Assembly (NCBI GenBank): GCA_902603475.1
Contig: CACKUZ010000003.1
Span: 1-64,000 of the forward strand
Length of the DNA: 64,000 nt
Direction of reading: 5' to 3'
DNA from: an uncultured Pelagibacteraceae bacterium
Lineage (GTDB): Bacteria; Pseudomonadota; Alphaproteobacteria; Pelagibacterales; Pelagibacteraceae
Shown here: positions 1 to 64,000 of the stretch, in pieces
How positions within the stretch are numbered: position 1 is the first letter of the stretch
Layout: every line of letters begins with the position of its first letter
The notes under the pieces: model-generated
Database searches by the model: none
What the model was told of the DNA's origin: nothing
What the model saw: only the letters and a program-made list of their open reading frames with translations
Program-made: the position numbers and the translations under genes

Positions 1-1131
1 ATAACTACTTACAATATCAAATCCGCTAGAATTAAATAAGTCTATAAATAATCCAATACCCCATTGCATAAAGAATGTTCCTGAATGAATAAATACGTTA
101 TATGAAGTGAGTGACTTGCCTGCTAAACTTTGTGAAAAGTTTAAAGCTATTGCAGGTTGAGTTAAAGAAATTACAATTGAAGTCATAATGTATATTGCAA
201 ATAAAAAAGCTCCAGCTTTAGGACCAAAAAATATTATTAGAAAGAAAACAAAGTAACTTATTGGGAGTCCAAATTTAATAAGTTTAACACTACTAATTCC
301 ATAATCAGAGAGTTTAGGGAGAATATATCCCCATAAAAAGTATGATGCTAACATTGTTACATTGATCCAAAACAAGCCTGTAGCACTTTGAAATGGAGAA
401 TACCCTGTAATATTTAGCATCCAAGGACCAGCCCAAAGCGTTTGGATTGCCTGTATACCACCATAATTAATAAATGCTAATGGTACCATGCTAATAAAAA
501 ACTTATTTTTCCAAATTTGAGCTAAACTTTTTTTTTCTTCATTAATAGTGAGGTTTTCTTTCTGTTCCCAATTAGGAGTGAATAAGAAAATTAAAATAAT
601 ACTTATTAAAATAAGTATAGCTATTAAAATAAAAATCCATCTCCATCCCATGTAAGGTAATAAAATTTGGACAGGTAAAGTAGATGATACAAAACCTATA
701 TTTGCAACCATTAACATCCATGAATTAGCACGCTGTTGATATTTTTCAGCAAACCAAACTCTGTATCCTGTTAGAGGTCCCATCATACAAGCGCTTACGC
801 CGATCCCAATAAATATTCTTGAAATAAGTAACCCAGAAAAACTTTTTGCTAATGCAAATGATATGGTTCCTACCAATGCAATTATTAAAAAATACCCAAC
901 AACTTTTTTTGGTCCAAATTTATCAAGGAGTAGTCCTATTGGGACTTGCATAATTGAAAAGCCAATAAAATAGCCTCCTGCTAACAGTCCTAAATTACCT
1001 GCTGTTAAATCGAATTCATATGTCAGGACAGGCGTTAATGTTGCAGTAATAGATCTAACAAGATTTGATAATAAAAAACCAAAGGCAAAAATACAGAATA
1101 TGATAATGCTTTTATTTACTTTAGTAATCAT
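1..1131 (-). CDS. MFS transporter (3' end outside window)
   Basis: Manual minus-strand translation from ATG at 1131 (MITKVNKSIIIFCIFAFGFLLSNLVRSITATLTPVLTYEFDLTAGNLGLLAGGYFIGFSIMQVPIGLLLDKFGPKK...), open to the window edge; multi-TM MFS signature. Confidence 0.85.
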   Translation of the reverse strand, partial: MITKVNKSIIIFCIFAFGFLLSNLVRSITATLTPVLTYEFDLTAGNLGLLAGGYFIGFSIMQVPIGLLLDKFGPKKVVGYFLIIALVGTISFALAKSFSGLLISRIFIGIGVSACMMGPLTGYRVWFAEKYQQRANSWMLMVANIGFVSSTLPVQILLPYMGWRWIFILIAILILISIILIFLFTPNWEQKENLTINEEKKSLAQIWKNKFFISMVPLAFINYGGIQAIQTLWAGPWMLNITGYSPFQSATGLFWINVTMLASYFLWGYILPKLSDYGISSVKLIKFGLPISYFVFFLIIFFGPKAGAFLFAIYIMTSIVISLTQPAIALNFSQSLAGKSLTSYNVFIHSGTFFMQWGIGLFIDLFNSSGFDIVSSY

Positions 1132-1160
1132 TTATAAATTTTTGAGATTTAATCTGTACT

Positions 1161-2744
1161 ATGAATAATCAATCAACAAAAGATAAAGATGCACGCTCTT
1201 CAAATGCTATGGCTGCAACTTCTCATCCATTAGCGACAGAAGAAGCCTTAAAAATACTAAAAATGGGTGGAAATGCAGTAGATGCTTCTATAGCAGCTTC
1301 AATTGTTTTATCTGTAGTTGAACCTAATGCAACAAGTATTGGTGGAGACTGTTTTGCAATTGTCAAAATGAATAATAAGGATGCAGTATCTTTTAATGGA
1401 TCTGGGTTAGCACCAGAGAAATTAAGTTATGATTTCTTCAAGGAAAAAAATATAGATAAAATTGAATTAACAAGTCCTCATTCAGTAACGATTCCTGGTG
1501 CCGTTCATGCTTGGGAAACTATTCATAAAGAATTTGGAAAATTAGATTTTGAACAATTATTTACAGGTGCAATTGAGATTGCAAAAAATGGTCACAAAAT
1601 TTCTAAAGTAGTGTCAAATGCTTGGCATAATAGCTTAAATAAAATTAATGGAAATGAAAATTCAAAAAAAATTTTTTTGAAAGAAGGTCGTACTTATCAA
1701 GAAAATGAATTAATGAAAAATATTCCATTAGGAAAAACATTAGAGGCAATTAGTAAAAAAGGAAGTAAAGAATTTTATGAGGGTGAAACTGCAAAAGATA
1801 TAATTGAAAGTTTAAGTGAATTAGGGGGTGTTCATACTTTTGAGGATTTTTCTAAACAGAACACAATAAGATCAGAAACAATAAAATCTAGTTATAAGGG
1901 TGATTTTATTCATCAATGTCCTCCAAATGGACCTGGCGTAACTGTTTTGATTATGATGAAATTGTTAGAAAAACTAAATATTCATAATTATAAATTCAAT
2001 AGTACTGAAAGATTTCATCTTGAAGCCGAAGTTACAAAACAAGCTTATAAAGTTAAAGAAACAAGCTTAGGCGATCCAAATTTTGTAAATTTTGATTTAG
2101 ATGAAATTTTAAGTGATAAAAATATTGAGGATATTTTTAATAAAATTAAGCTCAATTCATGCAGTGATGTTGGTGACTTAAATATTCCGGCTCACCCAGA
2201 AACTATTTATCTAACAGTTGTAGATAAAGACTTAAATAGTGTGTCCATCATTAATTCAGTTTGTTACGTATTTGGATCAGGTATCACTACAAATAAAAGT
2301 GGAATACTTTTACATAACAGGGGTACAAATTTCAGAGTAGAGCATGGACATCCAAACTGCATTGAGGGCTTAAAAAGACCATTACACACTATTATTCCAG
2401 GTATGGTCATTGACAAAGATAACAACACAACTTTGAGTTATGGAGTTATGGGAGGACAATATCAACCAGTAGGACAGGTGCATGTTTTAAATAATATGAT
2501 TGATTACGGTATGGGTCCTCAAGAGGCTTTAAGTTTTCCTAGAGCTTTTCATTTTAACAATATTTATAAGCTTGAAAAATCAGTCGATAATCAAATTTTT
2601 AATGAATTGAAAGAAATCGGTCATAATGTTGAGTATATTGATGGTACTCATGGTGGAGGTCAAGCTATTAAAATAAATCGATCAGAAGGGGACCTTTTGG
2701 GAGGATCTGATCCTAGAAAAGACGGTTACGCAAAAGGGTACTAA
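1161..2744 (+). CDS. ggt: gamma-glutamyltransferase family protein
   Basis: 527 aa ORF; GGNAVDASIAASIVLSVVEPNATSIGGDCFAI and later small-subunit motifs typical of GGT. Confidence 0.88.
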   Translation: MNNQSTKDKDARSSNAMAATSHPLATEEALKILKMGGNAVDASIAASIVLSVVEPNATSIGGDCFAIVKMNNKDAVSFNGSGLAPEKLSYDFFKEKNIDKIELTSPHSVTIPGAVHAWETIHKEFGKLDFEQLFTGAIEIAKNGHKISKVVSNAWHNSLNKINGNENSKKIFLKEGRTYQENELMKNIPLGKTLEAISKKGSKEFYEGETAKDIIESLSELGGVHTFEDFSKQNTIRSETIKSSYKGDFIHQCPPNGPGVTVLIMMKLLEKLNIHNYKFNSTERFHLEAEVTKQAYKVKETSLGDPNFVNFDLDEILSDKNIEDIFNKIKLNSCSDVGDLNIPAHPETIYLTVVDKDLNSVSIINSVCYVFGSGITTNKSGILLHNRGTNFRVEHGHPNCIEGLKRPLHTIIPGMVIDKDNNTTLSYGVMGGQYQPVGQVHVLNNMIDYGMGPQEALSFPRAFHFNNIYKLEKSVDNQIFNELKEIGHNVEYIDGTHGGGQAIKINRSEGDLLGGSDPRKDGYAKGY

Positions 2745-2747
2745 ATA

Positions 2748-4256
2748 ATGTCAAAAAGAATTGTTAGAAACATTTTTGAAAATGTGAATGATGAAAATAT
2801 TGCTCTAACCTCTGAAATCAGCACAAAACTAAGTTACAAAGATTTAAAATTATTTATCAATAAAATTTCTAAACAACTGGCTGGAAATGGATTATCAAAC
2901 AAAGATAGAGCAGCGATAGTTTTACCAAATGGACCATACATGGCTTCAAGTTTTTTGGCAATTTCAAGCTATATGTCTGCTGCCCCTTTAAATCCATCAT
3001 ATAAATCTGAGGAGTATGAATTTTATTTGAAAGATTTAAATCCAAAAATTGTTTTGGTTGAGAAAAATTCTGAAAATCCAGTTGTAGATGTAGCAAAAAA
3101 ATTAAAAATAGAATTATGTGAAATTAATCCTGAAAAGGATGGACCTTCAGGAATATTTAATATTTACGAAAAAGAAAGTGAATATTCTTTACCCAATGAA
3201 AATGATGAAGCATTAGTGCTACACACTTCTGGTACTACATCGAGACCAAAGATTGTTCCTTTAACAAATAAAAATATTTTTTCTTCAGCAGAAAATATTT
3301 CTAAAAGTTTAAATCTTTCAGAAAATGACCATTGTCTTAATATTATGCCACTTTTTCATATACATGGTCTTATAGCTATTTTAGCTTCATCAATGAAAGC
3401 TGGTGCATCTGTATGTGCATCAAATGGTTTTAATGCTATCAAGTTTTTAGATATAGCTAAATCAGAAAAAATAACTTGGTACTCTGGAGTACCCACAATG
3501 CATCAAACTATTTTGTTAAGAGCACATAAAAATTTAGAAATTGCTAAGGGGCTAGAACTAAGATTAATTAGGTCATCATCTGCATCTTTACCACCAGCAG
3601 TATTTAATGATTTAAATGATGTTTTTAGTTGTCCAGTAATTGAAGCATACGGTATGACAGAAGCTACTCATCAGATGACTTCTAATCCATTACCACCTAA
3701 GCAACAAAAAGCAGGATTTGTAGGCCTTCCAGCAGGTCCAGAGGTATGCATTATGAATGAAAACGGGGAAGTGCTAAAACAAGGTGATGAAGGAGAAGTG
3801 TGTATAAAAGGTGAAAATGTAACTCTTGGATACGATAATAATGAAGAAGCAAACAAAACAAGTTTTACCAATGGTTGGTTTAGAACTGGCGATCAAGGTT
3901 ATTTCGATAATGAGGGTTATTTAAAGATTTCAGGAAGATTGAAAGAAATAATTAATAAAGGTGGAGAAAAAATATCTCCATTAGAAGTTGATAATGTATT
4001 AATGGACCATCCATTAATAGATCAAGCAGTTTGTTTTGGGTATGAAGACAAAATGCTTGGAGAAAATATTGCTAGTGCAATTATAATAAAAAGCGGTGAG
4101 ATATGTTCAGAAAATGATGTTTTAGAATATGCAAAAGAAAAACTTGCTAAGTTTAAAATACCAAAAAAAATTTTTTTTGTTGAAGAAATTCCAAAAGGAG
4201 CAACAGGAAAATTACAAAGAAATGTTTTAGCAAAAAAATTTGGTTTAAATAATTAA
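2748..4256 (+). CDS. AMP-dependent acyl-CoA synthetase/ligase (oxalyl-CoA synthetase-like)
   Basis: 502 aa; LHTSGTTSRPKIVPLTNKN and GWFRTGDQGYFDNEGYLKISGRLKEIINKGGEKISPLEVD motifs. Confidence 0.85.
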   Translation: MSKRIVRNIFENVNDENIALTSEISTKLSYKDLKLFINKISKQLAGNGLSNKDRAAIVLPNGPYMASSFLAISSYMSAAPLNPSYKSEEYEFYLKDLNPKIVLVEKNSENPVVDVAKKLKIELCEINPEKDGPSGIFNIYEKESEYSLPNENDEALVLHTSGTTSRPKIVPLTNKNIFSSAENISKSLNLSENDHCLNIMPLFHIHGLIAILASSMKAGASVCASNGFNAIKFLDIAKSEKITWYSGVPTMHQTILLRAHKNLEIAKGLELRLIRSSSASLPPAVFNDLNDVFSCPVIEAYGMTEATHQMTSNPLPPKQQKAGFVGLPAGPEVCIMNENGEVLKQGDEGEVCIKGENVTLGYDNNEEANKTSFTNGWFRTGDQGYFDNEGYLKISGRLKEIINKGGEKISPLEVDNVLMDHPLIDQAVCFGYEDKMLGENIASAIIIKSGEICSENDVLEYAKEKLAKFKIPKKIFFVEEIPKGATGKLQRNVLAKKFGLNN

Positions 4257-5272
4257 TGATAAAAGTTTGTATATTTGGTGCAGGATCAATCGGTGGATAT
4301 TTAGCTGCATGTTTAAGTAAAAATAATATTGATTTATCACTTATAGCTAGAGGCCCACACAAAAAAGCTATCGAGGAAAATGGTTTAACATTAATTAAAA
4401 AAGATAAAACAGAAAACTTTAAATTAAAAGTAACAGATGATCCCAAAGAACTTGGAATTCAAGATTATATTTTTATTTCAGTAAAAGCTCATGCAATTTC
4501 TAATATAGTAGAGTCTCTTCAAAGCTTAATTGGAGAAAATACAACTATAATATCTGCTGTGAATGGCTTACCATGGTGGTATTTTCATAAAGCTAACACG
4601 GGGACAAACTTAGATGAGAAACACATAGATAGTGTTGATCCTGATGGTAAAATTTGGAATTCTTTGAGGCCTTCAAGAGCTCTTGGATGTGTAGTTTATC
4701 CAGCAGCTGAAATTACTGAACCTGGTGTTATTAAACACAATGGCGGTGAAAGATTTACATTAGGCGAACCAGATGGGTCAAAATCAGAAAGACTTAAAAT
4801 TATTGCAGACTTATTAATTGCAGGAGGTTTAAAAGCTCCACAAAAAAGTAATCTAAGAGATGAAATTTGGATAAAGCTCTGGGGTAATTGCTCGTTTAAT
4901 ATTGTGAGTGCACTACACGATAAATCTTTAGATGAAATTGGTAACGACCCAGAACTTTTAAAAATAGTGAAAAAATTGATGGAAGAATGTCAGTCAGTGG
5001 GAGAAAAAATTGGCGTTAAATTTAATGTTTCAATAGATCATAGAATTAAGGCAGCAATTTCAATAAAAGGCCACAAACCATCAACTACTCAAGATTTACA
5101 CGCAAAACGTCCCCTAGAAATTGATCCAATCATTGGATCAATAATTGAAATTGGAAATAAAATTAATGTAAATACTGAAAACTTAAAGTCTGAATACAAC
5201 AAGTTAAAACAAAAAGCTGAAGGCTTAGGATTATATAAAAGATCGAAAATAATTGATCAGATTACGAATTAA
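4256..5272 (+). CDS. 2-dehydropantoate 2-reductase family protein
   Basis: 338 aa; N-terminal GAGSIGGYLAACL Rossmann motif and ketopantoate reductase fold features. Confidence 0.85.
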   Translation: MIKVCIFGAGSIGGYLAACLSKNNIDLSLIARGPHKKAIEENGLTLIKKDKTENFKLKVTDDPKELGIQDYIFISVKAHAISNIVESLQSLIGENTTIISAVNGLPWWYFHKANTGTNLDEKHIDSVDPDGKIWNSLRPSRALGCVVYPAAEITEPGVIKHNGGERFTLGEPDGSKSERLKIIADLLIAGGLKAPQKSNLRDEIWIKLWGNCSFNIVSALHDKSLDEIGNDPELLKIVKKLMEECQSVGEKIGVKFNVSIDHRIKAAISIKGHKPSTTQDLHAKRPLEIDPIIGSIIEIGNKINVNTENLKSEYNKLKQKAEGLGLYKRSKIIDQITN

Positions 5273-7924
5273 TTAAAAGTTTAGAGAAATGTCTCTATGT
5301 ATTGAATTACATCTTGAGACATAAATCGCTTGCTCTTTTGTAAGTTTTGATTGCAGACGTAATCCAATAGTTTCACTAATAACTTTATCATGAGCAGTTA
5401 TTTTATCCATGTGCTTTTTCTTAAAATTTTTTCTCCAGTCAATCTCTTGCTGGAATAAAACATAAGTATCATTTGCTGAACTTTGAAGTTTTTCGAAATC
5501 AACTTCATCTTCATCCATAAGGGTAATTAAATAATCTAGCTTATCAGCAAATTCATCTGATCCTGAAATTTCTCCAACTTTTTCAAAAATATTATCAATA
5601 AATTCTATTGCATCAATATAACCCCTATTATCTATTTTTGACTTAAGAAGTTTCATATCTTGACTTAATTCTTCAAATTTTTCACCATCATTTATAAATT
5701 CCTTAATTAATAATAAATCTTCATATGCATTATCAACAGTCTTTTTATATTTTTTTACAGCTAAATTTTTTGCTTTATTAATTTTATTAAACTCATCATT
5801 TTTAGCTTTCCACTCCTGAGGAATTGTATTTTGAATTTCTTCTATCTCTAGCTTAACATTTTCAATTTTTTGCAAAATTTTATTTTTATCTGATACATCC
5901 TCATCATCTAGATTTCTTATTTCAGCTTTAAACTTATCTATCTTTTTATTTAATTTTATAATTTTCTTTTGTTTTTTTCTTGTTTTAAAATGTAAATCTC
6001 TATAATCAACTGCATAGTCATCATAGATTGACTGAGCACTTTTAACTTCATCTACCAATTCAAAAGAATATTTAGAATTATCAACATGACGTTGGAAGTA
6101 ACTTAATTTATCTGCGGGTAAATTTGCTAAAATGATATCATCAAATTCATTAATACTAGTTTTAATTTGATCTCCGTTAGTTTCAAAGTTTGCAAATTTG
6201 TATTCTTGCAAACAGTATTGAAGTTTAGGGTTCATTGGAGGTGGAGCAACATTTGATGTTAAATAAACTCTGTTGGGCAGATAATTAACAAGACTTGGAT
6301 AAAAACCAACAATTCCAAGGCCAATTAGCTGTAGCGCTATGAAAGGCACTACACCTTTCCATATATCCAATGTCTGAATTATTTTTGGGGCTACACCTTT
6401 TAGATAAAACAAAGCAAATCCAAATGGAGGGGTTAAGAATGATGTCTGAAGATTTACACCTATCATTACTCCAAGCCATACTGCTGTAACATTTGCTCCT
6501 GTTTCAGCAAGTAATATTGGTGCAATAATCGGAACTACTACAACAGCAATTTCTATAAAGTCTAAAAAGAAACCTAGAAGAAAAATTACAACCATAACCA
6601 CGATAAACTGAGTCCAGAAACCTCCAGGTAGATCTTGAAGAAAATCTCTAACCAACTCTTCTCCACCAAATGCTCTAAATCCTGATGTAAGCATTGCAGC
6701 ACCTAATAGAATTATGAAAACCATTGAAGTGGTAATACAAGTTTCTGTAACAACTTCTTTTAGTACATTATCTGTTTTATAACTTCTCCAGAAGCTCCAT
6801 GCTATTCCGTAAACAAGTATAATCACAAAAAATGCTGTAATGTAGATAGCACCCAAATCTCTTTCCTCTAAATTTTTAACATTGAGTTCATAAGTTGAAG
6901 CCAGAAAAGTAATAGGTATTATTGATCCTATAATTAGTATTAAAGGATAAAATGCACTTTTCTTACCTTCAAACAACCTATATCCAGCCATTAAAGTTGC
7001 TCCAATTGCTCCAATAGAACCAGCTTGGTTTACAGTTGCAATTCCCATTAATATTGATCCTAATACTGCAAATATAAGTGCTAGAGGAGGGATGATAATA
7101 ACTATAACTCTCAACCAAAATTTAAAATCGAAAGTCCCTTTAAATGGAACAGGAGGTGCTACACCTTTTTTAATTCTTGCATAAATAAAGACATATATCA
7201 TATACAATGCTACTAGAACTAGTCCCGGTAACAAAGCACCCAAGAACATGTCTCCAGCACTAGATGATCCAACTCTAAACTCACCAGGCATGTTAAATTC
7301 ACCAGTAATTGCTTTGTAATCATTTTGTCTAATATTATTAGCAACATCTGATGCACTGGCTAATTGATCAGCAATAATAATTAAAACAATTGAAGGTGGA
7401 ATTATCTGTCCAAGAGTTCCGGATGAACAAACGATACCACTCGCAAGTTTACGATCATAATTATTATTTAACATTGTTGGTAAAGAAATTAGTCCCATTG
7501 CGATAACAGTAGCTCCAACTATTCCAGTTGTAGCAGCAAGTAAGGCTCCTACAAAAATTACCGATATACCCAATCCACCAGGAATAGGACCAAACAGTTG
7601 ACCCATTGTAATTAGTAAGTCCTCAGCTATTTTAGATTTCTGAAGCATTATCCCCATGAAAATAAACAAAGGAATTGCAATTAAAGTGTCTGTTTCAACA
7701 TCCCAATAGTTACTTCTAAAGTTAGTAATTCCAGCGACTAACCATTCTATAGGCCCATCGACTGTGAAATAAGCACTAGAGTCTCCTTCAAATATTGCTC
7801 CAAAAAATGCAGCTAAACCAATGGAAATTATTGCTGAACCGGGAAGAGCAAAAGCCACAGGATAACCTGAGGCAAGTGCTGCGATCATAATTAATACCAG
7901 AATTGCTAAAAATAATAATTCCAT
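5273..7924 (-). CDS. dctM: TRAP transporter large permease (DctM) with long C-terminal coiled-coil extension
   Basis: 883 aa; first ~555 aa are DctM-like TM segments (GALLAATTGIVGATVIAMGLISLP, LQTSFLTPPFGFALFYLKGVAP); the rest is a hydrophilic charged segment. Confidence 0.9.
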   Translation of the reverse strand: MELLFLAILVLIMIAALASGYPVAFALPGSAIISIGLAAFFGAIFEGDSSAYFTVDGPIEWLVAGITNFRSNYWDVETDTLIAIPLFIFMGIMLQKSKIAEDLLITMGQLFGPIPGGLGISVIFVGALLAATTGIVGATVIAMGLISLPTMLNNNYDRKLASGIVCSSGTLGQIIPPSIVLIIIADQLASASDVANNIRQNDYKAITGEFNMPGEFRVGSSSAGDMFLGALLPGLVLVALYMIYVFIYARIKKGVAPPVPFKGTFDFKFWLRVIVIIIPPLALIFAVLGSILMGIATVNQAGSIGAIGATLMAGYRLFEGKKSAFYPLILIIGSIIPITFLASTYELNVKNLEERDLGAIYITAFFVIILVYGIAWSFWRSYKTDNVLKEVVTETCITTSMVFIILLGAAMLTSGFRAFGGEELVRDFLQDLPGGFWTQFIVVMVVIFLLGFFLDFIEIAVVVVPIIAPILLAETGANVTAVWLGVMIGVNLQTSFLTPPFGFALFYLKGVAPKIIQTLDIWKGVVPFIALQLIGLGIVGFYPSLVNYLPNRVYLTSNVAPPPMNPKLQYCLQEYKFANFETNGDQIKTSINEFDDIILANLPADKLSYFQRHVDNSKYSFELVDEVKSAQSIYDDYAVDYRDLHFKTRKKQKKIIKLNKKIDKFKAEIRNLDDEDVSDKNKILQKIENVKLEIEEIQNTIPQEWKAKNDEFNKINKAKNLAVKKYKKTVDNAYEDLLLIKEFINDGEKFEELSQDMKLLKSKIDNRGYIDAIEFIDNIFEKVGEISGSDEFADKLDYLITLMDEDEVDFEKLQSSANDTYVLFQQEIDWRKNFKKKHMDKITAHDKVISETIGLRLQSKLTKEQAIYVSRCNSIHRDISLNF

Positions 7925-8970
7925 TAATTACTCTCTACCTTTTCTAATCTGACTTGATCTGGATTGTCTGATTGAGTTTGATCTTCAATATTATTAAAAA
8001 TAATTTTATGGCTACTGGACATAAAATAGCTAGTAAATTGTAATAGCATTGTGACAGCAAAAACTGCTAAATATACTGCCATTAAATAAAGAAGGTATAG
8101 TCCATTAGAACCTTGTTGTGTGACTTCAAAAGCAACTACAGGTCCATTAATAATACTTGCTTTACCATTTAAACCTAAAAATAAAACTATTAAACAAAGA
8201 GGTACCCCTAATAACGCTGAACCAACCATATTGGTCCAAGCCTTTTTTTTTTCACTAAAAGATGAATAAAGTACGTCAACTCTAACATGACCTTCGTGAA
8301 TTAAAGCATAAGCACTTGCAAATAAATATAACGCTGCGTACCAAAATCTAACTAAATCTCCTTGAAAAGCTTGTTCATAGGAGAAAACAAATCTTGATAA
8401 AACAATTACAAATTCACTTAAGACTACCAATACTGCAAGCCATATAAAACCAACAGATTTTGTAAAGTAACCTATTATAAATGAAACTAATATTATTGGA
8501 AAATGTATATACGTTATTCTTTCTGGAGCTTTTACCATGAAAGCTTTTACCTCAGGACTAAATATAGCTTCCCATAATCTTTCAACAACCATAAATGAAA
8601 TTATGAAATCAGCTAAACCAACTAAAAATACAGCCCAAAAAGATCCTCTAATTAAATACGCTGAAAATTTTGATAATATTTTTGAATCGTCAACTAAGGT
8701 TTGTGAGTATGTCTTGAAGACATAAAAAACAACTGAGAGAATACAAACTACATATATTATAATTTGAATATAACCATAAGTTAAATCGGAAGACTCTAAA
8801 GACTTTTGCTTATAACCAAACAAATCATAATGAGAAAAAACTTTTTTAATGCCTGGCCAGCCACCCCAAACTGTAAATAAGTTATTAATTAAAAATGCTA
8901 AAGTAAATGCTAAGACTGAGTAGCTTAAAACTCTCAAATAAGTAGACAATTTACTATTTTCTGGACTCAT
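7924..8970 (-). CDS. dctQ: TRAP transporter small permease (DctQ), extended
   Basis: 348 aa membrane protein directly upstream of dctM; FWYAALYLFASAYALIHEGHVRVDVLYS is DctQ-like. Confidence 0.85.
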   Translation of the reverse strand: MSPENSKLSTYLRVLSYSVLAFTLAFLINNLFTVWGGWPGIKKVFSHYDLFGYKQKSLESSDLTYGYIQIIIYVVCILSVVFYVFKTYSQTLVDDSKILSKFSAYLIRGSFWAVFLVGLADFIISFMVVERLWEAIFSPEVKAFMVKAPERITYIHFPIILVSFIIGYFTKSVGFIWLAVLVVLSEFVIVLSRFVFSYEQAFQGDLVRFWYAALYLFASAYALIHEGHVRVDVLYSSFSEKKKAWTNMVGSALLGVPLCLIVLFLGLNGKASIINGPVVAFEVTQQGSNGLYLLYLMAVYLAVFAVTMLLQFTSYFMSSSHKIIFNNIEDQTQSDNPDQVRLEKVESN

Positions 8971-9015
8971 ATGATTTTAAATTTTTTAAAAGTAATACTT
9001 AATTTTAAAATAAAA

Positions 9016-9040
9016 AAAAGGGCCCAAAAAGGGCCCTTTT
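9016..9040 (-). terminator. Strong GC-rich hairpin with U-tract between dctP and dctQM
   Basis: Plus-strand aaaagggccc-aaaaa-gggccctttt; on the minus strand the hairpin is followed by TTTTTTTTATTTT. Confidence 0.8.
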
Positions 9041-9060
9041 AATTATTAAATTAAGCTCAA

Positions 9061-10191
9061 TTACATTCCTAAAGCTCTGTTTCTTTGCGAAATGTAAGGT
9101 GAATCAGACAAGTTAGTCCAAGATCCAATGTCTTTTCTTGCTTTTAAGAAGCTCGAGTGAACTCTTTCAGCAAGACCACTGCTAGCTCTTGTTTCTTCAA
9201 ACACTTCATTAGCAGCACCAGCAAAGCCATCATAAACCTTGTCGCTAAACTTCTCTAGTTTAACACCATGATCATTGATCAATCTTGCTAAAGCAGCACC
9301 GTTTTTAGCATTGTACTCAGACATCATAACGTCGTTTTCCATTGCTGCAGCAGCTTCAATCAATAACTGATCTGATTTGTTTAAGCTTGTGAACCAAGAC
9401 TTGTTTGTTCCACATGCTAACATTGATCCAGGCTCGTGCATACCAGGATAGTAGTAGTATTTAGCAGCTTCTTGGAATTTCATAGCTTCATCATTCCATG
9501 GACCTACCCATTCTGTTGCATCAATTGCACCAGACACAAGGTTTTCGTAGATTTGTCCACCAGGTAATGAAACTGGAGATCCTCCAAGTTTACCAATTAC
9601 TTGTCCACCTAAACCAGGCATACGCATTTTTAAACCTTTGAAGTCATTAGGGCTTCTAATCTTCTTGTTAAACCATCCACCCATTTGAACTCCTGTGCTT
9701 CCACACATAAAGTTTTTAAGACCAAATTTGTCAGCTAGTTCATCCCATAACTGTTGACCACCTGCAAATCTAATCCATGCATTCATTTCAGTGTAAGTAA
9801 AACCAAATGGTACCGCTGTAAAGTAACCCCAAGCTGGATCTTTCTTCACCCAGTAGTAGTCAGCAGCATGGTACATTTGTGAGTTACCAGATGCAACTTC
9901 ATCAAAAGAGTCAAATGCTTTAACTCTTTCATTCGCTGCATAGTAAGTAACTTGAATTCTACCATCACTTATATCTGCAATTCTTTGTGCAAATCTTTGA
10001 GCTCCTGTTCCTAGACCTGGAAAATCTCTTCCCCAAGTAGCAACCATTGATGCTTCTATTCTTTCAGCAGCAACAGCTGGAGCAGCTAAAGATGATGCAG
10101 CTACAGCAGCAACACCAGTTGCAGCAGCAGCTTTAAAGAACTTACGTCTTGAAGGTAATTTTTTACCTTTCAACTTTTTGTCTTTAATCAT
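9061..10191 (-). CDS. dctP: TRAP substrate-binding protein (DctP/TakP-like) with twin-arginine signal
   Basis: 376 aa; SRRKFFKAAAATG Tat-like signal; TGVQMGGWF and DATEWVGPWNDE motifs recall the TakP 2-oxoacid-binding family. Confidence 0.9.
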   Translation of the reverse strand: MIKDKKLKGKKLPSRRKFFKAAAATGVAAVAASSLAAPAVAAERIEASMVATWGRDFPGLGTGAQRFAQRIADISDGRIQVTYYAANERVKAFDSFDEVASGNSQMYHAADYYWVKKDPAWGYFTAVPFGFTYTEMNAWIRFAGGQQLWDELADKFGLKNFMCGSTGVQMGGWFNKKIRSPNDFKGLKMRMPGLGGQVIGKLGGSPVSLPGGQIYENLVSGAIDATEWVGPWNDEAMKFQEAAKYYYYPGMHEPGSMLACGTNKSWFTSLNKSDQLLIEAAAAMENDVMMSEYNAKNGAALARLINDHGVKLEKFSDKVYDGFAGAANEVFEETRASSGLAERVHSSFLKARKDIGSWTNLSDSPYISQRNRALGM

Positions 10192-10212
10192 TTATTTCTC
10201 CTCTATAGTTAA

Positions 10213-10230
10213 TTAACTGTCGACAATTAA
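10213..10230. promoter_or_regulatory. Imperfect 18-bp palindrome upstream of dctP (candidate operator)
   Basis: TTAACTGTCGACAATTAA: one mismatched pair in a dyad centred on TGTCGACA, ~22 bp upstream of the dctP start. Confidence 0.4.
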
Positions 10231-10296
10231 ACACAAATGTTACTTAGAGTCATTATTAAAAATGAGGATAAAAAGACTTAATACAACTTGAGATTG

Positions 10297-11250
10297 TTAA
10301 TTGACTTTATTTTTACAGTTCCCTGTTTTGAAGTACTCATCAAGATTATCAATAGCTAAATTAGCCATCGCTGTTCTAGTTTCCTTTGTAGCACTGCCTA
10401 AATGAGGAAGTATAAATGCACTTTTATGTTTATAGTAGCCTTTATTTAAGTTTGGCTCATTTTTATAAACATCTAACCCAACTGCATAAACTTTTCTTCT
10501 ATCCAGTGCATCAACCATTGCCTCGTCTTCAATTATATCTCCTCTTGCAACATTAGTAACTACTGCACCTTTTGGTAAGTATTCGATTGTATCTTTATTA
10601 ATCATATCAATTGTCTCTTTTGATGCTGGACAACATACAGATAACACATCTGATACAGATAGAAGATCTTTTAAATTATCATGATAAATTGCACCTTGTT
10701 CTTTTTCCTCACTAAGTTTTGATCTATTATGATAATGAATTATCATTCCAAGAGATTTAGCAACTTTTGCAATTTTTTGTCCAATTCTTCCCATTCCTAA
10801 AATACCTAATCTTGTACCTGTAAGTTGTTTTCCAATTAATAAATCTGCTGACCAAACCCATCCACCTTCTCTAGCTCTTTCAATTCCCTCAGAAGCTCTT
10901 CTGCAAGCACCAAGAATTAAAAGAACTCCTATTTCTGCTGTTGCATCAGTTAAAACATCTGGAGTATTAGTTACAGCTATTCCTCTTTTTTTTGCAGCTT
11001 CTAAATCAATATTTCCAAATCCAACTGCAAAATTAGAAAGTATTTTAACTGAGTCTGGTAATTGATTAATTGTTTCAGCATCTAACTTATCTGTTAAAGC
11101 TGATAGTATTCCATCACATCCTTCACTCATTTCAATTAATTTTTTTTGTGAATATAGTTCATCATTAAGATTTAAATTTGCATCAAAGATTTCTTTTGCT
11201 TTATCCTCACAAGATCTTAGCAATCTTCTGGTGACCAATATTTTTTTCAT
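10297..11250 (-). CDS. D-2-hydroxyacid dehydrogenase (glyoxylate/hydroxypyruvate reductase-like)
   Basis: 317 aa; LGILGMGRIGQKIAKVAKSLGM NAD-binding motif and AVGLDVYKNEP, LPHLGSATKETR. Confidence 0.9.
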   Translation of the reverse strand: MKKILVTRRLLRSCEDKAKEIFDANLNLNDELYSQKKLIEMSEGCDGILSALTDKLDAETINQLPDSVKILSNFAVGFGNIDLEAAKKRGIAVTNTPDVLTDATAEIGVLLILGACRRASEGIERAREGGWVWSADLLIGKQLTGTRLGILGMGRIGQKIAKVAKSLGMIIHYHNRSKLSEEKEQGAIYHDNLKDLLSVSDVLSVCCPASKETIDMINKDTIEYLPKGAVVTNVARGDIIEDEAMVDALDRRKVYAVGLDVYKNEPNLNKGYYKHKSAFILPHLGSATKETRTAMANLAIDNLDEYFKTGNCKNKVN

Positions 11251-11259
11251 TAAGGTAGA

Positions 11260-12633
11260 TTAATTCAAATCGAAAATTTTACCAGGATTCATAATATTAT
11301 TTACATCTATCGATCTTTTAATAGATTTCATAACAGGTACGTTATCTGGGTGTTCTCTAAGTAAATAATGTTTTTTTTGAAGCCCTATACCATGTTCTCC
11401 AGTTATAGTTCCTTCAAGTTCAAGTGCTTTATTAATTAAATCATCACTATATTGTCTTATTCTTTTTTGTTTATCCTCGTCATCTGGATCATAAAGAACT
11501 ATAGAATGAAAATTTCCATCACCAACATGACCTACCATTGGAGCAGTTAGGCCCAGCTTTTGAACTTCTTTTTCTGCCCATGAAATACATTCAACTAATC
11601 TTGAAATTGGTACACATACATCTGTAGAATAAACTTTCATATCATTTCCCAAAGCTTTAACGGAATAGTAAACATCGTGTCTTGCTTTCCATAATTTTTT
11701 TTGCTCCTCAGGAGATGATGCCCATTGAAAATCACTTCCACCATTACTTTTTGAAATTTCTTCTACAATTCCAATATTTTCATTATTTGATGCTTCACTT
11801 CCATGAAATTCAAAAAATAGAGTAGGTGACGCTTTTATATTATCTAATTTAGAATACTTAATACTTATTTCCATTTGATCTTTGTTAAGCATTTCTATTC
11901 TTGCAATCGGAACACCATATTGGATAACTTCTTGAGATGCTTTAACTGCAGAGTCTAAATCTGGAAAATAACAAACTGCACTCATAATACTTTCAGGTAT
12001 GGGTGATAATCTTAATTGTACTTCAGTAATAATTCCAAGTGTTCCCTCTGAACCTATAAATAGATTTGTAAGATTATATCCCGCAGAAGTTTTTTTTGTT
12101 CTAGCTCCTGTTTTAATAATATCTCCATTTGGAAGAACAACTGTCAGACCTGAAATTACAGTTCTCATAGTTCCATATTTAACAGCCATTGTTCCTGAAG
12201 CTGACGTTGCTGCCATCCCACCAAGAGCAGCGTCTGCGCCTGGATCAATTGGAAAAAATACTCCATCTTCTCTCAAATATTCGTTTAATTGTTTTCTTGT
12301 GACATTTGCTTGAACTCTACAATCAAAGTCCTCAGCATTGACACTTAAAACTTTATTCATTTTTTCAAGAGAAATAGTAATACCGTTTTGATTTCCAACA
12401 ACATGGCCTTCTAAAGAAGTGCCTGTACCAAATGGAACTACAGGTATTTTGTGTTCGTTACATAGTTTTAATAATTGAGAAACTTCCTCATTTGTTTCTG
12501 GAAATACTACAGCTTTTGAAAGAATTGGATCATACGTATCTTCACCTCTTGCATAATTTGCTCGTGTGGACTCTGAGGTTGAAAATCTTCCGTTAAAGAT
12601 TTTTTTCAATTCTGTTTGTACAATCTCATTCAT
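11260..12633 (-). CDS. FAD-linked oxidase, glycolate/D-lactate dehydrogenase (GlcD) family
   Basis: 457 aa; VPFGTGTSLEGHV FAD motif, HVGDGNFHSI, GTITGEHGIGLQKK. Confidence 0.9.
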   Translation of the reverse strand: MNEIVQTELKKIFNGRFSTSESTRANYARGEDTYDPILSKAVVFPETNEEVSQLLKLCNEHKIPVVPFGTGTSLEGHVVGNQNGITISLEKMNKVLSVNAEDFDCRVQANVTRKQLNEYLREDGVFFPIDPGADAALGGMAATSASGTMAVKYGTMRTVISGLTVVLPNGDIIKTGARTKKTSAGYNLTNLFIGSEGTLGIITEVQLRLSPIPESIMSAVCYFPDLDSAVKASQEVIQYGVPIARIEMLNKDQMEISIKYSKLDNIKASPTLFFEFHGSEASNNENIGIVEEISKSNGGSDFQWASSPEEQKKLWKARHDVYYSVKALGNDMKVYSTDVCVPISRLVECISWAEKEVQKLGLTAPMVGHVGDGNFHSIVLYDPDDEDKQKRIRQYSDDLINKALELEGTITGEHGIGLQKKHYLLREHPDNVPVMKSIKRSIDVNNIMNPGKIFDLN

Positions 12634-12670
12634 AAGTAAATATTACAGAAAAATCTTTTAAAAATACAGC

Positions 12671-13837
12671 CTATTTAGAAAGCATCTTGCCTATATTTTC
12701 TAAGGCCTGCTGTATGTTATCTCTAGATGCGGCAAAACTAAATCTTACGTAGTCTTGGCAAGTTTGTCCAAATGCTGTTCCAGGCACTATTGCAACACCA
12801 GCTTCATGCATTGCTTTTTTACAAAATTCTGCGCCTGTCATTCCAGTACCTTTTACATTTGGAAATGCGTAAAAAGCTCCACCTGGCAGACTGCATTCTA
12901 TTCCTGGTAAATCATTTAAACCTTTATGAATTAAATTTCTTCTTAAAGTAAACTTATCTAACATATCTTTAATTGAATCATCTGGTCCATCCAATGCAGC
13001 TATACCAGCAAATTGTGCTGCTGCATTTACACAAGATACACTGTTGATTAATAATTTATTTACATGCTCAACTAGTTCCTTTGGCCAAAAACTCCAGCCT
13101 AATCTCCATCCAGTCATTGAATATGCTTTACTCCAACCTTCTAATACAATTAATCTATCTCTTAAATTTTCATAATGAAAAAACGATGGCATTTCTTTGT
13201 AGTCAAAAATTTGTCTACTATAGATTTCATCGCTTAAGATCGTAACATGTGGATGTTTTTCTAACTCTTTAGCAAAATAGTCTATTACTGGTTTTTCAAC
13301 AAAACTTCCTGTTGGATTATTTGGGTTAATTAAAATTAGCAATCTTGTTTTATCAGTAATTAAAGACAATATTTTATCTGGATCAAATTTAAGATCTTTG
13401 TCTTCAGTAAGATCATAAGGCACTGGTGTTGAACCAGTATAATTTATCATTGACTCATAAATTGGGAAGGCTGGTGTAGGATGAATTATTTCTGCCCCTG
13501 GTTCACCAAAACATTGAATTGCATAACTCATTGTTGGCTTTCCACCTGGCATAATTAAAATTCTTTCAGCATCAATATCTGCATTGTAACGTTTTTTAAT
13601 CCATCTTGTTACAGCTTCTCTACATTCTGGAATTCCGTTAGACATCACATATCCATGATGACCATCGTCTAAAGCTTTTTTTGCAGCTTCGACTACATGT
13701 TTTGGGGTTTTAAAATCTGGTTGACCTAATCCCAAATGTATCATTGGGTGACCCTTTGCTTCTAATGCTTTAGCTTCAGCTAATACACTGAATGCAGACT
13801 CTGTTCCTAAGTTTTCTAAGTTTTTTGCCAGTATCAT
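12671..13837 (-). CDS. Class I/II pyridoxal phosphate-dependent aminotransferase
   Basis: 388 aa; ILINPNNPTGS, SDEIYS, GWSKAYSMTGWRLGW. Confidence 0.9.
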   Translation of the reverse strand: MILAKNLENLGTESAFSVLAEAKALEAKGHPMIHLGLGQPDFKTPKHVVEAAKKALDDGHHGYVMSNGIPECREAVTRWIKKRYNADIDAERILIMPGGKPTMSYAIQCFGEPGAEIIHPTPAFPIYESMINYTGSTPVPYDLTEDKDLKFDPDKILSLITDKTRLLILINPNNPTGSFVEKPVIDYFAKELEKHPHVTILSDEIYSRQIFDYKEMPSFFHYENLRDRLIVLEGWSKAYSMTGWRLGWSFWPKELVEHVNKLLINSVSCVNAAAQFAGIAALDGPDDSIKDMLDKFTLRRNLIHKGLNDLPGIECSLPGGAFYAFPNVKGTGMTGAEFCKKAMHEAGVAIVPGTAFGQTCQDYVRFSFAASRDNIQQALENIGKMLSK

Positions 13838-13902
13838 ATTTTTATTTTTTAAAGTGAGAAAACTAACTGAAAAGGTTAACTATGTCTATTAATTAAAATT
13901 TT

Positions 13903-15054
13903 TTATCTTCTATAAATAATTTTGGACTCATCTAAGTCTCTTATACTTTTGCATCCCATCAATATCATGTTACGTCTTATTTCATCATGCATATTTTGCA
14001 GTAATCTTTCTACTCCTTGTTGGCCACCAGCCCCTAAACTAAACAAAAAAGCTTTACCAAAACTACAAGCTGTCGCACCTGCTGCTAAAGCTTTAAGAAC
14101 ATGTGTTCCTCTTCGAACTCCACCATCTAAAATTACCTCTAATTTATCTCCTACAGCATCTCTTATAGCTTTTACTTGATCAAAAGGAGATCTAGACCCG
14201 TCAAGTTGTCTTCCACCATGGTTTGATATCATTATAGCGGTACATCCTATGTCTATTGCTCTTTTAGCGTCATCAACTGACATAACTCCTTTAAGTGCAA
14301 TTGGGCCGTCCCATTTTTTTATACAATACTCTGCATCTTTCCAATTCATGGCAGGATCATATTGCTCATTTATATATCCCATAACAGATTGGGCAATATT
14401 TGTACCCTTATCAACTTTATCTTTAAGATTTGCTAATTCAAATTTTTTATGCGTAAAATAGTTAAAGACCCACTGAGGTCTCATGGCAAAACTCATTAAA
14501 CTATCTAAAGTAAATTTTGGTGGTGTTGTAAAACCTGTCCTGTGATCTCTTTCTCTATTTCCAGCGACAATAGTGTCAACTGTGATACACATTCCATTGA
14601 AGTTTGCTCTTTTACATCTATCAATTAAGTCATTGGTTATTGATTGATCCTTATGAATATATAATTGGAAAATTTTTGGCCCACTTGAAAGGTTTGCAAT
14701 TTCTTCAATCGAAAAAGAAGCCATAGTAGACATACTGTATATTGTGCCAAATTTTTCGGCTGCACGAGCAGAAGCCTTATCTCCATCTGGGTGATATAAA
14801 CTTTGCATAGCGGTAGGTGATAAAAAGATTGGCATATCCATCTTTGTTCCAAAGACCTCTGTTTTTAAATCAGGTTCACCAACACTATTTAAAATATTTG
14901 GAATTAGATCACAGTCATTAAATGAATCTGTATTTCTATTCATTGTAACTTCATCGTCTGCTCCTCCGTCTATATAATGAAAAATAGGTGCAGGTAATTT
15001 TTTTTTTGCTAACTTTCTAAAGTCATCAAAGTTATAGCAATTGCTTAAGCTCAT
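13903..15054 (-). CDS. Alpha-hydroxy-acid oxidizing protein (LldD/glycolate oxidase family), copy 1
   Basis: 383 aa; FHYIDGGADDE, ISNHGGRQLDGSRSPFD, FMN-dependent dehydrogenase motifs. Confidence 0.92.
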   Translation of the reverse strand: MSLSNCYNFDDFRKLAKKKLPAPIFHYIDGGADDEVTMNRNTDSFNDCDLIPNILNSVGEPDLKTEVFGTKMDMPIFLSPTAMQSLYHPDGDKASARAAEKFGTIYSMSTMASFSIEEIANLSSGPKIFQLYIHKDQSITNDLIDRCKRANFNGMCITVDTIVAGNRERDHRTGFTTPPKFTLDSLMSFAMRPQWVFNYFTHKKFELANLKDKVDKGTNIAQSVMGYINEQYDPAMNWKDAEYCIKKWDGPIALKGVMSVDDAKRAIDIGCTAIMISNHGGRQLDGSRSPFDQVKAIRDAVGDKLEVILDGGVRRGTHVLKALAAGATACSFGKAFLFSLGAGGQQGVERLLQNMHDEIRRNMILMGCKSIRDLDESKIIYRR

Positions 15055-16205
15055 TATACTCTGAATCTTAAGTTACTTCTGTTTAGGTCACTAATTTTTG
15101 TACAACCCATTAGCTTCATATCTCGTTGCAGTTCAGTTTTATATTGATTTAGTGCTCTTTCCACTCCTGCTTGACCTGCTGCAGCTAAAGCATAAAGATA
15201 AAGTCTTCCACCTGAACAAGCTTTAGCACCTAAGGATAATGCTTTAAGCATATGAGTTCCTCTATGAATTCCACCTTCACATATAACATCAAGTTTATCG
15301 CCAACAGCATCAACAATTTCTGCAAGTTGATCAAAAGGAGATCTAGACCCATCAAGTTGTCTTCCCCCATGATTTGAAACCATAATTCCAGTGCAACCAA
15401 TATCTACAGCTTTTTTTGCATCTTCAACACTCATAATACCTTTAAGAGCAAAATGACCACCCCATTGAGAACAAAGTTTTTCAGCATCTTTCCAGTTCAT
15501 AGATTGGTCTAACATAGTAGAAAAATAACTTCCAATTGAAGAATTAGTGCTTGTACCTTCTTTCACAAAATCTTGAAGGTGTGGTAATTCAAATTTACCT
15601 TTAGTCAGATAGTTAATTCCCCACATGGGCTTAGTGGCAAAACTAAACAAACTTGATAAAGTCAACTTAGGTGGAGATGTAAAACCAGTTCTTAAATCTC
15701 TCTCTCGGTTTCCACCTGTAATAGTATCCACCGTTAAAGCCATTACATCGAATTTTGCTGCTTTAGCTCTCTCTAAACAAGAGTCATTCAAGCCTCTATC
15801 TTTGTGAAAATAAAATTGAAACATCTTAGGAGTATCAATCATAGCAGAAATTTCTTCTACACTGACTGTAGCCAAAGCTGAAACACCAAACATTGTATTA
15901 AATTTTTTTGCTGCCTTTCCAACTGCTCTTTCTCCATCATAATGAAAAAGTCTTTGTAATGCTGTGGGTGCTAGGTAAAATGGTAAATCCAATTTTTTTC
16001 CAAATATTGTTGTTGAAAGATCAACATTTTCAACTCCTCTTAAAACATTTGGAACTAAATCAACATCATCAAAAGCACTAGTATTTCTAGCATACGTTAT
16101 CTCATCATCAGCTGCACCATCAATGTAGTGAAAAATTGGAGAAGGTAATTTTTTTTTAGCTAATTTTCTAAAATCACCAAAATTGTGACAGTCTTTTAAA
16201 TTCAT
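15054..16205 (-). CDS. Alpha-hydroxy-acid oxidizing protein (LldD/glycolate oxidase family), copy 2
   Basis: 383 aa tandem paralogue; FHYIDGAADDE, VSNHGGRQLDGSRSPFDQ. Confidence 0.92.
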   Translation of the reverse strand: MNLKDCHNFGDFRKLAKKKLPSPIFHYIDGAADDEITYARNTSAFDDVDLVPNVLRGVENVDLSTTIFGKKLDLPFYLAPTALQRLFHYDGERAVGKAAKKFNTMFGVSALATVSVEEISAMIDTPKMFQFYFHKDRGLNDSCLERAKAAKFDVMALTVDTITGGNRERDLRTGFTSPPKLTLSSLFSFATKPMWGINYLTKGKFELPHLQDFVKEGTSTNSSIGSYFSTMLDQSMNWKDAEKLCSQWGGHFALKGIMSVEDAKKAVDIGCTGIMVSNHGGRQLDGSRSPFDQLAEIVDAVGDKLDVICEGGIHRGTHMLKALSLGAKACSGGRLYLYALAAAGQAGVERALNQYKTELQRDMKLMGCTKISDLNRSNLRFRV

Positions 16206-16214
16206 AATTTTAAT

Positions 16215-16715
16215 TTAAAATTTTTTTATATAATTAAACATATAACTATTTGCCCCAGGATTTTTATCCCCAAGGCTCGCGTTTGATATATGGTTATATG
16301 ACAGTGCTATTTCACTATTTGATGAAAATTCATAAGAAATTTGTATTTCTGTTTTAAACTCAATCACATGTCCTAAATCTTTGCCATCACCTTTAGAATA
16401 TAGACCAGGAGTAAAGCTTGGAGTAAACTTCAAAGGACCCTCATTGTAAATTTGAAAACCTGTATAAATATATGCCGCGTTATCTGCTGTCACCATTAGA
16501 CCTGTTACTGGTTGAAGGATTCCTAAAAAGCTTTCTTTATCTTTTCCAGTATTAACATGCTGTATACCAATTAAAGTAGACTTTTTTCCCTCATCACTAA
16601 AATCAAAAGTCCCAGTGTAAAAACTCCAATTTTCATTAGAACTATGTCCATCTGCTTTTGCTAAATTAAAACTCAGCAAAAAATAAATTATCAATAATTT
16701 GAAAATGGTTTGCAT
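16215..16715 (-). CDS. Putative PagL/acyloxyacyl hydrolase-like outer membrane protein
   Basis: 166 aa with signal peptide; C-terminal SYNHISNASLGDKNPGANSYMFNY resembles the PagL H-x-SN catalytic region. Confidence 0.6.
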   Translation of the reverse strand: MQTIFKLLIIYFLLSFNLAKADGHSSNENWSFYTGTFDFSDEGKKSTLIGIQHVNTGKDKESFLGILQPVTGLMVTADNAAYIYTGFQIYNEGPLKFTPSFTPGLYSKGDGKDLGHVIEFKTEIQISYEFSSNSEIALSYNHISNASLGDKNPGANSYMFNYIKKF

Positions 16716-16728
16716 AAAAAATTTGTAC

Positions 16729-17091
16729 CTACTTTATAGATACTTTTCTAAGAATTAAAATACCGCCAAAAACAAATAAAATCAAAGGTAATACCCAAAG
16801 TAAAACTGTGTTTTTGTTAATTTCTGGATCATAAACTATCCACTCTCCATATTTGCTCTTAAGAAAATCATAAATTTGTTCATCATTTTTACCTTCATCG
16901 ATTTTATTTTGAATTAAAATTTTCATACTTAAAGCAAAATCAGATTGAGAGTCATAAACTGATTGTCCTTGACAAATTAAACATCTCAAATTTTTTGAAA
17001 TTTGATCAACCTTTTCAGAATTAGCTGCATATGATAGATTAAAAGAACCTATAAAGTAAAATATTGTAAGGACTAAAATTTTAATTTTCAT
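16729..17091 (-). CDS. ccmH: Cytochrome c-type biogenesis protein CcmH
   Basis: 120 aa; LRCLICQGQSVYDSQSDFA (LRCxxC) motif, C-terminal TM. Confidence 0.93.
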   Translation of the reverse strand: MKIKILVLTIFYFIGSFNLSYAANSEKVDQISKNLRCLICQGQSVYDSQSDFALSMKILIQNKIDEGKNDEQIYDFLKSKYGEWIVYDPEINKNTVLLWVLPLILFVFGGILILRKVSIK

Positions 17092-17614
17092 TTTTGATTA
17101 TCATTTTAAGTTCAGCAAGTTTTTTATCATCAAGTGGACCAATATATTTTTTTAAAATAGTTTTAGAATTGTTATTTATAAGAATTGTTTCAGGTACTCC
17201 ATATGCACCTAGCTCAATTGAATTAACTCCCGAAGGGTCAACTACAATTTTAGAATAAGGATTACCCAATTCTTTAATAAATTTTTTTGCATTTACCTCA
17301 CTATCTTTATAGTTAATTCCAATAATATTTAATTTACCTAACGAATTTAAATTTAATAAATAAGGATGCTCATCTCGACATGGTAGACACCATGAAGCCC
17401 AGATATTTATTAATGAAAAATCTTTATCATTTATCAATTCGTATAATGTTGTCTCCTCATTAGAATAAAGAAACTTAGCTTTAAAGTTAAAATCAATATT
17501 ACTTGATTTTAAATTTGGGGAATAATTATTTGTTTTATTAAGGCCTTTAAGAAGAATAAAAAAACTTACAATAACTAAAAAAACTACTGCTATTAGCTTG
17601 ATATTTTTAACCAT
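17081..17614 (-). CDS. ccmG: Thiol:disulfide interchange protein CcmG/DsbE
   Basis: 177 aa; NIWASWCLPCRDEHPYL thioredoxin-like motif, ccm gene context. Confidence 0.92.
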   Translation of the reverse strand: MVKNIKLIAVVFLVIVSFFILLKGLNKTNNYSPNLKSSNIDFNFKAKFLYSNEETTLYELINDKDFSLINIWASWCLPCRDEHPYLLNLNSLGKLNIIGINYKDSEVNAKKFIKELGNPYSKIVVDPSGVNSIELGAYGVPETILINNNSKTILKKYIGPLDDKKLAELKMIIKNEN

Positions 17615-19478
17615 TTTTTTTTACAATGCTTAATATCCCTCCAAAGGAGATTAATATTATTGATATCCAAATCCATATCATAAACGGTTTTATTTGATAC
17701 CTGACATTATAAAATCCATCATTTTTTAATATATTAAACACTAAAAAATTATCAGAGTATAATGTCGATTTTATATCGGCCTCACTAGTTATTGTTTGTG
17801 GCTGATCATAAACTCTTACTTCTGGTTTCAGATTGATCGAATTATTTTTGTCTGAAATTTTAAAATTTGCCTCTAAAGACTGGTAATTTTTACTTTCATT
17901 TACTTTAAGGCTTTCAAATTTAATTGTTTTATTTAAAAATTTTCTTTCATCTCCAACTTTCATATTTGATGAGTACTCTTTTGCAAGAACACCATTGACT
18001 AAAACACTTAAAATAAACAAACTAAAACCGAAATGAGATATTTTTTGAGATAAATTTGTTTTTTTTACTGAAAAATCTTTAATAGTAATAAAAAAAAGAA
18101 AAAAGCTTGCAATAAAAAGTGGGAGTGAAAATAGATATGAAATTCCTACTCTTTTTAAAAAAATAAAAGAAATAATTATTGATAAAATAAAAAATAAAAG
18201 CTGCTGTAGATTAATTTTATTTGTTTTATCTTTAATCCAATTCAAATTTGGTCCAATTGCCATAAAAATTAAAAAAGGAATCAAAAAAGGTACAATTAAT
18301 TTATGATAAAAGGGGGGACCAACTGAAATTTTATCATTATTTACTACTTCTAGAAATATTGGATAAACTGTGCCAATTAAGACAACTGATAAAAAAAACA
18401 TCATAAACAAGTTATTAACCAGAACAGCTGTTTCTTTACTAACAATATGAGTTTTTGTGAAATTGTTTTTGATTTTATTTTGATAAAAAAAATAAATAAA
18501 AATAGACAACGTAATTAATATAAATAAAAAACAAAGAATAAAAACTCCCCTTGATGGATCATTTGCAAAAGTATGGATTGAATTTAAAATACCAGATCTA
18601 ACTAAAAATGTTCCACTCATACTTAATGAAAAAGTTGTAATTGATAAAATTACAGCCCAGGAATGAAACATTTCTCTTTTTTCCAAAATTAAAATAGTAT
18701 GAAATAAAGCCGTTAAACAAAACCATGGCATAAGGGATACATTTTCAACTGGATCCCAAAACCAAAAACCTCCCCATCCTAGTTCATAATAAGCCCATAT
18801 AGATCCTAATAAAATTCCAATAGATAAAAAAATCCATGAAACCAGTACCCAATTCTTTATATGCTTGGCCCAGGATTTATTTACAGAACCTGATATTAAG
18901 GCTGCGAGTGAAGAAGAAAAAATAATAGATGTTCCAACATATCCTAAATATAATATTGGTGGATGAATTGCTAATGCTGGGTCTTGAAGTATTGGATTTA
19001 AACCACTTCCCTCGTTTGGAATTGGGAATAAACTCATAAAGGGATTTGAAGTAAAAAGAATAAATAATAAAAATCCTAAAATTATTATTTCCTGAAAAAA
19101 TAAAGTTAGAATTCTATATTTGTTTGAAAGATTTTTTGAAGTAATTGTAAAAATTAATAAAAAAATTGATAATACTAATAACCAAAGAAGTAAGCTTCCC
19201 TCATGGTTGCCCCATGTTCCTGAAATTTTATAGAAAAAAGGTTTAGAGGTATGAGAATTATTATAGACTGTCTCATTACTAAAATCTGAGATTATAAAAC
19301 CTATTATAAGAGCAAAGAAACTTATTATAATCATTAATGATTGAATTGAAATTAGTGAAAAAATTCTTCCGCTAATATTTATATTATTTCGATTTAATAA
19401 TATTGGAGATTGAATGATTATTATAATAGATGACAGTAAAGCAATATAAAGTGAATAATTTCCAATTTGGTTTAGCAT
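17607..19478 (-). CDS. ccmF: Heme lyase CcmF
   Basis: 623 aa; WGGFWFWDPVENVSLMPW WWD-like domain. Confidence 0.95.
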   Translation of the reverse strand: MLNQIGNYSLYIALLSSIIIIIQSPILLNRNNINISGRIFSLISIQSLMIIISFFALIIGFIISDFSNETVYNNSHTSKPFFYKISGTWGNHEGSLLLWLLVLSIFLLIFTITSKNLSNKYRILTLFFQEIIILGFLLFILFTSNPFMSLFPIPNEGSGLNPILQDPALAIHPPILYLGYVGTSIIFSSSLAALISGSVNKSWAKHIKNWVLVSWIFLSIGILLGSIWAYYELGWGGFWFWDPVENVSLMPWFCLTALFHTILILEKREMFHSWAVILSITTFSLSMSGTFLVRSGILNSIHTFANDPSRGVFILCFLFILITLSIFIYFFYQNKIKNNFTKTHIVSKETAVLVNNLFMMFFLSVVLIGTVYPIFLEVVNNDKISVGPPFYHKLIVPFLIPFLIFMAIGPNLNWIKDKTNKINLQQLLFFILSIIISFIFLKRVGISYLFSLPLFIASFFLFFITIKDFSVKKTNLSQKISHFGFSLFILSVLVNGVLAKEYSSNMKVGDERKFLNKTIKFESLKVNESKNYQSLEANFKISDKNNSINLKPEVRVYDQPQTITSEADIKSTLYSDNFLVFNILKNDGFYNVRYQIKPFMIWIWISIILISFGGILSIVKKNG

Positions 19479-19900
19479 TAATTACTCTCTTTTAATGCCT
19501 CTTTCACCTCAGGTGGCATATAATTTTCATCATGTTTTGCCAATATTTTAACCGCAGTTAAAAAACTACGATCTTTTAAAAAACCTTCAGCCACAACTCC
19601 TTTTCCTTCTTCAAATAAATTTGGAACGGAACCACTATAATTAACGATTAATTCATTTTTAAAGTCAGTTATGACAAAATTAACTTCTGACTGATTAATG
19701 ATAATTGATTTTTCTTTAACCATTCCTCCAACTCTTATTTTTTTTGGTGTCAACTCTATTAAATTTTTTATTTCTGTAGGTGATTTAAAATAAACGACGT
19801 TTTCCTCTAGTGATTTAAAAACTAAAAATATAATTAAGATTGATGAAAAGAATATAGATAATATAAAGATGGCTCTTAATTTAACTTTTTTACCATACAT
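19478..19900 (-). CDS. ccmE: Heme chaperone CcmE
   Basis: 140 aa; [20 protein letters not shown] heme-attachment motif. Confidence 0.95.
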
Positions 19901-19911
19901 GAAAATAAAAA

Positions 19912-20145
19912 TTAAATTTTAGATGCAGATGAAGTAGCTAGTATTTCTTTATATGTTTCTTGTTTTTTTGCTATTTCAATTTTATCAGTCTCTAAACTTT
20001 CAAAACGAGCCCTAAATTTCTTTTGCTCTTTAACTAATTGAAGTTTGATTACTGAATATAAAATACAAAAACAAGAAAGGGTAAATGCAAAAGAAGACCA
20101 TACATAGAGACCGAATCCATTCATGTATAAAACTTCGTTAATCAT
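19912..20145 (-). CDS. ccmD: Heme exporter protein CcmD
   Basis: 77 aa; [17 protein letters not shown], between ccmC and ccmE. Confidence 0.8.
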
Positions 20146-20849
20146 AATCTATCTAATCCTTTATTTTTTATTTTTATCAGTTCTGTATTATATTTCATCA
20201 AAAATATCAAAAGCGAAAAAAGTGCAAATGCCGCAGTCATTATACCTAAAGGTAACAACATGGAAGCATGAATAGAAGTTTCTGTAAAAATATTTACTGA
20301 AGAAGGTTGGTGCAATGTTGACCACCATTCAACGGAAAATTTGATTATTGGGACATTTATTAAACCTATTATTGCTATGTACGAACTAATCTTTACAGCT
20401 CTTTCCTCATTGTCAGTTACCCTCCAACTTAGAAGAAACATCAAATAAAAAAAAGCAAGTAATAACATTGACGTTATTCTTGCATCCCATGCCCACCACG
20501 TTCCCCAAGTAGGTTTGCCCCAGATAGATCCTGTAACCAAAGCAATAATATTAAAGACAAAACCAGATGGTGCTAAGCTTTTTGTAATTAAAGAAAGATT
20601 CTTATTTTTAAAAACTAAAATACCAAATGACAAAACAGCAATTAAAGAAAAAATTCCAAGAGAAATCCAAGCTGCTGGGACATGCACATACATAATTCTC
20701 ACAGAGTCGCTTTGTTTATAGTCTTCAGGAGAAAGTATTAACGCCTCAACAAGGCCAATGGTTATAATTACTAAAAAAATAATAAATACAAACTTTTGTG
20801 TTTTATTTATTATTTTTAATAAGTTGTTTGGTTTTAAATACTTAAACAT
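20142..20849 (-). CDS. ccmC: Heme exporter protein CcmC
   Basis: 235 aa; GSIWGKPTWGTWWAWDARITS. Confidence 0.95.
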   Translation of the reverse strand: MFKYLKPNNLLKIINKTQKFVFIIFLVIITIGLVEALILSPEDYKQSDSVRIMYVHVPAAWISLGIFSLIAVLSFGILVFKNKNLSLITKSLAPSGFVFNIIALVTGSIWGKPTWGTWWAWDARITSMLLLAFFYLMFLLSWRVTDNEERAVKISSYIAIIGLINVPIIKFSVEWWSTLHQPSSVNIFTETSIHASMLLPLGIMTAAFALFSLLIFLMKYNTELIKIKNKGLDRL

Positions 20850-21031
20850 TTTCTGTTATCTATAACACAAATTTAAATTATGAAAATTTTTCTAGTGGGT
20901 TATTCTGACCAAGAACACAGAGGGAGATAAAATAAATGGGATTAAAGCATCCTTGGTCAAAATATAACTTATTTTAGACATAATCTATGACGAAGGTTTG
21001 CACGAAATGTGTTTAAATAATGTAAATTTGC

Positions 21032-21352
21032 TTAATTAGAAGGCTTAAAGTAACCAGAGCCTTTTTTTCCTGAGAATATCTCGTTGATTAAAGGGTGTTT
21101 AATTGGTTCATCAGAGTCATCCACTAATAAATTTTGCTCAGATACGTATGCTTCGTAAGTGATTTCATCATTTTCAGCTAACAAGTGATAGAATGGTTGG
21201 TCTTTTCTAGGTCTTACGTTTTTTGGTATAGATTGATACCACTCCTCAGAATTGTTAAACTCAAAATCAACATCATAAATTACACCTCTAAAGTCGAAGT
21301 GCTTATGTTTTACAACGTCTCCAATAGAAAATTTACCTTTTTGAACAGTCAC
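21032..21352 (-). CDS. hspQ: Heat shock protein HspQ
   Basis: 106 aa; FSIGDVVKHKHFDFRGVIYDVDFEF, RPRKDQPFYHLLAE. GTG start. Confidence 0.92.
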   Translation of the reverse strand: MTVQKGKFSIGDVVKHKHFDFRGVIYDVDFEFNNSEEWYQSIPKNVRPRKDQPFYHLLAENDEITYEAYVSEQNLLVDDSDEPIKHPLINEIFSGKKGSGYFKPSN

Positions 21353-21359
21353 GCATTAA

Positions 21360-21387
21360 ATATGGATATTTAAAAATAAAAATCAAT
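21360..21387 (-). promoter_or_regulatory. Putative sigma-32-like promoter of hspQ
   Basis: Minus strand ATTGAT-N14-ATCCATAT; same spacing and -10 as the element upstream of hslV. Confidence 0.5.
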
Positions 21388-21429
21388 AAAAAAAATATAA
21401 TTGTTTTATTATTCTGCTATTATGTAGCA

Positions 21430-21981
21430 GTGAATAAATCTGTTTTAAAATTTGTTACTGATTTAGGGCCTTTGGTAATTTTTTTTTATTTTTATTATAA
21501 TAACGATAAAAACTTAATTGTTGCAATACCTCCACTTATAGTTGCAACTATAATAGCTGTTTTAATTATGTGGATTGTTGAAAAAACAATTCCAAAAGTA
21601 CCACTAATTAGTGGAATATTAATTACATTATTTGGTGGTTTAACAATTTATTTTGATGATCCAATATTTATTTACATGAAACCAACAATAATTAATATTT
21701 TGTTTGGTCTTGCATTAATGTTTGGCAAATACTTTACAAATGATCCAGTTTTAAAAAAATTACTTGGAAAATCTATGCCATTAAGTGATGAAGGATGGGA
21801 GATTTTAAATAAAAGATGGACGTACTTCTTTTTTGGATTAGCGATTTTAAATGAAATAATTTGGAGAACTCAATCAGAAGAATTTTGGGTTAACTTTAAA
21901 GTTTGGGGAATGTTGCCAATAACCTTTATTTTTACAGCTTTTCAAATAGGTTTAATAAACAAATACAAACTGAATGAATAG
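21430..21981 (+). CDS. Septation protein A / YciB family inner membrane protein
   Basis: 183 aa; LGPLVIFFYFYY, WTYFFFGLAILNEIIWR. GTG start. Confidence 0.9.
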   Translation: MNKSVLKFVTDLGPLVIFFYFYYNNDKNLIVAIPPLIVATIIAVLIMWIVEKTIPKVPLISGILITLFGGLTIYFDDPIFIYMKPTIINILFGLALMFGKYFTNDPVLKKLLGKSMPLSDEGWEILNKRWTYFFFGLAILNEIIWRTQSEEFWVNFKVWGMLPITFIFTAFQIGLINKYKLNE

Positions 21982-22312
21982 AAATTTAAAATTAGTAGTA
22001 AATAATACGAATAAAGATGAAGGTAAAAAACTTTTTTTTGAGAGAACTGAATTAAAAATTATTTTAGATCTTTATGCAAAAATGGTTTCTTCGGGTAATT
22101 GGAAAGATTATGGCCTATCGATTTCCGGCAAACAAGTAAGTTTTAGTGTTTTTAAAAATGCTGCTGAAAAAGCTATATATAAAATTTGTAAAAACTTTAA
22201 GCCTTCAAACAAAAATCTTAAATATTTAATTACAGATACTAATGGTAAGATACTAAAAAATTCCTACGATCTTAAGATATTGTTGAATAAAGTTGATTGG
22301 AAAAAAATTTAG
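21974..22312 (+). CDS. DUF2794 family protein
   Basis: 112 aa; FFERTELKIILDLYAKMVSSGNWKDYGLSISGKQVSFSVF. Confidence 0.75.
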   Translation: MNRNLKLVVNNTNKDEGKKLFFERTELKIILDLYAKMVSSGNWKDYGLSISGKQVSFSVFKNAAEKAIYKICKNFKPSNKNLKYLITDTNGKILKNSYDLKILLNKVDWKKI

Positions 22313-22315
22313 GTT

Positions 22316-23074
22316 TTATCTTCTTTGACCAAATAATCTTAAAAGCATTATAAATAGGTTTATAAAGTCTAAGTATAAAGTTAAGGCACCCATAACAGCT
22401 TTTTTACCCATTAATTCACCGCTGTCAGATGCAGCATACATGTTTTTAATTTTTTGTGTATCGTATGCAGTTAAGCCAACAAATACTAAAACACCAATTA
22501 TTGATATTGCAAAATACATCATTGATGATTTTAGGAATATATTTACAACAGATGCAATTATAATTCCTATTAAACCCATCATTAAAAAAGATCCCATCTT
22601 AGTTAAATCTCTTTTTGTTGTGTAACCATAAATACTCATTGCTCCAAATGTTGCTGAAGAAATAAAGAATACTCTTGTTACACTTAAACCTGTGTAAACA
22701 AGTAATATTGATGAAAGAGATAATCCCATTAATGCAGCAAATACCCAAAAAGTAGTCTGAGCTCTTGAAGCACTCATTTTATTAATTCCAAAACTCATGT
22801 AAAACACAATTCCTAATGGGGCTAACATTACAATCCATTTTAAACCTGATAAATAAATTGCATTTCCAAATTCTGTTAATCCAACAATTGCTCCGTTTGG
22901 ATCTGTTACAACAGACATTTTAAATGATAAAAGTGCTATTATTCCAGTAAGCAAGACACCAGTTGCCATATAGTTATAAACTTTAAGCATGTAGGCTCTT
23001 AAACCTTCATCCATAACAACAGTTTGTTTGGCTGTTGTTGCTTTATTTAAAATATTATCTTTATTGAATTCCAT
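22316..23074 (-). CDS. Bax inhibitor-1/YccA family protein
   Basis: 252 aa; YMATGVLLTGI, GLTAYDTQKIK, LYLDFINLFIMLLRLFG. Confidence 0.92.
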   Translation of the reverse strand: MEFNKDNILNKATTAKQTVVMDEGLRAYMLKVYNYMATGVLLTGIIALLSFKMSVVTDPNGAIVGLTEFGNAIYLSGLKWIVMLAPLGIVFYMSFGINKMSASRAQTTFWVFAALMGLSLSSILLVYTGLSVTRVFFISSATFGAMSIYGYTTKRDLTKMGSFLMMGLIGIIIASVVNIFLKSSMMYFAISIIGVLVFVGLTAYDTQKIKNMYAASDSGELMGKKAVMGALTLYLDFINLFIMLLRLFGQRR

Positions 23075-23145
23075 ATAATTTATATAAGATTTTTTTTTAG
23101 GATTTTCAAGTCTTCAAAATAAATGTAACAAATACTACGTAAATT

Positions 23146-24180
23146 ATGAATTATAAAAAACTAGGAAATACAGACGTAAATGTGAGTACAATCTGTCTTG
23201 GGACAATGACTTGGGGTGAACAAAATACCCAAAATGAAGCATTTGAACAAATGGATTACTCTTTAGATAACGGAGTAAATTTTTGGGATACAGCTGAGTT
23301 GTATGCGGTGCCTCCTAAAGCAGAAACATATGGTCATACAGAAACTATAATTGGAAATTGGTTTGAAAAAACAAAAAAAAGAAAAGACGTAATACTGGCG
23401 TCCAAAGTGGGTGGTCCTAGCAGAAAATATATGAGAAATGGAGAAAATAGTTTTACTGGCAAAAACTTAGAAAATGCTCTTCATGGAAGTCTAAAGAGAT
23501 TAAAAACTGATTATATTGATCTTTATCAACTACATTGGCCTGAAAGAAACGTAAATAACTTTGGAAGATTGGGTTACGAGCACAAAGAAAATGACTGGAA
23601 TAAATTTGAAGACGTTTTGGAAAATTTAAAAAAATTTATTGAGGAAGGCAAAATTAGGTATGTTGGTTTGTCAAATGAAACTCCATGGGGAGTTATGAAT
23701 TATCTTCAACTTGCTAAAGATAAAGATTTACCAAGAATGATGTCAATTCAAAATCCATACAGTTTATTAAATAGGTCTTATGAAGTTGGTTTAGCAGAAG
23801 TATCTATAAGAGAAAATATAGGATGTTTATCTTATTCACCTTTAGCCAGTGGTTATTTAACAGGCAAATATAGAAATAAAAAATTTCCAAAAGGATCAAG
23901 AATGGACAGAGATTTTGATTTTTGGACAAGATACAGAAAACCAAATATGGAAGAGGCTGTTGAAGATTATTACAAAATTAGTCAAAAATTTGACCTTGAT
24001 ATGAGTCAAATGTCTATAAAATTCTGTGAAGTTCAAGACTTTATGACTAGTGTAATTATTGGAGCAACAACTATGGATCAGTTGAAAACTAACGTAGAAA
24101 GTGTAAAAGTGAATCTTGATAGTGAAGTAATAAAAGAAATTAATAATGTACAAAAAAAATATCCTAATCCATGTCCATAA
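23146..24180 (+). CDS. Aldo/keto reductase
   Basis: 344 aa; ICLGTMTWGEQNTQNEAFEQMDYSLDNGVNFWDTAELY, Tas-like. Confidence 0.9.
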   Translation: MNYKKLGNTDVNVSTICLGTMTWGEQNTQNEAFEQMDYSLDNGVNFWDTAELYAVPPKAETYGHTETIIGNWFEKTKKRKDVILASKVGGPSRKYMRNGENSFTGKNLENALHGSLKRLKTDYIDLYQLHWPERNVNNFGRLGYEHKENDWNKFEDVLENLKKFIEEGKIRYVGLSNETPWGVMNYLQLAKDKDLPRMMSIQNPYSLLNRSYEVGLAEVSIRENIGCLSYSPLASGYLTGKYRNKKFPKGSRMDRDFDFWTRYRKPNMEEAVEDYYKISQKFDLDMSQMSIKFCEVQDFMTSVIIGATTMDQLKTNVESVKVNLDSEVIKEINNVQKKYPNPCP

Positions 24181-24683
24181 TTAAAAAATTATTTTTAAAA
24201 ACACTTATATTGACAGTATTTCTAATAACATCTGTCCAGTCAGAAGACTTAACAAAGTTAGGAACTTTTAAAGATTGGAATGCTGTTGCAGTTTTTAATG
24301 AAACTGGAAAAATCTGTTTTGCTTATTCTATACCAGTAAGCCAGTCTCCTAAGGCAAGCAATAGAGAAGCAAGATTATTTGTATCCTTTAGACCTGAGGA
24401 TAAGATTTCTGATGAAGTAAGCATAACTTCTGGTTATGACTTTAATTCACAAAATGCAATTTTAGCTACATCGGGTAAATCAAAATTTGAGTTTGACCTA
24501 CCACAAAATAAATTTGCTTGGATTTCTAATGGGAAAACAGAACAAAAAATAATTAAAAGAATGAAAAAGGCATCTAGATTAATGATAACAGCCTACAAAC
24601 AAAGTGGCACAAGAACTACAGATGACTATTCATTAATGGGATTTACCAAAGCTTATAACGCTGCAAAAAAAAGCTGCACTTAA
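24171..24683 (+). CDS. Invasion-associated locus B (IalB)-like exported protein
   Basis: 170 aa with signal peptide; FKDWNAVAVFNETGKICFAYSIP. Confidence 0.65.
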   Translation: MSIIKKLFLKTLILTVFLITSVQSEDLTKLGTFKDWNAVAVFNETGKICFAYSIPVSQSPKASNREARLFVSFRPEDKISDEVSITSGYDFNSQNAILATSGKSKFEFDLPQNKFAWISNGKTEQKIIKRMKKASRLMITAYKQSGTRTTDDYSLMGFTKAYNAAKKSCT

Positions 24684-25868
24684 ATGAAAAAACAAAAGAA
24701 GGTTGTACTCGCCTATTCAGGTGGTTTGGATACGTCAATCATTCTTAAATGGCTTCAAGAAAATTATGATGCTGAAGTAATTGCTTACACTGCTGATGTT
24801 GGGCAGGAAATGGATAGAAAAAAAATAATAAAGAATGCGAAAAAATTGGGAGTTAAAAAAATCATTATTCAAGATCTTAAAAATATTTTTGTTAAAGATT
24901 ATGTTTACCCAATGATAAGAAGTCATGCTATTTATGAGGGTGTTTATTTATTAGGGACATCTATTGCAAGACCACTGATTGCAAAAGATCAAATTAGAAT
25001 AGCTAAAAAATTTAATGCTTATGCTGTCTCACATGGTTCAACAGGAAAAGGAAATGATCAGGTGAGATTTGAACTTGGATATCATTACTTTGGTCCTAAA
25101 ATTAAAATAATTGCTCCATGGAGAATATGGAAATTAAAATCAAGAACAGATCTCATTAATTATGCAAAAAAACATGGAATACCAATCCCTAAGGATAAAA
25201 AGGGAGCACCACCGTTCTCAGTTGATGATAATATATTTCATACTTCAACAGAGGGAAAAGTTTTAGAAAATCCTAAAAATTCTGCACCTGAATTTATTTT
25301 TCAAAGAACAACTTCTCCTGAAAAGGCTCCAAATAAACCAAGCTTTATTACTATTAATTACAAAAATGGTGACCCTGTTGGTTTAAATGGAAAAAAATTA
25401 TCTCCAGCAAAAGTTTTGGATAAATTGAATCTATTAGCTGGAAGAAATGGAATAGGAAGAGTGGATTTAGTCGAGAATAGATTTATTGGAATAAAGTCTA
25501 GAGGAGTTTATGAAACTCCTGGAGGAACATTATTGCTTGTGGCTCACAGAGCTATTGAATCTGTAACTTTAGATAAGAACACAATGCATAAAAAAGATGA
25601 AATTATGCCAAGGTATGCAGAACTTGTTTACAATGGCTATTGGTATTCAAAGGAAAGATTTAAACTACAAAAAATTGTTGATTTAAAGAGAAATAAAGTA
25701 AATGGATCAGTAAAACTCAAACTTTATAAAGGTAATATTACAATTCAATCAAGACAAACTTCCAGTAATGCTTACTCGATGAAAAAAGTTTCTTTCGAAG
25801 AAAATAAAACTTTTAATAAATCAAATGTAGAAAGATTTATTAACTTTCATAAAAGAAAATTAAGATAA
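24684..25868 (+). CDS. argG: Argininosuccinate synthase
   Basis: 394 aa; VVLAYSGGLDTSIILKWL, HGSTGKGNDQVRFELG. Confidence 0.97.
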   Translation: MKKQKKVVLAYSGGLDTSIILKWLQENYDAEVIAYTADVGQEMDRKKIIKNAKKLGVKKIIIQDLKNIFVKDYVYPMIRSHAIYEGVYLLGTSIARPLIAKDQIRIAKKFNAYAVSHGSTGKGNDQVRFELGYHYFGPKIKIIAPWRIWKLKSRTDLINYAKKHGIPIPKDKKGAPPFSVDDNIFHTSTEGKVLENPKNSAPEFIFQRTTSPEKAPNKPSFITINYKNGDPVGLNGKKLSPAKVLDKLNLLAGRNGIGRVDLVENRFIGIKSRGVYETPGGTLLLVAHRAIESVTLDKNTMHKKDEIMPRYAELVYNGYWYSKERFKLQKIVDLKRNKVNGSVKLKLYKGNITIQSRQTSSNAYSMKKVSFEENKTFNKSNVERFINFHKRKLR

Positions 25869-25875
25869 TAAAAAA

Positions 25876-27018
25876 ATGGAATTTAAAACTACAAGAGCTT
25901 CGGCTATTGAGAACCTATATAATTTTATTAAAAATAATCTTGGAGAATACTCAAAATTAAGAAATTTTGATTTTGGTCCCGATAAAAGATCAAATACATC
26001 TTGCCTATCACCATACATAACACACGGGGTAATTAATGAAAAGGAGGTGATTAGTAAGTCACTGGAAAAATTTTCTTTTTCAAAAAATGAAAAATTTATT
26101 CAAGAAGTTCTATGGCGAACATACTGGAAAGGATGGATGGAACTACGATCTGGAGTATGGGAGGATTATTTATTAGATTTAAAAAGAATAAAAGAACAGT
26201 TTAAAGATAATAAAAGTTACTTAAATGCAATTGAAGGTAAAACTAACATTGAATGTTTTAATGAGTGGGTAAATGAATTAAAGACTTATAATTACTTGCA
26301 TAATCATACCAGAATGTGGTTTGCGAGCATTTGGATATTTACACTAGACCTACCTTGGCAACTTGGTGCAGAATTTTTTATGCAACACTTGTATGATGGT
26401 GATACAGCATCAAATACTTTAGGTTGGCGTTGGGTTGCAGGTATTCAAACTCAAGGGAAGCATTATCTTGCAAGTGAATGGAATATTAAAAAATTTACAA
26501 ATAACAGATTTGAAAATATAAAACTTAACGAAAATGCACCCCCAATAATAAGTGATAAAAATTATACTATTCTGCATAAAACTTTTGAAAATCCTATAAA
26601 TATTGAAGAGAAAAACTTACTAGTTTTTGAAAATAACTTAGCATTTGAAATCACCGACTTTGCAATTCAAAAATTCAAAAAAATTCTTCTTATTGAAAAT
26701 AAAAATGAAAATAGAAATATTCAGCTTAGTGAAAATGTAGTGAATTTTAAGGCTAGTCTAATTGAGGAACAAAAGAAAAGGTTAGTGGAAAAATCAATTA
26801 ATTGTGAGATTATTGATATCAAAGAAATAAAAAATTTAGAAAGTGCTTATTGTCTTTATCCAACTGTCGGTGAAAATTTAGATTACATAAATCAAAACTC
26901 ACTAAAAAATATTGAGTTTCTTTATAGAAAATTAGATCAAAATTCTTGGAAGTTTTGTAACAAAGGTTTTTTTAACTTTAAAAAATACATTCCTAAAATA
27001 GTTGAAAACCTTGAATAA
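25876..27018 (+). CDS. Photolyase/cryptochrome FAD-binding-domain protein with atypical architecture
   Basis: 380 aa; TSCLSPYITHGVI, EVLWRTYWKGWMELR, NHTRMWFASIWIFTLDLPWQLGAEFFMQHLYDGDTASNTLGWRWVAGIQT begin near the N terminus. Confidence 0.85.
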   Translation: MEFKTTRASAIENLYNFIKNNLGEYSKLRNFDFGPDKRSNTSCLSPYITHGVINEKEVISKSLEKFSFSKNEKFIQEVLWRTYWKGWMELRSGVWEDYLLDLKRIKEQFKDNKSYLNAIEGKTNIECFNEWVNELKTYNYLHNHTRMWFASIWIFTLDLPWQLGAEFFMQHLYDGDTASNTLGWRWVAGIQTQGKHYLASEWNIKKFTNNRFENIKLNENAPPIISDKNYTILHKTFENPINIEEKNLLVFENNLAFEITDFAIQKFKKILLIENKNENRNIQLSENVVNFKASLIEEQKKRLVEKSINCEIIDIKEIKNLESAYCLYPTVGENLDYINQNSLKNIEFLYRKLDQNSWKFCNKGFFNFKKYIPKIVENLE

Positions 27019-27059
27019 ATTTTAATTGAAATTTTTTTAATTTATGAGATAAAAATAAT

Positions 27060-27296
27060 ATGCAAAACCCTCAAATATTAGAAATAATCGATAACTTAAA
27101 AGGCAGAAAAAATTACGAAGAAAAAAAAGCCTCTAAGCTAGGGTTTAAATCTCTTTATGCATATTTTGAAAACAAACTTTTACAAGAAAAAATTACCCTA
27201 GATGAAAGTGCAAAAGAGTTAGAAATAGCAAAGACTGAAGCAGAATCATTAAAAGAAGAAAAAAGTAAGCCAAAAAAAACTTGTGGCTGTTGTTAA
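27060..27296 (+). CDS. Small coiled-coil protein with C-terminal CGCC
   Basis: 78 aa ORF in a sensible intergenic slot, ends KKTCGCC. Confidence 0.65.
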   Translation: MQNPQILEIIDNLKGRKNYEEKKASKLGFKSLYAYFENKLLQEKITLDESAKELEIAKTEAESLKEEKSKPKKTCGCC

Positions 27297-28351
27297 ATTT
27301 CTAAACTTTTTAAAGACTGAAATTCACCAATTTTAAAAATAATTGCATCTTCTTTTTTAAAACCATATTTTTCTGCATTATCTTTAAATCTAATTGGAGG
27401 TTCCATAATTGGCTCTAAAGACAAAACGAAAGTTCCCCAATGCATTCCTAATACTTTTTTGCTTTTTAGATCTCTGGCTATACTTAGAGCCTCTTCAGGA
27501 TTAGTATGATAAGAAGATTTATCTTTATTTGGAGATAATGGATAAAAATTATAAGCACCAATATTAATAAAAGTTAAATCAATAGGCCCATACTTCTCTC
27601 CTAAATCTTTATAAACATTTCCTACACCAGTATCACATGCAAAAAGTATTTTTTTATTTTTATATTCAATTAAAAAATTTCCCCACAATGTTTTATTAGT
27701 GTCTGTCAAACTTCTTTTTGACCAATGCACCGCAGGAACAAATGTTACTTTTAGATCTTCATTAATCTTAATTTCGTCATACCAATCCATTTCGTTCACA
27801 TCTTTATATTTGTTCCTTGTAAAATATTTTCCAAGTCTTAAAGGAAGAAGAACCTTAGCATCTTTAAAAGGAAATTTTCTTATTGTTCTCATATCTTGGT
27901 GATCATAATGATTATGTGTCAGAAGAAATAAATCAGTTTTTGGAAGTTCATTTAAGTTTAAGGCTGTTTTGGTAAATCTTTTTGGACCAAAAATTAAAGG
28001 TCCTGCATTTTTTGAAAATACTGGATCAGTTATTATTGTTGTATTTCCAAGCTTAATTAAGAAGGTTGCATGTCCTATCCAGCCAACATAATCGTCATTT
28101 TTTAGATTTTCTAAATCTGAAAGTACTTTTTGTTTTTCAATAGCATGATCTTCAGGAATAGCCATATCAAGTTTTTTCTTTTCCTTATTAAATATTTTAA
28201 ATGACCACTTAAAATTTGAGTTTCGTTCTGGAGATCCTTCAGGATTTCTAAAACTACCGTCTGGTAAATGATGATAAGGTGTTTTTTCCATAGCTAATAT
28301 AAAAGAATTATAGATAAAAAATATAACAATTAAAATTGTTAACTTTAGCAA
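27293..28351 (-). CDS. MBL-fold metallohydrolase (NAPE-PLD/UlaG-like)
   Basis: 352 aa; LLTHNHYDHQD, VGWIGHATFLIKLGNTTIITDPVF. Confidence 0.9.
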   Translation of the reverse strand: MLKLTILIVIFFIYNSFILAMEKTPYHHLPDGSFRNPEGSPERNSNFKWSFKIFNKEKKKLDMAIPEDHAIEKQKVLSDLENLKNDDYVGWIGHATFLIKLGNTTIITDPVFSKNAGPLIFGPKRFTKTALNLNELPKTDLFLLTHNHYDHQDMRTIRKFPFKDAKVLLPLRLGKYFTRNKYKDVNEMDWYDEIKINEDLKVTFVPAVHWSKRSLTDTNKTLWGNFLIEYKNKKILFACDTGVGNVYKDLGEKYGPIDLTFINIGAYNFYPLSPNKDKSSYHTNPEEALSIARDLKSKKVLGMHWGTFVLSLEPIMEPPIRFKDNAEKYGFKKEDAIIFKIGEFQSLKSLEI

Positions 28352-28357
28352 TAATCT

Positions 28358-29206
28358 TTAGTTGTTTAAAGTTCTTTTGAAACACTCAATTGTATTTTTT
28401 AACAAACAAGCAATTGTCATTGGTCCAACTCCACCTGGAACTGGAGTTAAAGCTTTTGCAACTTTTGAAACCTCCTCAAAATCAACATCACCTACCAAAC
28501 CTTTTTCTGTTTTGTTTATTCCAACATCAATAACAATTGCATCTTTTTTCACCCAATTACCTTTTATAAGCTCAGGAATCCCAACCGCAGCCACAATGAC
28601 ATCTGCCTCTAAACATTCATGCTGAAGGTCTTTAGTTTTTGAGTGAGTAATTGTTACTGTACAATCTTCTTGAAGTAATAGTTGTGCCATCGCTTTACCG
28701 TTTAAATTTGATCGCCCAATCATTACAGCTTTTTTTCCTGTTAGGTTAGGTTCTATTTTTTTTAATAAATAATAACATCCAAGAGGTGTACAAGGAATTG
28801 AACCTTGGTATCCAGATGAAAGATTACCAACATTCATGGGATGTAAACCATCAACATCTTTATGTGGTGAAATAGTTTCTATAACGTGTTGCTTATTAAT
28901 ATGTTTTGGAAGCGGTAATTGAACCAAAATTCCTGAAACGGTTTCATCTTTATTAAGTTCTTCAATTTTATCTAAAACCGTTTTTTCATCTACAGTATCT
29001 GGGTATTTAATAACTTCAGATTTTAAACCAACTTGTATTGCTGATTTTTCTTTATTTCTTACATAAATCTGACTTGGAGCCAAATCTCCGATTAAGATTA
29101 CTGTAAGACCTGGAACTTTTTTATATTTTTCTCTAAGGACATCTACTTCAGTTTTTAATTCTTCTCTAAGTTCAGCTGATTGTTTTTTACCGTCTATTAA
29201 AATCAT
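28358..29206 (-). CDS. folD: Bifunctional methylene-THF dehydrogenase/cyclohydrolase FolD
   Basis: ORF track starts at 29248; MILIDGKKQSAELR start at 29206 is more likely. VQLPLPKHI, GVGPMTIACLLKNT. Confidence 0.95.
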   Translation of the reverse strand: MILIDGKKQSAELREELKTEVDVLREKYKKVPGLTVILIGDLAPSQIYVRNKEKSAIQVGLKSEVIKYPDTVDEKTVLDKIEELNKDETVSGILVQLPLPKHINKQHVIETISPHKDVDGLHPMNVGNLSSGYQGSIPCTPLGCYYLLKKIEPNLTGKKAVMIGRSNLNGKAMAQLLLQEDCTVTITHSKTKDLQHECLEADVIVAAVGIPELIKGNWVKKDAIVIDVGINKTEKGLVGDVDFEEVSKVAKALTPVPGGVGPMTIACLLKNTIECFKRTLNN

Positions 29207-29211
29207 GATTA

Positions 29212-29502
29212 TTAAAATATAAGTGGTGCTATGTAGAGTTTCATACACATTTCTACAAACCAGATCAACAAAAGAAGAATGATAGGTGATATATCAAAAG
29301 CACCTAGACTAGGCAAAAAACCCCTTATTTTATTAAGTATCGGATCTGTAAGCTTATAAGTAAACTCTAATATTAAATAAACAAATCTATTTGAAGTATT
29401 TAAGACATTAAAAGCTATTAACCAGCTAATGACAACGTTAGCTATCACTACATAAGAATATAATTTTAATAATTGTAAAGCTAAGTAAAAAATAGCTATC
29501 AT
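29212..29502 (-). CDS. YggT family membrane protein
   Basis: 96 aa; YVVIANVVISWLIAFNVLNTSNRFVYLILEFTYKLTDPILNKIRGFLP. Confidence 0.9.
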   Translation of the reverse strand: MIAIFYLALQLLKLYSYVVIANVVISWLIAFNVLNTSNRFVYLILEFTYKLTDPILNKIRGFLPSLGAFDISPIILLLLIWFVEMCMKLYIAPLIF

Positions 29503-30584
29503 TTCTTCTCTACATATACAGAAGTGCTTGGAAAAGCAAAAGATGCTTTATTACCCTCAACAATTTCCTTAATTTTAATTGCCAGTCTTTCTTTAACCAA
29601 CAACATTTCACTCCAACTGTTTGTTTTTGTATAACATCTTACATACATATCAATTGAGCTATCAGCAAATTTATCAACCCTAACAGAAACACCAACTTTA
29701 GTATTATAATCTTCTGAACTATTTATAAAATCTTCTATCTCATTTCGTATAGTTTTTAATTGTTCAACAGTAGAGTCGTACTGAAGTGTTATTGTCCAAC
29801 TAATTCTCCAATTTGTAATTTGACTTTTATTAATTACAGCATTCTCTGCAAACTGAAAATTTGGAATAATTGCTAAAGACTTGTCAAATTTTCGTATAAC
29901 AGTTGATCTAAAACCTATTTTTTCAACTACACCCTCGATTATTCCTTCAACTTCAATCCAATCGCCCATTTTAAATCTTTTTTCAACAAGTACTAAAATT
30001 CCTGATATTAAATTTTTGAATAAATCCTGTGCTCCTAAAGCGACTGCAACACCAAATAATCCAAGTCCTGCAATAATTGGACCAATTTTAATTCCCCATA
30101 ACTCTAAAACGGCTGCTGCTCCTAAAATTAAAATTAAAATTTTTAATGATTTGATTATCCAGCCAATTAGTTCTCTAGTTAAAATCTTATCAAATCCACT
30201 TAGTATATAGGAAATTGGCTCAATAATTTGATGAATAATCCAAAAAAGTAAAATTGTAATCAACGTTCTATTTACGTTGTCTAAAAATAACCTCGTATCT
30301 TCCGCGAAAGACATATAGTAACTTGCAAAAAATACTCCAAGAACAATTGGAAGAAATCTTGCTGGCCCCTCCATTGCCTTAACGAAAGTATCATCAAGTT
30401 TATTGGTTGTTCTTTTTGATATTAATTCTAATTTTTTAATAACTAATTTACTTATTAACCCTCTAAAAACTAAGAATATAAAGAATATTCCAAGACCTAT
30501 TAAAATCTCAACAAAGTTGACACCTAAAATTCCCTTTTGCCATACAGACAAAAAAAGTCCTGAAAAATTCTCAAAAACACTCAT
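29499..30584 (-). CDS. Small-conductance mechanosensitive ion channel (MscS family)
   Basis: 361 aa; GLGLFGVAVALGAQDLFKNLISGILVLVEKRFKMGDWIEV. Confidence 0.93.
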   Translation of the reverse strand: MSVFENFSGLFLSVWQKGILGVNFVEILIGLGIFFIFLVFRGLISKLVIKKLELISKRTTNKLDDTFVKAMEGPARFLPIVLGVFFASYYMSFAEDTRLFLDNVNRTLITILLFWIIHQIIEPISYILSGFDKILTRELIGWIIKSLKILILILGAAAVLELWGIKIGPIIAGLGLFGVAVALGAQDLFKNLISGILVLVEKRFKMGDWIEVEGIIEGVVEKIGFRSTVIRKFDKSLAIIPNFQFAENAVINKSQITNWRISWTITLQYDSTVEQLKTIRNEIEDFINSSEDYNTKVGVSVRVDKFADSSIDMYVRCYTKTNSWSEMLLVKERLAIKIKEIVEGNKASFAFPSTSVYVEKK

Positions 30585-30586
30585 GG

Positions 30587-31285
30587 CTAAATTTTATATA
30601 GCAAAAACTCTTCTTCACCAGAGTTAAATAGAAAAATTTTTTTCCACTTGATCTCATTTAAAATTGCAGATGCTTTTTCACCCATACACATCAAATTTGT
30701 TTCCATCCAGCTGTCTAAAAGATCATATTTTTTAAGTAAATTTAGTAAACTCTTAGCGCTATTTTCTGAGTAAACATAAATTATATCAGGGGTTGAAGCT
30801 TTTAATTGTGCTCTTAATTCCTCTTTTATTTCTTGAGTTGATAAAACCGTATAGTTAATCAATCTCTTTAAAGAATAACCTTCAGAAATTAGATCTTTAT
30901 CTAACCTACTAGAAACTATCTCACCACTTACATAAAGAAGTGATCCATTCTTTAAGTCGAAGTTTTGTAATATTAATTCTTTCAAATTATTTACGTTTCC
31001 TTCTGCAGAGATAATATTTTGAAAACCGTTTAGCTTTGCAATTTTTTCTGTTGCAGAGCCAACACAATAACATTCAATTTTTTTATCAACCCTATTTAAA
31101 TCTAAATTCTTAATCGCATTTGAACTTGTAAATATTATTCCCTTAAATTGGCTATAGTCAGGTTCATCGTATTTAAGTGGTTCAATTTTTATTACAGGTA
31201 AATGAGAAACTTTATGTCCTAAAGAACCAAATTTAAATATTAATTCTTTACTATCCTCTAATGGTCTTGTTAATAAAATATGCAT
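30587..31285 (-). CDS. hemD: Uroporphyrinogen-III synthase
   Basis: 232 aa; next to hemC; FTSSNAIKNL, YVYSENSAKSLLNLL. Confidence 0.8.
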   Translation of the reverse strand: MHILLTRPLEDSKELIFKFGSLGHKVSHLPVIKIEPLKYDEPDYSQFKGIIFTSSNAIKNLDLNRVDKKIECYCVGSATEKIAKLNGFQNIISAEGNVNNLKELILQNFDLKNGSLLYVSGEIVSSRLDKDLISEGYSLKRLINYTVLSTQEIKEELRAQLKASTPDIIYVYSENSAKSLLNLLKKYDLLDSWMETNLMCMGEKASAILNEIKWKKIFLFNSGEEEFLLYKI

Positions 31286-32197
31286 TTATCTTTTATAAGA
31301 TCCCTTTGACTCTGATTTTAATTTTTCTCCAATCTTAATACTTAAATCTTTAACCATTTTTTTATTATCACTTTCTTCAACAAAAAATCTTTGTTTGCCA
31401 TCTACTGAAAAAAGTTCAGCTTTTATATTTATAAGATCTTTATCAATCTTTGCATACACACCAACTGCTGTATCACAGTCACCCTCGAGTATTTTTAAGA
31501 TTTTTCTTTCAGCATTTGCAATTATTCTTGACTGATCATCATTAATTTTTTCCAAGATATTTATTATTTCTTGATCGTTTTCTCTACATTGTATGGCAAT
31601 TATACCTTGTCCAGCACATGGTATTAGTTCTTCAGTATTAAATTCATGTGTAATTTTATTTGTTAAACCTAAAGCTTCAATGCCAGCTTTAGAAAGTAGA
31701 ATTGCATCGTAATCTCCATTCTCTAATTTTTTTATCCTGGTATCCACATTTCCTCTTATTAATTTATATTTAAGATCTGATCTAATACTTTTTAATTGGT
31801 ATTCCCTTCTGTAAGAAGAAGTGCCTATTATCATATTAGGTTTAAGATCTAGAAAATTTATATTGTCGTTACTAATAAAAATTTCATTGGGTGAATTTCT
31901 TTTTAAATAAAAATTTGTTATTAGCCCCTCTGTTTCAATTGATGGCATATCTTTTAAAGCATGAACTGCTATATCAATATTATTATTAATTAATTCTATT
32001 TCAATTTTTTTTGAAAATAATCCTTTTCCTCCAATGTTTGATAGCCTATCATTTTGGTTTTCATCACCACTTGTGACTATTTTTTTTATTTCTATTTGGG
32101 TTGATGAAACTTTTTTAAGATGGTTTATCACTTTTTCAGTATAAATTTGAGCTAACTGACTTCCTCGAGTACCAATAATAAATTTATCCCTTTTCAT
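31286..32197 (-). CDS. hemC: Porphobilinogen deaminase (hydroxymethylbilane synthase)
   Basis: 303 aa; IGTRGSQLAQ, HALKDMPS, ERKILKILEGDCDTAVGVYA. Confidence 0.95.
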   Translation of the reverse strand: MKRDKFIIGTRGSQLAQIYTEKVINHLKKVSSTQIEIKKIVTSGDENQNDRLSNIGGKGLFSKKIEIELINNNIDIAVHALKDMPSIETEGLITNFYLKRNSPNEIFISNDNINFLDLKPNMIIGTSSYRREYQLKSIRSDLKYKLIRGNVDTRIKKLENGDYDAILLSKAGIEALGLTNKITHEFNTEELIPCAGQGIIAIQCRENDQEIINILEKINDDQSRIIANAERKILKILEGDCDTAVGVYAKIDKDLINIKAELFSVDGKQRFFVEESDNKKMVKDLSIKIGEKLKSESKGSYKR

Positions 32198-32251
32198 AAT
32201 TCTTATTTTTATTACATTCTTATAGTTTAATTGTATTAATTATAAATATTT

Positions 32252-33325
32252 ATGAATGAAAAAAAAATAATCCTTGGAATTGAGACAAGTTGCGATGAAA
32301 CAGCAGTGTCAATCATAGAAGAAGATAAAAACGGTAAGATAAAAATATTATCTAATGTAGTTTCAAGTCAATTTGATATTCATAAAGAATTTGGAGGTGT
32401 GGTTCCTGAGCTTGCAGCACGATCTCATGTTGAAAAAATTGATTTAATTGCAAAAAAAGCAATTAATGAAAGTGGTGTGAATTTAAAAGATGTTTCAGCA
32501 ATTGCTTCAACATCTGGTCCAGGCTTAATTGTTTGCCTTACTGTTGGTTTAAATTTTGGCAAAGCATTATCTGCAAGCCTAAATGTACCTTTTATTGGCG
32601 TAAACCATCTTGAAGGACATGCGTTAAGTCCAAAACTTAATACAAACTTAGATTTCCCATATTTATTATTATTAATTTCAGGAGGGCATACACAATATCT
32701 TAGTGTGAATGGACTTGGAAAATATAAAAGATTAGGAACTACAATTGATGATGCTTTAGGAGAAGCTTTTGACAAAACTGCAAAACTTTTAGGTATTGAA
32801 TTTCCAGGAGGACCAAAGTTAGAAAGTTTTGCAAAGCAGGGAGATGCGAATAAATTTAAACTTCCTAAACCTATTATAAATAAAGGGGGATGTAATTTAT
32901 CATTTGCAGGTCTTAAAACTGCGATTTTAAGAATTTCAAGCACTTTAAAATCTAAACAAGAAAAGTATGATCTTGCGGCATCTTTTCAAAAAACAATTGA
33001 AGAAATTTTAGAAGTAAAAACACAAATAGCATTTGATGAATTCAAAAAGAATAATAATAGAGAAAATAACACTTTTGTAATCGCTGGAGGAGTAGCTGCT
33101 AATAAAGGTATTAGAAAAAAATTAATAAAAGTATGCAACAAGAATAATTTTAAACCAATTTTTCCTGAACCAAAATTATGTGGGGATAATGCAGCTATGA
33201 TCGCACTTGTTGGTCTTGAAAAGTATAAAATCAAAAAATTTGATAATTTAAATCTTCCTGCAAGTCCAAGACTGCCACTTGATGAAAATGCAAATTTTTT
33301 AAAAGGAGCTGGAGTTAGATTGTAA
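32252..33325 (+). CDS. tsaD: tRNA N6-threonylcarbamoyladenosine biosynthesis protein TsaD
   Basis: 357 aa; ILGIETSCDETAVSI, HLEGHALSP, LLISGGHTQYL. Confidence 0.97.
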   Translation: MNEKKIILGIETSCDETAVSIIEEDKNGKIKILSNVVSSQFDIHKEFGGVVPELAARSHVEKIDLIAKKAINESGVNLKDVSAIASTSGPGLIVCLTVGLNFGKALSASLNVPFIGVNHLEGHALSPKLNTNLDFPYLLLLISGGHTQYLSVNGLGKYKRLGTTIDDALGEAFDKTAKLLGIEFPGGPKLESFAKQGDANKFKLPKPIINKGGCNLSFAGLKTAILRISSTLKSKQEKYDLAASFQKTIEEILEVKTQIAFDEFKKNNNRENNTFVIAGGVAANKGIRKKLIKVCNKNNFKPIFPEPKLCGDNAAMIALVGLEKYKIKKFDNLNLPASPRLPLDENANFLKGAGVRL

Positions 33326-33454
33326 ATGTCAAAAAGATATAGTGGTAAATCATTTAAAGATGCTAGTGTAATGAAACAAGCTAAGCTTTCTTTAAAGGAA
33401 AAAAGAAAACTTAAAAAAGAAAAGAAAAAGAAAAAAATAAATCATAGAAAATAA
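33326..33454 (+). CDS. Small basic 42-aa protein
   Basis: Manual translation: MSKRYSGKSFKDASVMKQAKLSLKEKRKLKKEKKKKKINHRK*; starts directly after tsaD and ends 1 nt before the next gene. Not in the supplied ORF track. Confidence 0.55.
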   Translation: MSKRYSGKSFKDASVMKQAKLSLKEKRKLKKEKKKKKINHRK

Positions 33455-33455
33455 A

Positions 33456-35000
33456 ATGAAAATACAAAATAATGCAAAGGATATTATTAATAACTTTAAA
33501 GAAAAAAATTATAACCTTGTAATAGAAAAAACAAATTTTTTATCAGAAAAAGAAAATAACAATGATTTACTATGGACACTCAGAGGCTTAAGCTATCTTA
33601 ATAAAAATAATAAAATTGATTCATTTAAATGTTTAAATATGGCGGTGAAGATAAATCCAAAAAATATTGACGCCAAAAACTACTTGGGCATTTTATATAA
33701 TAATTCAGGTAAACTAAAGCAGGCAGAAAAATGTTTTAAAGAGTGTATACAATCAAAACCAGATTATATTAGTTCAATATTCAATTTAGCAAACTTAAAA
33801 ATAAAAACTAATAATTTTGAAGAAGCTATATCTCTTTATATTAAAGCATTAAAAATAAACGAGAATATTGAAAAAATTTATATTAATTTAGGTTTCGCAT
33901 ATCAAAGCACAAAACAATCTCAAAAAGCTAAATTAATTCTTGAAAAATGTTTAAATAAATTTCCATCATCAACTGAAGCAGATAAATTATTAAGTTCACA
34001 AACTAATTTTAAAAATGATGAAAATTATCTAATGGATATGGTGAAAAAACTAAATACAAAACAGCTCAATGATGACAAGAAAATCAACCTATTATTTGCA
34101 ATAGGCAAAGGTTTTGAAGATAAAGGTGATTATAAAAATTCCTTTAATTATTATTCTAAAGGAAACCATCTAAAAAAAAACAATTTGAAATCTGATATAA
34201 ATCAAAAAATAGAACTTTTTGAAAATATTGAGACTTTTTTCTCAAATTTTAAATTTAAAAATGACATTATTAATAATAAAAAAAAGATTGTTTTCATATT
34301 TGGGCTGCCAAGATCAGGTACAACATTGGTTGAAAGTATACTTTCAAGCCATGAAAAAGTTTCGAGTGTTGGTGAAATAAATTTTCTAAGTAATTTCGTA
34401 AAATCAAATTTTTTTAAAGATAACAAAATTTTAGTAGATGATCTTCACAAGTTTTCAGGTTTAAATTTAAAAAAAGAATATTTTAATTATTTAGAATCCT
34501 TCAATATTAAAAATGATGTAATTACAGATAAAAGCTTAGAGACTTACTTTTATCTTGGTTTTATAAAATATTTTTTTCCAAGCTCTAAATTGATCCACTG
34601 TCAAAGAAACGCAAAAGATAATTGTTTATCAATTTATAAAAATTTGTTTACTGATAATGAAGCTTGGAAATATGATGAAAATGAATTAGTTGAATATTAT
34701 TCTTTGTATAAAAGAATAATGAATTTTTGGAATAAAAAGATTGGCAAAGATATCCTGAACATAAATTATGAGGATTTAGTTAAAAACAATGAAACTACAG
34801 TTAAAAAAATTATTAATCATTGTCAATTAAATTGGGATGAAAAATGCTTAAATCACCATAATTATGTTGCTCCAATTAAAACATTAAGTTTAAATCAAGC
34901 AAATAAACCTGTGTATTCCTCATCAGTAGGGTCTTCGAACAATTATAATATTTATTTGAAAAAAATGTTTGATGATTTAGATTTAAAAGTAAACAAATGA
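33456..35000 (+). CDS. TPR-repeat sulfotransferase family protein
   Basis: 514 aa; N-terminal TPRs then FIFGLPRSGTTLVESILSSHEKVSSVGEINFL (5'-PSB loop). Confidence 0.85.
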   Translation: MKIQNNAKDIINNFKEKNYNLVIEKTNFLSEKENNNDLLWTLRGLSYLNKNNKIDSFKCLNMAVKINPKNIDAKNYLGILYNNSGKLKQAEKCFKECIQSKPDYISSIFNLANLKIKTNNFEEAISLYIKALKINENIEKIYINLGFAYQSTKQSQKAKLILEKCLNKFPSSTEADKLLSSQTNFKNDENYLMDMVKKLNTKQLNDDKKINLLFAIGKGFEDKGDYKNSFNYYSKGNHLKKNNLKSDINQKIELFENIETFFSNFKFKNDIINNKKKIVFIFGLPRSGTTLVESILSSHEKVSSVGEINFLSNFVKSNFFKDNKILVDDLHKFSGLNLKKEYFNYLESFNIKNDVITDKSLETYFYLGFIKYFFPSSKLIHCQRNAKDNCLSIYKNLFTDNEAWKYDENELVEYYSLYKRIMNFWNKKIGKDILNINYEDLVKNNETTVKKIINHCQLNWDEKCLNHHNYVAPIKTLSLNQANKPVYSSSVGSSNNYNIYLKKMFDDLDLKVNK

Positions 35001-35004
35001 AACA

Positions 35005-35421
35005 ATGAACTACTGGTTACTCAAATCTGAACCGGATGTATGGTCAATTGATCAACAAATTAAAGCTGGAGAAAAAGGAGCCAACTGGGATGGGGTAAGA
35101 AATTACCAAGCAGCAAGTAACTTAAAAAAAATGGAAAAAGGAGATCTTTGTTTTTTTTATCATTCTAATATTGGAAAGGAGATAGTTGGTATTCTCGAAG
35201 TTATTAAAACGGCATTCATTGATCCGACGGATAAGAAAAAAAGGTTTGTTGCAGTTAAAGTTAGATTTAAAAGTAAACTTCAAAATCCTGTAACACTTCA
35301 AAACATCAAAAAAACTAAGGCTTTGAAGAACTTATCTCTAATTAGGCAAAGTAGACTGTCTGTAATGCCTATTGATACTAAAAGCTGGAAAATAATTTTG
35401 AAGATGGGTAGAATTAAATAA
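35005..35421 (+). CDS. EVE domain-containing protein
   Basis: 138 aa; YWLLKSEPDVWSIDQQ, NWDGVRNYQAASNLKKMEKGDLCFFYHSN. Confidence 0.93.
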   Translation: MNYWLLKSEPDVWSIDQQIKAGEKGANWDGVRNYQAASNLKKMEKGDLCFFYHSNIGKEIVGILEVIKTAFIDPTDKKKRFVAVKVRFKSKLQNPVTLQNIKKTKALKNLSLIRQSRLSVMPIDTKSWKIILKMGRIK

Positions 35422-35430
35422 AAAAAATTC

Positions 35431-37416
35431 ATGCCTAAGAAAAAAAAAGTTAAAAAAAAAGCAATCTCAAAAAAACCTAAAGAGACAATTTATAAAACTA
35501 AGAAAGAATGGATAAGTAAAGCTACCGTTAATAAATCTGAATATGTAAAGAAATATAACGAGTCAATTAAAGACAACGATGGATTTTGGAAAAAGGAAGG
35601 AAAAAGAATTAATTGGATTAAACCTTATAAAAAGATCAAAGACGTTAAATATAGTAAAGATGATGTTCATATCAAATGGTTCTATGATGGTACTTTAAAT
35701 GCCTCGGCGAATTGCATTGATAGACATCTAAAAAAGAATGCTAATAAGACTGCGATTATATGGGTAGGAGACGATCCAAAAGTTCAAAAAAAAATTACAT
35801 ATAAAGAACTTCATAAAGAGGTTTCAAAAGCAGCAAATGGATTAAAAAATCTGGGAGTTCAAAAAGGTGATAGAGTAACAATTTATCTTACCATGATACC
35901 AGAACTTGCCTACACAATGCTTGCATGTGCAAGAATAGGTGCAGTTCACTCCATAATATTTGGAGGTTTTTCACCAGATAGTATTTCTGGCAGAATTAAT
36001 GATTGCGAATCTGATTATGTTATAACTGCAGATGAGGGTGTAAGAGGAGGCAAAACAATCCCTTTAAAATCTATTACAGACGAAGCTTTGCAGAGCTGTC
36101 CCAATATAAAGAAATGTGTTGTTGTAAAAAGAACAGGTACCAAAAAGATTGATTGGTACTCTGATCGTGATGTTTGGTATCACAAAATGACAAGTAAAGT
36201 TTCAGCAAAATGTGAGCCTGAGGAAATGAATGCTGAAGATCCATTATTCATTCTTTACACATCTGGTTCAACTGGGAAACCAAAAGGTGTGCTACACACA
36301 ACTGGTGGATATATGGTTTATGCATCAATGACTCACCAATATATTTTTAATTATAAACCTAAAGATATTTACTGGTGCACGGCTGATATAGGCTGGGTTA
36401 CAGGACACAGTTATATTATTTATGGTCCGCTTGCTAATGGTGCAACTACAATTATGTTTGAAGGAATACCTACTTATCCTGATACATCTAGGTGGTGGCA
36501 AATAGTTGATAAATATAAAGTTAATATTTTTTATACAGCTCCAACAGCAATCAGAGCTTTAATGAGGGAAGGTGATAAACCTGTAAAGAAAACATCTAGA
36601 AAAACTTTAAAACTTTTAGGCACTGTAGGTGAACCAATTAATCCTGAAGCTTGGGAATGGTATTACAAAACTGTTGGTGATAGCAGATGCCCAATCGTTG
36701 ATACATGGTGGCAAACAGAAACAGGTGGAATTTTAATCAGTCCTCAAACTGGCGCGATAGATTTAAAACCAGGATCTGCAACCAAACCATTTTATGGAAT
36801 TAAACCAGAGATCCTAGATAAAGATGGCAAGGTTTTAAAAGGAGAAGCACAAGGTAGACTTTGTATTTCACAATCATGGCCCGGACAAATGAGAAGTGTG
36901 TATGGTGACCATCAAAGATTTATAGATACTTATTTTTCACAGTTTGATGGGAAGTATTTTACAGGTGATGGCTGCAGAAGAGATAAGGATGGATACTATT
37001 GGATTACAGGAAGAGTAGATGATGTAATTATTGTTTCAGGCCATAATTTAGGTACCGCAGAAATAGAAAGTGCGTTTGTAGCTCATCCAAAAGTGGCTGA
37101 AGCAGCAGTGGTTGGTTACCCACATGATATAAAAGGGAACGGGCTTTACTGTTATGTAACTTTAAATGCTGGAGAAAAAAGCACTCTTGATTTAGAGAGA
37201 GATTTAAAACTTTGGGTAAGGAAACAAATTGGTCCAATAGCAACTCCAGACTTAATTCAATTTGCTCCCGGACTTCCAAAAACAAGATCAGGTAAAATAA
37301 TGAGAAGAATTCTAAGAAAAATCGCTGCCAATGAACATGGTCAATTGGGGGACACAACCACTTTAGCTGATCCTTCAGTTGTTGAAAGCTTAGTCGATAA
37401 TAGAAAAAATATTTAG
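35431..37416 (+). CDS. acs: Acetyl-CoA synthetase
   Basis: 661 aa; [42 protein letters not shown]. Confidence 0.96.
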
Positions 37417-38039
37417 ATCTTTATTAGTTTAGAAAACTCTTCCTTAATATTATCCCATTTCAAAATCATAGAATTAAGGACTATTTTTCTATCTATAGAT
37501 TTTAGTTCAGTAGCTACTGGAGCCCAATTATACAATGCAAGAGCACTTTCATTAAATGGCCAAGACTTATAATAGTCATCCCATTTTATTTGATCTAATC
37601 TTTTCTGAAAACTTGCCTTTGCTTCATCAACAATTTCTTTAGGCATACCATTCTCTAATTCTTTGTTCAAAATATTATTATAAATTTCAGAAGCTTTATT
37701 AGTTTCACGAAAATTATAAAAAACATTTAAATACGAAACAGTGTAAAAAGATAAATCTTGAAGTGAAATTGCATATATGTTCCATTTGGCTGTGTTAATT
37801 GATTTTAAAAATTTTTCATCATCAAAATGGAGAACCCATTTAGTGCCCATTCTTGTTTTTAAATAATTATACAAAGTAACTTGTGATACCCATGCTGATT
37901 TTTGCTGAATAAATTCTTTCAAATCATCAATATTTTTTATTTTTTTCTTTGGCAAAATGCCTTTGAACATTGCAACTAAATAAACTTTGAAATCTTCAAG
38001 TTTTATATCTTTTAAGTTGAATCTGTATTTAAGGGCCAT
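37413..38039 (-). CDS. Conserved hypothetical protein
   Basis: 208 aa ORF convergent with acs; no family recognised. Confidence 0.75.
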
Positions 38040-38159
38040 TTATCTACTTAATATCTTGATGTATAATGTAAAAATGACACAATATCGAGTGTTTTTAGGG
38101 GTTTAAATAAATTTGATTATCGGTATGGTTCTTTCTTTAACCTATAGGAGAGAGAAAAA

Positions 38160-38426
38160 ATGTCAAAACAAGAACAACACTGGGAAAAAACCAGGAACTT
38201 GCTCTTTATTACATTAGCAATTTGGTTTGTTTTCTCAATTGGCATCTTTCTTTTCGGAGCCGAAATGCAAGAATCAAGCATTAGACCATTTGGATATCCT
38301 TTAACGTATTGGTTTACATGTCAGGGATCGCTTGCAATCTTCGTCATTCTAATTTTCTGGTTTGCCGGTCGACAAGAGAAAATAGATGATGAATTCGGAT
38401 TTACTGAAAGAGAGGGTGATCAATGA
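38160..38426 (+). CDS. DUF4212 small subunit of Na+/solute symporter
   Basis: 88 aa; HWEKTRNLLFITLAIWFVFSIGIF, YPLTYWFTCQGSLAIFVILIFWFA. Confidence 0.9.
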   Translation: MSKQEQHWEKTRNLLFITLAIWFVFSIGIFLFGAEMQESSIRPFGYPLTYWFTCQGSLAIFVILIFWFAGRQEKIDDEFGFTEREGDQ

Positions 38427-40237
38427 TAAAAGGTAAATTTATAGATAACTTACCTAAAGTCTATGGGATATATACTGGAGGTTTTTTAGTATTTATCATC
38501 ATAATGGCAATAGCTGAACAAGCTGGAATGACAGCAAAGATGATTGGTATCTTTTTTGTATCATTTACAGTTTTGATTTATGCTTTAATTGGTTGGTTGT
38601 CCAGAACACTTCAAACAGATGCTTATTACGTAGCTGGAAGGCAAGTACCTACTGTATTTAATGGAATGGCAACTGCAGCAGACTGGATGTCTGGTGCATC
38701 ATTTGTAGCCATGGCAGGTGGTATCTACTTCAAGGGCTATGGTTATATGGCACTACTTGTTGGATGGACTGGTGGATATGTACTAGTTGCATCTTTGTTA
38801 GCACCATATCTTAGAAAATTTGGATGTTATACTGTTCCAGATTTTATAGGAACTCGTTACGGTGGTAACCTAGCAAGATTTAGTGCTGTTATAGTCTTAA
38901 CTGTTGCATCATTCACTTACGTGACTGCTCAAATTAACGCTACAGGAACAATTGCCTCTGTTGCTTTAGATATTCCATTTGAAATTGCAGTTTACGTTGG
39001 ACTAGCTAGTATTCTGATGTGCTCAATGCTTGGTGGAATGAGAGCAGTAACTTGGACACAAGTTGCTCAATACATTGTACTAATTATTGCTTATTTACTT
39101 CCAGTATTCTGGATAAGTAACAATATTGGTGCAGGTTTCTTCCCACACTTCATGTTAGCTGACGAGGTAGCAAGAATTGCAGAACTTGAAGGTCAATTTG
39201 GATTTGTTAAAAACTCAGCTGCAGATTTAGCTACAGTTCCAAAAGGATTGTCTGCAATTACTAAAGCTCACTCTTCAGTTAATGCAACACCTTGGGCGTT
39301 TATTTCACTAGCAGTATGTATGATGGCAGGAACAGCTTCATTACCTCACGTTATGATGAGATACTTTACTACTCCAAGTGTAAGAACAGCAAGAAGATCA
39401 GTAGGTTGGTCGTTATTCTTTATATTCCTACTTTATTCTTCTGCTCCAATGTTAGCTACTCTATCTAAAATTTCATTGATGGATCCTAACTTGGCTACTG
39501 GAATTATTGGTAAATCAATAACTGAAGTTCAAGCTCTTGACTGGTATCAAAACTGGAACCAAGCGAAGTTGATGTTTGTAAGTGACTTTAATGGCAATGG
39601 AACTTTAGAACTTAATGAGTTCTTCATGAAAGGTAGTGCTGTTGTATTAGCAACACCTGAAATTGCTGGATTACCTTATGTAATATCTGGACTAGTTGCT
39701 GCTGGAGGTATGGCTGCTGCCATGTCAACTGCGGATGGATTAGTTTTAGCTATTTCAAATGCGTTATCACATGATGTTTACTACAAAATCATTAATCCAA
39801 AAGCTGAAACTGCAAAAAGATTAATTGTAGCAAGGGTATTACTTGTATTAATTGGTTTTGCAGGAGCTACAATTGCTGCACTAGAGATACAAGGTATTCT
39901 AGGTTCGGTAATTTGGGCTTTTGACTTTGCGATGTCTGGACTATTCTTCCCACTTGTACTTGGTGTATGGTGGAAGAGAGCTAATGCTCCAGGAGCTGTT
40001 GCAGGAATGCTATTAGGACTGATCTCAGGAACTGCGTATTTAGTTTGGGTACGAAGTGGTGGATCTGGGTTCTTAGGCATAACTCAACTTACTTTTGGAA
40101 TAGTCGGTGCAGCTGTGAGTTTAGTTTCTATGGTTGTTGTCAGTTTAATAACTGCAGCACCAGATGCAGCTACTCAGAAGATGGTTGATGATGTCCGAGT
40201 ACCAAGTGGTAAAACCATACTTGGAAAACAACATTAA
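38423..40237 (+). CDS. Sodium:solute symporter family protein (acetate/monocarboxylate type), large subunit
   Basis: 604 aa; DAYYVAGRQVPTVFNGMATAADWMSGASFVAMAG, ADGLVLAISNALSHDVY. Confidence 0.92.
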   Translation: MIKGKFIDNLPKVYGIYTGGFLVFIIIMAIAEQAGMTAKMIGIFFVSFTVLIYALIGWLSRTLQTDAYYVAGRQVPTVFNGMATAADWMSGASFVAMAGGIYFKGYGYMALLVGWTGGYVLVASLLAPYLRKFGCYTVPDFIGTRYGGNLARFSAVIVLTVASFTYVTAQINATGTIASVALDIPFEIAVYVGLASILMCSMLGGMRAVTWTQVAQYIVLIIAYLLPVFWISNNIGAGFFPHFMLADEVARIAELEGQFGFVKNSAADLATVPKGLSAITKAHSSVNATPWAFISLAVCMMAGTASLPHVMMRYFTTPSVRTARRSVGWSLFFIFLLYSSAPMLATLSKISLMDPNLATGIIGKSITEVQALDWYQNWNQAKLMFVSDFNGNGTLELNEFFMKGSAVVLATPEIAGLPYVISGLVAAGGMAAAMSTADGLVLAISNALSHDVYYKIINPKAETAKRLIVARVLLVLIGFAGATIAALEIQGILGSVIWAFDFAMSGLFFPLVLGVWWKRANAPGAVAGMLLGLISGTAYLVWVRSGGSGFLGITQLTFGIVGAAVSLVSMVVVSLITAAPDAATQKMVDDVRVPSGKTILGKQH

Positions 40238-40253
40238 TTAAAATATATTATTT

Positions 40254-40276
40254 TAGGGGCGAAGTTTTCGCCCCTA
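40254..40276 (+). terminator. GC-rich stem-loop after the symporter gene (no clear U-tract)
   Basis: taggggcgaa-gtt-ttcgccccta, a 10-bp stem just downstream of the symporter. Confidence 0.5.
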
Positions 40277-40289
40277 GACAAGATCAAAA

Positions 40290-40640
40290 ATGTCAGCAAA
40301 CTTTCATCCCTTAGTTTATATAATTGATTATGTCCTTGGAGTTATAATGTGGACTTTAATTGGAAGAGTTGCGATGAATATATTTCAGAAAGAAGATTCA
40401 CAATTTTTCTTTATGAAAGTCTTTGTTAAACTAACAAATCCACTTATAAAAATATTTAAACCAATTACTCCAAGTTTCATTATAGGACCTTTAGTACCAC
40501 TTTATGTGGCATGGTTCTTTTACATGGGTCGTTTCTATTTAATGCCTTATTTGCTTGGTTATTCAGTTATGGGCATGCTCTCATTCCCTCTTGAGAGTGA
40601 GATAGCTAGAGAAATATATAGAATATTCAGTAAAAACTAA
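40290..40640 (+). CDS. YggT-like small membrane protein
   Basis: 116 aa; VMWTLIGRVAMNIFQ, KLTNPLIKIFKPITPSF. Confidence 0.6.
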   Translation: MSANFHPLVYIIDYVLGVIMWTLIGRVAMNIFQKEDSQFFFMKVFVKLTNPLIKIFKPITPSFIIGPLVPLYVAWFFYMGRFYLMPYLLGYSVMGMLSFPLESEIAREIYRIFSKN

Positions 40641-40683
40641 TTCAAATAAAACAAAAAATTGATACTAATATTTTTAGTATCAA

Positions 40684-41343
40684 ATGAAAAAAATTCAAAT
40701 TTCTCCATCTATATTATCTGCCGACTTCAGCCAGCTTGGTAGTGAAATTAAGAAACTAGAACAAGGTGGAGCTGACCTAATTCACGTCGATGTTATGGAT
40801 GGCCACTTTGTACCAAACCTAACCATAGGTCCTCCAGTTATAAAAAATCTAAGAAAATATACCAAACTTCCGTTTGATGTCCATTTGATGATCTCACCTG
40901 TACATAAATATATTGAAGATTATGCAAAAGCTGGTGCTGATATAATAACCATTCATCCTGAAGCAACTGATAACTTGAAAAAATCTATAAATTTAATAAA
41001 AAAATTAGGTAAAAAAGTTGGTGTATCTTTGAACCCAAAAACTGAAATAAAAACTTTAATAGATGAAATAGAAAGTATTGATTTAGTTTTAGTTATGAGT
41101 GTTAATCCTGGTTTTGGTGGGCAAAAATTTATGCCTGAAGTATTAGATAAAATAAAAGAATTAAAAAAAATAAAGGATCAAGATAAATATCACTTCGATA
41201 TTGAAGTGGATGGAGGAATTAATTTTAGTAATTCAAAAAAAGTCTTAGAAGCTGGAGCTGATATTTTGGTATCTGGAACCACAGTTTTCAAAGAGAACGA
41301 TGGGAATATCAAAACTAATATTGAAAAACTAAAATCAATGTAA
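40684..41343 (+). CDS. rpe: Ribulose-phosphate 3-epimerase
   Basis: 219 aa; ISPSILSADFSQLG, HVDVMDGHFVPNLTIGPPV, MSVNPGFGGQKF. Confidence 0.96.
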   Translation: MKKIQISPSILSADFSQLGSEIKKLEQGGADLIHVDVMDGHFVPNLTIGPPVIKNLRKYTKLPFDVHLMISPVHKYIEDYAKAGADIITIHPEATDNLKKSINLIKKLGKKVGVSLNPKTEIKTLIDEIESIDLVLVMSVNPGFGGQKFMPEVLDKIKELKKIKDQDKYHFDIEVDGGINFSNSKKVLEAGADILVSGTTVFKENDGNIKTNIEKLKSM

Positions 41344-41344
41344 A

Positions 41345-42973
41345 ATGTTTTTAAAAAGTTCTTTTAATTATATCAATGAATTTTACTTTATTTTTAAAAA
41401 CCAAATACGAAAAATTTATTTAAACTCATCTATCTATAACAAAAAAATCTCAAGAGTTGATGAAAATGTTTTAGTTTATCAACCAAGTCTCAATATACTA
41501 AGTTCATTAATAAAATACGAAAAACAAAAAAAGAAAATTGAAAATTTTAATGTTCAATCTATATGGGAAAATAAAAATCTTAAATATAATGATTTTAAAA
41601 AACTTCATAGTTTTTATTGGCTATTTTCAATAGATCTTAAATCTTCAAATGAAGTTACTCAGTCAATTATTGAAAATTGGATAAAAAAGAATCAAAACTA
41701 TGAAACAAAAAGTTGGGAAACAGATATTCTTTCTAAAAGGGTAATAGCTTGGATATCAAATTCAAAAATAACTTATAATCAATCTACAAATAGCTATAAA
41801 AATAGTTTTAACGAAATAATTAGTAAGCAGGTAAATCATTTAATGAATGAAATTGACAGATCATCTGATTTAAACGACAAAATGATTGGGTGTACAGCGA
41901 TAACTCTCACCGGCATAGCATACAAAAACAATAGATTTTTGGAGTATGGGTTAGATTTGCTTAAAAAGATTATTAACACATCTTTTGATAATAACTATTT
42001 TCCAAAATCAAGAAATATAAGACAGATGGTTTTTTATTTAAAATATTTTATTTTGATAAGAGAGCTGTTAAAAGACTCTTTAAATGACATCCCAGAATAC
42101 TTAAATGAGATAATTCATTATCTTGGTAAATCCTATGATTTTATTTGGGGGTCATTAAAGCAGAGTTTATTATTTAACGGAAACAATATTTCAAATTATA
42201 AAGACTTTGACAAATATTTATCTCTTTTTAGATACAAGTTTAAGAATGATAAATTTGATGTATCTGGCTATAAAATATTAAAAAATAAAGATGCAGTCCT
42301 TGCTATGGATACAGGAGGTAATCCAACGAGAAATTACTCCGAAAATTATCAAAGTGGACCATTATCATTTGAATTTTTTTTTAAGGGTAAAAAACTAATT
42401 ACTAACTCTGGTTATTTTCAAGATCATAACCATCAACTGAATTCAATTTCAAAATCAACTGCAACTCATTCGACATTAATTTTAGATAATTCTTCAACTT
42501 GTAATTTTAAAAAAAATAGTAAAGGTCCTAGTATAGTAAGCAAAGGATTTAAAACGTTTGATGGTGACGTAACATATGAAAAAAATTATTGGAGTATTAA
42601 ATGTTCACATGATGGATATTTATCAAGATATGGAGTAATTCATCAGCGAAGTATAGAATTTGATATAAATAAAAATATCCTTTTTGGAAAAGAAAAACTT
42701 ATTAAAAAAAAGAATTTTAAAGTTACTAACTTTGAAATAAGGTTTCATCTATTGCCAAACATTAAAGTAACAAAGCTTCAAGACAATAAATCTATATTAA
42801 TTGAATTAGAGAATTCTGGTTGGAGGTTCTTTTCAAATGATGGATTGATAGGTGTTGAAACTGGGCTATATTTTGGTAATAAAAATAATTATATTGAGAA
42901 CCAGAATATTTTTATCTCGGGAGTTACACAAAATAATGAACAACTAATTGAATGGCAAATTAGTAAGATATGA
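41345..42973 (+). CDS. Heparinase II/III family protein
   Basis: 542 aa; AVLAMDTGGNPTRNYSENYQSGPLSFEFFFKGKKLITNSGYF, ATHSTLILDNSS. Confidence 0.85.
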   Translation: MFLKSSFNYINEFYFIFKNQIRKIYLNSSIYNKKISRVDENVLVYQPSLNILSSLIKYEKQKKKIENFNVQSIWENKNLKYNDFKKLHSFYWLFSIDLKSSNEVTQSIIENWIKKNQNYETKSWETDILSKRVIAWISNSKITYNQSTNSYKNSFNEIISKQVNHLMNEIDRSSDLNDKMIGCTAITLTGIAYKNNRFLEYGLDLLKKIINTSFDNNYFPKSRNIRQMVFYLKYFILIRELLKDSLNDIPEYLNEIIHYLGKSYDFIWGSLKQSLLFNGNNISNYKDFDKYLSLFRYKFKNDKFDVSGYKILKNKDAVLAMDTGGNPTRNYSENYQSGPLSFEFFFKGKKLITNSGYFQDHNHQLNSISKSTATHSTLILDNSSTCNFKKNSKGPSIVSKGFKTFDGDVTYEKNYWSIKCSHDGYLSRYGVIHQRSIEFDINKNILFGKEKLIKKKNFKVTNFEIRFHLLPNIKVTKLQDNKSILIELENSGWRFFSNDGLIGVETGLYFGNKNNYIENQNIFISGVTQNNEQLIEWQISKI

Positions 42974-44514
42974 GTAAAAAAATTAAAAAAGCAATTATAT
43001 CTCTCTCAGATAAATCAGAAATTAAATTAATTTTAAATACACTAAAAAAATATAAAGTTAATCTGATAAGCTCAGGAGGTACATCAAAAGAAATTAAAAA
43101 ATTAGGCTACAAGTGCACTGAAGTATCAGAATATACAAATGCAGATGAGATTTTAGATGGCAGGGTTAAAACACTTCATCCAAAGTTGTATGCAGGTATT
43201 TTAAGCAAAAGGGAAAATAAAAATCATAAAAAGGAACTAAAAAGAAATAATTATAACGAAATAGATTTAGTTGTAGTCAATTTTTATCCATTTGAAGAAA
43301 CATTAAAAAACACAAAAGACCAAAATAAACTTATTGAAAACATAGATATTGGGGGTCCAACTCTTGTAAGAGCAGCAGCAAAAAATTATCAATATACAAC
43401 TGTTCTAACCTCTCCACTTCAATACAAAGAATTCATTTTAAATTTAGAAAAAAATAACGGTGCTACAAGCCTAGAGTTTAGAAAAAAACTATCTCAAGAA
43501 GCTTTTAATTTGACTGCATACTATGACTCGGTAATTTCAGAATATTTAAATGTAAAAAATAATGTTCATTTTCCTCAAAAGAAAACCATTCATGGAAATT
43601 TGATAGGTGTTTTACGATACGGTGAAAACCCTCATCAACAATCAGCAATTTATAGTAGATATAATGATTTAGGTATATCACAATTGAATGGGAAAACATT
43701 AAGTTATAATAATAATAATGATATTTATGCCGCATTAAATATTTCACAAACACTTCCAAAAAATATTGGAACTGTAATTGTGAAACATGCAAACCCCTGT
43801 GGTGTTTCAGTGAATAAGAGTAAAATTGAGAGTTATAAAGAGGCTCTAGCTTGTGATCCAATAAGTGCCTTTGGAGGAATTGTCTCTTGTAATTTTAAAG
43901 TAAATAGAAAAATAGCTTTAGAATTAAATAAAATATTTTTAGAAGTAATTATTGGACTCGGGTTTGATAAGGATTCTCTGAAAATCCTAAAAAAGAAAAA
44001 AAATTTAAGACTGATTGATGCATCTAAATTGGGTAGACAAAACTCAGCTAATATTAATAGCAACTTTGACTCTTTATTAATTCAAAGTTTTGATAACAAA
44101 GTTTTCACACAAGATAATTTTAAGGTTGTCTCTAAAACTAAACCAACAAAAAAAATTTTTAATGATCTATTGTTTGCTTTCAATGTATGTAGAAACGTAA
44201 AATCTAATGCAATTGTTTTAACGAAAAAAAGTTCAACTATTGGTATTGGTTCAGGTCAACCAAGTAGGCTGGATAGTTGTAAAATAGCAATTGATAAAAT
44301 GAAAAAATTCCAAAAAATTAATGAGAATGATATAATCTTAGCAGCCTCAGATGCTTTCTTTCCTTTTATAGATGGAATTGAAACTCTAGTACAAAACGGT
44401 GTTAGTGCCATTATTCAGCCTTCAGGTTCTATTCGTGATAAAGAAATTATTAAATTTGCTGATAAATTAGGAATAATATTAGTTTTTTCAAAAACTAGGC
44501 ATTTCAAACATTAA
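42970..44514 (+). CDS. purH: Bifunctional AICAR formyltransferase/IMP cyclohydrolase
   Basis: 514 aa; ISLSDKSEI, LDGRVKTLHPKLYAGIL, RYGENPHQQSAIY, VKHANPCGVS. Confidence 0.96.
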   Translation: MSKKIKKAIISLSDKSEIKLILNTLKKYKVNLISSGGTSKEIKKLGYKCTEVSEYTNADEILDGRVKTLHPKLYAGILSKRENKNHKKELKRNNYNEIDLVVVNFYPFEETLKNTKDQNKLIENIDIGGPTLVRAAAKNYQYTTVLTSPLQYKEFILNLEKNNGATSLEFRKKLSQEAFNLTAYYDSVISEYLNVKNNVHFPQKKTIHGNLIGVLRYGENPHQQSAIYSRYNDLGISQLNGKTLSYNNNNDIYAALNISQTLPKNIGTVIVKHANPCGVSVNKSKIESYKEALACDPISAFGGIVSCNFKVNRKIALELNKIFLEVIIGLGFDKDSLKILKKKKNLRLIDASKLGRQNSANINSNFDSLLIQSFDNKVFTQDNFKVVSKTKPTKKIFNDLLFAFNVCRNVKSNAIVLTKKSSTIGIGSGQPSRLDSCKIAIDKMKKFQKINENDIILAASDAFFPFIDGIETLVQNGVSAIIQPSGSIRDKEIIKFADKLGIILVFSKTRHFKH

Positions 44515-44517
44515 AAT

Positions 44518-44856
44518 TTAATTGATTTTATCAATTTTTGCAGCAAGCACAAAATCGCTTTCATGCAATCCATTAATTGCATGTGTTTGTATTTTAATTT
44601 TTGCATATCCCCAACCAAACCATATATCAGGGTGATGGCCTTCTTGTTCAGCAATTTCTCCAACTTGATTTACAAAAGATTGGCTTTCTAAAAAATTGTT
44701 AAATTTGAAATTTTTAATTATATAGTAATCTTTTTTATCTAGAGACTCTACATCCCATCCATCAACTTTCTTAAGGTATTTATGAATTTCCTCTAAGTTA
44801 AAACTTGGAATTCCTCCCTCGCAAGGAATACATTTTTTATCGGCTAAATCAGACAT
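44518..44856 (-). CDS. 4a-hydroxytetrahydrobiopterin dehydratase
   Basis: 112 aa; EIAEQEGHHPDIWFGWGYAKIKIQTHAINGLHESDF. Confidence 0.93.
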   Translation of the reverse strand: MSDLADKKCIPCEGGIPSFNLEEIHKYLKKVDGWDVESLDKKDYYIIKNFKFNNFLESQSFVNQVGEIAEQEGHHPDIWFGWGYAKIKIQTHAINGLHESDFVLAAKIDKIN

Positions 44857-44914
44857 TTAAACTAATTATAAATATTAGATTTAAGAATTGCAAGCGGCAG
44901 ATGGTCTTTATATT

Positions 44915-46054
44915 TTAAATTGATATTTTTTGATCTTTAAACCAATTATTTATAATGAGAAATTCGTGCAATGAAATTCCTTTTTGAGTATCGTGAACAA
45001 ATATTTGATCTTTAATGCCTTCCTTGTTGTTTTCTAAGTCAAATTTCCTTTCATTATTTGACCATTTCTTTGGGAAGCTCATCAATTCAGATTCTATTTT
45101 ATAAATTTTCTTATATTCTGGATATTTTATTGAATATTCATGGCAACCACGTTTACTTTCAACAGTAAAATTATCTAATAAAGTCTCAAAAACTTTTTTT
45201 GTTTTTTTCTCAACATCAAGAACTTGTTGTAAACTTGTACAATATATTATACTTTTAAATACGTCTTCATTTGTTCTTTTGTCAATCATATTTTTTCTAT
45301 TAAAATTATTAAAAAATTCAATTTTATCAAAAATTAAAGAAACTTTTAATAAATCAAAAAAATTTTTAGTCTCCACAACTACTTTAAAACATCCAAAGCA
45401 ATATTCAGGAATAGTATTGTATTTAAAAAAGATTGATTTATGTCTTTCACAATTAAGAAAAATAGATTTTTTTCGAAAAATTTGTACTTTATTATACGTT
45501 AGATCAGCTAAGTTTTTTGAAACAATTTTTTTGCACTTTTTAAAGTAGTTTATCATATGACTGTCTGATATTTTTTTAGTAAAATCTATTTTACAAGGGA
45601 TATTGAATATTTTTTTGTTCAAATCTAATATTTGATTTTCGTTGTAATTATCAGGTTTGTAGAAAGATAATAATTCAATAATCTTATCTCTAGCAAGCTT
45701 ATAATCTTTTTTAATGGTTAAAGCTTTTACAAAACAATCATAGGATTTTTTTAAATCTTTAGTATTAAAATAAACTAGACCTAAATTGTAATATGCTGTA
45801 TGGAAATTAGGATTAATTTTAATGGCAGTTTCAAAATCAAAAATTGCCTGTTTCAAGTCATTCAACCTAAAGTTAATTAATCCAACAATATTATGGAATT
45901 GTGGGAAATTACTTAAATTAGGTGCCTTTGATCTGTTATAGTTAGCTTCCAGTAATGCTTCTTTTAGTGATTTTGTATTATAACTAATTATAATTTTATT
46001 TAATTGATCCTGCTCATTTTTATCTGTTGAAAAACTCATACTGTGATCAGCCAA
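44915..46054 (-). CDS. TPR-repeat protein with cysteine/histidine-containing C-terminal domain
   Basis: 379 aa; NPNFHTAYYNLGLVYFNTKDLKKSYDCFVKAL TPRs, then NCERHKSIFFKYNTIPEYCFGCFKV. Confidence 0.75.
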   Translation of the reverse strand: MADHSMSFSTDKNEQDQLNKIIISYNTKSLKEALLEANYNRSKAPNLSNFPQFHNIVGLINFRLNDLKQAIFDFETAIKINPNFHTAYYNLGLVYFNTKDLKKSYDCFVKALTIKKDYKLARDKIIELLSFYKPDNYNENQILDLNKKIFNIPCKIDFTKKISDSHMINYFKKCKKIVSKNLADLTYNKVQIFRKKSIFLNCERHKSIFFKYNTIPEYCFGCFKVVVETKNFFDLLKVSLIFDKIEFFNNFNRKNMIDKRTNEDVFKSIIYCTSLQQVLDVEKKTKKVFETLLDNFTVESKRGCHEYSIKYPEYKKIYKIESELMSFPKKWSNNERKFDLENNKEGIKDQIFVHDTQKGISLHEFLIINNWFKDQKISI

Positions 46055-46102
46055 TTAATTATAAAATATTGTTCAGTTATCACAAAAAACATAGGCTAAA
46101 AT

Positions 46103-46177
46103 TGGAGCGGGCAATGGGACTCGAACCCACGACCTTCTCGTTGGCAACGAGACGCTCTACCACTGAGCTATGCCCGC
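46103..46177 (-). tRNA. tRNA-Gly (anticodon GCC), CCA encoded
   Basis: Reverse complement GCGGGCATAGCTCAGTGGTAGAGCGTCTCGTTGCCAACGAGAAGGTCGTGGGTTCGAGTCCCATTGCCCGCTCCA folds as a complete cloverleaf; anticodon stem CTCGT-TGCCAAC-GAG region gives GCC. Confidence 0.97.
46139..46177. repeat. Left attachment-core repeat (39 bp), inside the intact tRNA-Gly
   Basis: cgttggcaacgagacgctctaccactgagctatgcccgc, exact copy at 49039-49077. Confidence 0.97.
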
Positions 46178-46252
46178 TTATTCTATAAGTATTGAAAGTA
46201 TTAGCTTTTTAAAAATTAAGCAAGAAGCTATTTTAGTAAAATTTCAACTGAA

Positions 46253-46274
46253 GTGTGTCGAGAGTGTGCCGAGA
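46253..46274. repeat. Left-end tandem 11-bp iterons (GTGTGTCGAGA GTGTGCCGAGA)
   Basis: Two abutting 11-mers with one mismatch, ~76 bp inside the left core repeat; related copies at 48961-48982. Confidence 0.85.
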
Positions 46275-46277
46275 TTT

Positions 46278-46814
46278 TTAGGTGGATTTCAGGCCATCTT
46301 CATCACGATTTTTAATTTTTTCTCCAGTTTTATATTTGTAATCATGTTTTTCACCAAGACCAACTTGCTTCTTAATTGTCGAAATTTGTATTTCTAATTC
46401 TTTAATTTCTTTCGATATTTTATTTTTTTCTGTTTTAGTTACTATTCCATCTTTTATTGCACTACTAACAGTTTCTGAAACGTCACCAAGCTCTTCAAGA
46501 ATTTTTGTCACTGTTTGACGGATTTCATCTGGCTTATAGTTAGTGGAATTTCCAGTGGCCTTGTCTAAAATAGTTTTATAGCTTTCAAGCAAAGGTGTTC
46601 CAAAACCATTTTTTCTGCAATATATATCTAAATCAACTGCATCTTTTAGATCAATATGTCTACCTGGGTGCTCAGGATTGCTCTTTTTTAGAAAAGTGTC
46701 TTTACCTTTTCCTGTTGCTTCTTTGAGACCTGTATCTCCAATTTTTTCAATTATATCTTTAAGACTATCTTCAATAGAATAGGGGTTTCTATTTATGTAA
46801 CGTTTTTCCTTCAT
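46278..46814 (-). CDS. Phage CII-like/helix-turn-helix regulatory protein (tentative)
   Basis: 178 aa; SLKDIIEKIGDTGLKEATGKGKDTFLKKSNPEHPGRHIDLKDAVDLDIYCRKNGFGTPLLESY resembles phage regulator families, with a C-terminal helical segment. Confidence 0.55.
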   Translation of the reverse strand: MKEKRYINRNPYSIEDSLKDIIEKIGDTGLKEATGKGKDTFLKKSNPEHPGRHIDLKDAVDLDIYCRKNGFGTPLLESYKTILDKATGNSTNYKPDEIRQTVTKILEELGDVSETVSSAIKDGIVTKTEKNKISKEIKELEIQISTIKKQVGLGEKHDYKYKTGEKIKNRDEDGLKST

Positions 46815-46944
46815 TTTCTTACTCTAGTTACTTTTTTCTTGTCCGTAAAGAATCAATTTAAACGACGGGTTTATTTTGATTGTTTTAATTATGGTTATCT
46901 CATGAACAAAAAAAACAAAAACAACACAACAGAAAGGAAAATAG

Positions 46945-47052
46945 ATGAAATTATGCTCTGAACAGTCACAAGAAAAAATGAATAGTTCTTTTCTCCTTAT
47001 TATTCAATCTTGGATTGTTCAGGGCATAAAAACTCTAGTTATAAAAATATGA
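46945..47052 (+). CDS. 35-aa leader ORF translationally coupled to the DUF4268 gene
   Basis: SD agaaaggaaa, then ATG; MKLCSEQSQEKMNSSFLLIIQSWIVQGIKTLVIKI*; its TGA overlaps the downstream ATG (ATGA). Not in the ORF track. Confidence 0.45.
   Translation: MKLCSEQSQEKMNSSFLLIIQSWIVQGIKTLVIKI
46951..47029 (+). promoter_or_regulatory. Long nested stem-loop upstream of the DUF4268 gene
   Basis: ttatgctctgaaca (46951-46964) pairs with tgttcagggcataa (47016-47029) with one G-U; inner stems CAAGA/TCTTG and TGAATA/TATTCA. Confidence 0.65.
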
Positions 47053-48020
47053 AAACACAATTAAACACATTAGAAAATGTAGACATAAGAAATATATGGG
47101 AAAATGAAACAAATGATTTTACTCCTTGGTTGGCTCAATCAGATAATATAGACCACATTGGTGAAGCAATTGGTATTGATTTAACTGTTGAGGAAAAGGA
47201 AAAACCTGTAGGTCCTTACAGAGCAGATATATTCTGTAAAGATGAGGGGGAAAATCCAGTATTAATTGAAAATCAATTAGAAAGCACTGACCACAAGCAT
47301 TTAGGTCAACTTTTAACTTATGCATCAGGATTAGATGCTGTAACTATTATATGGGTAGCTTCAGAATTTAGTGACGAACACAGAGCAACCTTGGACTGGT
47401 TGAATGAACATACTGCTCAAGGAATAAATTTCTTTGGTATAGTTATTGAAGTTAAAAAAGGTAATGGTCACCACTATCCTGTTTTTAATGTTGTAAGCCA
47501 ACCAAATAATTGGTCAAAAAGCATTAATTCAGATGGTTATAAAACTTATGGAAAACTAACTGAAACAAAAAAAAAGCAACAAGACTTTTGGGTATTTCTA
47601 AAAGATAGACTAAACGAAAGAAAAATAACTTCTATTAAACCACACACACCAAAAGCTTGTCATTGGCTAAACTTCGCAATTGGTACAACGGGCACATGTA
47701 TGTCAGCAACTGTTGATACTAATAGAGAAGCTATGAGTGTTGGTATTCGAATAAGATCAGATAAAGATTTATATCATAGATTAATGCAACAAAAACAAGA
47801 GGTTGAAGATGAGTTTGGAGGATCTTTCAAATGGTTCACCAAGGAAGATAAAAAGTGCTCTAACATTCGTTTTTATAACGAAGACTTTGATATCGACAAT
47901 AAAATCAAATGGAAAGCGTACGCTGATTGGATGATTGAAAATTTACTTAAACTACAGAAAGTATTTTCACAAAGAGTAAAACTTCATAAAACAAATGATA
48001 ACGAGGTAAGTATTAACTAA
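47049..48020 (+). CDS. DUF4268-like protein with PD-(D/E)XK-type nuclease fold signature
   Basis: ORF track starts at 47010 (non-ATG); ATG at 47049 preferred (323 aa). PYRADIFCKDEGENPVLIENQLESTDHKHLGQLLTYASGLDAVTIIWVA is a D-x(n)-ExQ core. Confidence 0.75.
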   Translation: MKTQLNTLENVDIRNIWENETNDFTPWLAQSDNIDHIGEAIGIDLTVEEKEKPVGPYRADIFCKDEGENPVLIENQLESTDHKHLGQLLTYASGLDAVTIIWVASEFSDEHRATLDWLNEHTAQGINFFGIVIEVKKGNGHHYPVFNVVSQPNNWSKSINSDGYKTYGKLTETKKKQQDFWVFLKDRLNERKITSIKPHTPKACHWLNFAIGTTGTCMSATVDTNREAMSVGIRIRSDKDLYHRLMQQKQEVEDEFGGSFKWFTKEDKKCSNIRFYNEDFDIDNKIKWKAYADWMIENLLKLQKVFSQRVKLHKTNDNEVSIN

Positions 48021-48021
48021 T

Positions 48022-48774
48022 ATGAAATCAAAAGAATTCAATAAAGTTAAACCATATACCTACTTCATAAAAAGAAAATCTGATAATTTAAAATATCATG
48101 GAGTAAGATGGGCAAACAAAGTAGCTCCTTTAAGTGATTTTTCATTTATATATTTTGGAAGTAGTAAAAGTGACAAAGATTTTTGTGAAGAATTTAAAAG
48201 GAATAAAGATAATTTTGTTTATAAAATATGCTGGACTTTTAATAGTATCGAAGAAGCTAGAAATTACGAAACAAAAATTAATAAAAAAATTTATAGACGT
48301 TTTGATTGGGTAAACAAAAATGCCTTCCCAGCTATTTTTTTGGATGAAGAGTCAAAGAGGAAAATATCTATTTCCAAAAAAGGTAAATCATTTTCATCTG
48401 AAAAGCATAAAGCTGCAGTTATAAAATCTAATAAGACAAGAATTCTAGGTCCAGAATTTTATGCAAAATGTTCAAAGATAAATAAAGGTAAAAAATTTCC
48501 AAAAGAATTTAGAGAAAAAATTTCTAATTCTAGAAAGGGGATGAAGCTTTCTAAATTGCATAAGAAGAATATTGGACTTGGTGTAAAAGGTGAAAAAAAT
48601 GGCATGTTTGGGAGAAATCACTCTCCAGATACGAGAAAAAAAATATCTAATGCAAGAATAGGAAAAGCGCCATGGAATAAAGGGAAAAAATATAAAACTG
48701 GGAACATTCCTTGGAACAAAGGAATTAATTGGAAAAGAAAAATTAATAGAAAGGAGGTAAACAATTATGTCTAG
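48022..48774 (+). CDS. NUMOD3-containing, GIY-YIG homing-endonuclease-like protein
   Basis: 250 aa; YTYFIKRKSDNLKYHGVRWAN...FIYFGSSKS N-terminal region and repeated K-I-S-x(n)-KG-x(n)-S motifs (KRKISISKKGKSFSSEKH, REKISNSRKGMKLSKLH, RKKISNARIGKAPWNKGKK). Confidence 0.75.
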   Translation: MKSKEFNKVKPYTYFIKRKSDNLKYHGVRWANKVAPLSDFSFIYFGSSKSDKDFCEEFKRNKDNFVYKICWTFNSIEEARNYETKINKKIYRRFDWVNKNAFPAIFLDEESKRKISISKKGKSFSSEKHKAAVIKSNKTRILGPEFYAKCSKINKGKKFPKEFREKISNSRKGMKLSKLHKKNIGLGVKGEKNGMFGRNHSPDTRKKISNARIGKAPWNKGKKYKTGNIPWNKGINWKRKINRKEVNNYV

Positions 48775-48949
48775 AAGGAAGACTAAGATAAATAAATCTC
48801 AAAAAGATCAACTTGATTTGTATAAAGATTATGAACCAGATGGCAGAGATCTTGCAGAATGGTTAGGATCATCTGAAAAAACAGATCCTGATTATGATCC
48901 TGCTGATCATTGGGCTTCTATTGAAACCGATAAAAGAATAGGCAAATAA
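48767..48949 (+). CDS. Small acidic 60-aa protein
   Basis: Overlaps the end of the NUMOD3 gene; preceded by aaggaggt SD at 48751-48758; MSRRKTKINKSQKDQLDLYKDYEPDGRDLAEWLGSSEKTDPDYDPADHWASIETDKRIGK. Confidence 0.7.
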   Translation: MSRRKTKINKSQKDQLDLYKDYEPDGRDLAEWLGSSEKTDPDYDPADHWASIETDKRIGK

Positions 48950-48960
48950 TTCTTCTTTAA

Positions 48961-49013
48961 TTGTGCCGAGAGTGTGCCAGAAAGTAAACTTAACGTTTGA
49001 AATTCTGGCATAC
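48961..49013. repeat. Right-end iterons plus inverted copy (TTGTGCCGAGA GTGTGCCAGAA ... TTCTGGCATAC)
   Basis: Tandem 11-mers at 48961-48982 related to the left-end iterons; 48972-48982 pairs with 49003-49013 (one G-U). Confidence 0.8.
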
Positions 49014-49038
49014 TTAAAAAGTAACCTGAATTATAAAA

Positions 49039-49077
49039 CGTTGGCAACGAGACGCTCTACCACTGAGCTATGCCCGC
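49039..49077. repeat. Right attachment-core repeat: truncated 5' half of tRNA-Gly
   Basis: Exact 39-bp copy of 46139-46177; no 3' half follows on the minus strand, so not a functional tRNA. Confidence 0.97.
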
Positions 49078-49088
49078 CAATTAAGCTT

Positions 49089-49117
49089 ATTATAAATAGC
49101 GTGTTTTTGAATTGCAA
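49089..49117 (-). promoter_or_regulatory. Canonical sigma-70-type promoter reading into the truncated tRNA-Gly half
   Basis: Minus strand TTGCAA (49117-49112), 17-bp spacer, TATAAT (49094-49089), ~11 bp before the tRNA 5' end. Confidence 0.8.
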
Positions 49118-49132
49118 GAAGTATTAAAAAAT

Positions 49133-50776
49133 TTAAAATTTGATCTGATTATTTTTTAAAATATTTTGCATAGGCTTAAGGTAATCACTATATTTTTCCC
49201 ATTGTTTTGATGTATTTTTTTTAATTTTATCTCTAACCTGATTAAAAGATGCAGTTTTAACTACTCTATGAGTCTTTTCATAATTTCTTAACTCATCTTC
49301 CCAATCTAAATCAAATTTTAATAGAATATTTTTTGTTTGTAATTCGAAATCTTTTACAAAATCTTCATAATTTATATTGATAATTTGATTTTTAAATTTT
49401 TTAAACCAAAATTTCATTAAGTCATTATACAAAATAAAATATTTAGCCATATCTTCTTGGCTCAAACTAAAATCAAGTCCATTATCAACAAATAATGTCT
49501 TATAATTTGACCAACAAACTGCCATAGGATTTCTATCTATATGAATGATTTTCGCTTCTGGAAAAGCATTAACAATATAACCTATCCATCTACAATTTAG
49601 TGGAGTCTTGTCAATTATGTAAGGTTTTTCGGAAATTTTTGATAAATTTTTATAATAATAATTTCTAATTTCAGTAAAGTAATATTTTATATCTTTTGGT
49701 TTTATTAAACCTAACTGATTTATAATTTTCTCTAGATAATTTAGCTCTCCAGCTCCATGAATTTTTGAATGTGTAGATAAAATTTGCTCCAATAAAGAGG
49801 TTCCTGACCTTGGCATACCAAGTATAAAAACTGGTTTACTTTTAATTCCATCGCTAAATTTTAAATTGAAATTGGCAGTACTCTCAAAAAATTCTTTGAT
49901 ATTTTTATATTTGTCTTGTTGTTTTGAGAGGGAGAATTTTGTAGTTTCTTTTTTTATTACATTTAATTTTTCTAAATAGTTGAAACCTAAGTCATTGTTT
50001 TTTTGGTCAAAATAACATTTACTTAAAGCATCGAAAATTAAAATTTTTTCATGATTATTTAATTTATCGAAATTTAAATTTTGGAAATGCTTAAATAACT
50101 TATCGTTCTTATCTATTTTAGTTATGCTGACATAATTTCTAAAACTTGGGATATTTGATTGATCTAATTTTAACACTTTTTCAAAGTAATTTTTTCCCTC
50201 TAATATATTTCCTAAAAATAAATAGGCTGATCCTAGATTGTAAAGAGTTTTAATATGATTCTTATCAAACTGTAATAATTTTTTATATATTTTAATTAAA
50301 TCCTCAAATTTATTATTTTCTTGATATATTGATGCGAGGTTAAAGAGTGCTTCTATATTATTATCTTTTAACTTGATGGCCATTTTAAAACATTCAATTG
50401 CCTTACCTGGTTCATTTAAAGATTTTTTTATATTACCTAAATTATTAAATGCCTCTGAAAAATTTGGATTTAATTCAATTGCTTTTTCAAATGAAGCGGA
50501 TGCTTCGGAATATTTTTTTAAACTTTTGAGTATGTTTCCATAAATATAATATATTTCGTATGTTTTTTTTAAAGATAATAATTTCTCAAAGTATTTTTCA
50601 GCATTCAAATGTTTTTGAAGATTTATAGAGCTTAAACCTAATAAGTAAATTAGTTGAGTATCATTAGATTTTTTTTTAATTAATTTTTCTCCAAATTTAA
50701 TTACATCTTGATACTTTTTTTCTTTATATAACTCTAAAATTTTCTGTTTTTTTTTATCAAAAAAATTTGAAATCAT
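49133..50776 (-). CDS. TPR-repeat sulfotransferase family protein
   Basis: 547 aa; multiple TPRs; KPVFILGMPRSGTSLLEQILSTHSKIHGAGELNYLE; IIHIDRNPMAVCWSNYKTLF. Confidence 0.88.
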   Translation of the reverse strand: MISNFFDKKKQKILELYKEKKYQDVIKFGEKLIKKKSNDTQLIYLLGLSSINLQKHLNAEKYFEKLLSLKKTYEIYYIYGNILKSLKKYSEASASFEKAIELNPNFSEAFNNLGNIKKSLNEPGKAIECFKMAIKLKDNNIEALFNLASIYQENNKFEDLIKIYKKLLQFDKNHIKTLYNLGSAYLFLGNILEGKNYFEKVLKLDQSNIPSFRNYVSITKIDKNDKLFKHFQNLNFDKLNNHEKILIFDALSKCYFDQKNNDLGFNYLEKLNVIKKETTKFSLSKQQDKYKNIKEFFESTANFNLKFSDGIKSKPVFILGMPRSGTSLLEQILSTHSKIHGAGELNYLEKIINQLGLIKPKDIKYYFTEIRNYYYKNLSKISEKPYIIDKTPLNCRWIGYIVNAFPEAKIIHIDRNPMAVCWSNYKTLFVDNGLDFSLSQEDMAKYFILYNDLMKFWFKKFKNQIININYEDFVKDFELQTKNILLKFDLDWEDELRNYEKTHRVVKTASFNQVRDKIKKNTSKQWEKYSDYLKPMQNILKNNQIKF

Positions 50777-50802
50777 TTATTAATTGTTATATTTTAAATG
50801 CT

Positions 50803-51444
50803 ATGAAAAAAGAAGATCTTCCAAATATATTGCCTGTCTTTCCATTATCTAATTTTATTATATTTCCACGTACAACTGTTCCATTAAATATTTTTGAGCC
50901 AAGGTATATCAAAATGATCGATAAAAGTATGAAAAGTAATAGAATTATAGGTATGATACAGCCAAAAAAGACAGGTGAGCTAAAGAAACCTGATTTACAT
51001 GAAGTTGGGTGTGCAGGAAAAATTACGAGTTTTAATGAAACTGATGATGGTAGATACTTAATAGTTTTAAGTGGAATTTGCAGATTTAAGATATTAAATG
51101 AAGTAAATAATGATAATTTATATAGAGAATGTTCAGTAAAATACGACGAATTTTCTGCAGATCTATCAGAGAAATCACATGAAATGAAATTTTCAGATTT
51201 AGAGTTAATATTTAAGAATTTAAAAGGTCTCTTCCAAAAACAAGGGTATGAGATTAATTGGAAAGAAATTGAAAAACAGAGTTTAGATCAAACTATTAAT
51301 ACTCTTTCAATGGCCTCACCATTTTCATTGGAAGAAAAACAAGTTTTACTTGAGAGTAAAGATTTAAACTTAAGAAAGGAAAAATTAGAGGAAATTCTAA
51401 ATACTTATATTTTAGATAATTTTAATAATAAAACTTTGCAATAA
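50803..51444 (+). CDS. LON peptidase substrate-binding domain protein
   Basis: ORF track starts at 50767; MKKEDLPNILPVFPLSNFIIFPRTTVPLNIFEPRYIKMI start at 50803 preferred. Confidence 0.9.
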   Translation: MKKEDLPNILPVFPLSNFIIFPRTTVPLNIFEPRYIKMIDKSMKSNRIIGMIQPKKTGELKKPDLHEVGCAGKITSFNETDDGRYLIVLSGICRFKILNEVNNDNLYRECSVKYDEFSADLSEKSHEMKFSDLELIFKNLKGLFQKQGYEINWKEIEKQSLDQTINTLSMASPFSLEEKQVLLESKDLNLRKEKLEEILNTYILDNFNNKTLQ

Positions 51445-51459
51445 CTTTTAAAAGAAAAA

Positions 51460-52545
51460 TTAATTTGATAAAAATGTTGCATAATTATTTAGAAATTTAT
51501 TACCTTTCAAAATTTTAAATATAGGCTCAGATAAAGTATTATTTAGCTTACTATCAAGATTAAAAAAAGAATTTATAGTATCTATTCCTAATCCATACAT
51601 AAAATTAATATGTTTATTATTTTCCTCAAATTTTTTTGCAATTAGTCCACCATCATTTATTCCTAATCTAATATTTTCATCCAAAATATTTAAAAGAGAT
51701 CTAATATCTCTAATGGTAATATTAAATCCTTGTCCTGCTAGAGGGTGGACCTTGTGAATCAAATCTCCAAAAGCTAAGATATTTCTAAAAATATAATTTC
51801 TTAATACTAAAAACTTAATATTAAAAGTTTCAATTTCACTGATATTCTTTATTTCATATTTTGAATTATATTTTTTAATAATTTCCATGAATTGTTTTTT
51901 GTTAATTAATTTATCTGAATTGCAAGAAAAAACGGTTGATGTTTGATTATTTGATAAAGGAAGAAATGCTAAAGGTCCTTTGCTAGTAAAAATTTGTACA
52001 GCAACTTTGTTTACAATTTTCTTATGACTTATTATTGCAGTGTGAGCTAAAGCTTTATATTTTTTCTCTATTTTTCTCTGAAAGTATTTTTTTGTAATTG
52101 TATTATTTTGTTCTGAGTTAATGACTAAGTCAAAATTATTTTTTTTTAGATTTTCAAAATTTAAATTTTTAAGTTTTCTAAATTTTAAAGATTTATTTTT
52201 TTTTAATAAATTATATAATTCAATGTATTTCAATAAATGAAAATTACTGTTGCTTTTATTTTTAAATTCAAATAACTCCGAAGAAATATTTTTATCTGAA
52301 TAAATTTTAATTTTTTCAGTAGGCCATCCTAAAATACTAAGCCCTTTTATGTTCTCTTTTAAAAATTTATAATTTTCATTAGAAATAGCTATAGTTCTGT
52401 TGGTATTTTTTGATAGTGATATTTCAGATTGACAAATAATTTTAACATTAATCTTTTTCTTAAGTAATATATTGGCTAAAACAAGATTAGTTAAATTATT
52501 TCCTAATAGACAAATGTTCATAATATTATTTAATTTTACCAGCAA
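51460..52545 (-). CDS. UbiH/COQ6-like FAD-dependent monooxygenase
   Basis: 361 aa; FGDLIHKVHPLAGQGFNITIRDIRSL motif. Confidence 0.85.
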   Translation of the reverse strand: MLVKLNNIMNICLLGNNLTNLVLANILLKKKINVKIICQSEISLSKNTNRTIAISNENYKFLKENIKGLSILGWPTEKIKIYSDKNISSELFEFKNKSNSNFHLLKYIELYNLLKKNKSLKFRKLKNLNFENLKKNNFDLVINSEQNNTITKKYFQRKIEKKYKALAHTAIISHKKIVNKVAVQIFTSKGPLAFLPLSNNQTSTVFSCNSDKLINKKQFMEIIKKYNSKYEIKNISEIETFNIKFLVLRNYIFRNILAFGDLIHKVHPLAGQGFNITIRDIRSLLNILDENIRLGINDGGLIAKKFEENNKHINFMYGLGIDTINSFFNLDSKLNNTLSEPIFKILKGNKFLNNYATFLSN

Positions 52546-52584
52546 AAATTAAATGATACAAAGTGACAAATCATTAATAACAAA

Positions 52585-54669
52585 ATGAAAATTAAAATTC
52601 TCTTAGATAAAGCATCTACTTTTCTTTTTAAAAGACTTTCAGAACTAATGGGTGTAATTTTACTAAGTTTTTCTGTATTGTTGTTAATATCACTGCTTAG
52701 TTACTCACCTGAAGATCCCAACTTTATATTCCCAGACAATGCTGAAATTAAAAATCTATTAGGAATAAAAGGTAGCTATGCTTCAGATATATTATACCAA
52801 TCTATTGGATTAATTTCTTTACTAGTTCCAATTTCACTATTTTTTATATCCTTTTCTGTGATAATTAATAAAAAGATTTTGTATATTATTGAAAGTTTAT
52901 TTTTCACAATCGTATATGTAGTTTTAGGAACAATATTTTTTACTACTTTCCATACCGATACATTTTGGTTAACAATTAATGGTAATAATGGATTTATAGG
53001 AAATTTATTTGAAGATACTTTTATTACAAGTTTAATAAAACTAAATCACAAAATAAGTTATGTATTTTTAATAATTTTAATTTTTCTTTTTTTTCTTTTA
53101 AGTATAAACTTCAGATTTAAATCAATTAGATATATTAGTTCAATTTTTTTAAAATCAAAAAAAATTCCTGTCAGAAATGTTGCTACAAATTATGATGAAA
53201 ATTTAATAAACGAGAATGATTATATTAATAGTGAAACTAGAATCCAAGAAAATTTTCCTTTTGAAAATATATCACCATCAAATAAAAAAATGATAAAATA
53301 TAAATTACCTTCCTTAGATTTTTTAAAGGCTTCCTCAAAAAAAGATAAAAATTCTTCCGAAAATAGAATTGATGAAAAAACTTTAGAAAAAATTTTATTG
53401 GATTTTGGTGTTGAAGGTGAGATTAAAAAAGTAAGTCAAGGACCTGTAGTTACATTATATGAATTTGAACCAGCACCTGGTGTCAAAGTATCAAAAATAA
53501 TTAATCTTTCTGAAGATATTGCAAGAAACACTAGCTCGGAGTCTGCAAGAATTGCAACTATACCTGGGAGTAATACTATAGGAATTGAATTGCCTAAACC
53601 AATGAGGGAAAATGTTTACTTAAGTGAAATAATTTCTGACTCTAATTATAAAAAAAAGGATATCAAACTACCAATTGCACTTGGAAAAAGTATTTCGGGA
53701 TTACCGATAACAGGCGATATGAGTACCATGCCTCATTTACTTATAGCTGGTACAACAGGTTCGGGTAAATCAGTTTGTATAAATACAATTATCTTGTCCC
53801 TTTTATATAAACACTCACCAGAAAAATGTAAGTTTATATTGATTGATCCAAAAATGTTAGAACTGTCTACATATGAAGGAATTCCACATTTGCTATGTCC
53901 TGTAATTACTGAAGCAAAAAAAGCCGCCTCTGTCTTAGGGTGGGTAGTGAAAGAAATGGAAAATCGATACAAATTAATGACAAAAGTAGGAGTAAGAAAT
54001 ATTGATGGATATAACGAAAAACACAGAATTTCTATGCCTTATATCGTTGTAATTGTTGACGAAATGTCAGATTTAATGCTTGTTGCTGGAAAAGATATAG
54101 AGAATTACATTCAAAAGTTATCACAAATGGCAAGAGCTGCAGGAATACATATTATAATGGCTACTCAAAGACCAAGTGTTGATGTCATAACTGGAACAAT
54201 TAAAGCTAACTTTCCAACCAGAATATCATTTCAAGTTACTTCCAAAATAGATAGTAGAACAATTCTTGGTGAGCAAGGTGCTGAGCAATTACTTGGAAAA
54301 GGAGATATGCTTTATATGACTTCTGCAAACAGAATGACTAGAATTCATGCACCATTTGTATCAGAGGGAGAAATAGAGAAAATAAATAATTTTTTAAGAA
54401 ATCAAGCTGAACCAGATTATGTTGATGAAATTCTTAATTTCGCAGATGAAAAAGAAAATAATAATGTTTCGAAAGATAATGAAAATTTAGATGAATTATA
54501 TAATACAGCACTTGAAATAGTTAAATCTGAGAGAAAAGCATCAACTTCCTTTTTACAAAGAAAATTACAAATTGGTTATAATAGGGCAGCAAGGATTGTT
54601 GATCAAATGGAGGCAAACGGAGAAGTAAGCCAAGCAAATCATGTTGGCAAAAGAGAAGTGCTTAAATGA
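52585..54669 (+). CDS. ftsK: DNA translocase FtsK
   Basis: 694 aa; LLIAGTTGSGKSVCINTIILSLLYKHSPEKCKFILIDPKMLELSTYEGIPHLL, C-terminal gamma-like winged helix. Confidence 0.96.
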   Translation: MKIKILLDKASTFLFKRLSELMGVILLSFSVLLLISLLSYSPEDPNFIFPDNAEIKNLLGIKGSYASDILYQSIGLISLLVPISLFFISFSVIINKKILYIIESLFFTIVYVVLGTIFFTTFHTDTFWLTINGNNGFIGNLFEDTFITSLIKLNHKISYVFLIILIFLFFLLSINFRFKSIRYISSIFLKSKKIPVRNVATNYDENLINENDYINSETRIQENFPFENISPSNKKMIKYKLPSLDFLKASSKKDKNSSENRIDEKTLEKILLDFGVEGEIKKVSQGPVVTLYEFEPAPGVKVSKIINLSEDIARNTSSESARIATIPGSNTIGIELPKPMRENVYLSEIISDSNYKKKDIKLPIALGKSISGLPITGDMSTMPHLLIAGTTGSGKSVCINTIILSLLYKHSPEKCKFILIDPKMLELSTYEGIPHLLCPVITEAKKAASVLGWVVKEMENRYKLMTKVGVRNIDGYNEKHRISMPYIVVIVDEMSDLMLVAGKDIENYIQKLSQMARAAGIHIIMATQRPSVDVITGTIKANFPTRISFQVTSKIDSRTILGEQGAEQLLGKGDMLYMTSANRMTRIHAPFVSEGEIEKINNFLRNQAEPDYVDEILNFADEKENNNVSKDNENLDELYNTALEIVKSERKASTSFLQRKLQIGYNRAARIVDQMEANGEVSQANHVGKREVLK

Positions 54670-55226
54670 AAAAATACTTAGTTTTTTTTTTGATTTTTTT
54701 TTTTAATTTAAATGCTAACAGTTCTTCAAATCAAAAAATCATAAATCACTTAGAAAATATAAATACTTTGCAATTCAAATTTATTCAGAAGATAGATAAT
54801 AATAATATAGAGAAAGGAGAATGTATTATTTTATACCCTAAGAAAATTTTTTGTGAATATTATGATATTTACAACAAAATACTCGTTTCAAATGGTAAAT
54901 CCCTGGTTATCAATTCAGATAAAATCACAAATTACTATAGATATCCATTAGATAAAACACCTTTAAATTTTATTCTAGATAAAAAATTTTTAATTTCAAA
55001 AATGACTGAGGCAGAAGATGATAAGGATTATCCTTTTTATTATGTCTTTAATTTTAAATACGAAAATAATTCGATTAAGGTTTTTTTTGATAAAGAAAGT
55101 TTAGATTTAATAGGTTGGGAAACTAAAGATATCTACCAAAATCTAATACAAACTTTTTTAAGTGATATTAATATTAATATTGAAGTTGAAGAAAAAATAT
55201 TTTCTCTACAAAAGTATATTAATTAA
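54666..55226 (+). CDS. LolA-like outer membrane lipoprotein carrier
   Basis: 186 aa with signal peptide; INTLQFKFIQKIDNNNIEKGECIILYPKKIFCEYYD; downstream of ftsK as is common in alphaproteobacteria. Confidence 0.8.
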   Translation: MKKYLVFFLIFFFNLNANSSSNQKIINHLENINTLQFKFIQKIDNNNIEKGECIILYPKKIFCEYYDIYNKILVSNGKSLVINSDKITNYYRYPLDKTPLNFILDKKFLISKMTEAEDDKDYPFYYVFNFKYENNSIKVFFDKESLDLIGWETKDIYQNLIQTFLSDININIEVEEKIFSLQKYIN

Positions 55227-55731
55227 CCTCAACATTTATTTTTTCAGATTTAAATACTTGCATTCCTCTTGCTAAATAATTTTTAATTGCATTTTCATGA
55301 TCCAGTGAACAAGTATGTAGCCAAACTCTTGATGTTCCTTCCTCAAATAATTTATGAATAGCCTGTGTAAGAAGATAGCCTCCACATTTCTTTCCAAAAT
55401 ATTCCTCTAAAATACCAAAATATGCGATTTCAGAATGATTATGTTCTAGATCACGGATAGTTTCATAATATCCAGCTAGGTTGTCATTATCCTTTAAAAT
55501 AAAGGTTTTTATTCTAGGATTTTCAACATATTCAATCCATTTTTTATCTCCCCAGCTTAATCTATCTATCCATCTATGCTTTCTTCCAATTTGTTTATAG
55601 AAAAATTTGTTTAGATGGAAATCTGGTGGGTCTACTTTACTAATTTTAAAGTTCGAACCTGGACTTTTTGAACGGTTTAGATCACTTATTGAATTTATTT
55701 CTAAAAAACTTCTGTCTACATTAATTTTCAC
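55219..55731 (-). CDS. GNAT family N-acetyltransferase
   Basis: 170 aa; YFGILEEYFGKKCGGYLLTQAIHKLFEEGTSRVWLHTCSLDHENAIKNYLARGM. Confidence 0.88.
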   Translation of the reverse strand: MKINVDRSFLEINSISDLNRSKSPGSNFKISKVDPPDFHLNKFFYKQIGRKHRWIDRLSWGDKKWIEYVENPRIKTFILKDNDNLAGYYETIRDLEHNHSEIAYFGILEEYFGKKCGGYLLTQAIHKLFEEGTSRVWLHTCSLDHENAIKNYLARGMQVFKSEKINVEVN

Positions 55732-56093
55732 GAGACCATTTTACCGATTTTCTCGCCACCAAACAAATGAAAATGTAGATGTGGCACTTCTTGTCCTCCA
55801 TCTTCACTTATATTTGCTAGTGCTCTATATCCTTTGCCAGTATCAACAGATATATTTAATTTCTTAGCTACAATATTTATACCCTTTAATAATCCAACCA
55901 TTTCCTCAGGAGAAGCATTTTGACTAAAATCATCTAAGTCAACATATTTTCCTTTTGGAATTACTAGCACATGAATTTTTTTTTGGGGATTTATATCGTG
56001 AAAGGATAAAACAAATTCGTCCTCATAAATTTTATTACAAGGTATTTCATTTCTTAATATTTTTGCAAATATATTATTATCATCGTAACTCAT
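55728..56093 (-). CDS. HIT family nucleotide-binding protein
   Basis: 121 aa; IFAKILRNEIPCNKIYEDE, QEVPHLHFHLFGG. Confidence 0.95.
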   Translation of the reverse strand: MSYDDNNIFAKILRNEIPCNKIYEDEFVLSFHDINPQKKIHVLVIPKGKYVDLDDFSQNASPEEMVGLLKGINIVAKKLNISVDTGKGYRALANISEDGGQEVPHLHFHLFGGEKIGKMVS

Positions 56094-56095
56094 GA

Positions 56096-56983
56096 TTACA
56101 TTTTTTCTAGAACTGATTTTACAGTATCACCCATAACAGATGGATTTTTAGAAATTGTAATTCCACACTCTTTTAAAATTTCAACTTTTTCAATTGCACT
56201 TTCACCATAAGCTGAAACTATTGCTCCTGCATGACCCATTACTCTTCCTTTTGGAGCAGTTAATCCAGCTATGTAGGCAATAACTGGTTTCTTCATATTT
56301 TCTTTTGCAAATTCACCAGCGGCAACTTCTTGAGGACCACCGATTTCACCAATCATTAATATTGCATCTGTTTCATTATCAGTTTCAAACTTTTCAATTA
56401 TATCTCTAAATGAGCTGCCATTAATCGGGTCCCCTCCAATTCCTACACTTGTTGAAACGCCAATATTCAAGTTTTTTAATTGTTGGGCAGCCTCATAGCC
56501 TAATGTTCCTGATCTGCTTATAATTCCAATTCTACCTTCTTTATAAATATGTCCAGGCATTATTCCTAACATTGATTTTCCAGGACTAATAATTCCAGCA
56601 CAGTTTGGTCCAACTAATGTCATTTTAGAACTTTTAGTGTATCTTCTCATATACCTTTTTATTCTAATCATATCGTGAGAGGGTATTCCATCAACTATTG
56701 CTACACATATTTTTATTCCAGCATCTGCTGCTTCCATTGCTGAGTCGGCTGCAAAAGCTGGGGGTACAAATAAAATTGATGCGTCGGCTCCTGTTTCATT
56801 AACAGCATCTTTCACTGTATTAAAAACTGGTAAATTTAAATGTTTTGAGCCTCCTTTTCCAGGTGTTACTCCACCAACTACGTTTGAGCCATATTTTATC
56901 ATCTCATCTGCATGAAAAGAGCCCATTTTACCAGTAAAACCTTGAATAATTATCCTACTATTTTTATCTACAAGTACAGTCAT
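56096..56983 (-). CDS. mtkB: Malate--CoA ligase alpha subunit-like (succinyl-CoA synthetase SucD superfamily)
   Basis: 295 aa; SNVVGGVTPGKGG, RIKRYMRRYTKSSKMTLVGPNCAGIISPGKSMLGIMPGHIYKEGRIGIISRSGTLGYEAA; closer to recalled MtkB than SucD. Confidence 0.75.
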   Translation of the reverse strand: MTVLVDKNSRIIIQGFTGKMGSFHADEMIKYGSNVVGGVTPGKGGSKHLNLPVFNTVKDAVNETGADASILFVPPAFAADSAMEAADAGIKICVAIVDGIPSHDMIRIKRYMRRYTKSSKMTLVGPNCAGIISPGKSMLGIMPGHIYKEGRIGIISRSGTLGYEAAQQLKNLNIGVSTSVGIGGDPINGSSFRDIIEKFETDNETDAILMIGEIGGPQEVAAGEFAKENMKKPVIAYIAGLTAPKGRVMGHAGAIVSAYGESAIEKVEILKECGITISKNPSVMGDTVKSVLEKM

Positions 56984-56986
56984 GAT

Positions 56987-58150
56987 TTATTTATTTAATG
57001 CTGCAACTGCTTTATTAGCTGCATCCTCTAAGGTATTTGCTTCTATATAATTTATTTTACTCTCTTTTAAAATTTGGTTTCCTTTTTCAACATTAGTGCC
57101 TGCCAAACGAATGACCAATGGTACTTTAATTTCAATTTTTTTTAACGCTTCTACAATTCCTTCTGCAACCCAATCACATCTGTTGATCCCAGCAAAAATA
57201 TTTACAAGAATTACTTTAACCTTTTCATCCATTGTAACTAATTTAAAAGCTTTAACTATTTTTTCTGGCGTTGCTCCACCACCCACATCTAAAAAGTTTG
57301 CAGGGGCTCCGCCAGCTAATTTAATCATATCCATTGAAGCCATCGCAAGGCCAGCACCGTTAATAATATTACCTATATTTCCATCTAAACTGACATAGTT
57401 TAAACCTCTGTCCGATGCAAAAATTTCTTTTGAATCTTCTTGTGTTTTGTCTCTTAGTTCAGAAACTTGACTTCTTCTAAACATAGCATTGTTATCAAAA
57501 CTCATTTTACAATCTAAAGCTAAAATTTGTTTTTGTTTTGAAATTACCAAAGGATTAACTTCAACCATTGTAGCATCTAATTCGCTGAAAGCTTTATAAC
57601 ATCCAATTATAGTATCGGAAGCTCTTCTTATTAGATCTGGTTCAATCCCTAAACCAAATGCTAATTCTCTGGCTTGGAAATTTTGCATTCCAACTGCAAC
57701 TTCTATTTTAGATCTAATAATTGTTTCTGGTTTTTCCTTAGAAATTTCTTCTACGCTCATTCCACCTTCGGTAGATGCAACAACCATAATACTTTCTGAG
57801 CTTCTATCAAAAACTAATCCCAAATATAATTCCTTTTCAATATCTGTAGCTTCTTCAATATAAATTCTATTTACAATTTTACCTTCAGGTCCTGTTTGGT
57901 TTGTTACTAATTTTTTTCCTAATAATTTATCTGTTGCTTGTGCAACTTCTAATGGGGTATTACAAACGATTATCCCTCCAGCTTTTCCTCTTGCACCAGA
58001 ATGAATTTGAGCTTTGACAACCCATCTTGATCCACCAATTTCTCTAGCCTTATTTTCAGCATTCTCTGGGCTGTAAACAATTCCACCTCTAGGAATTGTT
58101 ACTCCAAAATTTGAAAGTATTTTTTTTGCTTGGTATTCGTGAATGTCCAT
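56987..58150 (-). CDS. mtkA: Malate--CoA ligase beta subunit-like (SucC superfamily)
   Basis: 387 aa; MDIHEYQAKKILSNFGV, AVGMQNFQARELAFGLGI, NIFAGINRCDWVAEGIV, VIRLAGTNVEKGNQIL match recalled MtkA-specific positions. Confidence 0.75.
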   Translation of the reverse strand: MDIHEYQAKKILSNFGVTIPRGGIVYSPENAENKAREIGGSRWVVKAQIHSGARGKAGGIIVCNTPLEVAQATDKLLGKKLVTNQTGPEGKIVNRIYIEEATDIEKELYLGLVFDRSSESIMVVASTEGGMSVEEISKEKPETIIRSKIEVAVGMQNFQARELAFGLGIEPDLIRRASDTIIGCYKAFSELDATMVEVNPLVISKQKQILALDCKMSFDNNAMFRRSQVSELRDKTQEDSKEIFASDRGLNYVSLDGNIGNIINGAGLAMASMDMIKLAGGAPANFLDVGGGATPEKIVKAFKLVTMDEKVKVILVNIFAGINRCDWVAEGIVEALKKIEIKVPLVIRLAGTNVEKGNQILKESKINYIEANTLEDAANKAVAALNK

Positions 58151-58158
58151 AATTTTAT

Positions 58159-59097
58159 TTATTTATTATGGATTAACTTGTCTATATTTACAATGTTTTC
58201 AGCCATTTTAGCTGATGCAGCATCTATCATCCTTCCATCAAGCTGAGCAGCTCCTTTGCCATCTTTTGCAGCTTTTTCTAACTCTTCTAAGATCCTTTTA
58301 GCCTTAATAACCTCAGCATCAGGAGGAGAGAACACGTTATTTGCTAATTCGATTTGTGAAGGATGTATTGCCCATTTACCCTCAATACCAATTGCAGCAC
58401 CTCTTTTAGCAGCTGCTGTATAAGCATCTGGATCATTAAAATCTCCAAAAGGTCCATCAATTGCTCTTATTCCATATGCTCTACAAGTCATAACTAGTTC
58501 GGATAAACCATGATGCCACTGGTCTCCTGGATAATTTTCATTAAGACCGCCTATAACTGTAGTTCGTGCTCTTAAACTAGCAGCATAGTCTGCAACACCA
58601 AAATGTAATGCCTCTAATCTTTCACTTGAAGTTGCAATTTCTTTAATATTTGACATACCTAATGCAGTTTCAATTAAACACTCAATTCCAATTTTATTTT
58701 TTAATTTTTTATTTGTTTCAATTTGAGTTAACAAACAATCAACCATATAAACGTCACTTGCTGTTCCTACCTTTGGAATTAAAATTGTATCTACATTTTC
58801 TCCAGCTTGTTCAACAATCTCGATTAAATCTGCATACATGTAATGAGTATCTAAACTATTTATTCGTACTGAAATAGTTTTACCACTACCTCTCCAATCC
58901 ATTTCATTTAAAGATTTAATAACATTTGCTCTAGCAGTAATTTTATCATTAGGAGAAACTGCATCTTCTAAATCTAAAAAAACATAATCTGCTGTAGAAC
59001 TAAGAGCTTTCTCAAACATTTTAGGAGATGAGCCTGGAACTGCTAATTCACTTCTTTGCAATCTTGATCTTGCAGGTTTATAAAATTTATGACTCAT
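58159..59097 (-). CDS. Malyl-CoA / beta-methylmalyl-CoA lyase (HpcH/CitE superfamily)
   Basis: 312 aa; SELAVPGSSPKMFEKALSSTADYVFLDLEDAVSPNDK, GIEGKWAIHPSQIELAN. Confidence 0.9.
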   Translation of the reverse strand: MSHKFYKPARSRLQRSELAVPGSSPKMFEKALSSTADYVFLDLEDAVSPNDKITARANVIKSLNEMDWRGSGKTISVRINSLDTHYMYADLIEIVEQAGENVDTILIPKVGTASDVYMVDCLLTQIETNKKLKNKIGIECLIETALGMSNIKEIATSSERLEALHFGVADYAASLRARTTVIGGLNENYPGDQWHHGLSELVMTCRAYGIRAIDGPFGDFNDPDAYTAAAKRGAAIGIEGKWAIHPSQIELANNVFSPPDAEVIKAKRILEELEKAAKDGKGAAQLDGRMIDAASAKMAENIVNIDKLIHNK

Positions 59098-59366
59098 TTT
59101 TTTCTTTTATCTAGTTCACTCATTACATCTTCAATTTTAATATTATTAGCCTCAAGGTACATGGTTAGATGATAAAACACATCTGCTGCTTCATGAATTT
59201 TATTTGTATCTTCTTCTACTGCCTCTATCAATTCATTTATTTCCTCTAAAACTTTTGCTTTACTCAAAGATTTATCACTCAGAAGTTTATTAGTATAAGA
59301 ACCATCAACTGGTGAAGATTTTCTTTGTCTTGCAAGTTTAAATAGGCTCTCAAGGGTATTTAGCAT
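59094..59366 (-). CDS. hisE: Phosphoribosyl-ATP pyrophosphatase
   Basis: ORF track starts at 59471 inside hisF; MLNTLESLFKLARQRKSSPVDGSYTNKLLS start at 59366 preferred. Confidence 0.92.
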   Translation of the reverse strand: MLNTLESLFKLARQRKSSPVDGSYTNKLLSDKSLSKAKVLEEINELIEAVEEDTNKIHEAADVFYHLTMYLEANNIKIEDVMSELDKRKK

Positions 59367-59367
59367 C

Positions 59368-60123
59368 TCAAATCCTAACAGGTATTCCTTTTGAGTCCAA
59401 ATATTCTTTAGCTTCCTTGACAGAATATTTACCATAGTGAAATATAGATGCTGCCAAAACCGCACTAGCATTGCCTAATTTAATTCCATCAACTAAGTGA
59501 TCAAGATTACCAACTCCTCCTGATGCTATTGTAGGTATGTTTACCATTGAAGAAATTTTAAACATAAGATCAATGTCATAGCCTACCTGAGTACCGTCTC
59601 TGTCCATTGAAGTGACCAACAACTCACCTGCTCCACTCTCTTCCATCTCTTTTGCAAACTTTAAAGCATCAATTCCAGTATTATTTCTACCTCCGTGGGT
59701 AAAAACTTCCCATCTATCTCCATTTTTTTTAGCATCAATTGCAACGACGATACATTGAGATCCAAATTTTTTTGAACTTCTAATTACAACATCAGCATTT
59801 TGTACTGCAGCTGTATTAATTGAAACTTTATCAGCGCCACAGTTTAAAAGTTTACTAATATCATCAACACTTCTAACTCCACCACCAACTGTTAAAGGTA
59901 CAAAACATTTTTTAGAAGTATCTTTCACTACCTCATAAATGGTATCTCTATTTTCATTTGAAGCAGTGATGTCTAAAAAACAAATTTCATCTGCACCACC
60001 ATCACTATAAATTTTAGCTTGCTCCACTGGGTCTCCTGCATCTTGTAAATCAACAAAGTTTATACCTTTTACAACTCTTCCGTTTTTAACATCTAAACAA
60101 GGTATAATTCTATTTTTAAGCAT
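59368..60123 (-). CDS. hisF: Imidazole glycerol phosphate synthase subunit HisF
   Basis: 251 aa; [23 protein letters not shown]. Confidence 0.97.
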
Positions 60124-60844
60124 CTATTTCTTTTGCAAGTTCATCTAATTTAATATCTGCATCATATATAGCTTTACCAACAATAATTCCTTCAATATTT
60201 TTATTTCCTAATTCTTTAGCTTTTTTAATATCATCTATTGAAGAAACACCACCTGAAATTATAACAGGACAATTTGAATTATTAGCAACGTTTTCTGTTT
60301 CATCAAAGTTTGGGCTCATCTTCATTCCATCTCTATTAATATCTGTATAAATTAATCTCGTAGCTCCATAATCATTTACATCTTTTAAAAATTCTAAAGT
60401 TTTTAAATTAGAATTTTCTTTCCAACCAGAGACAGATAAATATCCATCTTTAGCATCTAATCCTAGAGCAATTTGATTTGGAAATTTATCACATGCTTTT
60501 TTTAAAAAATTTTTATTTTTTATTGCAGCACTACCTAAAATAACTTTCTCGACTCCAGCGTCAGTATATTTTTGGATACTATCAAAGTTTCTCACACCAC
60601 CACCTATTTCAATTTTAAGATTAAATTTGCCTACAATTTCCTCAATAATATCAATGTTTACAGTTTCCCCTGTTAGTGCTCCATCCAAATCAACTATGTG
60701 TAAATTTTTAAAACCATGGTCTCTATATTTACCAGCTTGATCAACTGGTGATATGTCATATTCAGTTTTATTATCAAAGTCTCCTTTAATTAATCGAACA
60801 CATTTTCTATCTTTAATGTCTATAGCTGGAAATATCTTCATCAA
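60116..60844 (-). CDS. hisA: HisA isomerase
   Basis: 242 aa; [34 protein letters not shown]. Confidence 0.96.
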
Positions 60845-61695
60845 TTTAGTTTAAAGTGACCATTATTATAAAAAATTTCATCCTGTCCAACTCTATCAAA
60901 AAAAGAAAAGTTTTTACTTATAAAAAAAGAATTAAAATTAAACTTATCAGGAAGATTATTTTCAACTGAAACTACCTTAATAGTATACTTTTCAAAATCA
61001 ATTGTCTCTAATACACTTAATTCACCACCTTCAATATCTATGGATAAATAGTCAATTTCTTGATCACTTGATACCTCTTGATCAAAGGTTGTTGTAATGA
61101 TTTTAGAAATCTCTGTTTTGCTTTGGCCGTTTTTTTTTATAATTTTTTCAGCAGTATAGTTTTCGTTTTTAATTCCACTCATCTGAGTAAGGCCTTCGAT
61201 AACCTCAAGAAAGTCAACCTCTACGACAGAATTGCTAATAGCTTTATTTAAAATTTTACAATTTCTATTATTTTTAAGTTTTTCGTATTGAACTTTTGAA
61301 GGTTCAAATGCAATTCCATTCCAGTTGAGAAATTTTTCAAAATGAAAACAATTACTCCCTTCAATACCATCATATGCTCCAATTTCTAAAAAAAATCCAT
61401 TTTTTTTATTTGGAAAGAAATGGTTTTTTATAACTTTATCTTGTCCAGCCTGTGAAAAAAATTTTTCATTCCAAAAAAATATTCTCTCATTATTCCAGAT
61501 TTTTTCCCTCAATATTCCTCTCAAAACATGAAACTTAGACTCTGAATATTCATTTGGTATTTGATCTAGCAAAAAGTTATAAATTTTATGTGCATGAATT
61601 TTACCTTCTAAATTTTTTTCTGAAAGTTCTTGGGCCTTCTTAAGAGCGATAGAAATATCTTTCCCAACTAAATAACTTAAATCTATATTTTTCAT
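60841..61695 (-). CDS. FkbM family methyltransferase
   Basis: 284 aa; NGFFLEIGAYDGIEGSNCFHFEKFLNWNGIAFEPSKVQYEKLKNNR. Confidence 0.88.
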   Translation of the reverse strand: MKNIDLSYLVGKDISIALKKAQELSEKNLEGKIHAHKIYNFLLDQIPNEYSESKFHVLRGILREKIWNNERIFFWNEKFFSQAGQDKVIKNHFFPNKKNGFFLEIGAYDGIEGSNCFHFEKFLNWNGIAFEPSKVQYEKLKNNRNCKILNKAISNSVVEVDFLEVIEGLTQMSGIKNENYTAEKIIKKNGQSKTEISKIITTTFDQEVSSDQEIDYLSIDIEGGELSVLETIDFEKYTIKVVSVENNLPDKFNFNSFFISKNFSFFDRVGQDEIFYNNGHFKLN

Positions 61696-61697
61696 AT

Positions 61698-62324
61698 TTA
61701 TAAATTAATAAAGTTATCAATAATTTTAAGACCAATTTTGTCACTTTTTTCGGGGTGAAATTGGGTGCCAAATATATTTTCTTTTTCAACAGCACATACA
61801 ACATTACTTGAATAATCAGTTGTTGCAGAAATTACAGATTTATTTTCAGGCACAAACTCGTAACTGTGTACAAAGTACATGTGAGAATTATTTTCTATAC
61901 CTTTAAAAATCTTACTGTCTTTCATTATGTTAATTTCATTCCAACCAATGTGTGGCAGCTTAAATTTACCGTCTTGGTTATCAATTTTAGAAACTTTGCC
62001 TGAAATCCATCCTAGGCCTTTTGTTTCAGTTTCCTCATAACCAACATCTGCAAACATTTGAAGGCCTACACAAATTCCAAGAAGTGGTTTTTTAACTTCT
62101 AATGCAAATTCGTTAAGAGTATCTATCAAACCGCTGATACTCTTAAGTCCATCAATACAGTTTTTAAAAGAACCTTGTCCTGGTAATACAACTTTATCGC
62201 TAATTTTTATGGTCGTAAGATCTGATGTTACCTCAATGTTTACTTTATTTTTTGAGACTTCTTTAAATGAATTTATTACAGAACTTATGTTGCCTGAATT
62301 GTAGTCAACAATTGTGACGTTCAT
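61698..62324 (-). CDS. hisH: Imidazole glycerol phosphate synthase subunit HisH
   Basis: 208 aa; PLLGICVGLQMFADVGYEE, GTQFHPEKSDKIGL. Confidence 0.96.
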   Translation of the reverse strand: MNVTIVDYNSGNISSVINSFKEVSKNKVNIEVTSDLTTIKISDKVVLPGQGSFKNCIDGLKSISGLIDTLNEFALEVKKPLLGICVGLQMFADVGYEETETKGLGWISGKVSKIDNQDGKFKLPHIGWNEINIMKDSKIFKGIENNSHMYFVHSYEFVPENKSVISATTDYSSNVVCAVEKENIFGTQFHPEKSDKIGLKIIDNFINL

Positions 62325-62329
62325 TAAAT

Positions 62330-62920
62330 TTATAAAGAACCTTTTGTAGAAGGTATTGTGGTTTTATTTCTTGGATCCATTTCTAAAGCAGCACGTAAAG
62401 ATCTTGCTAATCCTTTAAAGCAAGACTCGATTATGTGGTGACTGTTATCTCCATAAATATTTTCAACATGTAAAGTAATGCCTGCAGCCTGTGAAAAAGC
62501 TTGAAACCATTCTTTGAATAGTTCCGTATCCATCTCACCTAATTTTTCTACTTTCAGTTTTACTTTCCAAATTAAATAAGGTCTGTTTGAAACATCAATT
62601 GCAACTCTAGTTAATGTTTCATCCATTGGTATCATTGCATGCGCATATCTTTTTATACCAACAAATTTTTTTGATGCTTTTTTTAAACATTCACCAATTG
62701 CAATTCCTGTATCTTCAGTTGTATGGTGAAGATCAATGTGTGTATCACCTTTGGCCTTAATATTCATATCCATCGAAGAGTGTTTAGATAATTGCTCAAG
62801 CATGTGATCTAAAAATCCTATGCCTGTGTCAACTTTGTACTTACCCTTACCATCAATATTTAAATCAACACTGATGTTGGTCTCTTTTGTTTTTCTACTT
62901 ATTTTGGCTTTACGTTTCAT
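62330..62920 (-). CDS. hisB: Imidazoleglycerol-phosphate dehydratase
   Basis: 196 aa; [48 protein letters not shown]. Confidence 0.97.
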
Positions 62921-62976
62921 AGTTTGAAAAAGGTATATATCTATTATTCAATTATGGCAATAATTCTAGACATGGT

Positions 62977-63004
62977 CTTGAACTATAAGATTTAATATCC
63001 ATCT
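62977..63004 (+). promoter_or_regulatory. Putative sigma-32-like promoter of hslVU
   Basis: CTTGAA (62977-62982)-N14-ATCCATCT (62997-63004), immediately upstream of hslV. Confidence 0.6.
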
Positions 63005-63011
63005 ATATTCC

Positions 63012-63527
63012 ATGACAACAATAGTATTGGTGAGAAAAAATAACGAAGTAGTAGTTGCTGGAGATGGCCAAGTTAGTATGGGAAATACAGTAATTAAGAA
63101 AACTGCAAACAAAGTTCGTAGGATTGAGAAAAGAAATGTGATCGCAGGGTTTGCTGGATCGACTGCAGATGCATTAACATTATTTGAGAGATTAGAGTCT
63201 AAGCTTGAAAAACATGCTGGAAATTTGGCAAGAGCAGCTGTTGAATTAGCTAAAGATTGGCGAACAGATAAGTATTTAAGAAGGTTAGAAGCTTTAATGG
63301 CTGTAGGTGATAAGGAAAATAGTTTTATTATTTCAGGAACTGGTGATGTTTTAGAGCCTGAAGGAGATGTAATTGGAATTGGATCTGGTGGTAATTATGC
63401 ACTAGCTTCTGCAAAAGTTTTAATGGATACAGATTTATCTGCAGAAGAAATAGCAAAAAAAGCTATTAAAGTTGCATCTGAAATATGTGTTTTCACCAAT
63501 AACAATTTAAACATTGAAAAAATTTAA
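63012..63527 (+). CDS. hslV: ATP-dependent protease subunit HslV
   Basis: 171 aa; [38 protein letters not shown]. Confidence 0.97.
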
Positions 63528-63528
63528 T

Positions 63529-64000
63529 ATGGAAAAATCAAACGTTACAACTCTACCAAACGCTAAAGTAAAAAAAGAAAAAAATAATATTCAAAACTCA
63601 TTATCTCCAAGAGAAATAGTTTCTGAGTTAGATAGATTTGTTGTTGGACAAAATAATGCAAAAAGAGCTGTTGCAATTGCTTTAAGAAATAGATGGAGAA
63701 GACAAGCTTTAGAAGGAGATATGAAAGATGAAGTTCTTCCAAAAAATATTTTAATGATGGGACCAACAGGTGTTGGTAAAACAGAAATATCTAGAAGACT
63801 ATCAAAATTAGCTGAAGCACCATTTGTAAAAGTTGAAGCAACAAGATTTACTGAAGTAGGTTATGTTGGAAGAGATGTAGAACAAATCATAAGAGATCTT
63901 CTTGAAATTGCCATTGCAATGGAAAAAGTAAAAAAAAGAAAAGAAGTTCACGCTAAAGCTCAGAAATTAGCAGAGGACAGAGTTCTTGATGCAATAGTTG
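63529..64000 (+). CDS. hslU: ATP-dependent protease ATPase subunit HslU (3' end outside window)
   Basis: Manual translation from ATG at 63529: ...[36 protein letters not shown]...[52 protein letters not shown]. Confidence 0.96.

What the first reader, a model, noticed from the sequence alone, without database searches (positions are those of the whole stretch)
46139..49077. Integrase-less ~2.9 kb mini-island in tRNA-Gly carrying a compact nuclease cassette
Seen: a 39-bp exact direct repeat bounds the segment, and its gene content differs from the flanking metabolic genes. Inside are a phage CII-like regulator on the minus strand and a divergent, tightly packed plus-strand cassette (35-aa ORF, DUF4268/PD-(D/E)XK-like, NUMOD3/GIY-YIG-like, 60-aa acidic protein). 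No integrase, recombinase or replication gene is present. Known: tRNA-anchored islands of phage satellites often carry defence cargo, but usually encode an integrase. Inference: this is a trans-mobilised satellite or cargo cassette, or an island that lost its integrase, and the two nuclease-like proteins may form a small anti-phage or inter-element exclusion system.
Basis: partly seen in the sequence, partly recalled or inferred. Interest (0 to 1): 0.85.

Follow-up and report, generated by a model that had tools for sequence, protein, structure and literature searches.

The report
Integrase-less tRNA mini-islands in SAR11
In the ocean bacterium SAR11, small gene cassettes of 1-3 kb, some carrying candidate anti-virus nucleases, sit inside tRNA genes and have recently jumped between distant species although they carry no recombinase, so they appear to borrow the integrase of another mobile element.

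Summary
A 39-bp exact repeat (the 5' half of tRNA-Gly-GCC) bounds 2.9 kb holding a CII-like regulator, a PD-(D/E)XK/DUF4268 protein (PADLOC candidate PDC-S11), a GIY-YIG/NUMOD3 protein, a 60-aa protein and no integrase. The '35-aa ORF' is more likely an RNA hairpin.

The island is a mobile element, not a scar. Matching 11-bp tandem repeats lie inside both ends, like those flanking attP in integrase-bearing phages and satellites. Two other SAR11 genomes hold the same backbone at this tRNA with different cargo. Sister integrase-less islands are 99.9% and 98% identical between species whose flanks are about 70% identical, with divergence starting at the repeat. None of 12 tRNA-Gly islands has an integrase. 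Similar islands occupy tRNA-Thr, tRNA-Leu and tmRNA. Eight of ten SAR11 PDC-S11 genes lie in such islands.

Best explanation: non-autonomous cassettes recombined in trans by satellite or phage tyrosine integrases. A 5.9-kb circular viral contig with the same tRNA-Gly core, similar arms, an integrase and a small terminase is the best helper candidate. The cargo is probably defensive (untested). Closest known kind: cis-mobilizable elements and 'hitchers'; rated a new variant of a known kind.

The parts
46103..46177 (-). tRNA-Gly(GCC), target gene, left intact
   Evidence: ARAGORN; Rfam RF00005 75.3 bits
46139..46177 (.). attL-side core repeat: 5' half of tRNA-Gly
   Evidence: 39/39 identical to 49039-49077; only two copies in the genome
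49039..49077 (.). attR-side core repeat: displaced tRNA-Gly 5' half
   Evidence: divergence between sister loci begins directly after it
46253..46274 (+). left arm-type site, two 11-bp units GTGTGTCGAGA GTGTGCCGAGA, starting 76 bp inside the core
   Evidence: 19/22 match to the right end, 0 of 200 shuffles reach it; motif nearly confined to Pelagibacteraceae
48961..48982 (+). right arm-type site TTGTGCCGAGA GTGTGCCAGAA, about 80 bp inside the core
46102..46913 (.). conserved left backbone block (tRNA, arm, CII-like gene, start of the divergent promoter region)
   Evidence: 88-89% nucleotide identity to the islands in L166 and L168
46278..46814 (-). CII-like regulator, 178 aa (Pfam Phage_CP76; phrog_101)
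   Evidence: 95% identical protein in L166/L168; homologues in 34 of 297 family genomes
46945..47052 (+). '35-aa ORF': overlaps a long RNA hairpin (about 46951-47030), more likely a 5' RNA structure than a protein
   Evidence: MFE -35.5 kcal/mol, z -7.4; no full-length match in 150 relatives
47049..48020 (+). PDC-S11/DUF4268 protein, 323 aa: PD-(D/E)XK-type N-terminal domain (D60, E74-N-Q76) plus DUF4268 C-terminal domain
   Evidence: AlphaFold2 and Foldseek to EndoMS/NucS
48022..48774 (+). GIY-YIG-like protein with NUMOD3 repeats, 250 aa, homing-endonuclease family
   Evidence: 37% identity over residues 11-102 to the homing endonuclease of Aeromonas phage PX29
48767..48949 (+). 60-aa protein, similar by eye to the 64-aa protein at the same right-end position in L166/L168
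   Evidence: position and sequence read side by side; not scored by an alignment
48937..49077 (.). conserved right backbone block (end of the 60-aa gene, right arm, core)
   Evidence: 86-87% nucleotide identity to L166/L168

Best explanation
The segment is a non-autonomous, site-specific mobile cassette of SAR11. Its DNA carries everything a tyrosine integrase must bind: a core in the anticodon half of tRNA-Gly and 11-bp tandem arm sites on both sides. It carries no integrase gene. An integrase made by another element in the same cell (a phage satellite such as the 5.9-kb circular contig L057, or a temperate phage) recombines the two cores, so that the cassette circularises and, in a new cell, inserts into tRNA-Gly. 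After insertion the tRNA is intact because the cassette supplies its 5' half and upstream DNA. The CII-like regulator probably controls the divergent cargo operon and may sense the helper. The swappable cargo, here a PD-(D/E)XK DUF4268 nuclease of the PDC-S11 candidate defence family plus a GIY-YIG nuclease, probably restricts incoming phage or rival-element DNA and so pays for carriage. Shown: boundaries, arm sites, absence of integrase, empty sites, recent transfer of integrase-less sisters, swappable cargo, recurrence at several RNA genes. Inferred: the helper's identity, circularisation, how the DNA travels between cells, the defence role.
For: Transfer: the integrase-less islands in L038 and L039 are 99.9% identical over 1608 bp with flanks of 70.9/68.9%; L166 and L168 are 98.0% identical over 2286 bp with flanks of 70.0/67.1%. 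Divergence starts at the 39-bp core on both sides, and the tRNA 3' halves differ. Integrase recognition: arm repeats match between the two ends (window 19/22, 0 of 200 shuffles; 18 of 24 islands at p < 0.04). The arm motif is found in 27 of 399 genus genomes with zero reversed-control hits, and in 38 stretches of the genome collection, 35 of them Pelagibacteraceae. In integrase-bearing elements (L057, L033, L035, L121, L122) GTGTG-type repeats flank a tRNA-derived core beside the integrase gene. No integrase in any of 12 tRNA-Gly islands or at arm loci. Swappable cargo with shared backbone. Multi-site recurrence: tRNA-Thr, tRNA-Leu, tmRNA; one tRNA-Thr cassette is 99.9% identical over 1171 bp in two genomes, once inside a cassette array. 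Helper candidate with the same core, an integrase, small terminase and AAA ATPase. Cargo: PADLOC PDC-S11 1e-110, conserved D-E-x-Q, NucS-like N-domain, 8 of 10 SAR11 homologues inside RNA-gene islands.
Against: No excised circle or junction read was seen. No integrase with exactly these arm sequences at tRNA-Gly was found; L057's arms are similar, not identical. The own genome is 65% complete, so a helper could be missed; its single Phage_integrase hit (317 aa) is probably a housekeeping Xer recombinase but this was not shown. The integrase profile is of tyrosine recombinases only. Six of 24 islands give no significant arm match in the automatic test. PDC-S11 is a candidate family without a demonstrated activity in the sources read here, and the Foldseek hits are weak (E about 1e-3, pTM 0.46). 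The horizontal transfers are shown for sister islands, not for this copy.
Confidence: 0.72

Rival explanations
1. Dead relic: an integrase-bearing satellite or prophage inserted here and lost its integrase by deletion; what remains no longer moves.
For: Elements with a truncated integrase exist in SAR11 (tRNA-Val island of complete genome G017, residues 1-123 only). Dehalococcoides ssrA islands without integration modules have been discussed as possibly once mobile (PMC3146451).
Against: No integrase remnant. Core repeats are 100% identical and arm sites intact. Integrase-less sisters were transferred between species recently. The integrase-less architecture is shared by elements about 86-89% identical.
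Confidence: 0.12
2. Spread by natural transformation and homologous recombination in conserved flanks, not by an integrase.
For: The tRNA gives 39 bp of exact homology and the neighbouring genes (PCD, LON) are conserved.
Against: Flanks outside the core are only about 70% identical, poor substrate for homologous exchange. Breakpoints fall at the core, leaving different tRNA 3' halves. Paired arm repeats and tandem cassettes at several RNA genes are unexplained by it.
Confidence: 0.06
3. Homing: the GIY-YIG/NUMOD3 endonuclease cuts empty tRNA-Gly sites and repair copies the island in.
For: The protein belongs to homing-endonuclease families, and CII plus GIY-YIG pairs recur at non-tRNA sites.
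Against: Sister islands at the same core carry no such nuclease yet have the same ends and have moved. Homing does not create direct repeats or need arm sites.
Confidence: 0.04
4. A phage satellite that is also packaged: the helper phage gives both integrase and capsid, and a packaging signal hides in the island (a stronger form of the best explanation).
For: Tiny size, phage-type regulator, and the candidate helper L057 is itself satellite-like with a small terminase.
Against: No terminase, packaging or replication gene in the island; no pac or cos site was sought; known satellites are said to encode the integrase needed for excision (PMC10803314).
Confidence: 0.2

Closest known systems
Cis-mobilizable elements (CIMEs), e.g. 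Dehalococcoides ssrA islands without an integration module (PMC3146451)
   Same: att-flanked, no integrase, cargo only, often in tandem beside an RNA gene
   Different: Here 0.7-3 kb in most cases, mostly standing alone with no integrase-bearing neighbour in the same array, tyrosine-integrase arm repeats kept at both ends, same cargo family at four different RNA genes, and near-identical copies in diverged species
VEIMEs / tycheposons / PICMIs (marine phage satellites and integrative elements; PMC11389934, PMC10803314, PMC10872708)
   Same: Marine, tRNA or other site-specific integration, regulator plus cargo that may include defence
   Different: PICMIs encode an integrase and tycheposons are described as 4-200 kb with a tyrosine recombinase; this island has no integrase, replication or packaging gene
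CALINs (integron cassette arrays without integrase; PMC11389934)
   Same: Arrays of small gene cassettes without recombinase, thought to be moved in trans
   Different: Recombination site is a tRNA half with arm sites, not attC; target is a tRNA gene
PDC-S11 (PADLOC phage defence candidate, DUF4268)
   Same: Window protein matches full length (residues 1-312, model positions 1-314 of 318)
   Different: SAR11 members are cargo of tRNA/tmRNA mini-islands, often with a second nuclease
Additive flexible genomic islands with repeated tRNA ends in Methylophilaceae (PMC10872708)
   Same: Streamlined aquatic bacteria with recurring tRNA-end repeats
   Different: There the last 20 bp of tRNA-Lys; arm sites, integrase-free transfer and a helper are not described in the passages read

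Membership tests
Cis-mobilizable element / hitcher | att sites at both ends | tested here: met
   39-bp core repeat plus arm sites
Cis-mobilizable element / hitcher | no recombination or transfer genes | tested here: met
Cis-mobilizable element / hitcher | mobilised by another element's integrase | tested here: inconclusive
   Recent transfer of integrase-less sisters shown; helper reaction not observed
Phage satellite (PICI, PICMI, VEIME) | own integrase | tested here: not met
Phage satellite (PICI, PICMI, VEIME) | packaging or replication functions | tested here: not met
   no such gene in the island
Phage satellite (PICI, PICMI, VEIME) | DNA found in virions | not testable with these tools
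   no virion read data held
Integron cassette / CALIN | attC recombination sites | tested here: not met
   ends are tRNA halves with arm repeats
PDC-S11 | full-length match to the PADLOC model | tested here: met
   E 1e-110, residues 1-312
PDC-S11 | anti-phage activity | not testable with these tools
   needs plaque assays
PD-(D/E)XK nuclease | D...ExK/Q motif in the right fold | tested here: met
   D60, E74, Q76 invariant; N-domain aligns with EndoMS/NucS at 2.5-3.1 A over 94-112 columns, but E only about 2e-3
GIY-YIG homing endonuclease | GIY-YIG domain plus NUMOD DNA-binding repeats | tested here: inconclusive
   NUMOD3 met; GIY-YIG seen only through phrog_314 and PX29 similarity, no Pfam GIY-YIG hit
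CII regulator family (Phage_CP76) | score above Pfam cut-off | tested here: met
   35.6 against 26 bits

The most novel reading that the evidence does not exclude
SAR11 owns a tRNA-anchored cassette system: a shared pool of integrase-less 0.7-3 kb cassettes (and tandem arrays of them) with interchangeable cargo, moved between cells and between several tRNA/tmRNA sites by integrases of satellites and phages. It would be a counterpart of integron cassette arrays with tRNA halves in place of attC, and a main route by which a streamlined genome acquires single defence genes.
Probability: 0.45. Interest if true: 0.82.

Novelty: new variant of a known kind. Interest (0 to 1): 0.7.

Why it matters
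SAR11 is among the most abundant bacteria in the sea (abstracts of PMC3502338 and PMC7542561) and has very small genomes. How it gains and swaps genes, phage defence above all, is poorly understood. Mobile cassettes that carry only recombination sites and one to four cargo genes cost little to keep and would escape island finders that look for an integrase. The result gives a testable route for single-gene defence transfer, a search signature (tRNA half plus paired 11-bp arm repeats), and a challenge to the statement that satellite excision requires an integrase encoded by the satellite.

Tried and rejected
Homing by the GIY-YIG gene as the cause of the island: rejected, since sisters lack it. 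Homologous exchange: rejected on about 70% flanks and core-exact breakpoints. Chance repeat: rejected. The 35-aa ORF as a gene: doubtful, it sits on a hairpin; the hairpin has no full-length relative in 150 genomes and no match in other fetched loci, so its role is open. Viral contigs L034 and L146 matched the arm motif inside coding DNA and look like chance. L058 (contig of a tailed phage) ends in a tRNA-Gly-like stretch, probably a phage tRNA gene, not attP. No phage in the annotated phage collection has an exact 39-bp core; matches there are mostly phage tRNA-Gly genes. A search of 397 family genomes for relatives of the L057 integrase gave integrases beside other RNA genes or none, never beside tRNA-Gly. 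In the complete genome G017 only two RNA genes were occupied, so cassettes are not universal. PilM fused to an integrase arm-binding domain (G205) was an idea from reading and got no profile support. A PDB sequence search with the DUF4268 profile found nothing. PMC9745183 (phage-integrase-guided island) concerns a defective prophage with its own integrase, so it is no precedent.
Full report
WHAT IS THERE. tRNA-Gly(GCC) lies at 46103-46177 on the minus strand. Its 5' half (46139-46177) recurs exactly at 49039-49077, and these are the only two copies in the draft genome. The tRNA stays intact on the left; the displaced half lies on the right, so the element supplies the tRNA's 5' half and what lies upstream of it. 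Between them are a CII-like gene on the minus strand and, divergent from it, DUF4268 (PDC-S11), GIY-YIG/NUMOD3 and a 60-aa gene. The '35-aa ORF' before DUF4268 lies on a hairpin of -35.5 kcal/mol, z -7.4. G+C in the island (about 28-32%) is somewhat above its flanks (about 21-28%). No integrase or remnant of one is found.

ARM SITES. Just inside each end lies a pair of 11-bp units: GTGTGTCGAGA-GTGTGCCGAGA at 46253-46274 and TTGTGCCGAGA-GTGTGCCAGAA at 48961-48982. Left and right ends match 19 of 22, reached by none of 200 dinucleotide shuffles. In the tRNA-Gly islands of this type the arms sit at nearly fixed places, 71-76 bp inside the left core and 78-83 bp inside the right core. L041 and L042 have a different pair at other distances. 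Over 24 islands at all sites, 18 give a match at p < 0.04 and six do not. The motif occurs in 27 of 399 genomes of the genus with no hit of the reversed control. In the genome collection it gives 38 stretches, 35 of them Pelagibacteraceae; my own estimate of the chance expectation for that pattern in 257 Gb is about two. In elements that do have a tyrosine integrase, similar GTGTG repeats flank a tRNA-derived core next to the integrase gene: phage contigs L033 and L035 and circular contigs L057, L121 and L122. The inference is that these are integrase arm-binding sites.

SISTER ISLANDS AND EMPTY SITES. In a draw of 297 family genomes, 181 hold the tRNA-Gly half and about 15 of these hold two copies. 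Empty sites show PCD - tRNA-Gly - LON next to one another (L011, L018, L024, L029, L031). Twelve occupied sites were read: the window, G043, G262, G140, G242, G168, G269, G117, G058, G205, L166 and L168. None has an integrase. Cargo differs: a choice-of-anchor I beta-propeller protein (G140, G242, G262), an HNH-like gene (G168, by reading; Pfam only weakly DUF968), a PDC-S11 gene alone (G058), a 915-aa protein (G117), a 23.5-kb type IV pilus cluster (G205) and others. L166 and L168 share this window's backbone: left about 810 bp at 88-89% and right about 144 bp at 86-87% identity, with a small protein at the right end that reads like the window's 60-aa protein, but quite different genes between.

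THE KEY TEST. If integrase-less islands move, copies should be more alike than their flanks. L038 and L039 (single-cell genomes SAG-MED22 and AG-896-F06, identified through the same contigs by their lengths) are 99.9% identical over 1608 bp with flanks of 70.9% and 68.9%. L166 and L168 are 98.0% identical over 2286 bp with flanks of 70.0% and 67.1%. Divergence begins at the core on both sides, and the 3' halves of the two tRNA genes differ right up to it. This is the mark of site-specific recombination, and the simplest reading is that the elements moved without their own integrase.

OTHER RNA GENES. The same arm motif led to tRNA-Thr(TGT), with islands of 0.8-3.1 kb, some in tandem. One tRNA-Thr cassette is 99.9% identical over 1171 bp in two genomes, once inside an array of tRNA-Thr half repeats that also holds pseudopilin genes and a distant DUF4268 gene. 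Independent of arms, PDC-S11 homologues were found in 10 of 397 family genomes, the window included. Eight lie between complete RNA-gene repeats: tRNA-Gly (window, G058), tRNA-Thr (G706, G594), tRNA-Leu(TAA) (G696) and tmRNA (G250, G173, G084). G699 lies beside tRNA-Leu with one end seen, and G134 has no RNA gene in reach. No integrase was found in these loci. Partner genes are often nucleases: NUMOD3 (window), T5orf172-type GIY-YIG (G594) and endonuclease/exonuclease/phosphatase (G706, G084). So the same cargo family sits at four RNA genes.

CANDIDATE HELPER. Contig L057 is circular (123-bp terminal repeat; 5875 bp). It has the tRNA-Gly core without the 3' half, arms TTGTGTGCCAAGTGTGTAC and TTGTGTCGGAGTGTAGCC on its two sides, a 317-aa tyrosine integrase, an AAA ATPase and a small terminase. 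Its sequence next to the core (GGACTACCT) recurs at the right end of the beta-propeller islands. It looks like a phage satellite. It is the closest candidate, not proof: its arms differ in detail, and no element with both an integrase and the exact arms was found.

CARGO. The DUF4268 protein keeps D60 and E74-N-Q76 in all homologues aligned, from SAR11 and from viral contigs. The AlphaFold2 model (pLDDT 76.5, pTM 0.46) places them in a fold whose best nuclease matches are EndoMS/NucS. These fits are weak by E-value but agree with the motif. DUF4268 is also found fused in GmrSD-family type IV restriction enzymes (PMC4619093). Restriction of foreign DNA is therefore the most likely role, unproven. 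The GIY-YIG gene resembles free-standing homing endonucleases. It also recurs as divergent neighbour of CII-like genes at non-tRNA sites (L299, L300, L301), so it may travel with the regulator.

LIMITS. Most genomes are single-cell or metagenome drafts. No read data were available, so excision is not shown. The HMM covers tyrosine integrases only. Arm matching was chosen after seeing the window; the p-values for the other islands and the reversed-pattern controls guard against that in part. The transfers are shown for sister islands, not for this copy.

PLACE AMONG KNOWN KINDS. It works like a cis-mobilizable or 'hitcher' element (PMC3146451, PMC11389934). It fails the integrase test for phage satellites (PMC10803314) and the attC test for integron cassettes. 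No paper found in five literature searches on these themes describes such islands in SAR11; subscription papers, including the original VEIME and tycheposon papers, were not available. Hence: new variant of a known kind.

Noticed in passing
L044:1661-19901 and L045:1-5755 (genome G205): A 23.5-kb integrase-less island at the same tRNA-Gly holds a whole type IV pilus cluster with about ten tandem pseudopilin genes sharing a constant N-terminus and variable C-termini.
   Followed up: partly
L103 (genome G392), whole locus: Array of tRNA-Thr half repeats (about 4218, 5345, 7049, 9321, 10879) with pseudopilin genes, the L106 cassette and a distant DUF4268 gene between them: looks like a cassette array.
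   Followed up: partly
window 46951-47030: Long near-perfect RNA hairpin (z -7.4) before the DUF4268 gene, without a full-length match in 150 relatives searched; role unknown (attenuator, regulator site or RNA component).
   Followed up: partly
L299, L300, L301: CII-like gene divergent from a NUMOD3/GIY-YIG gene (in two of them with a small lipoprotein gene) at non-tRNA sites without flanking repeats: a recurrent pair of its own.
   Followed up: partly
L121, L122; L139 (genome G017): Circular 5.9-6.1 kb viral contigs with an integrase 66-67% identical to L057's and a core in the tRNA-Val 5' half; G017 carries a 7-kb integrated relative with a truncated integrase.
   Followed up: partly
L109, L200: A family of about 190-200 aa secreted proteins recurs in tRNA-Thr and tmRNA islands: cargo other than PDC-S11 also seems shared between sites.
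   Followed up: no
window 44915-46054 and 49133-50776: TPR genes lie between PCD and tRNA-Gly and between the island and LON; several empty-site relatives lack both, so this locus is a wider hotspot.
   Followed up: no
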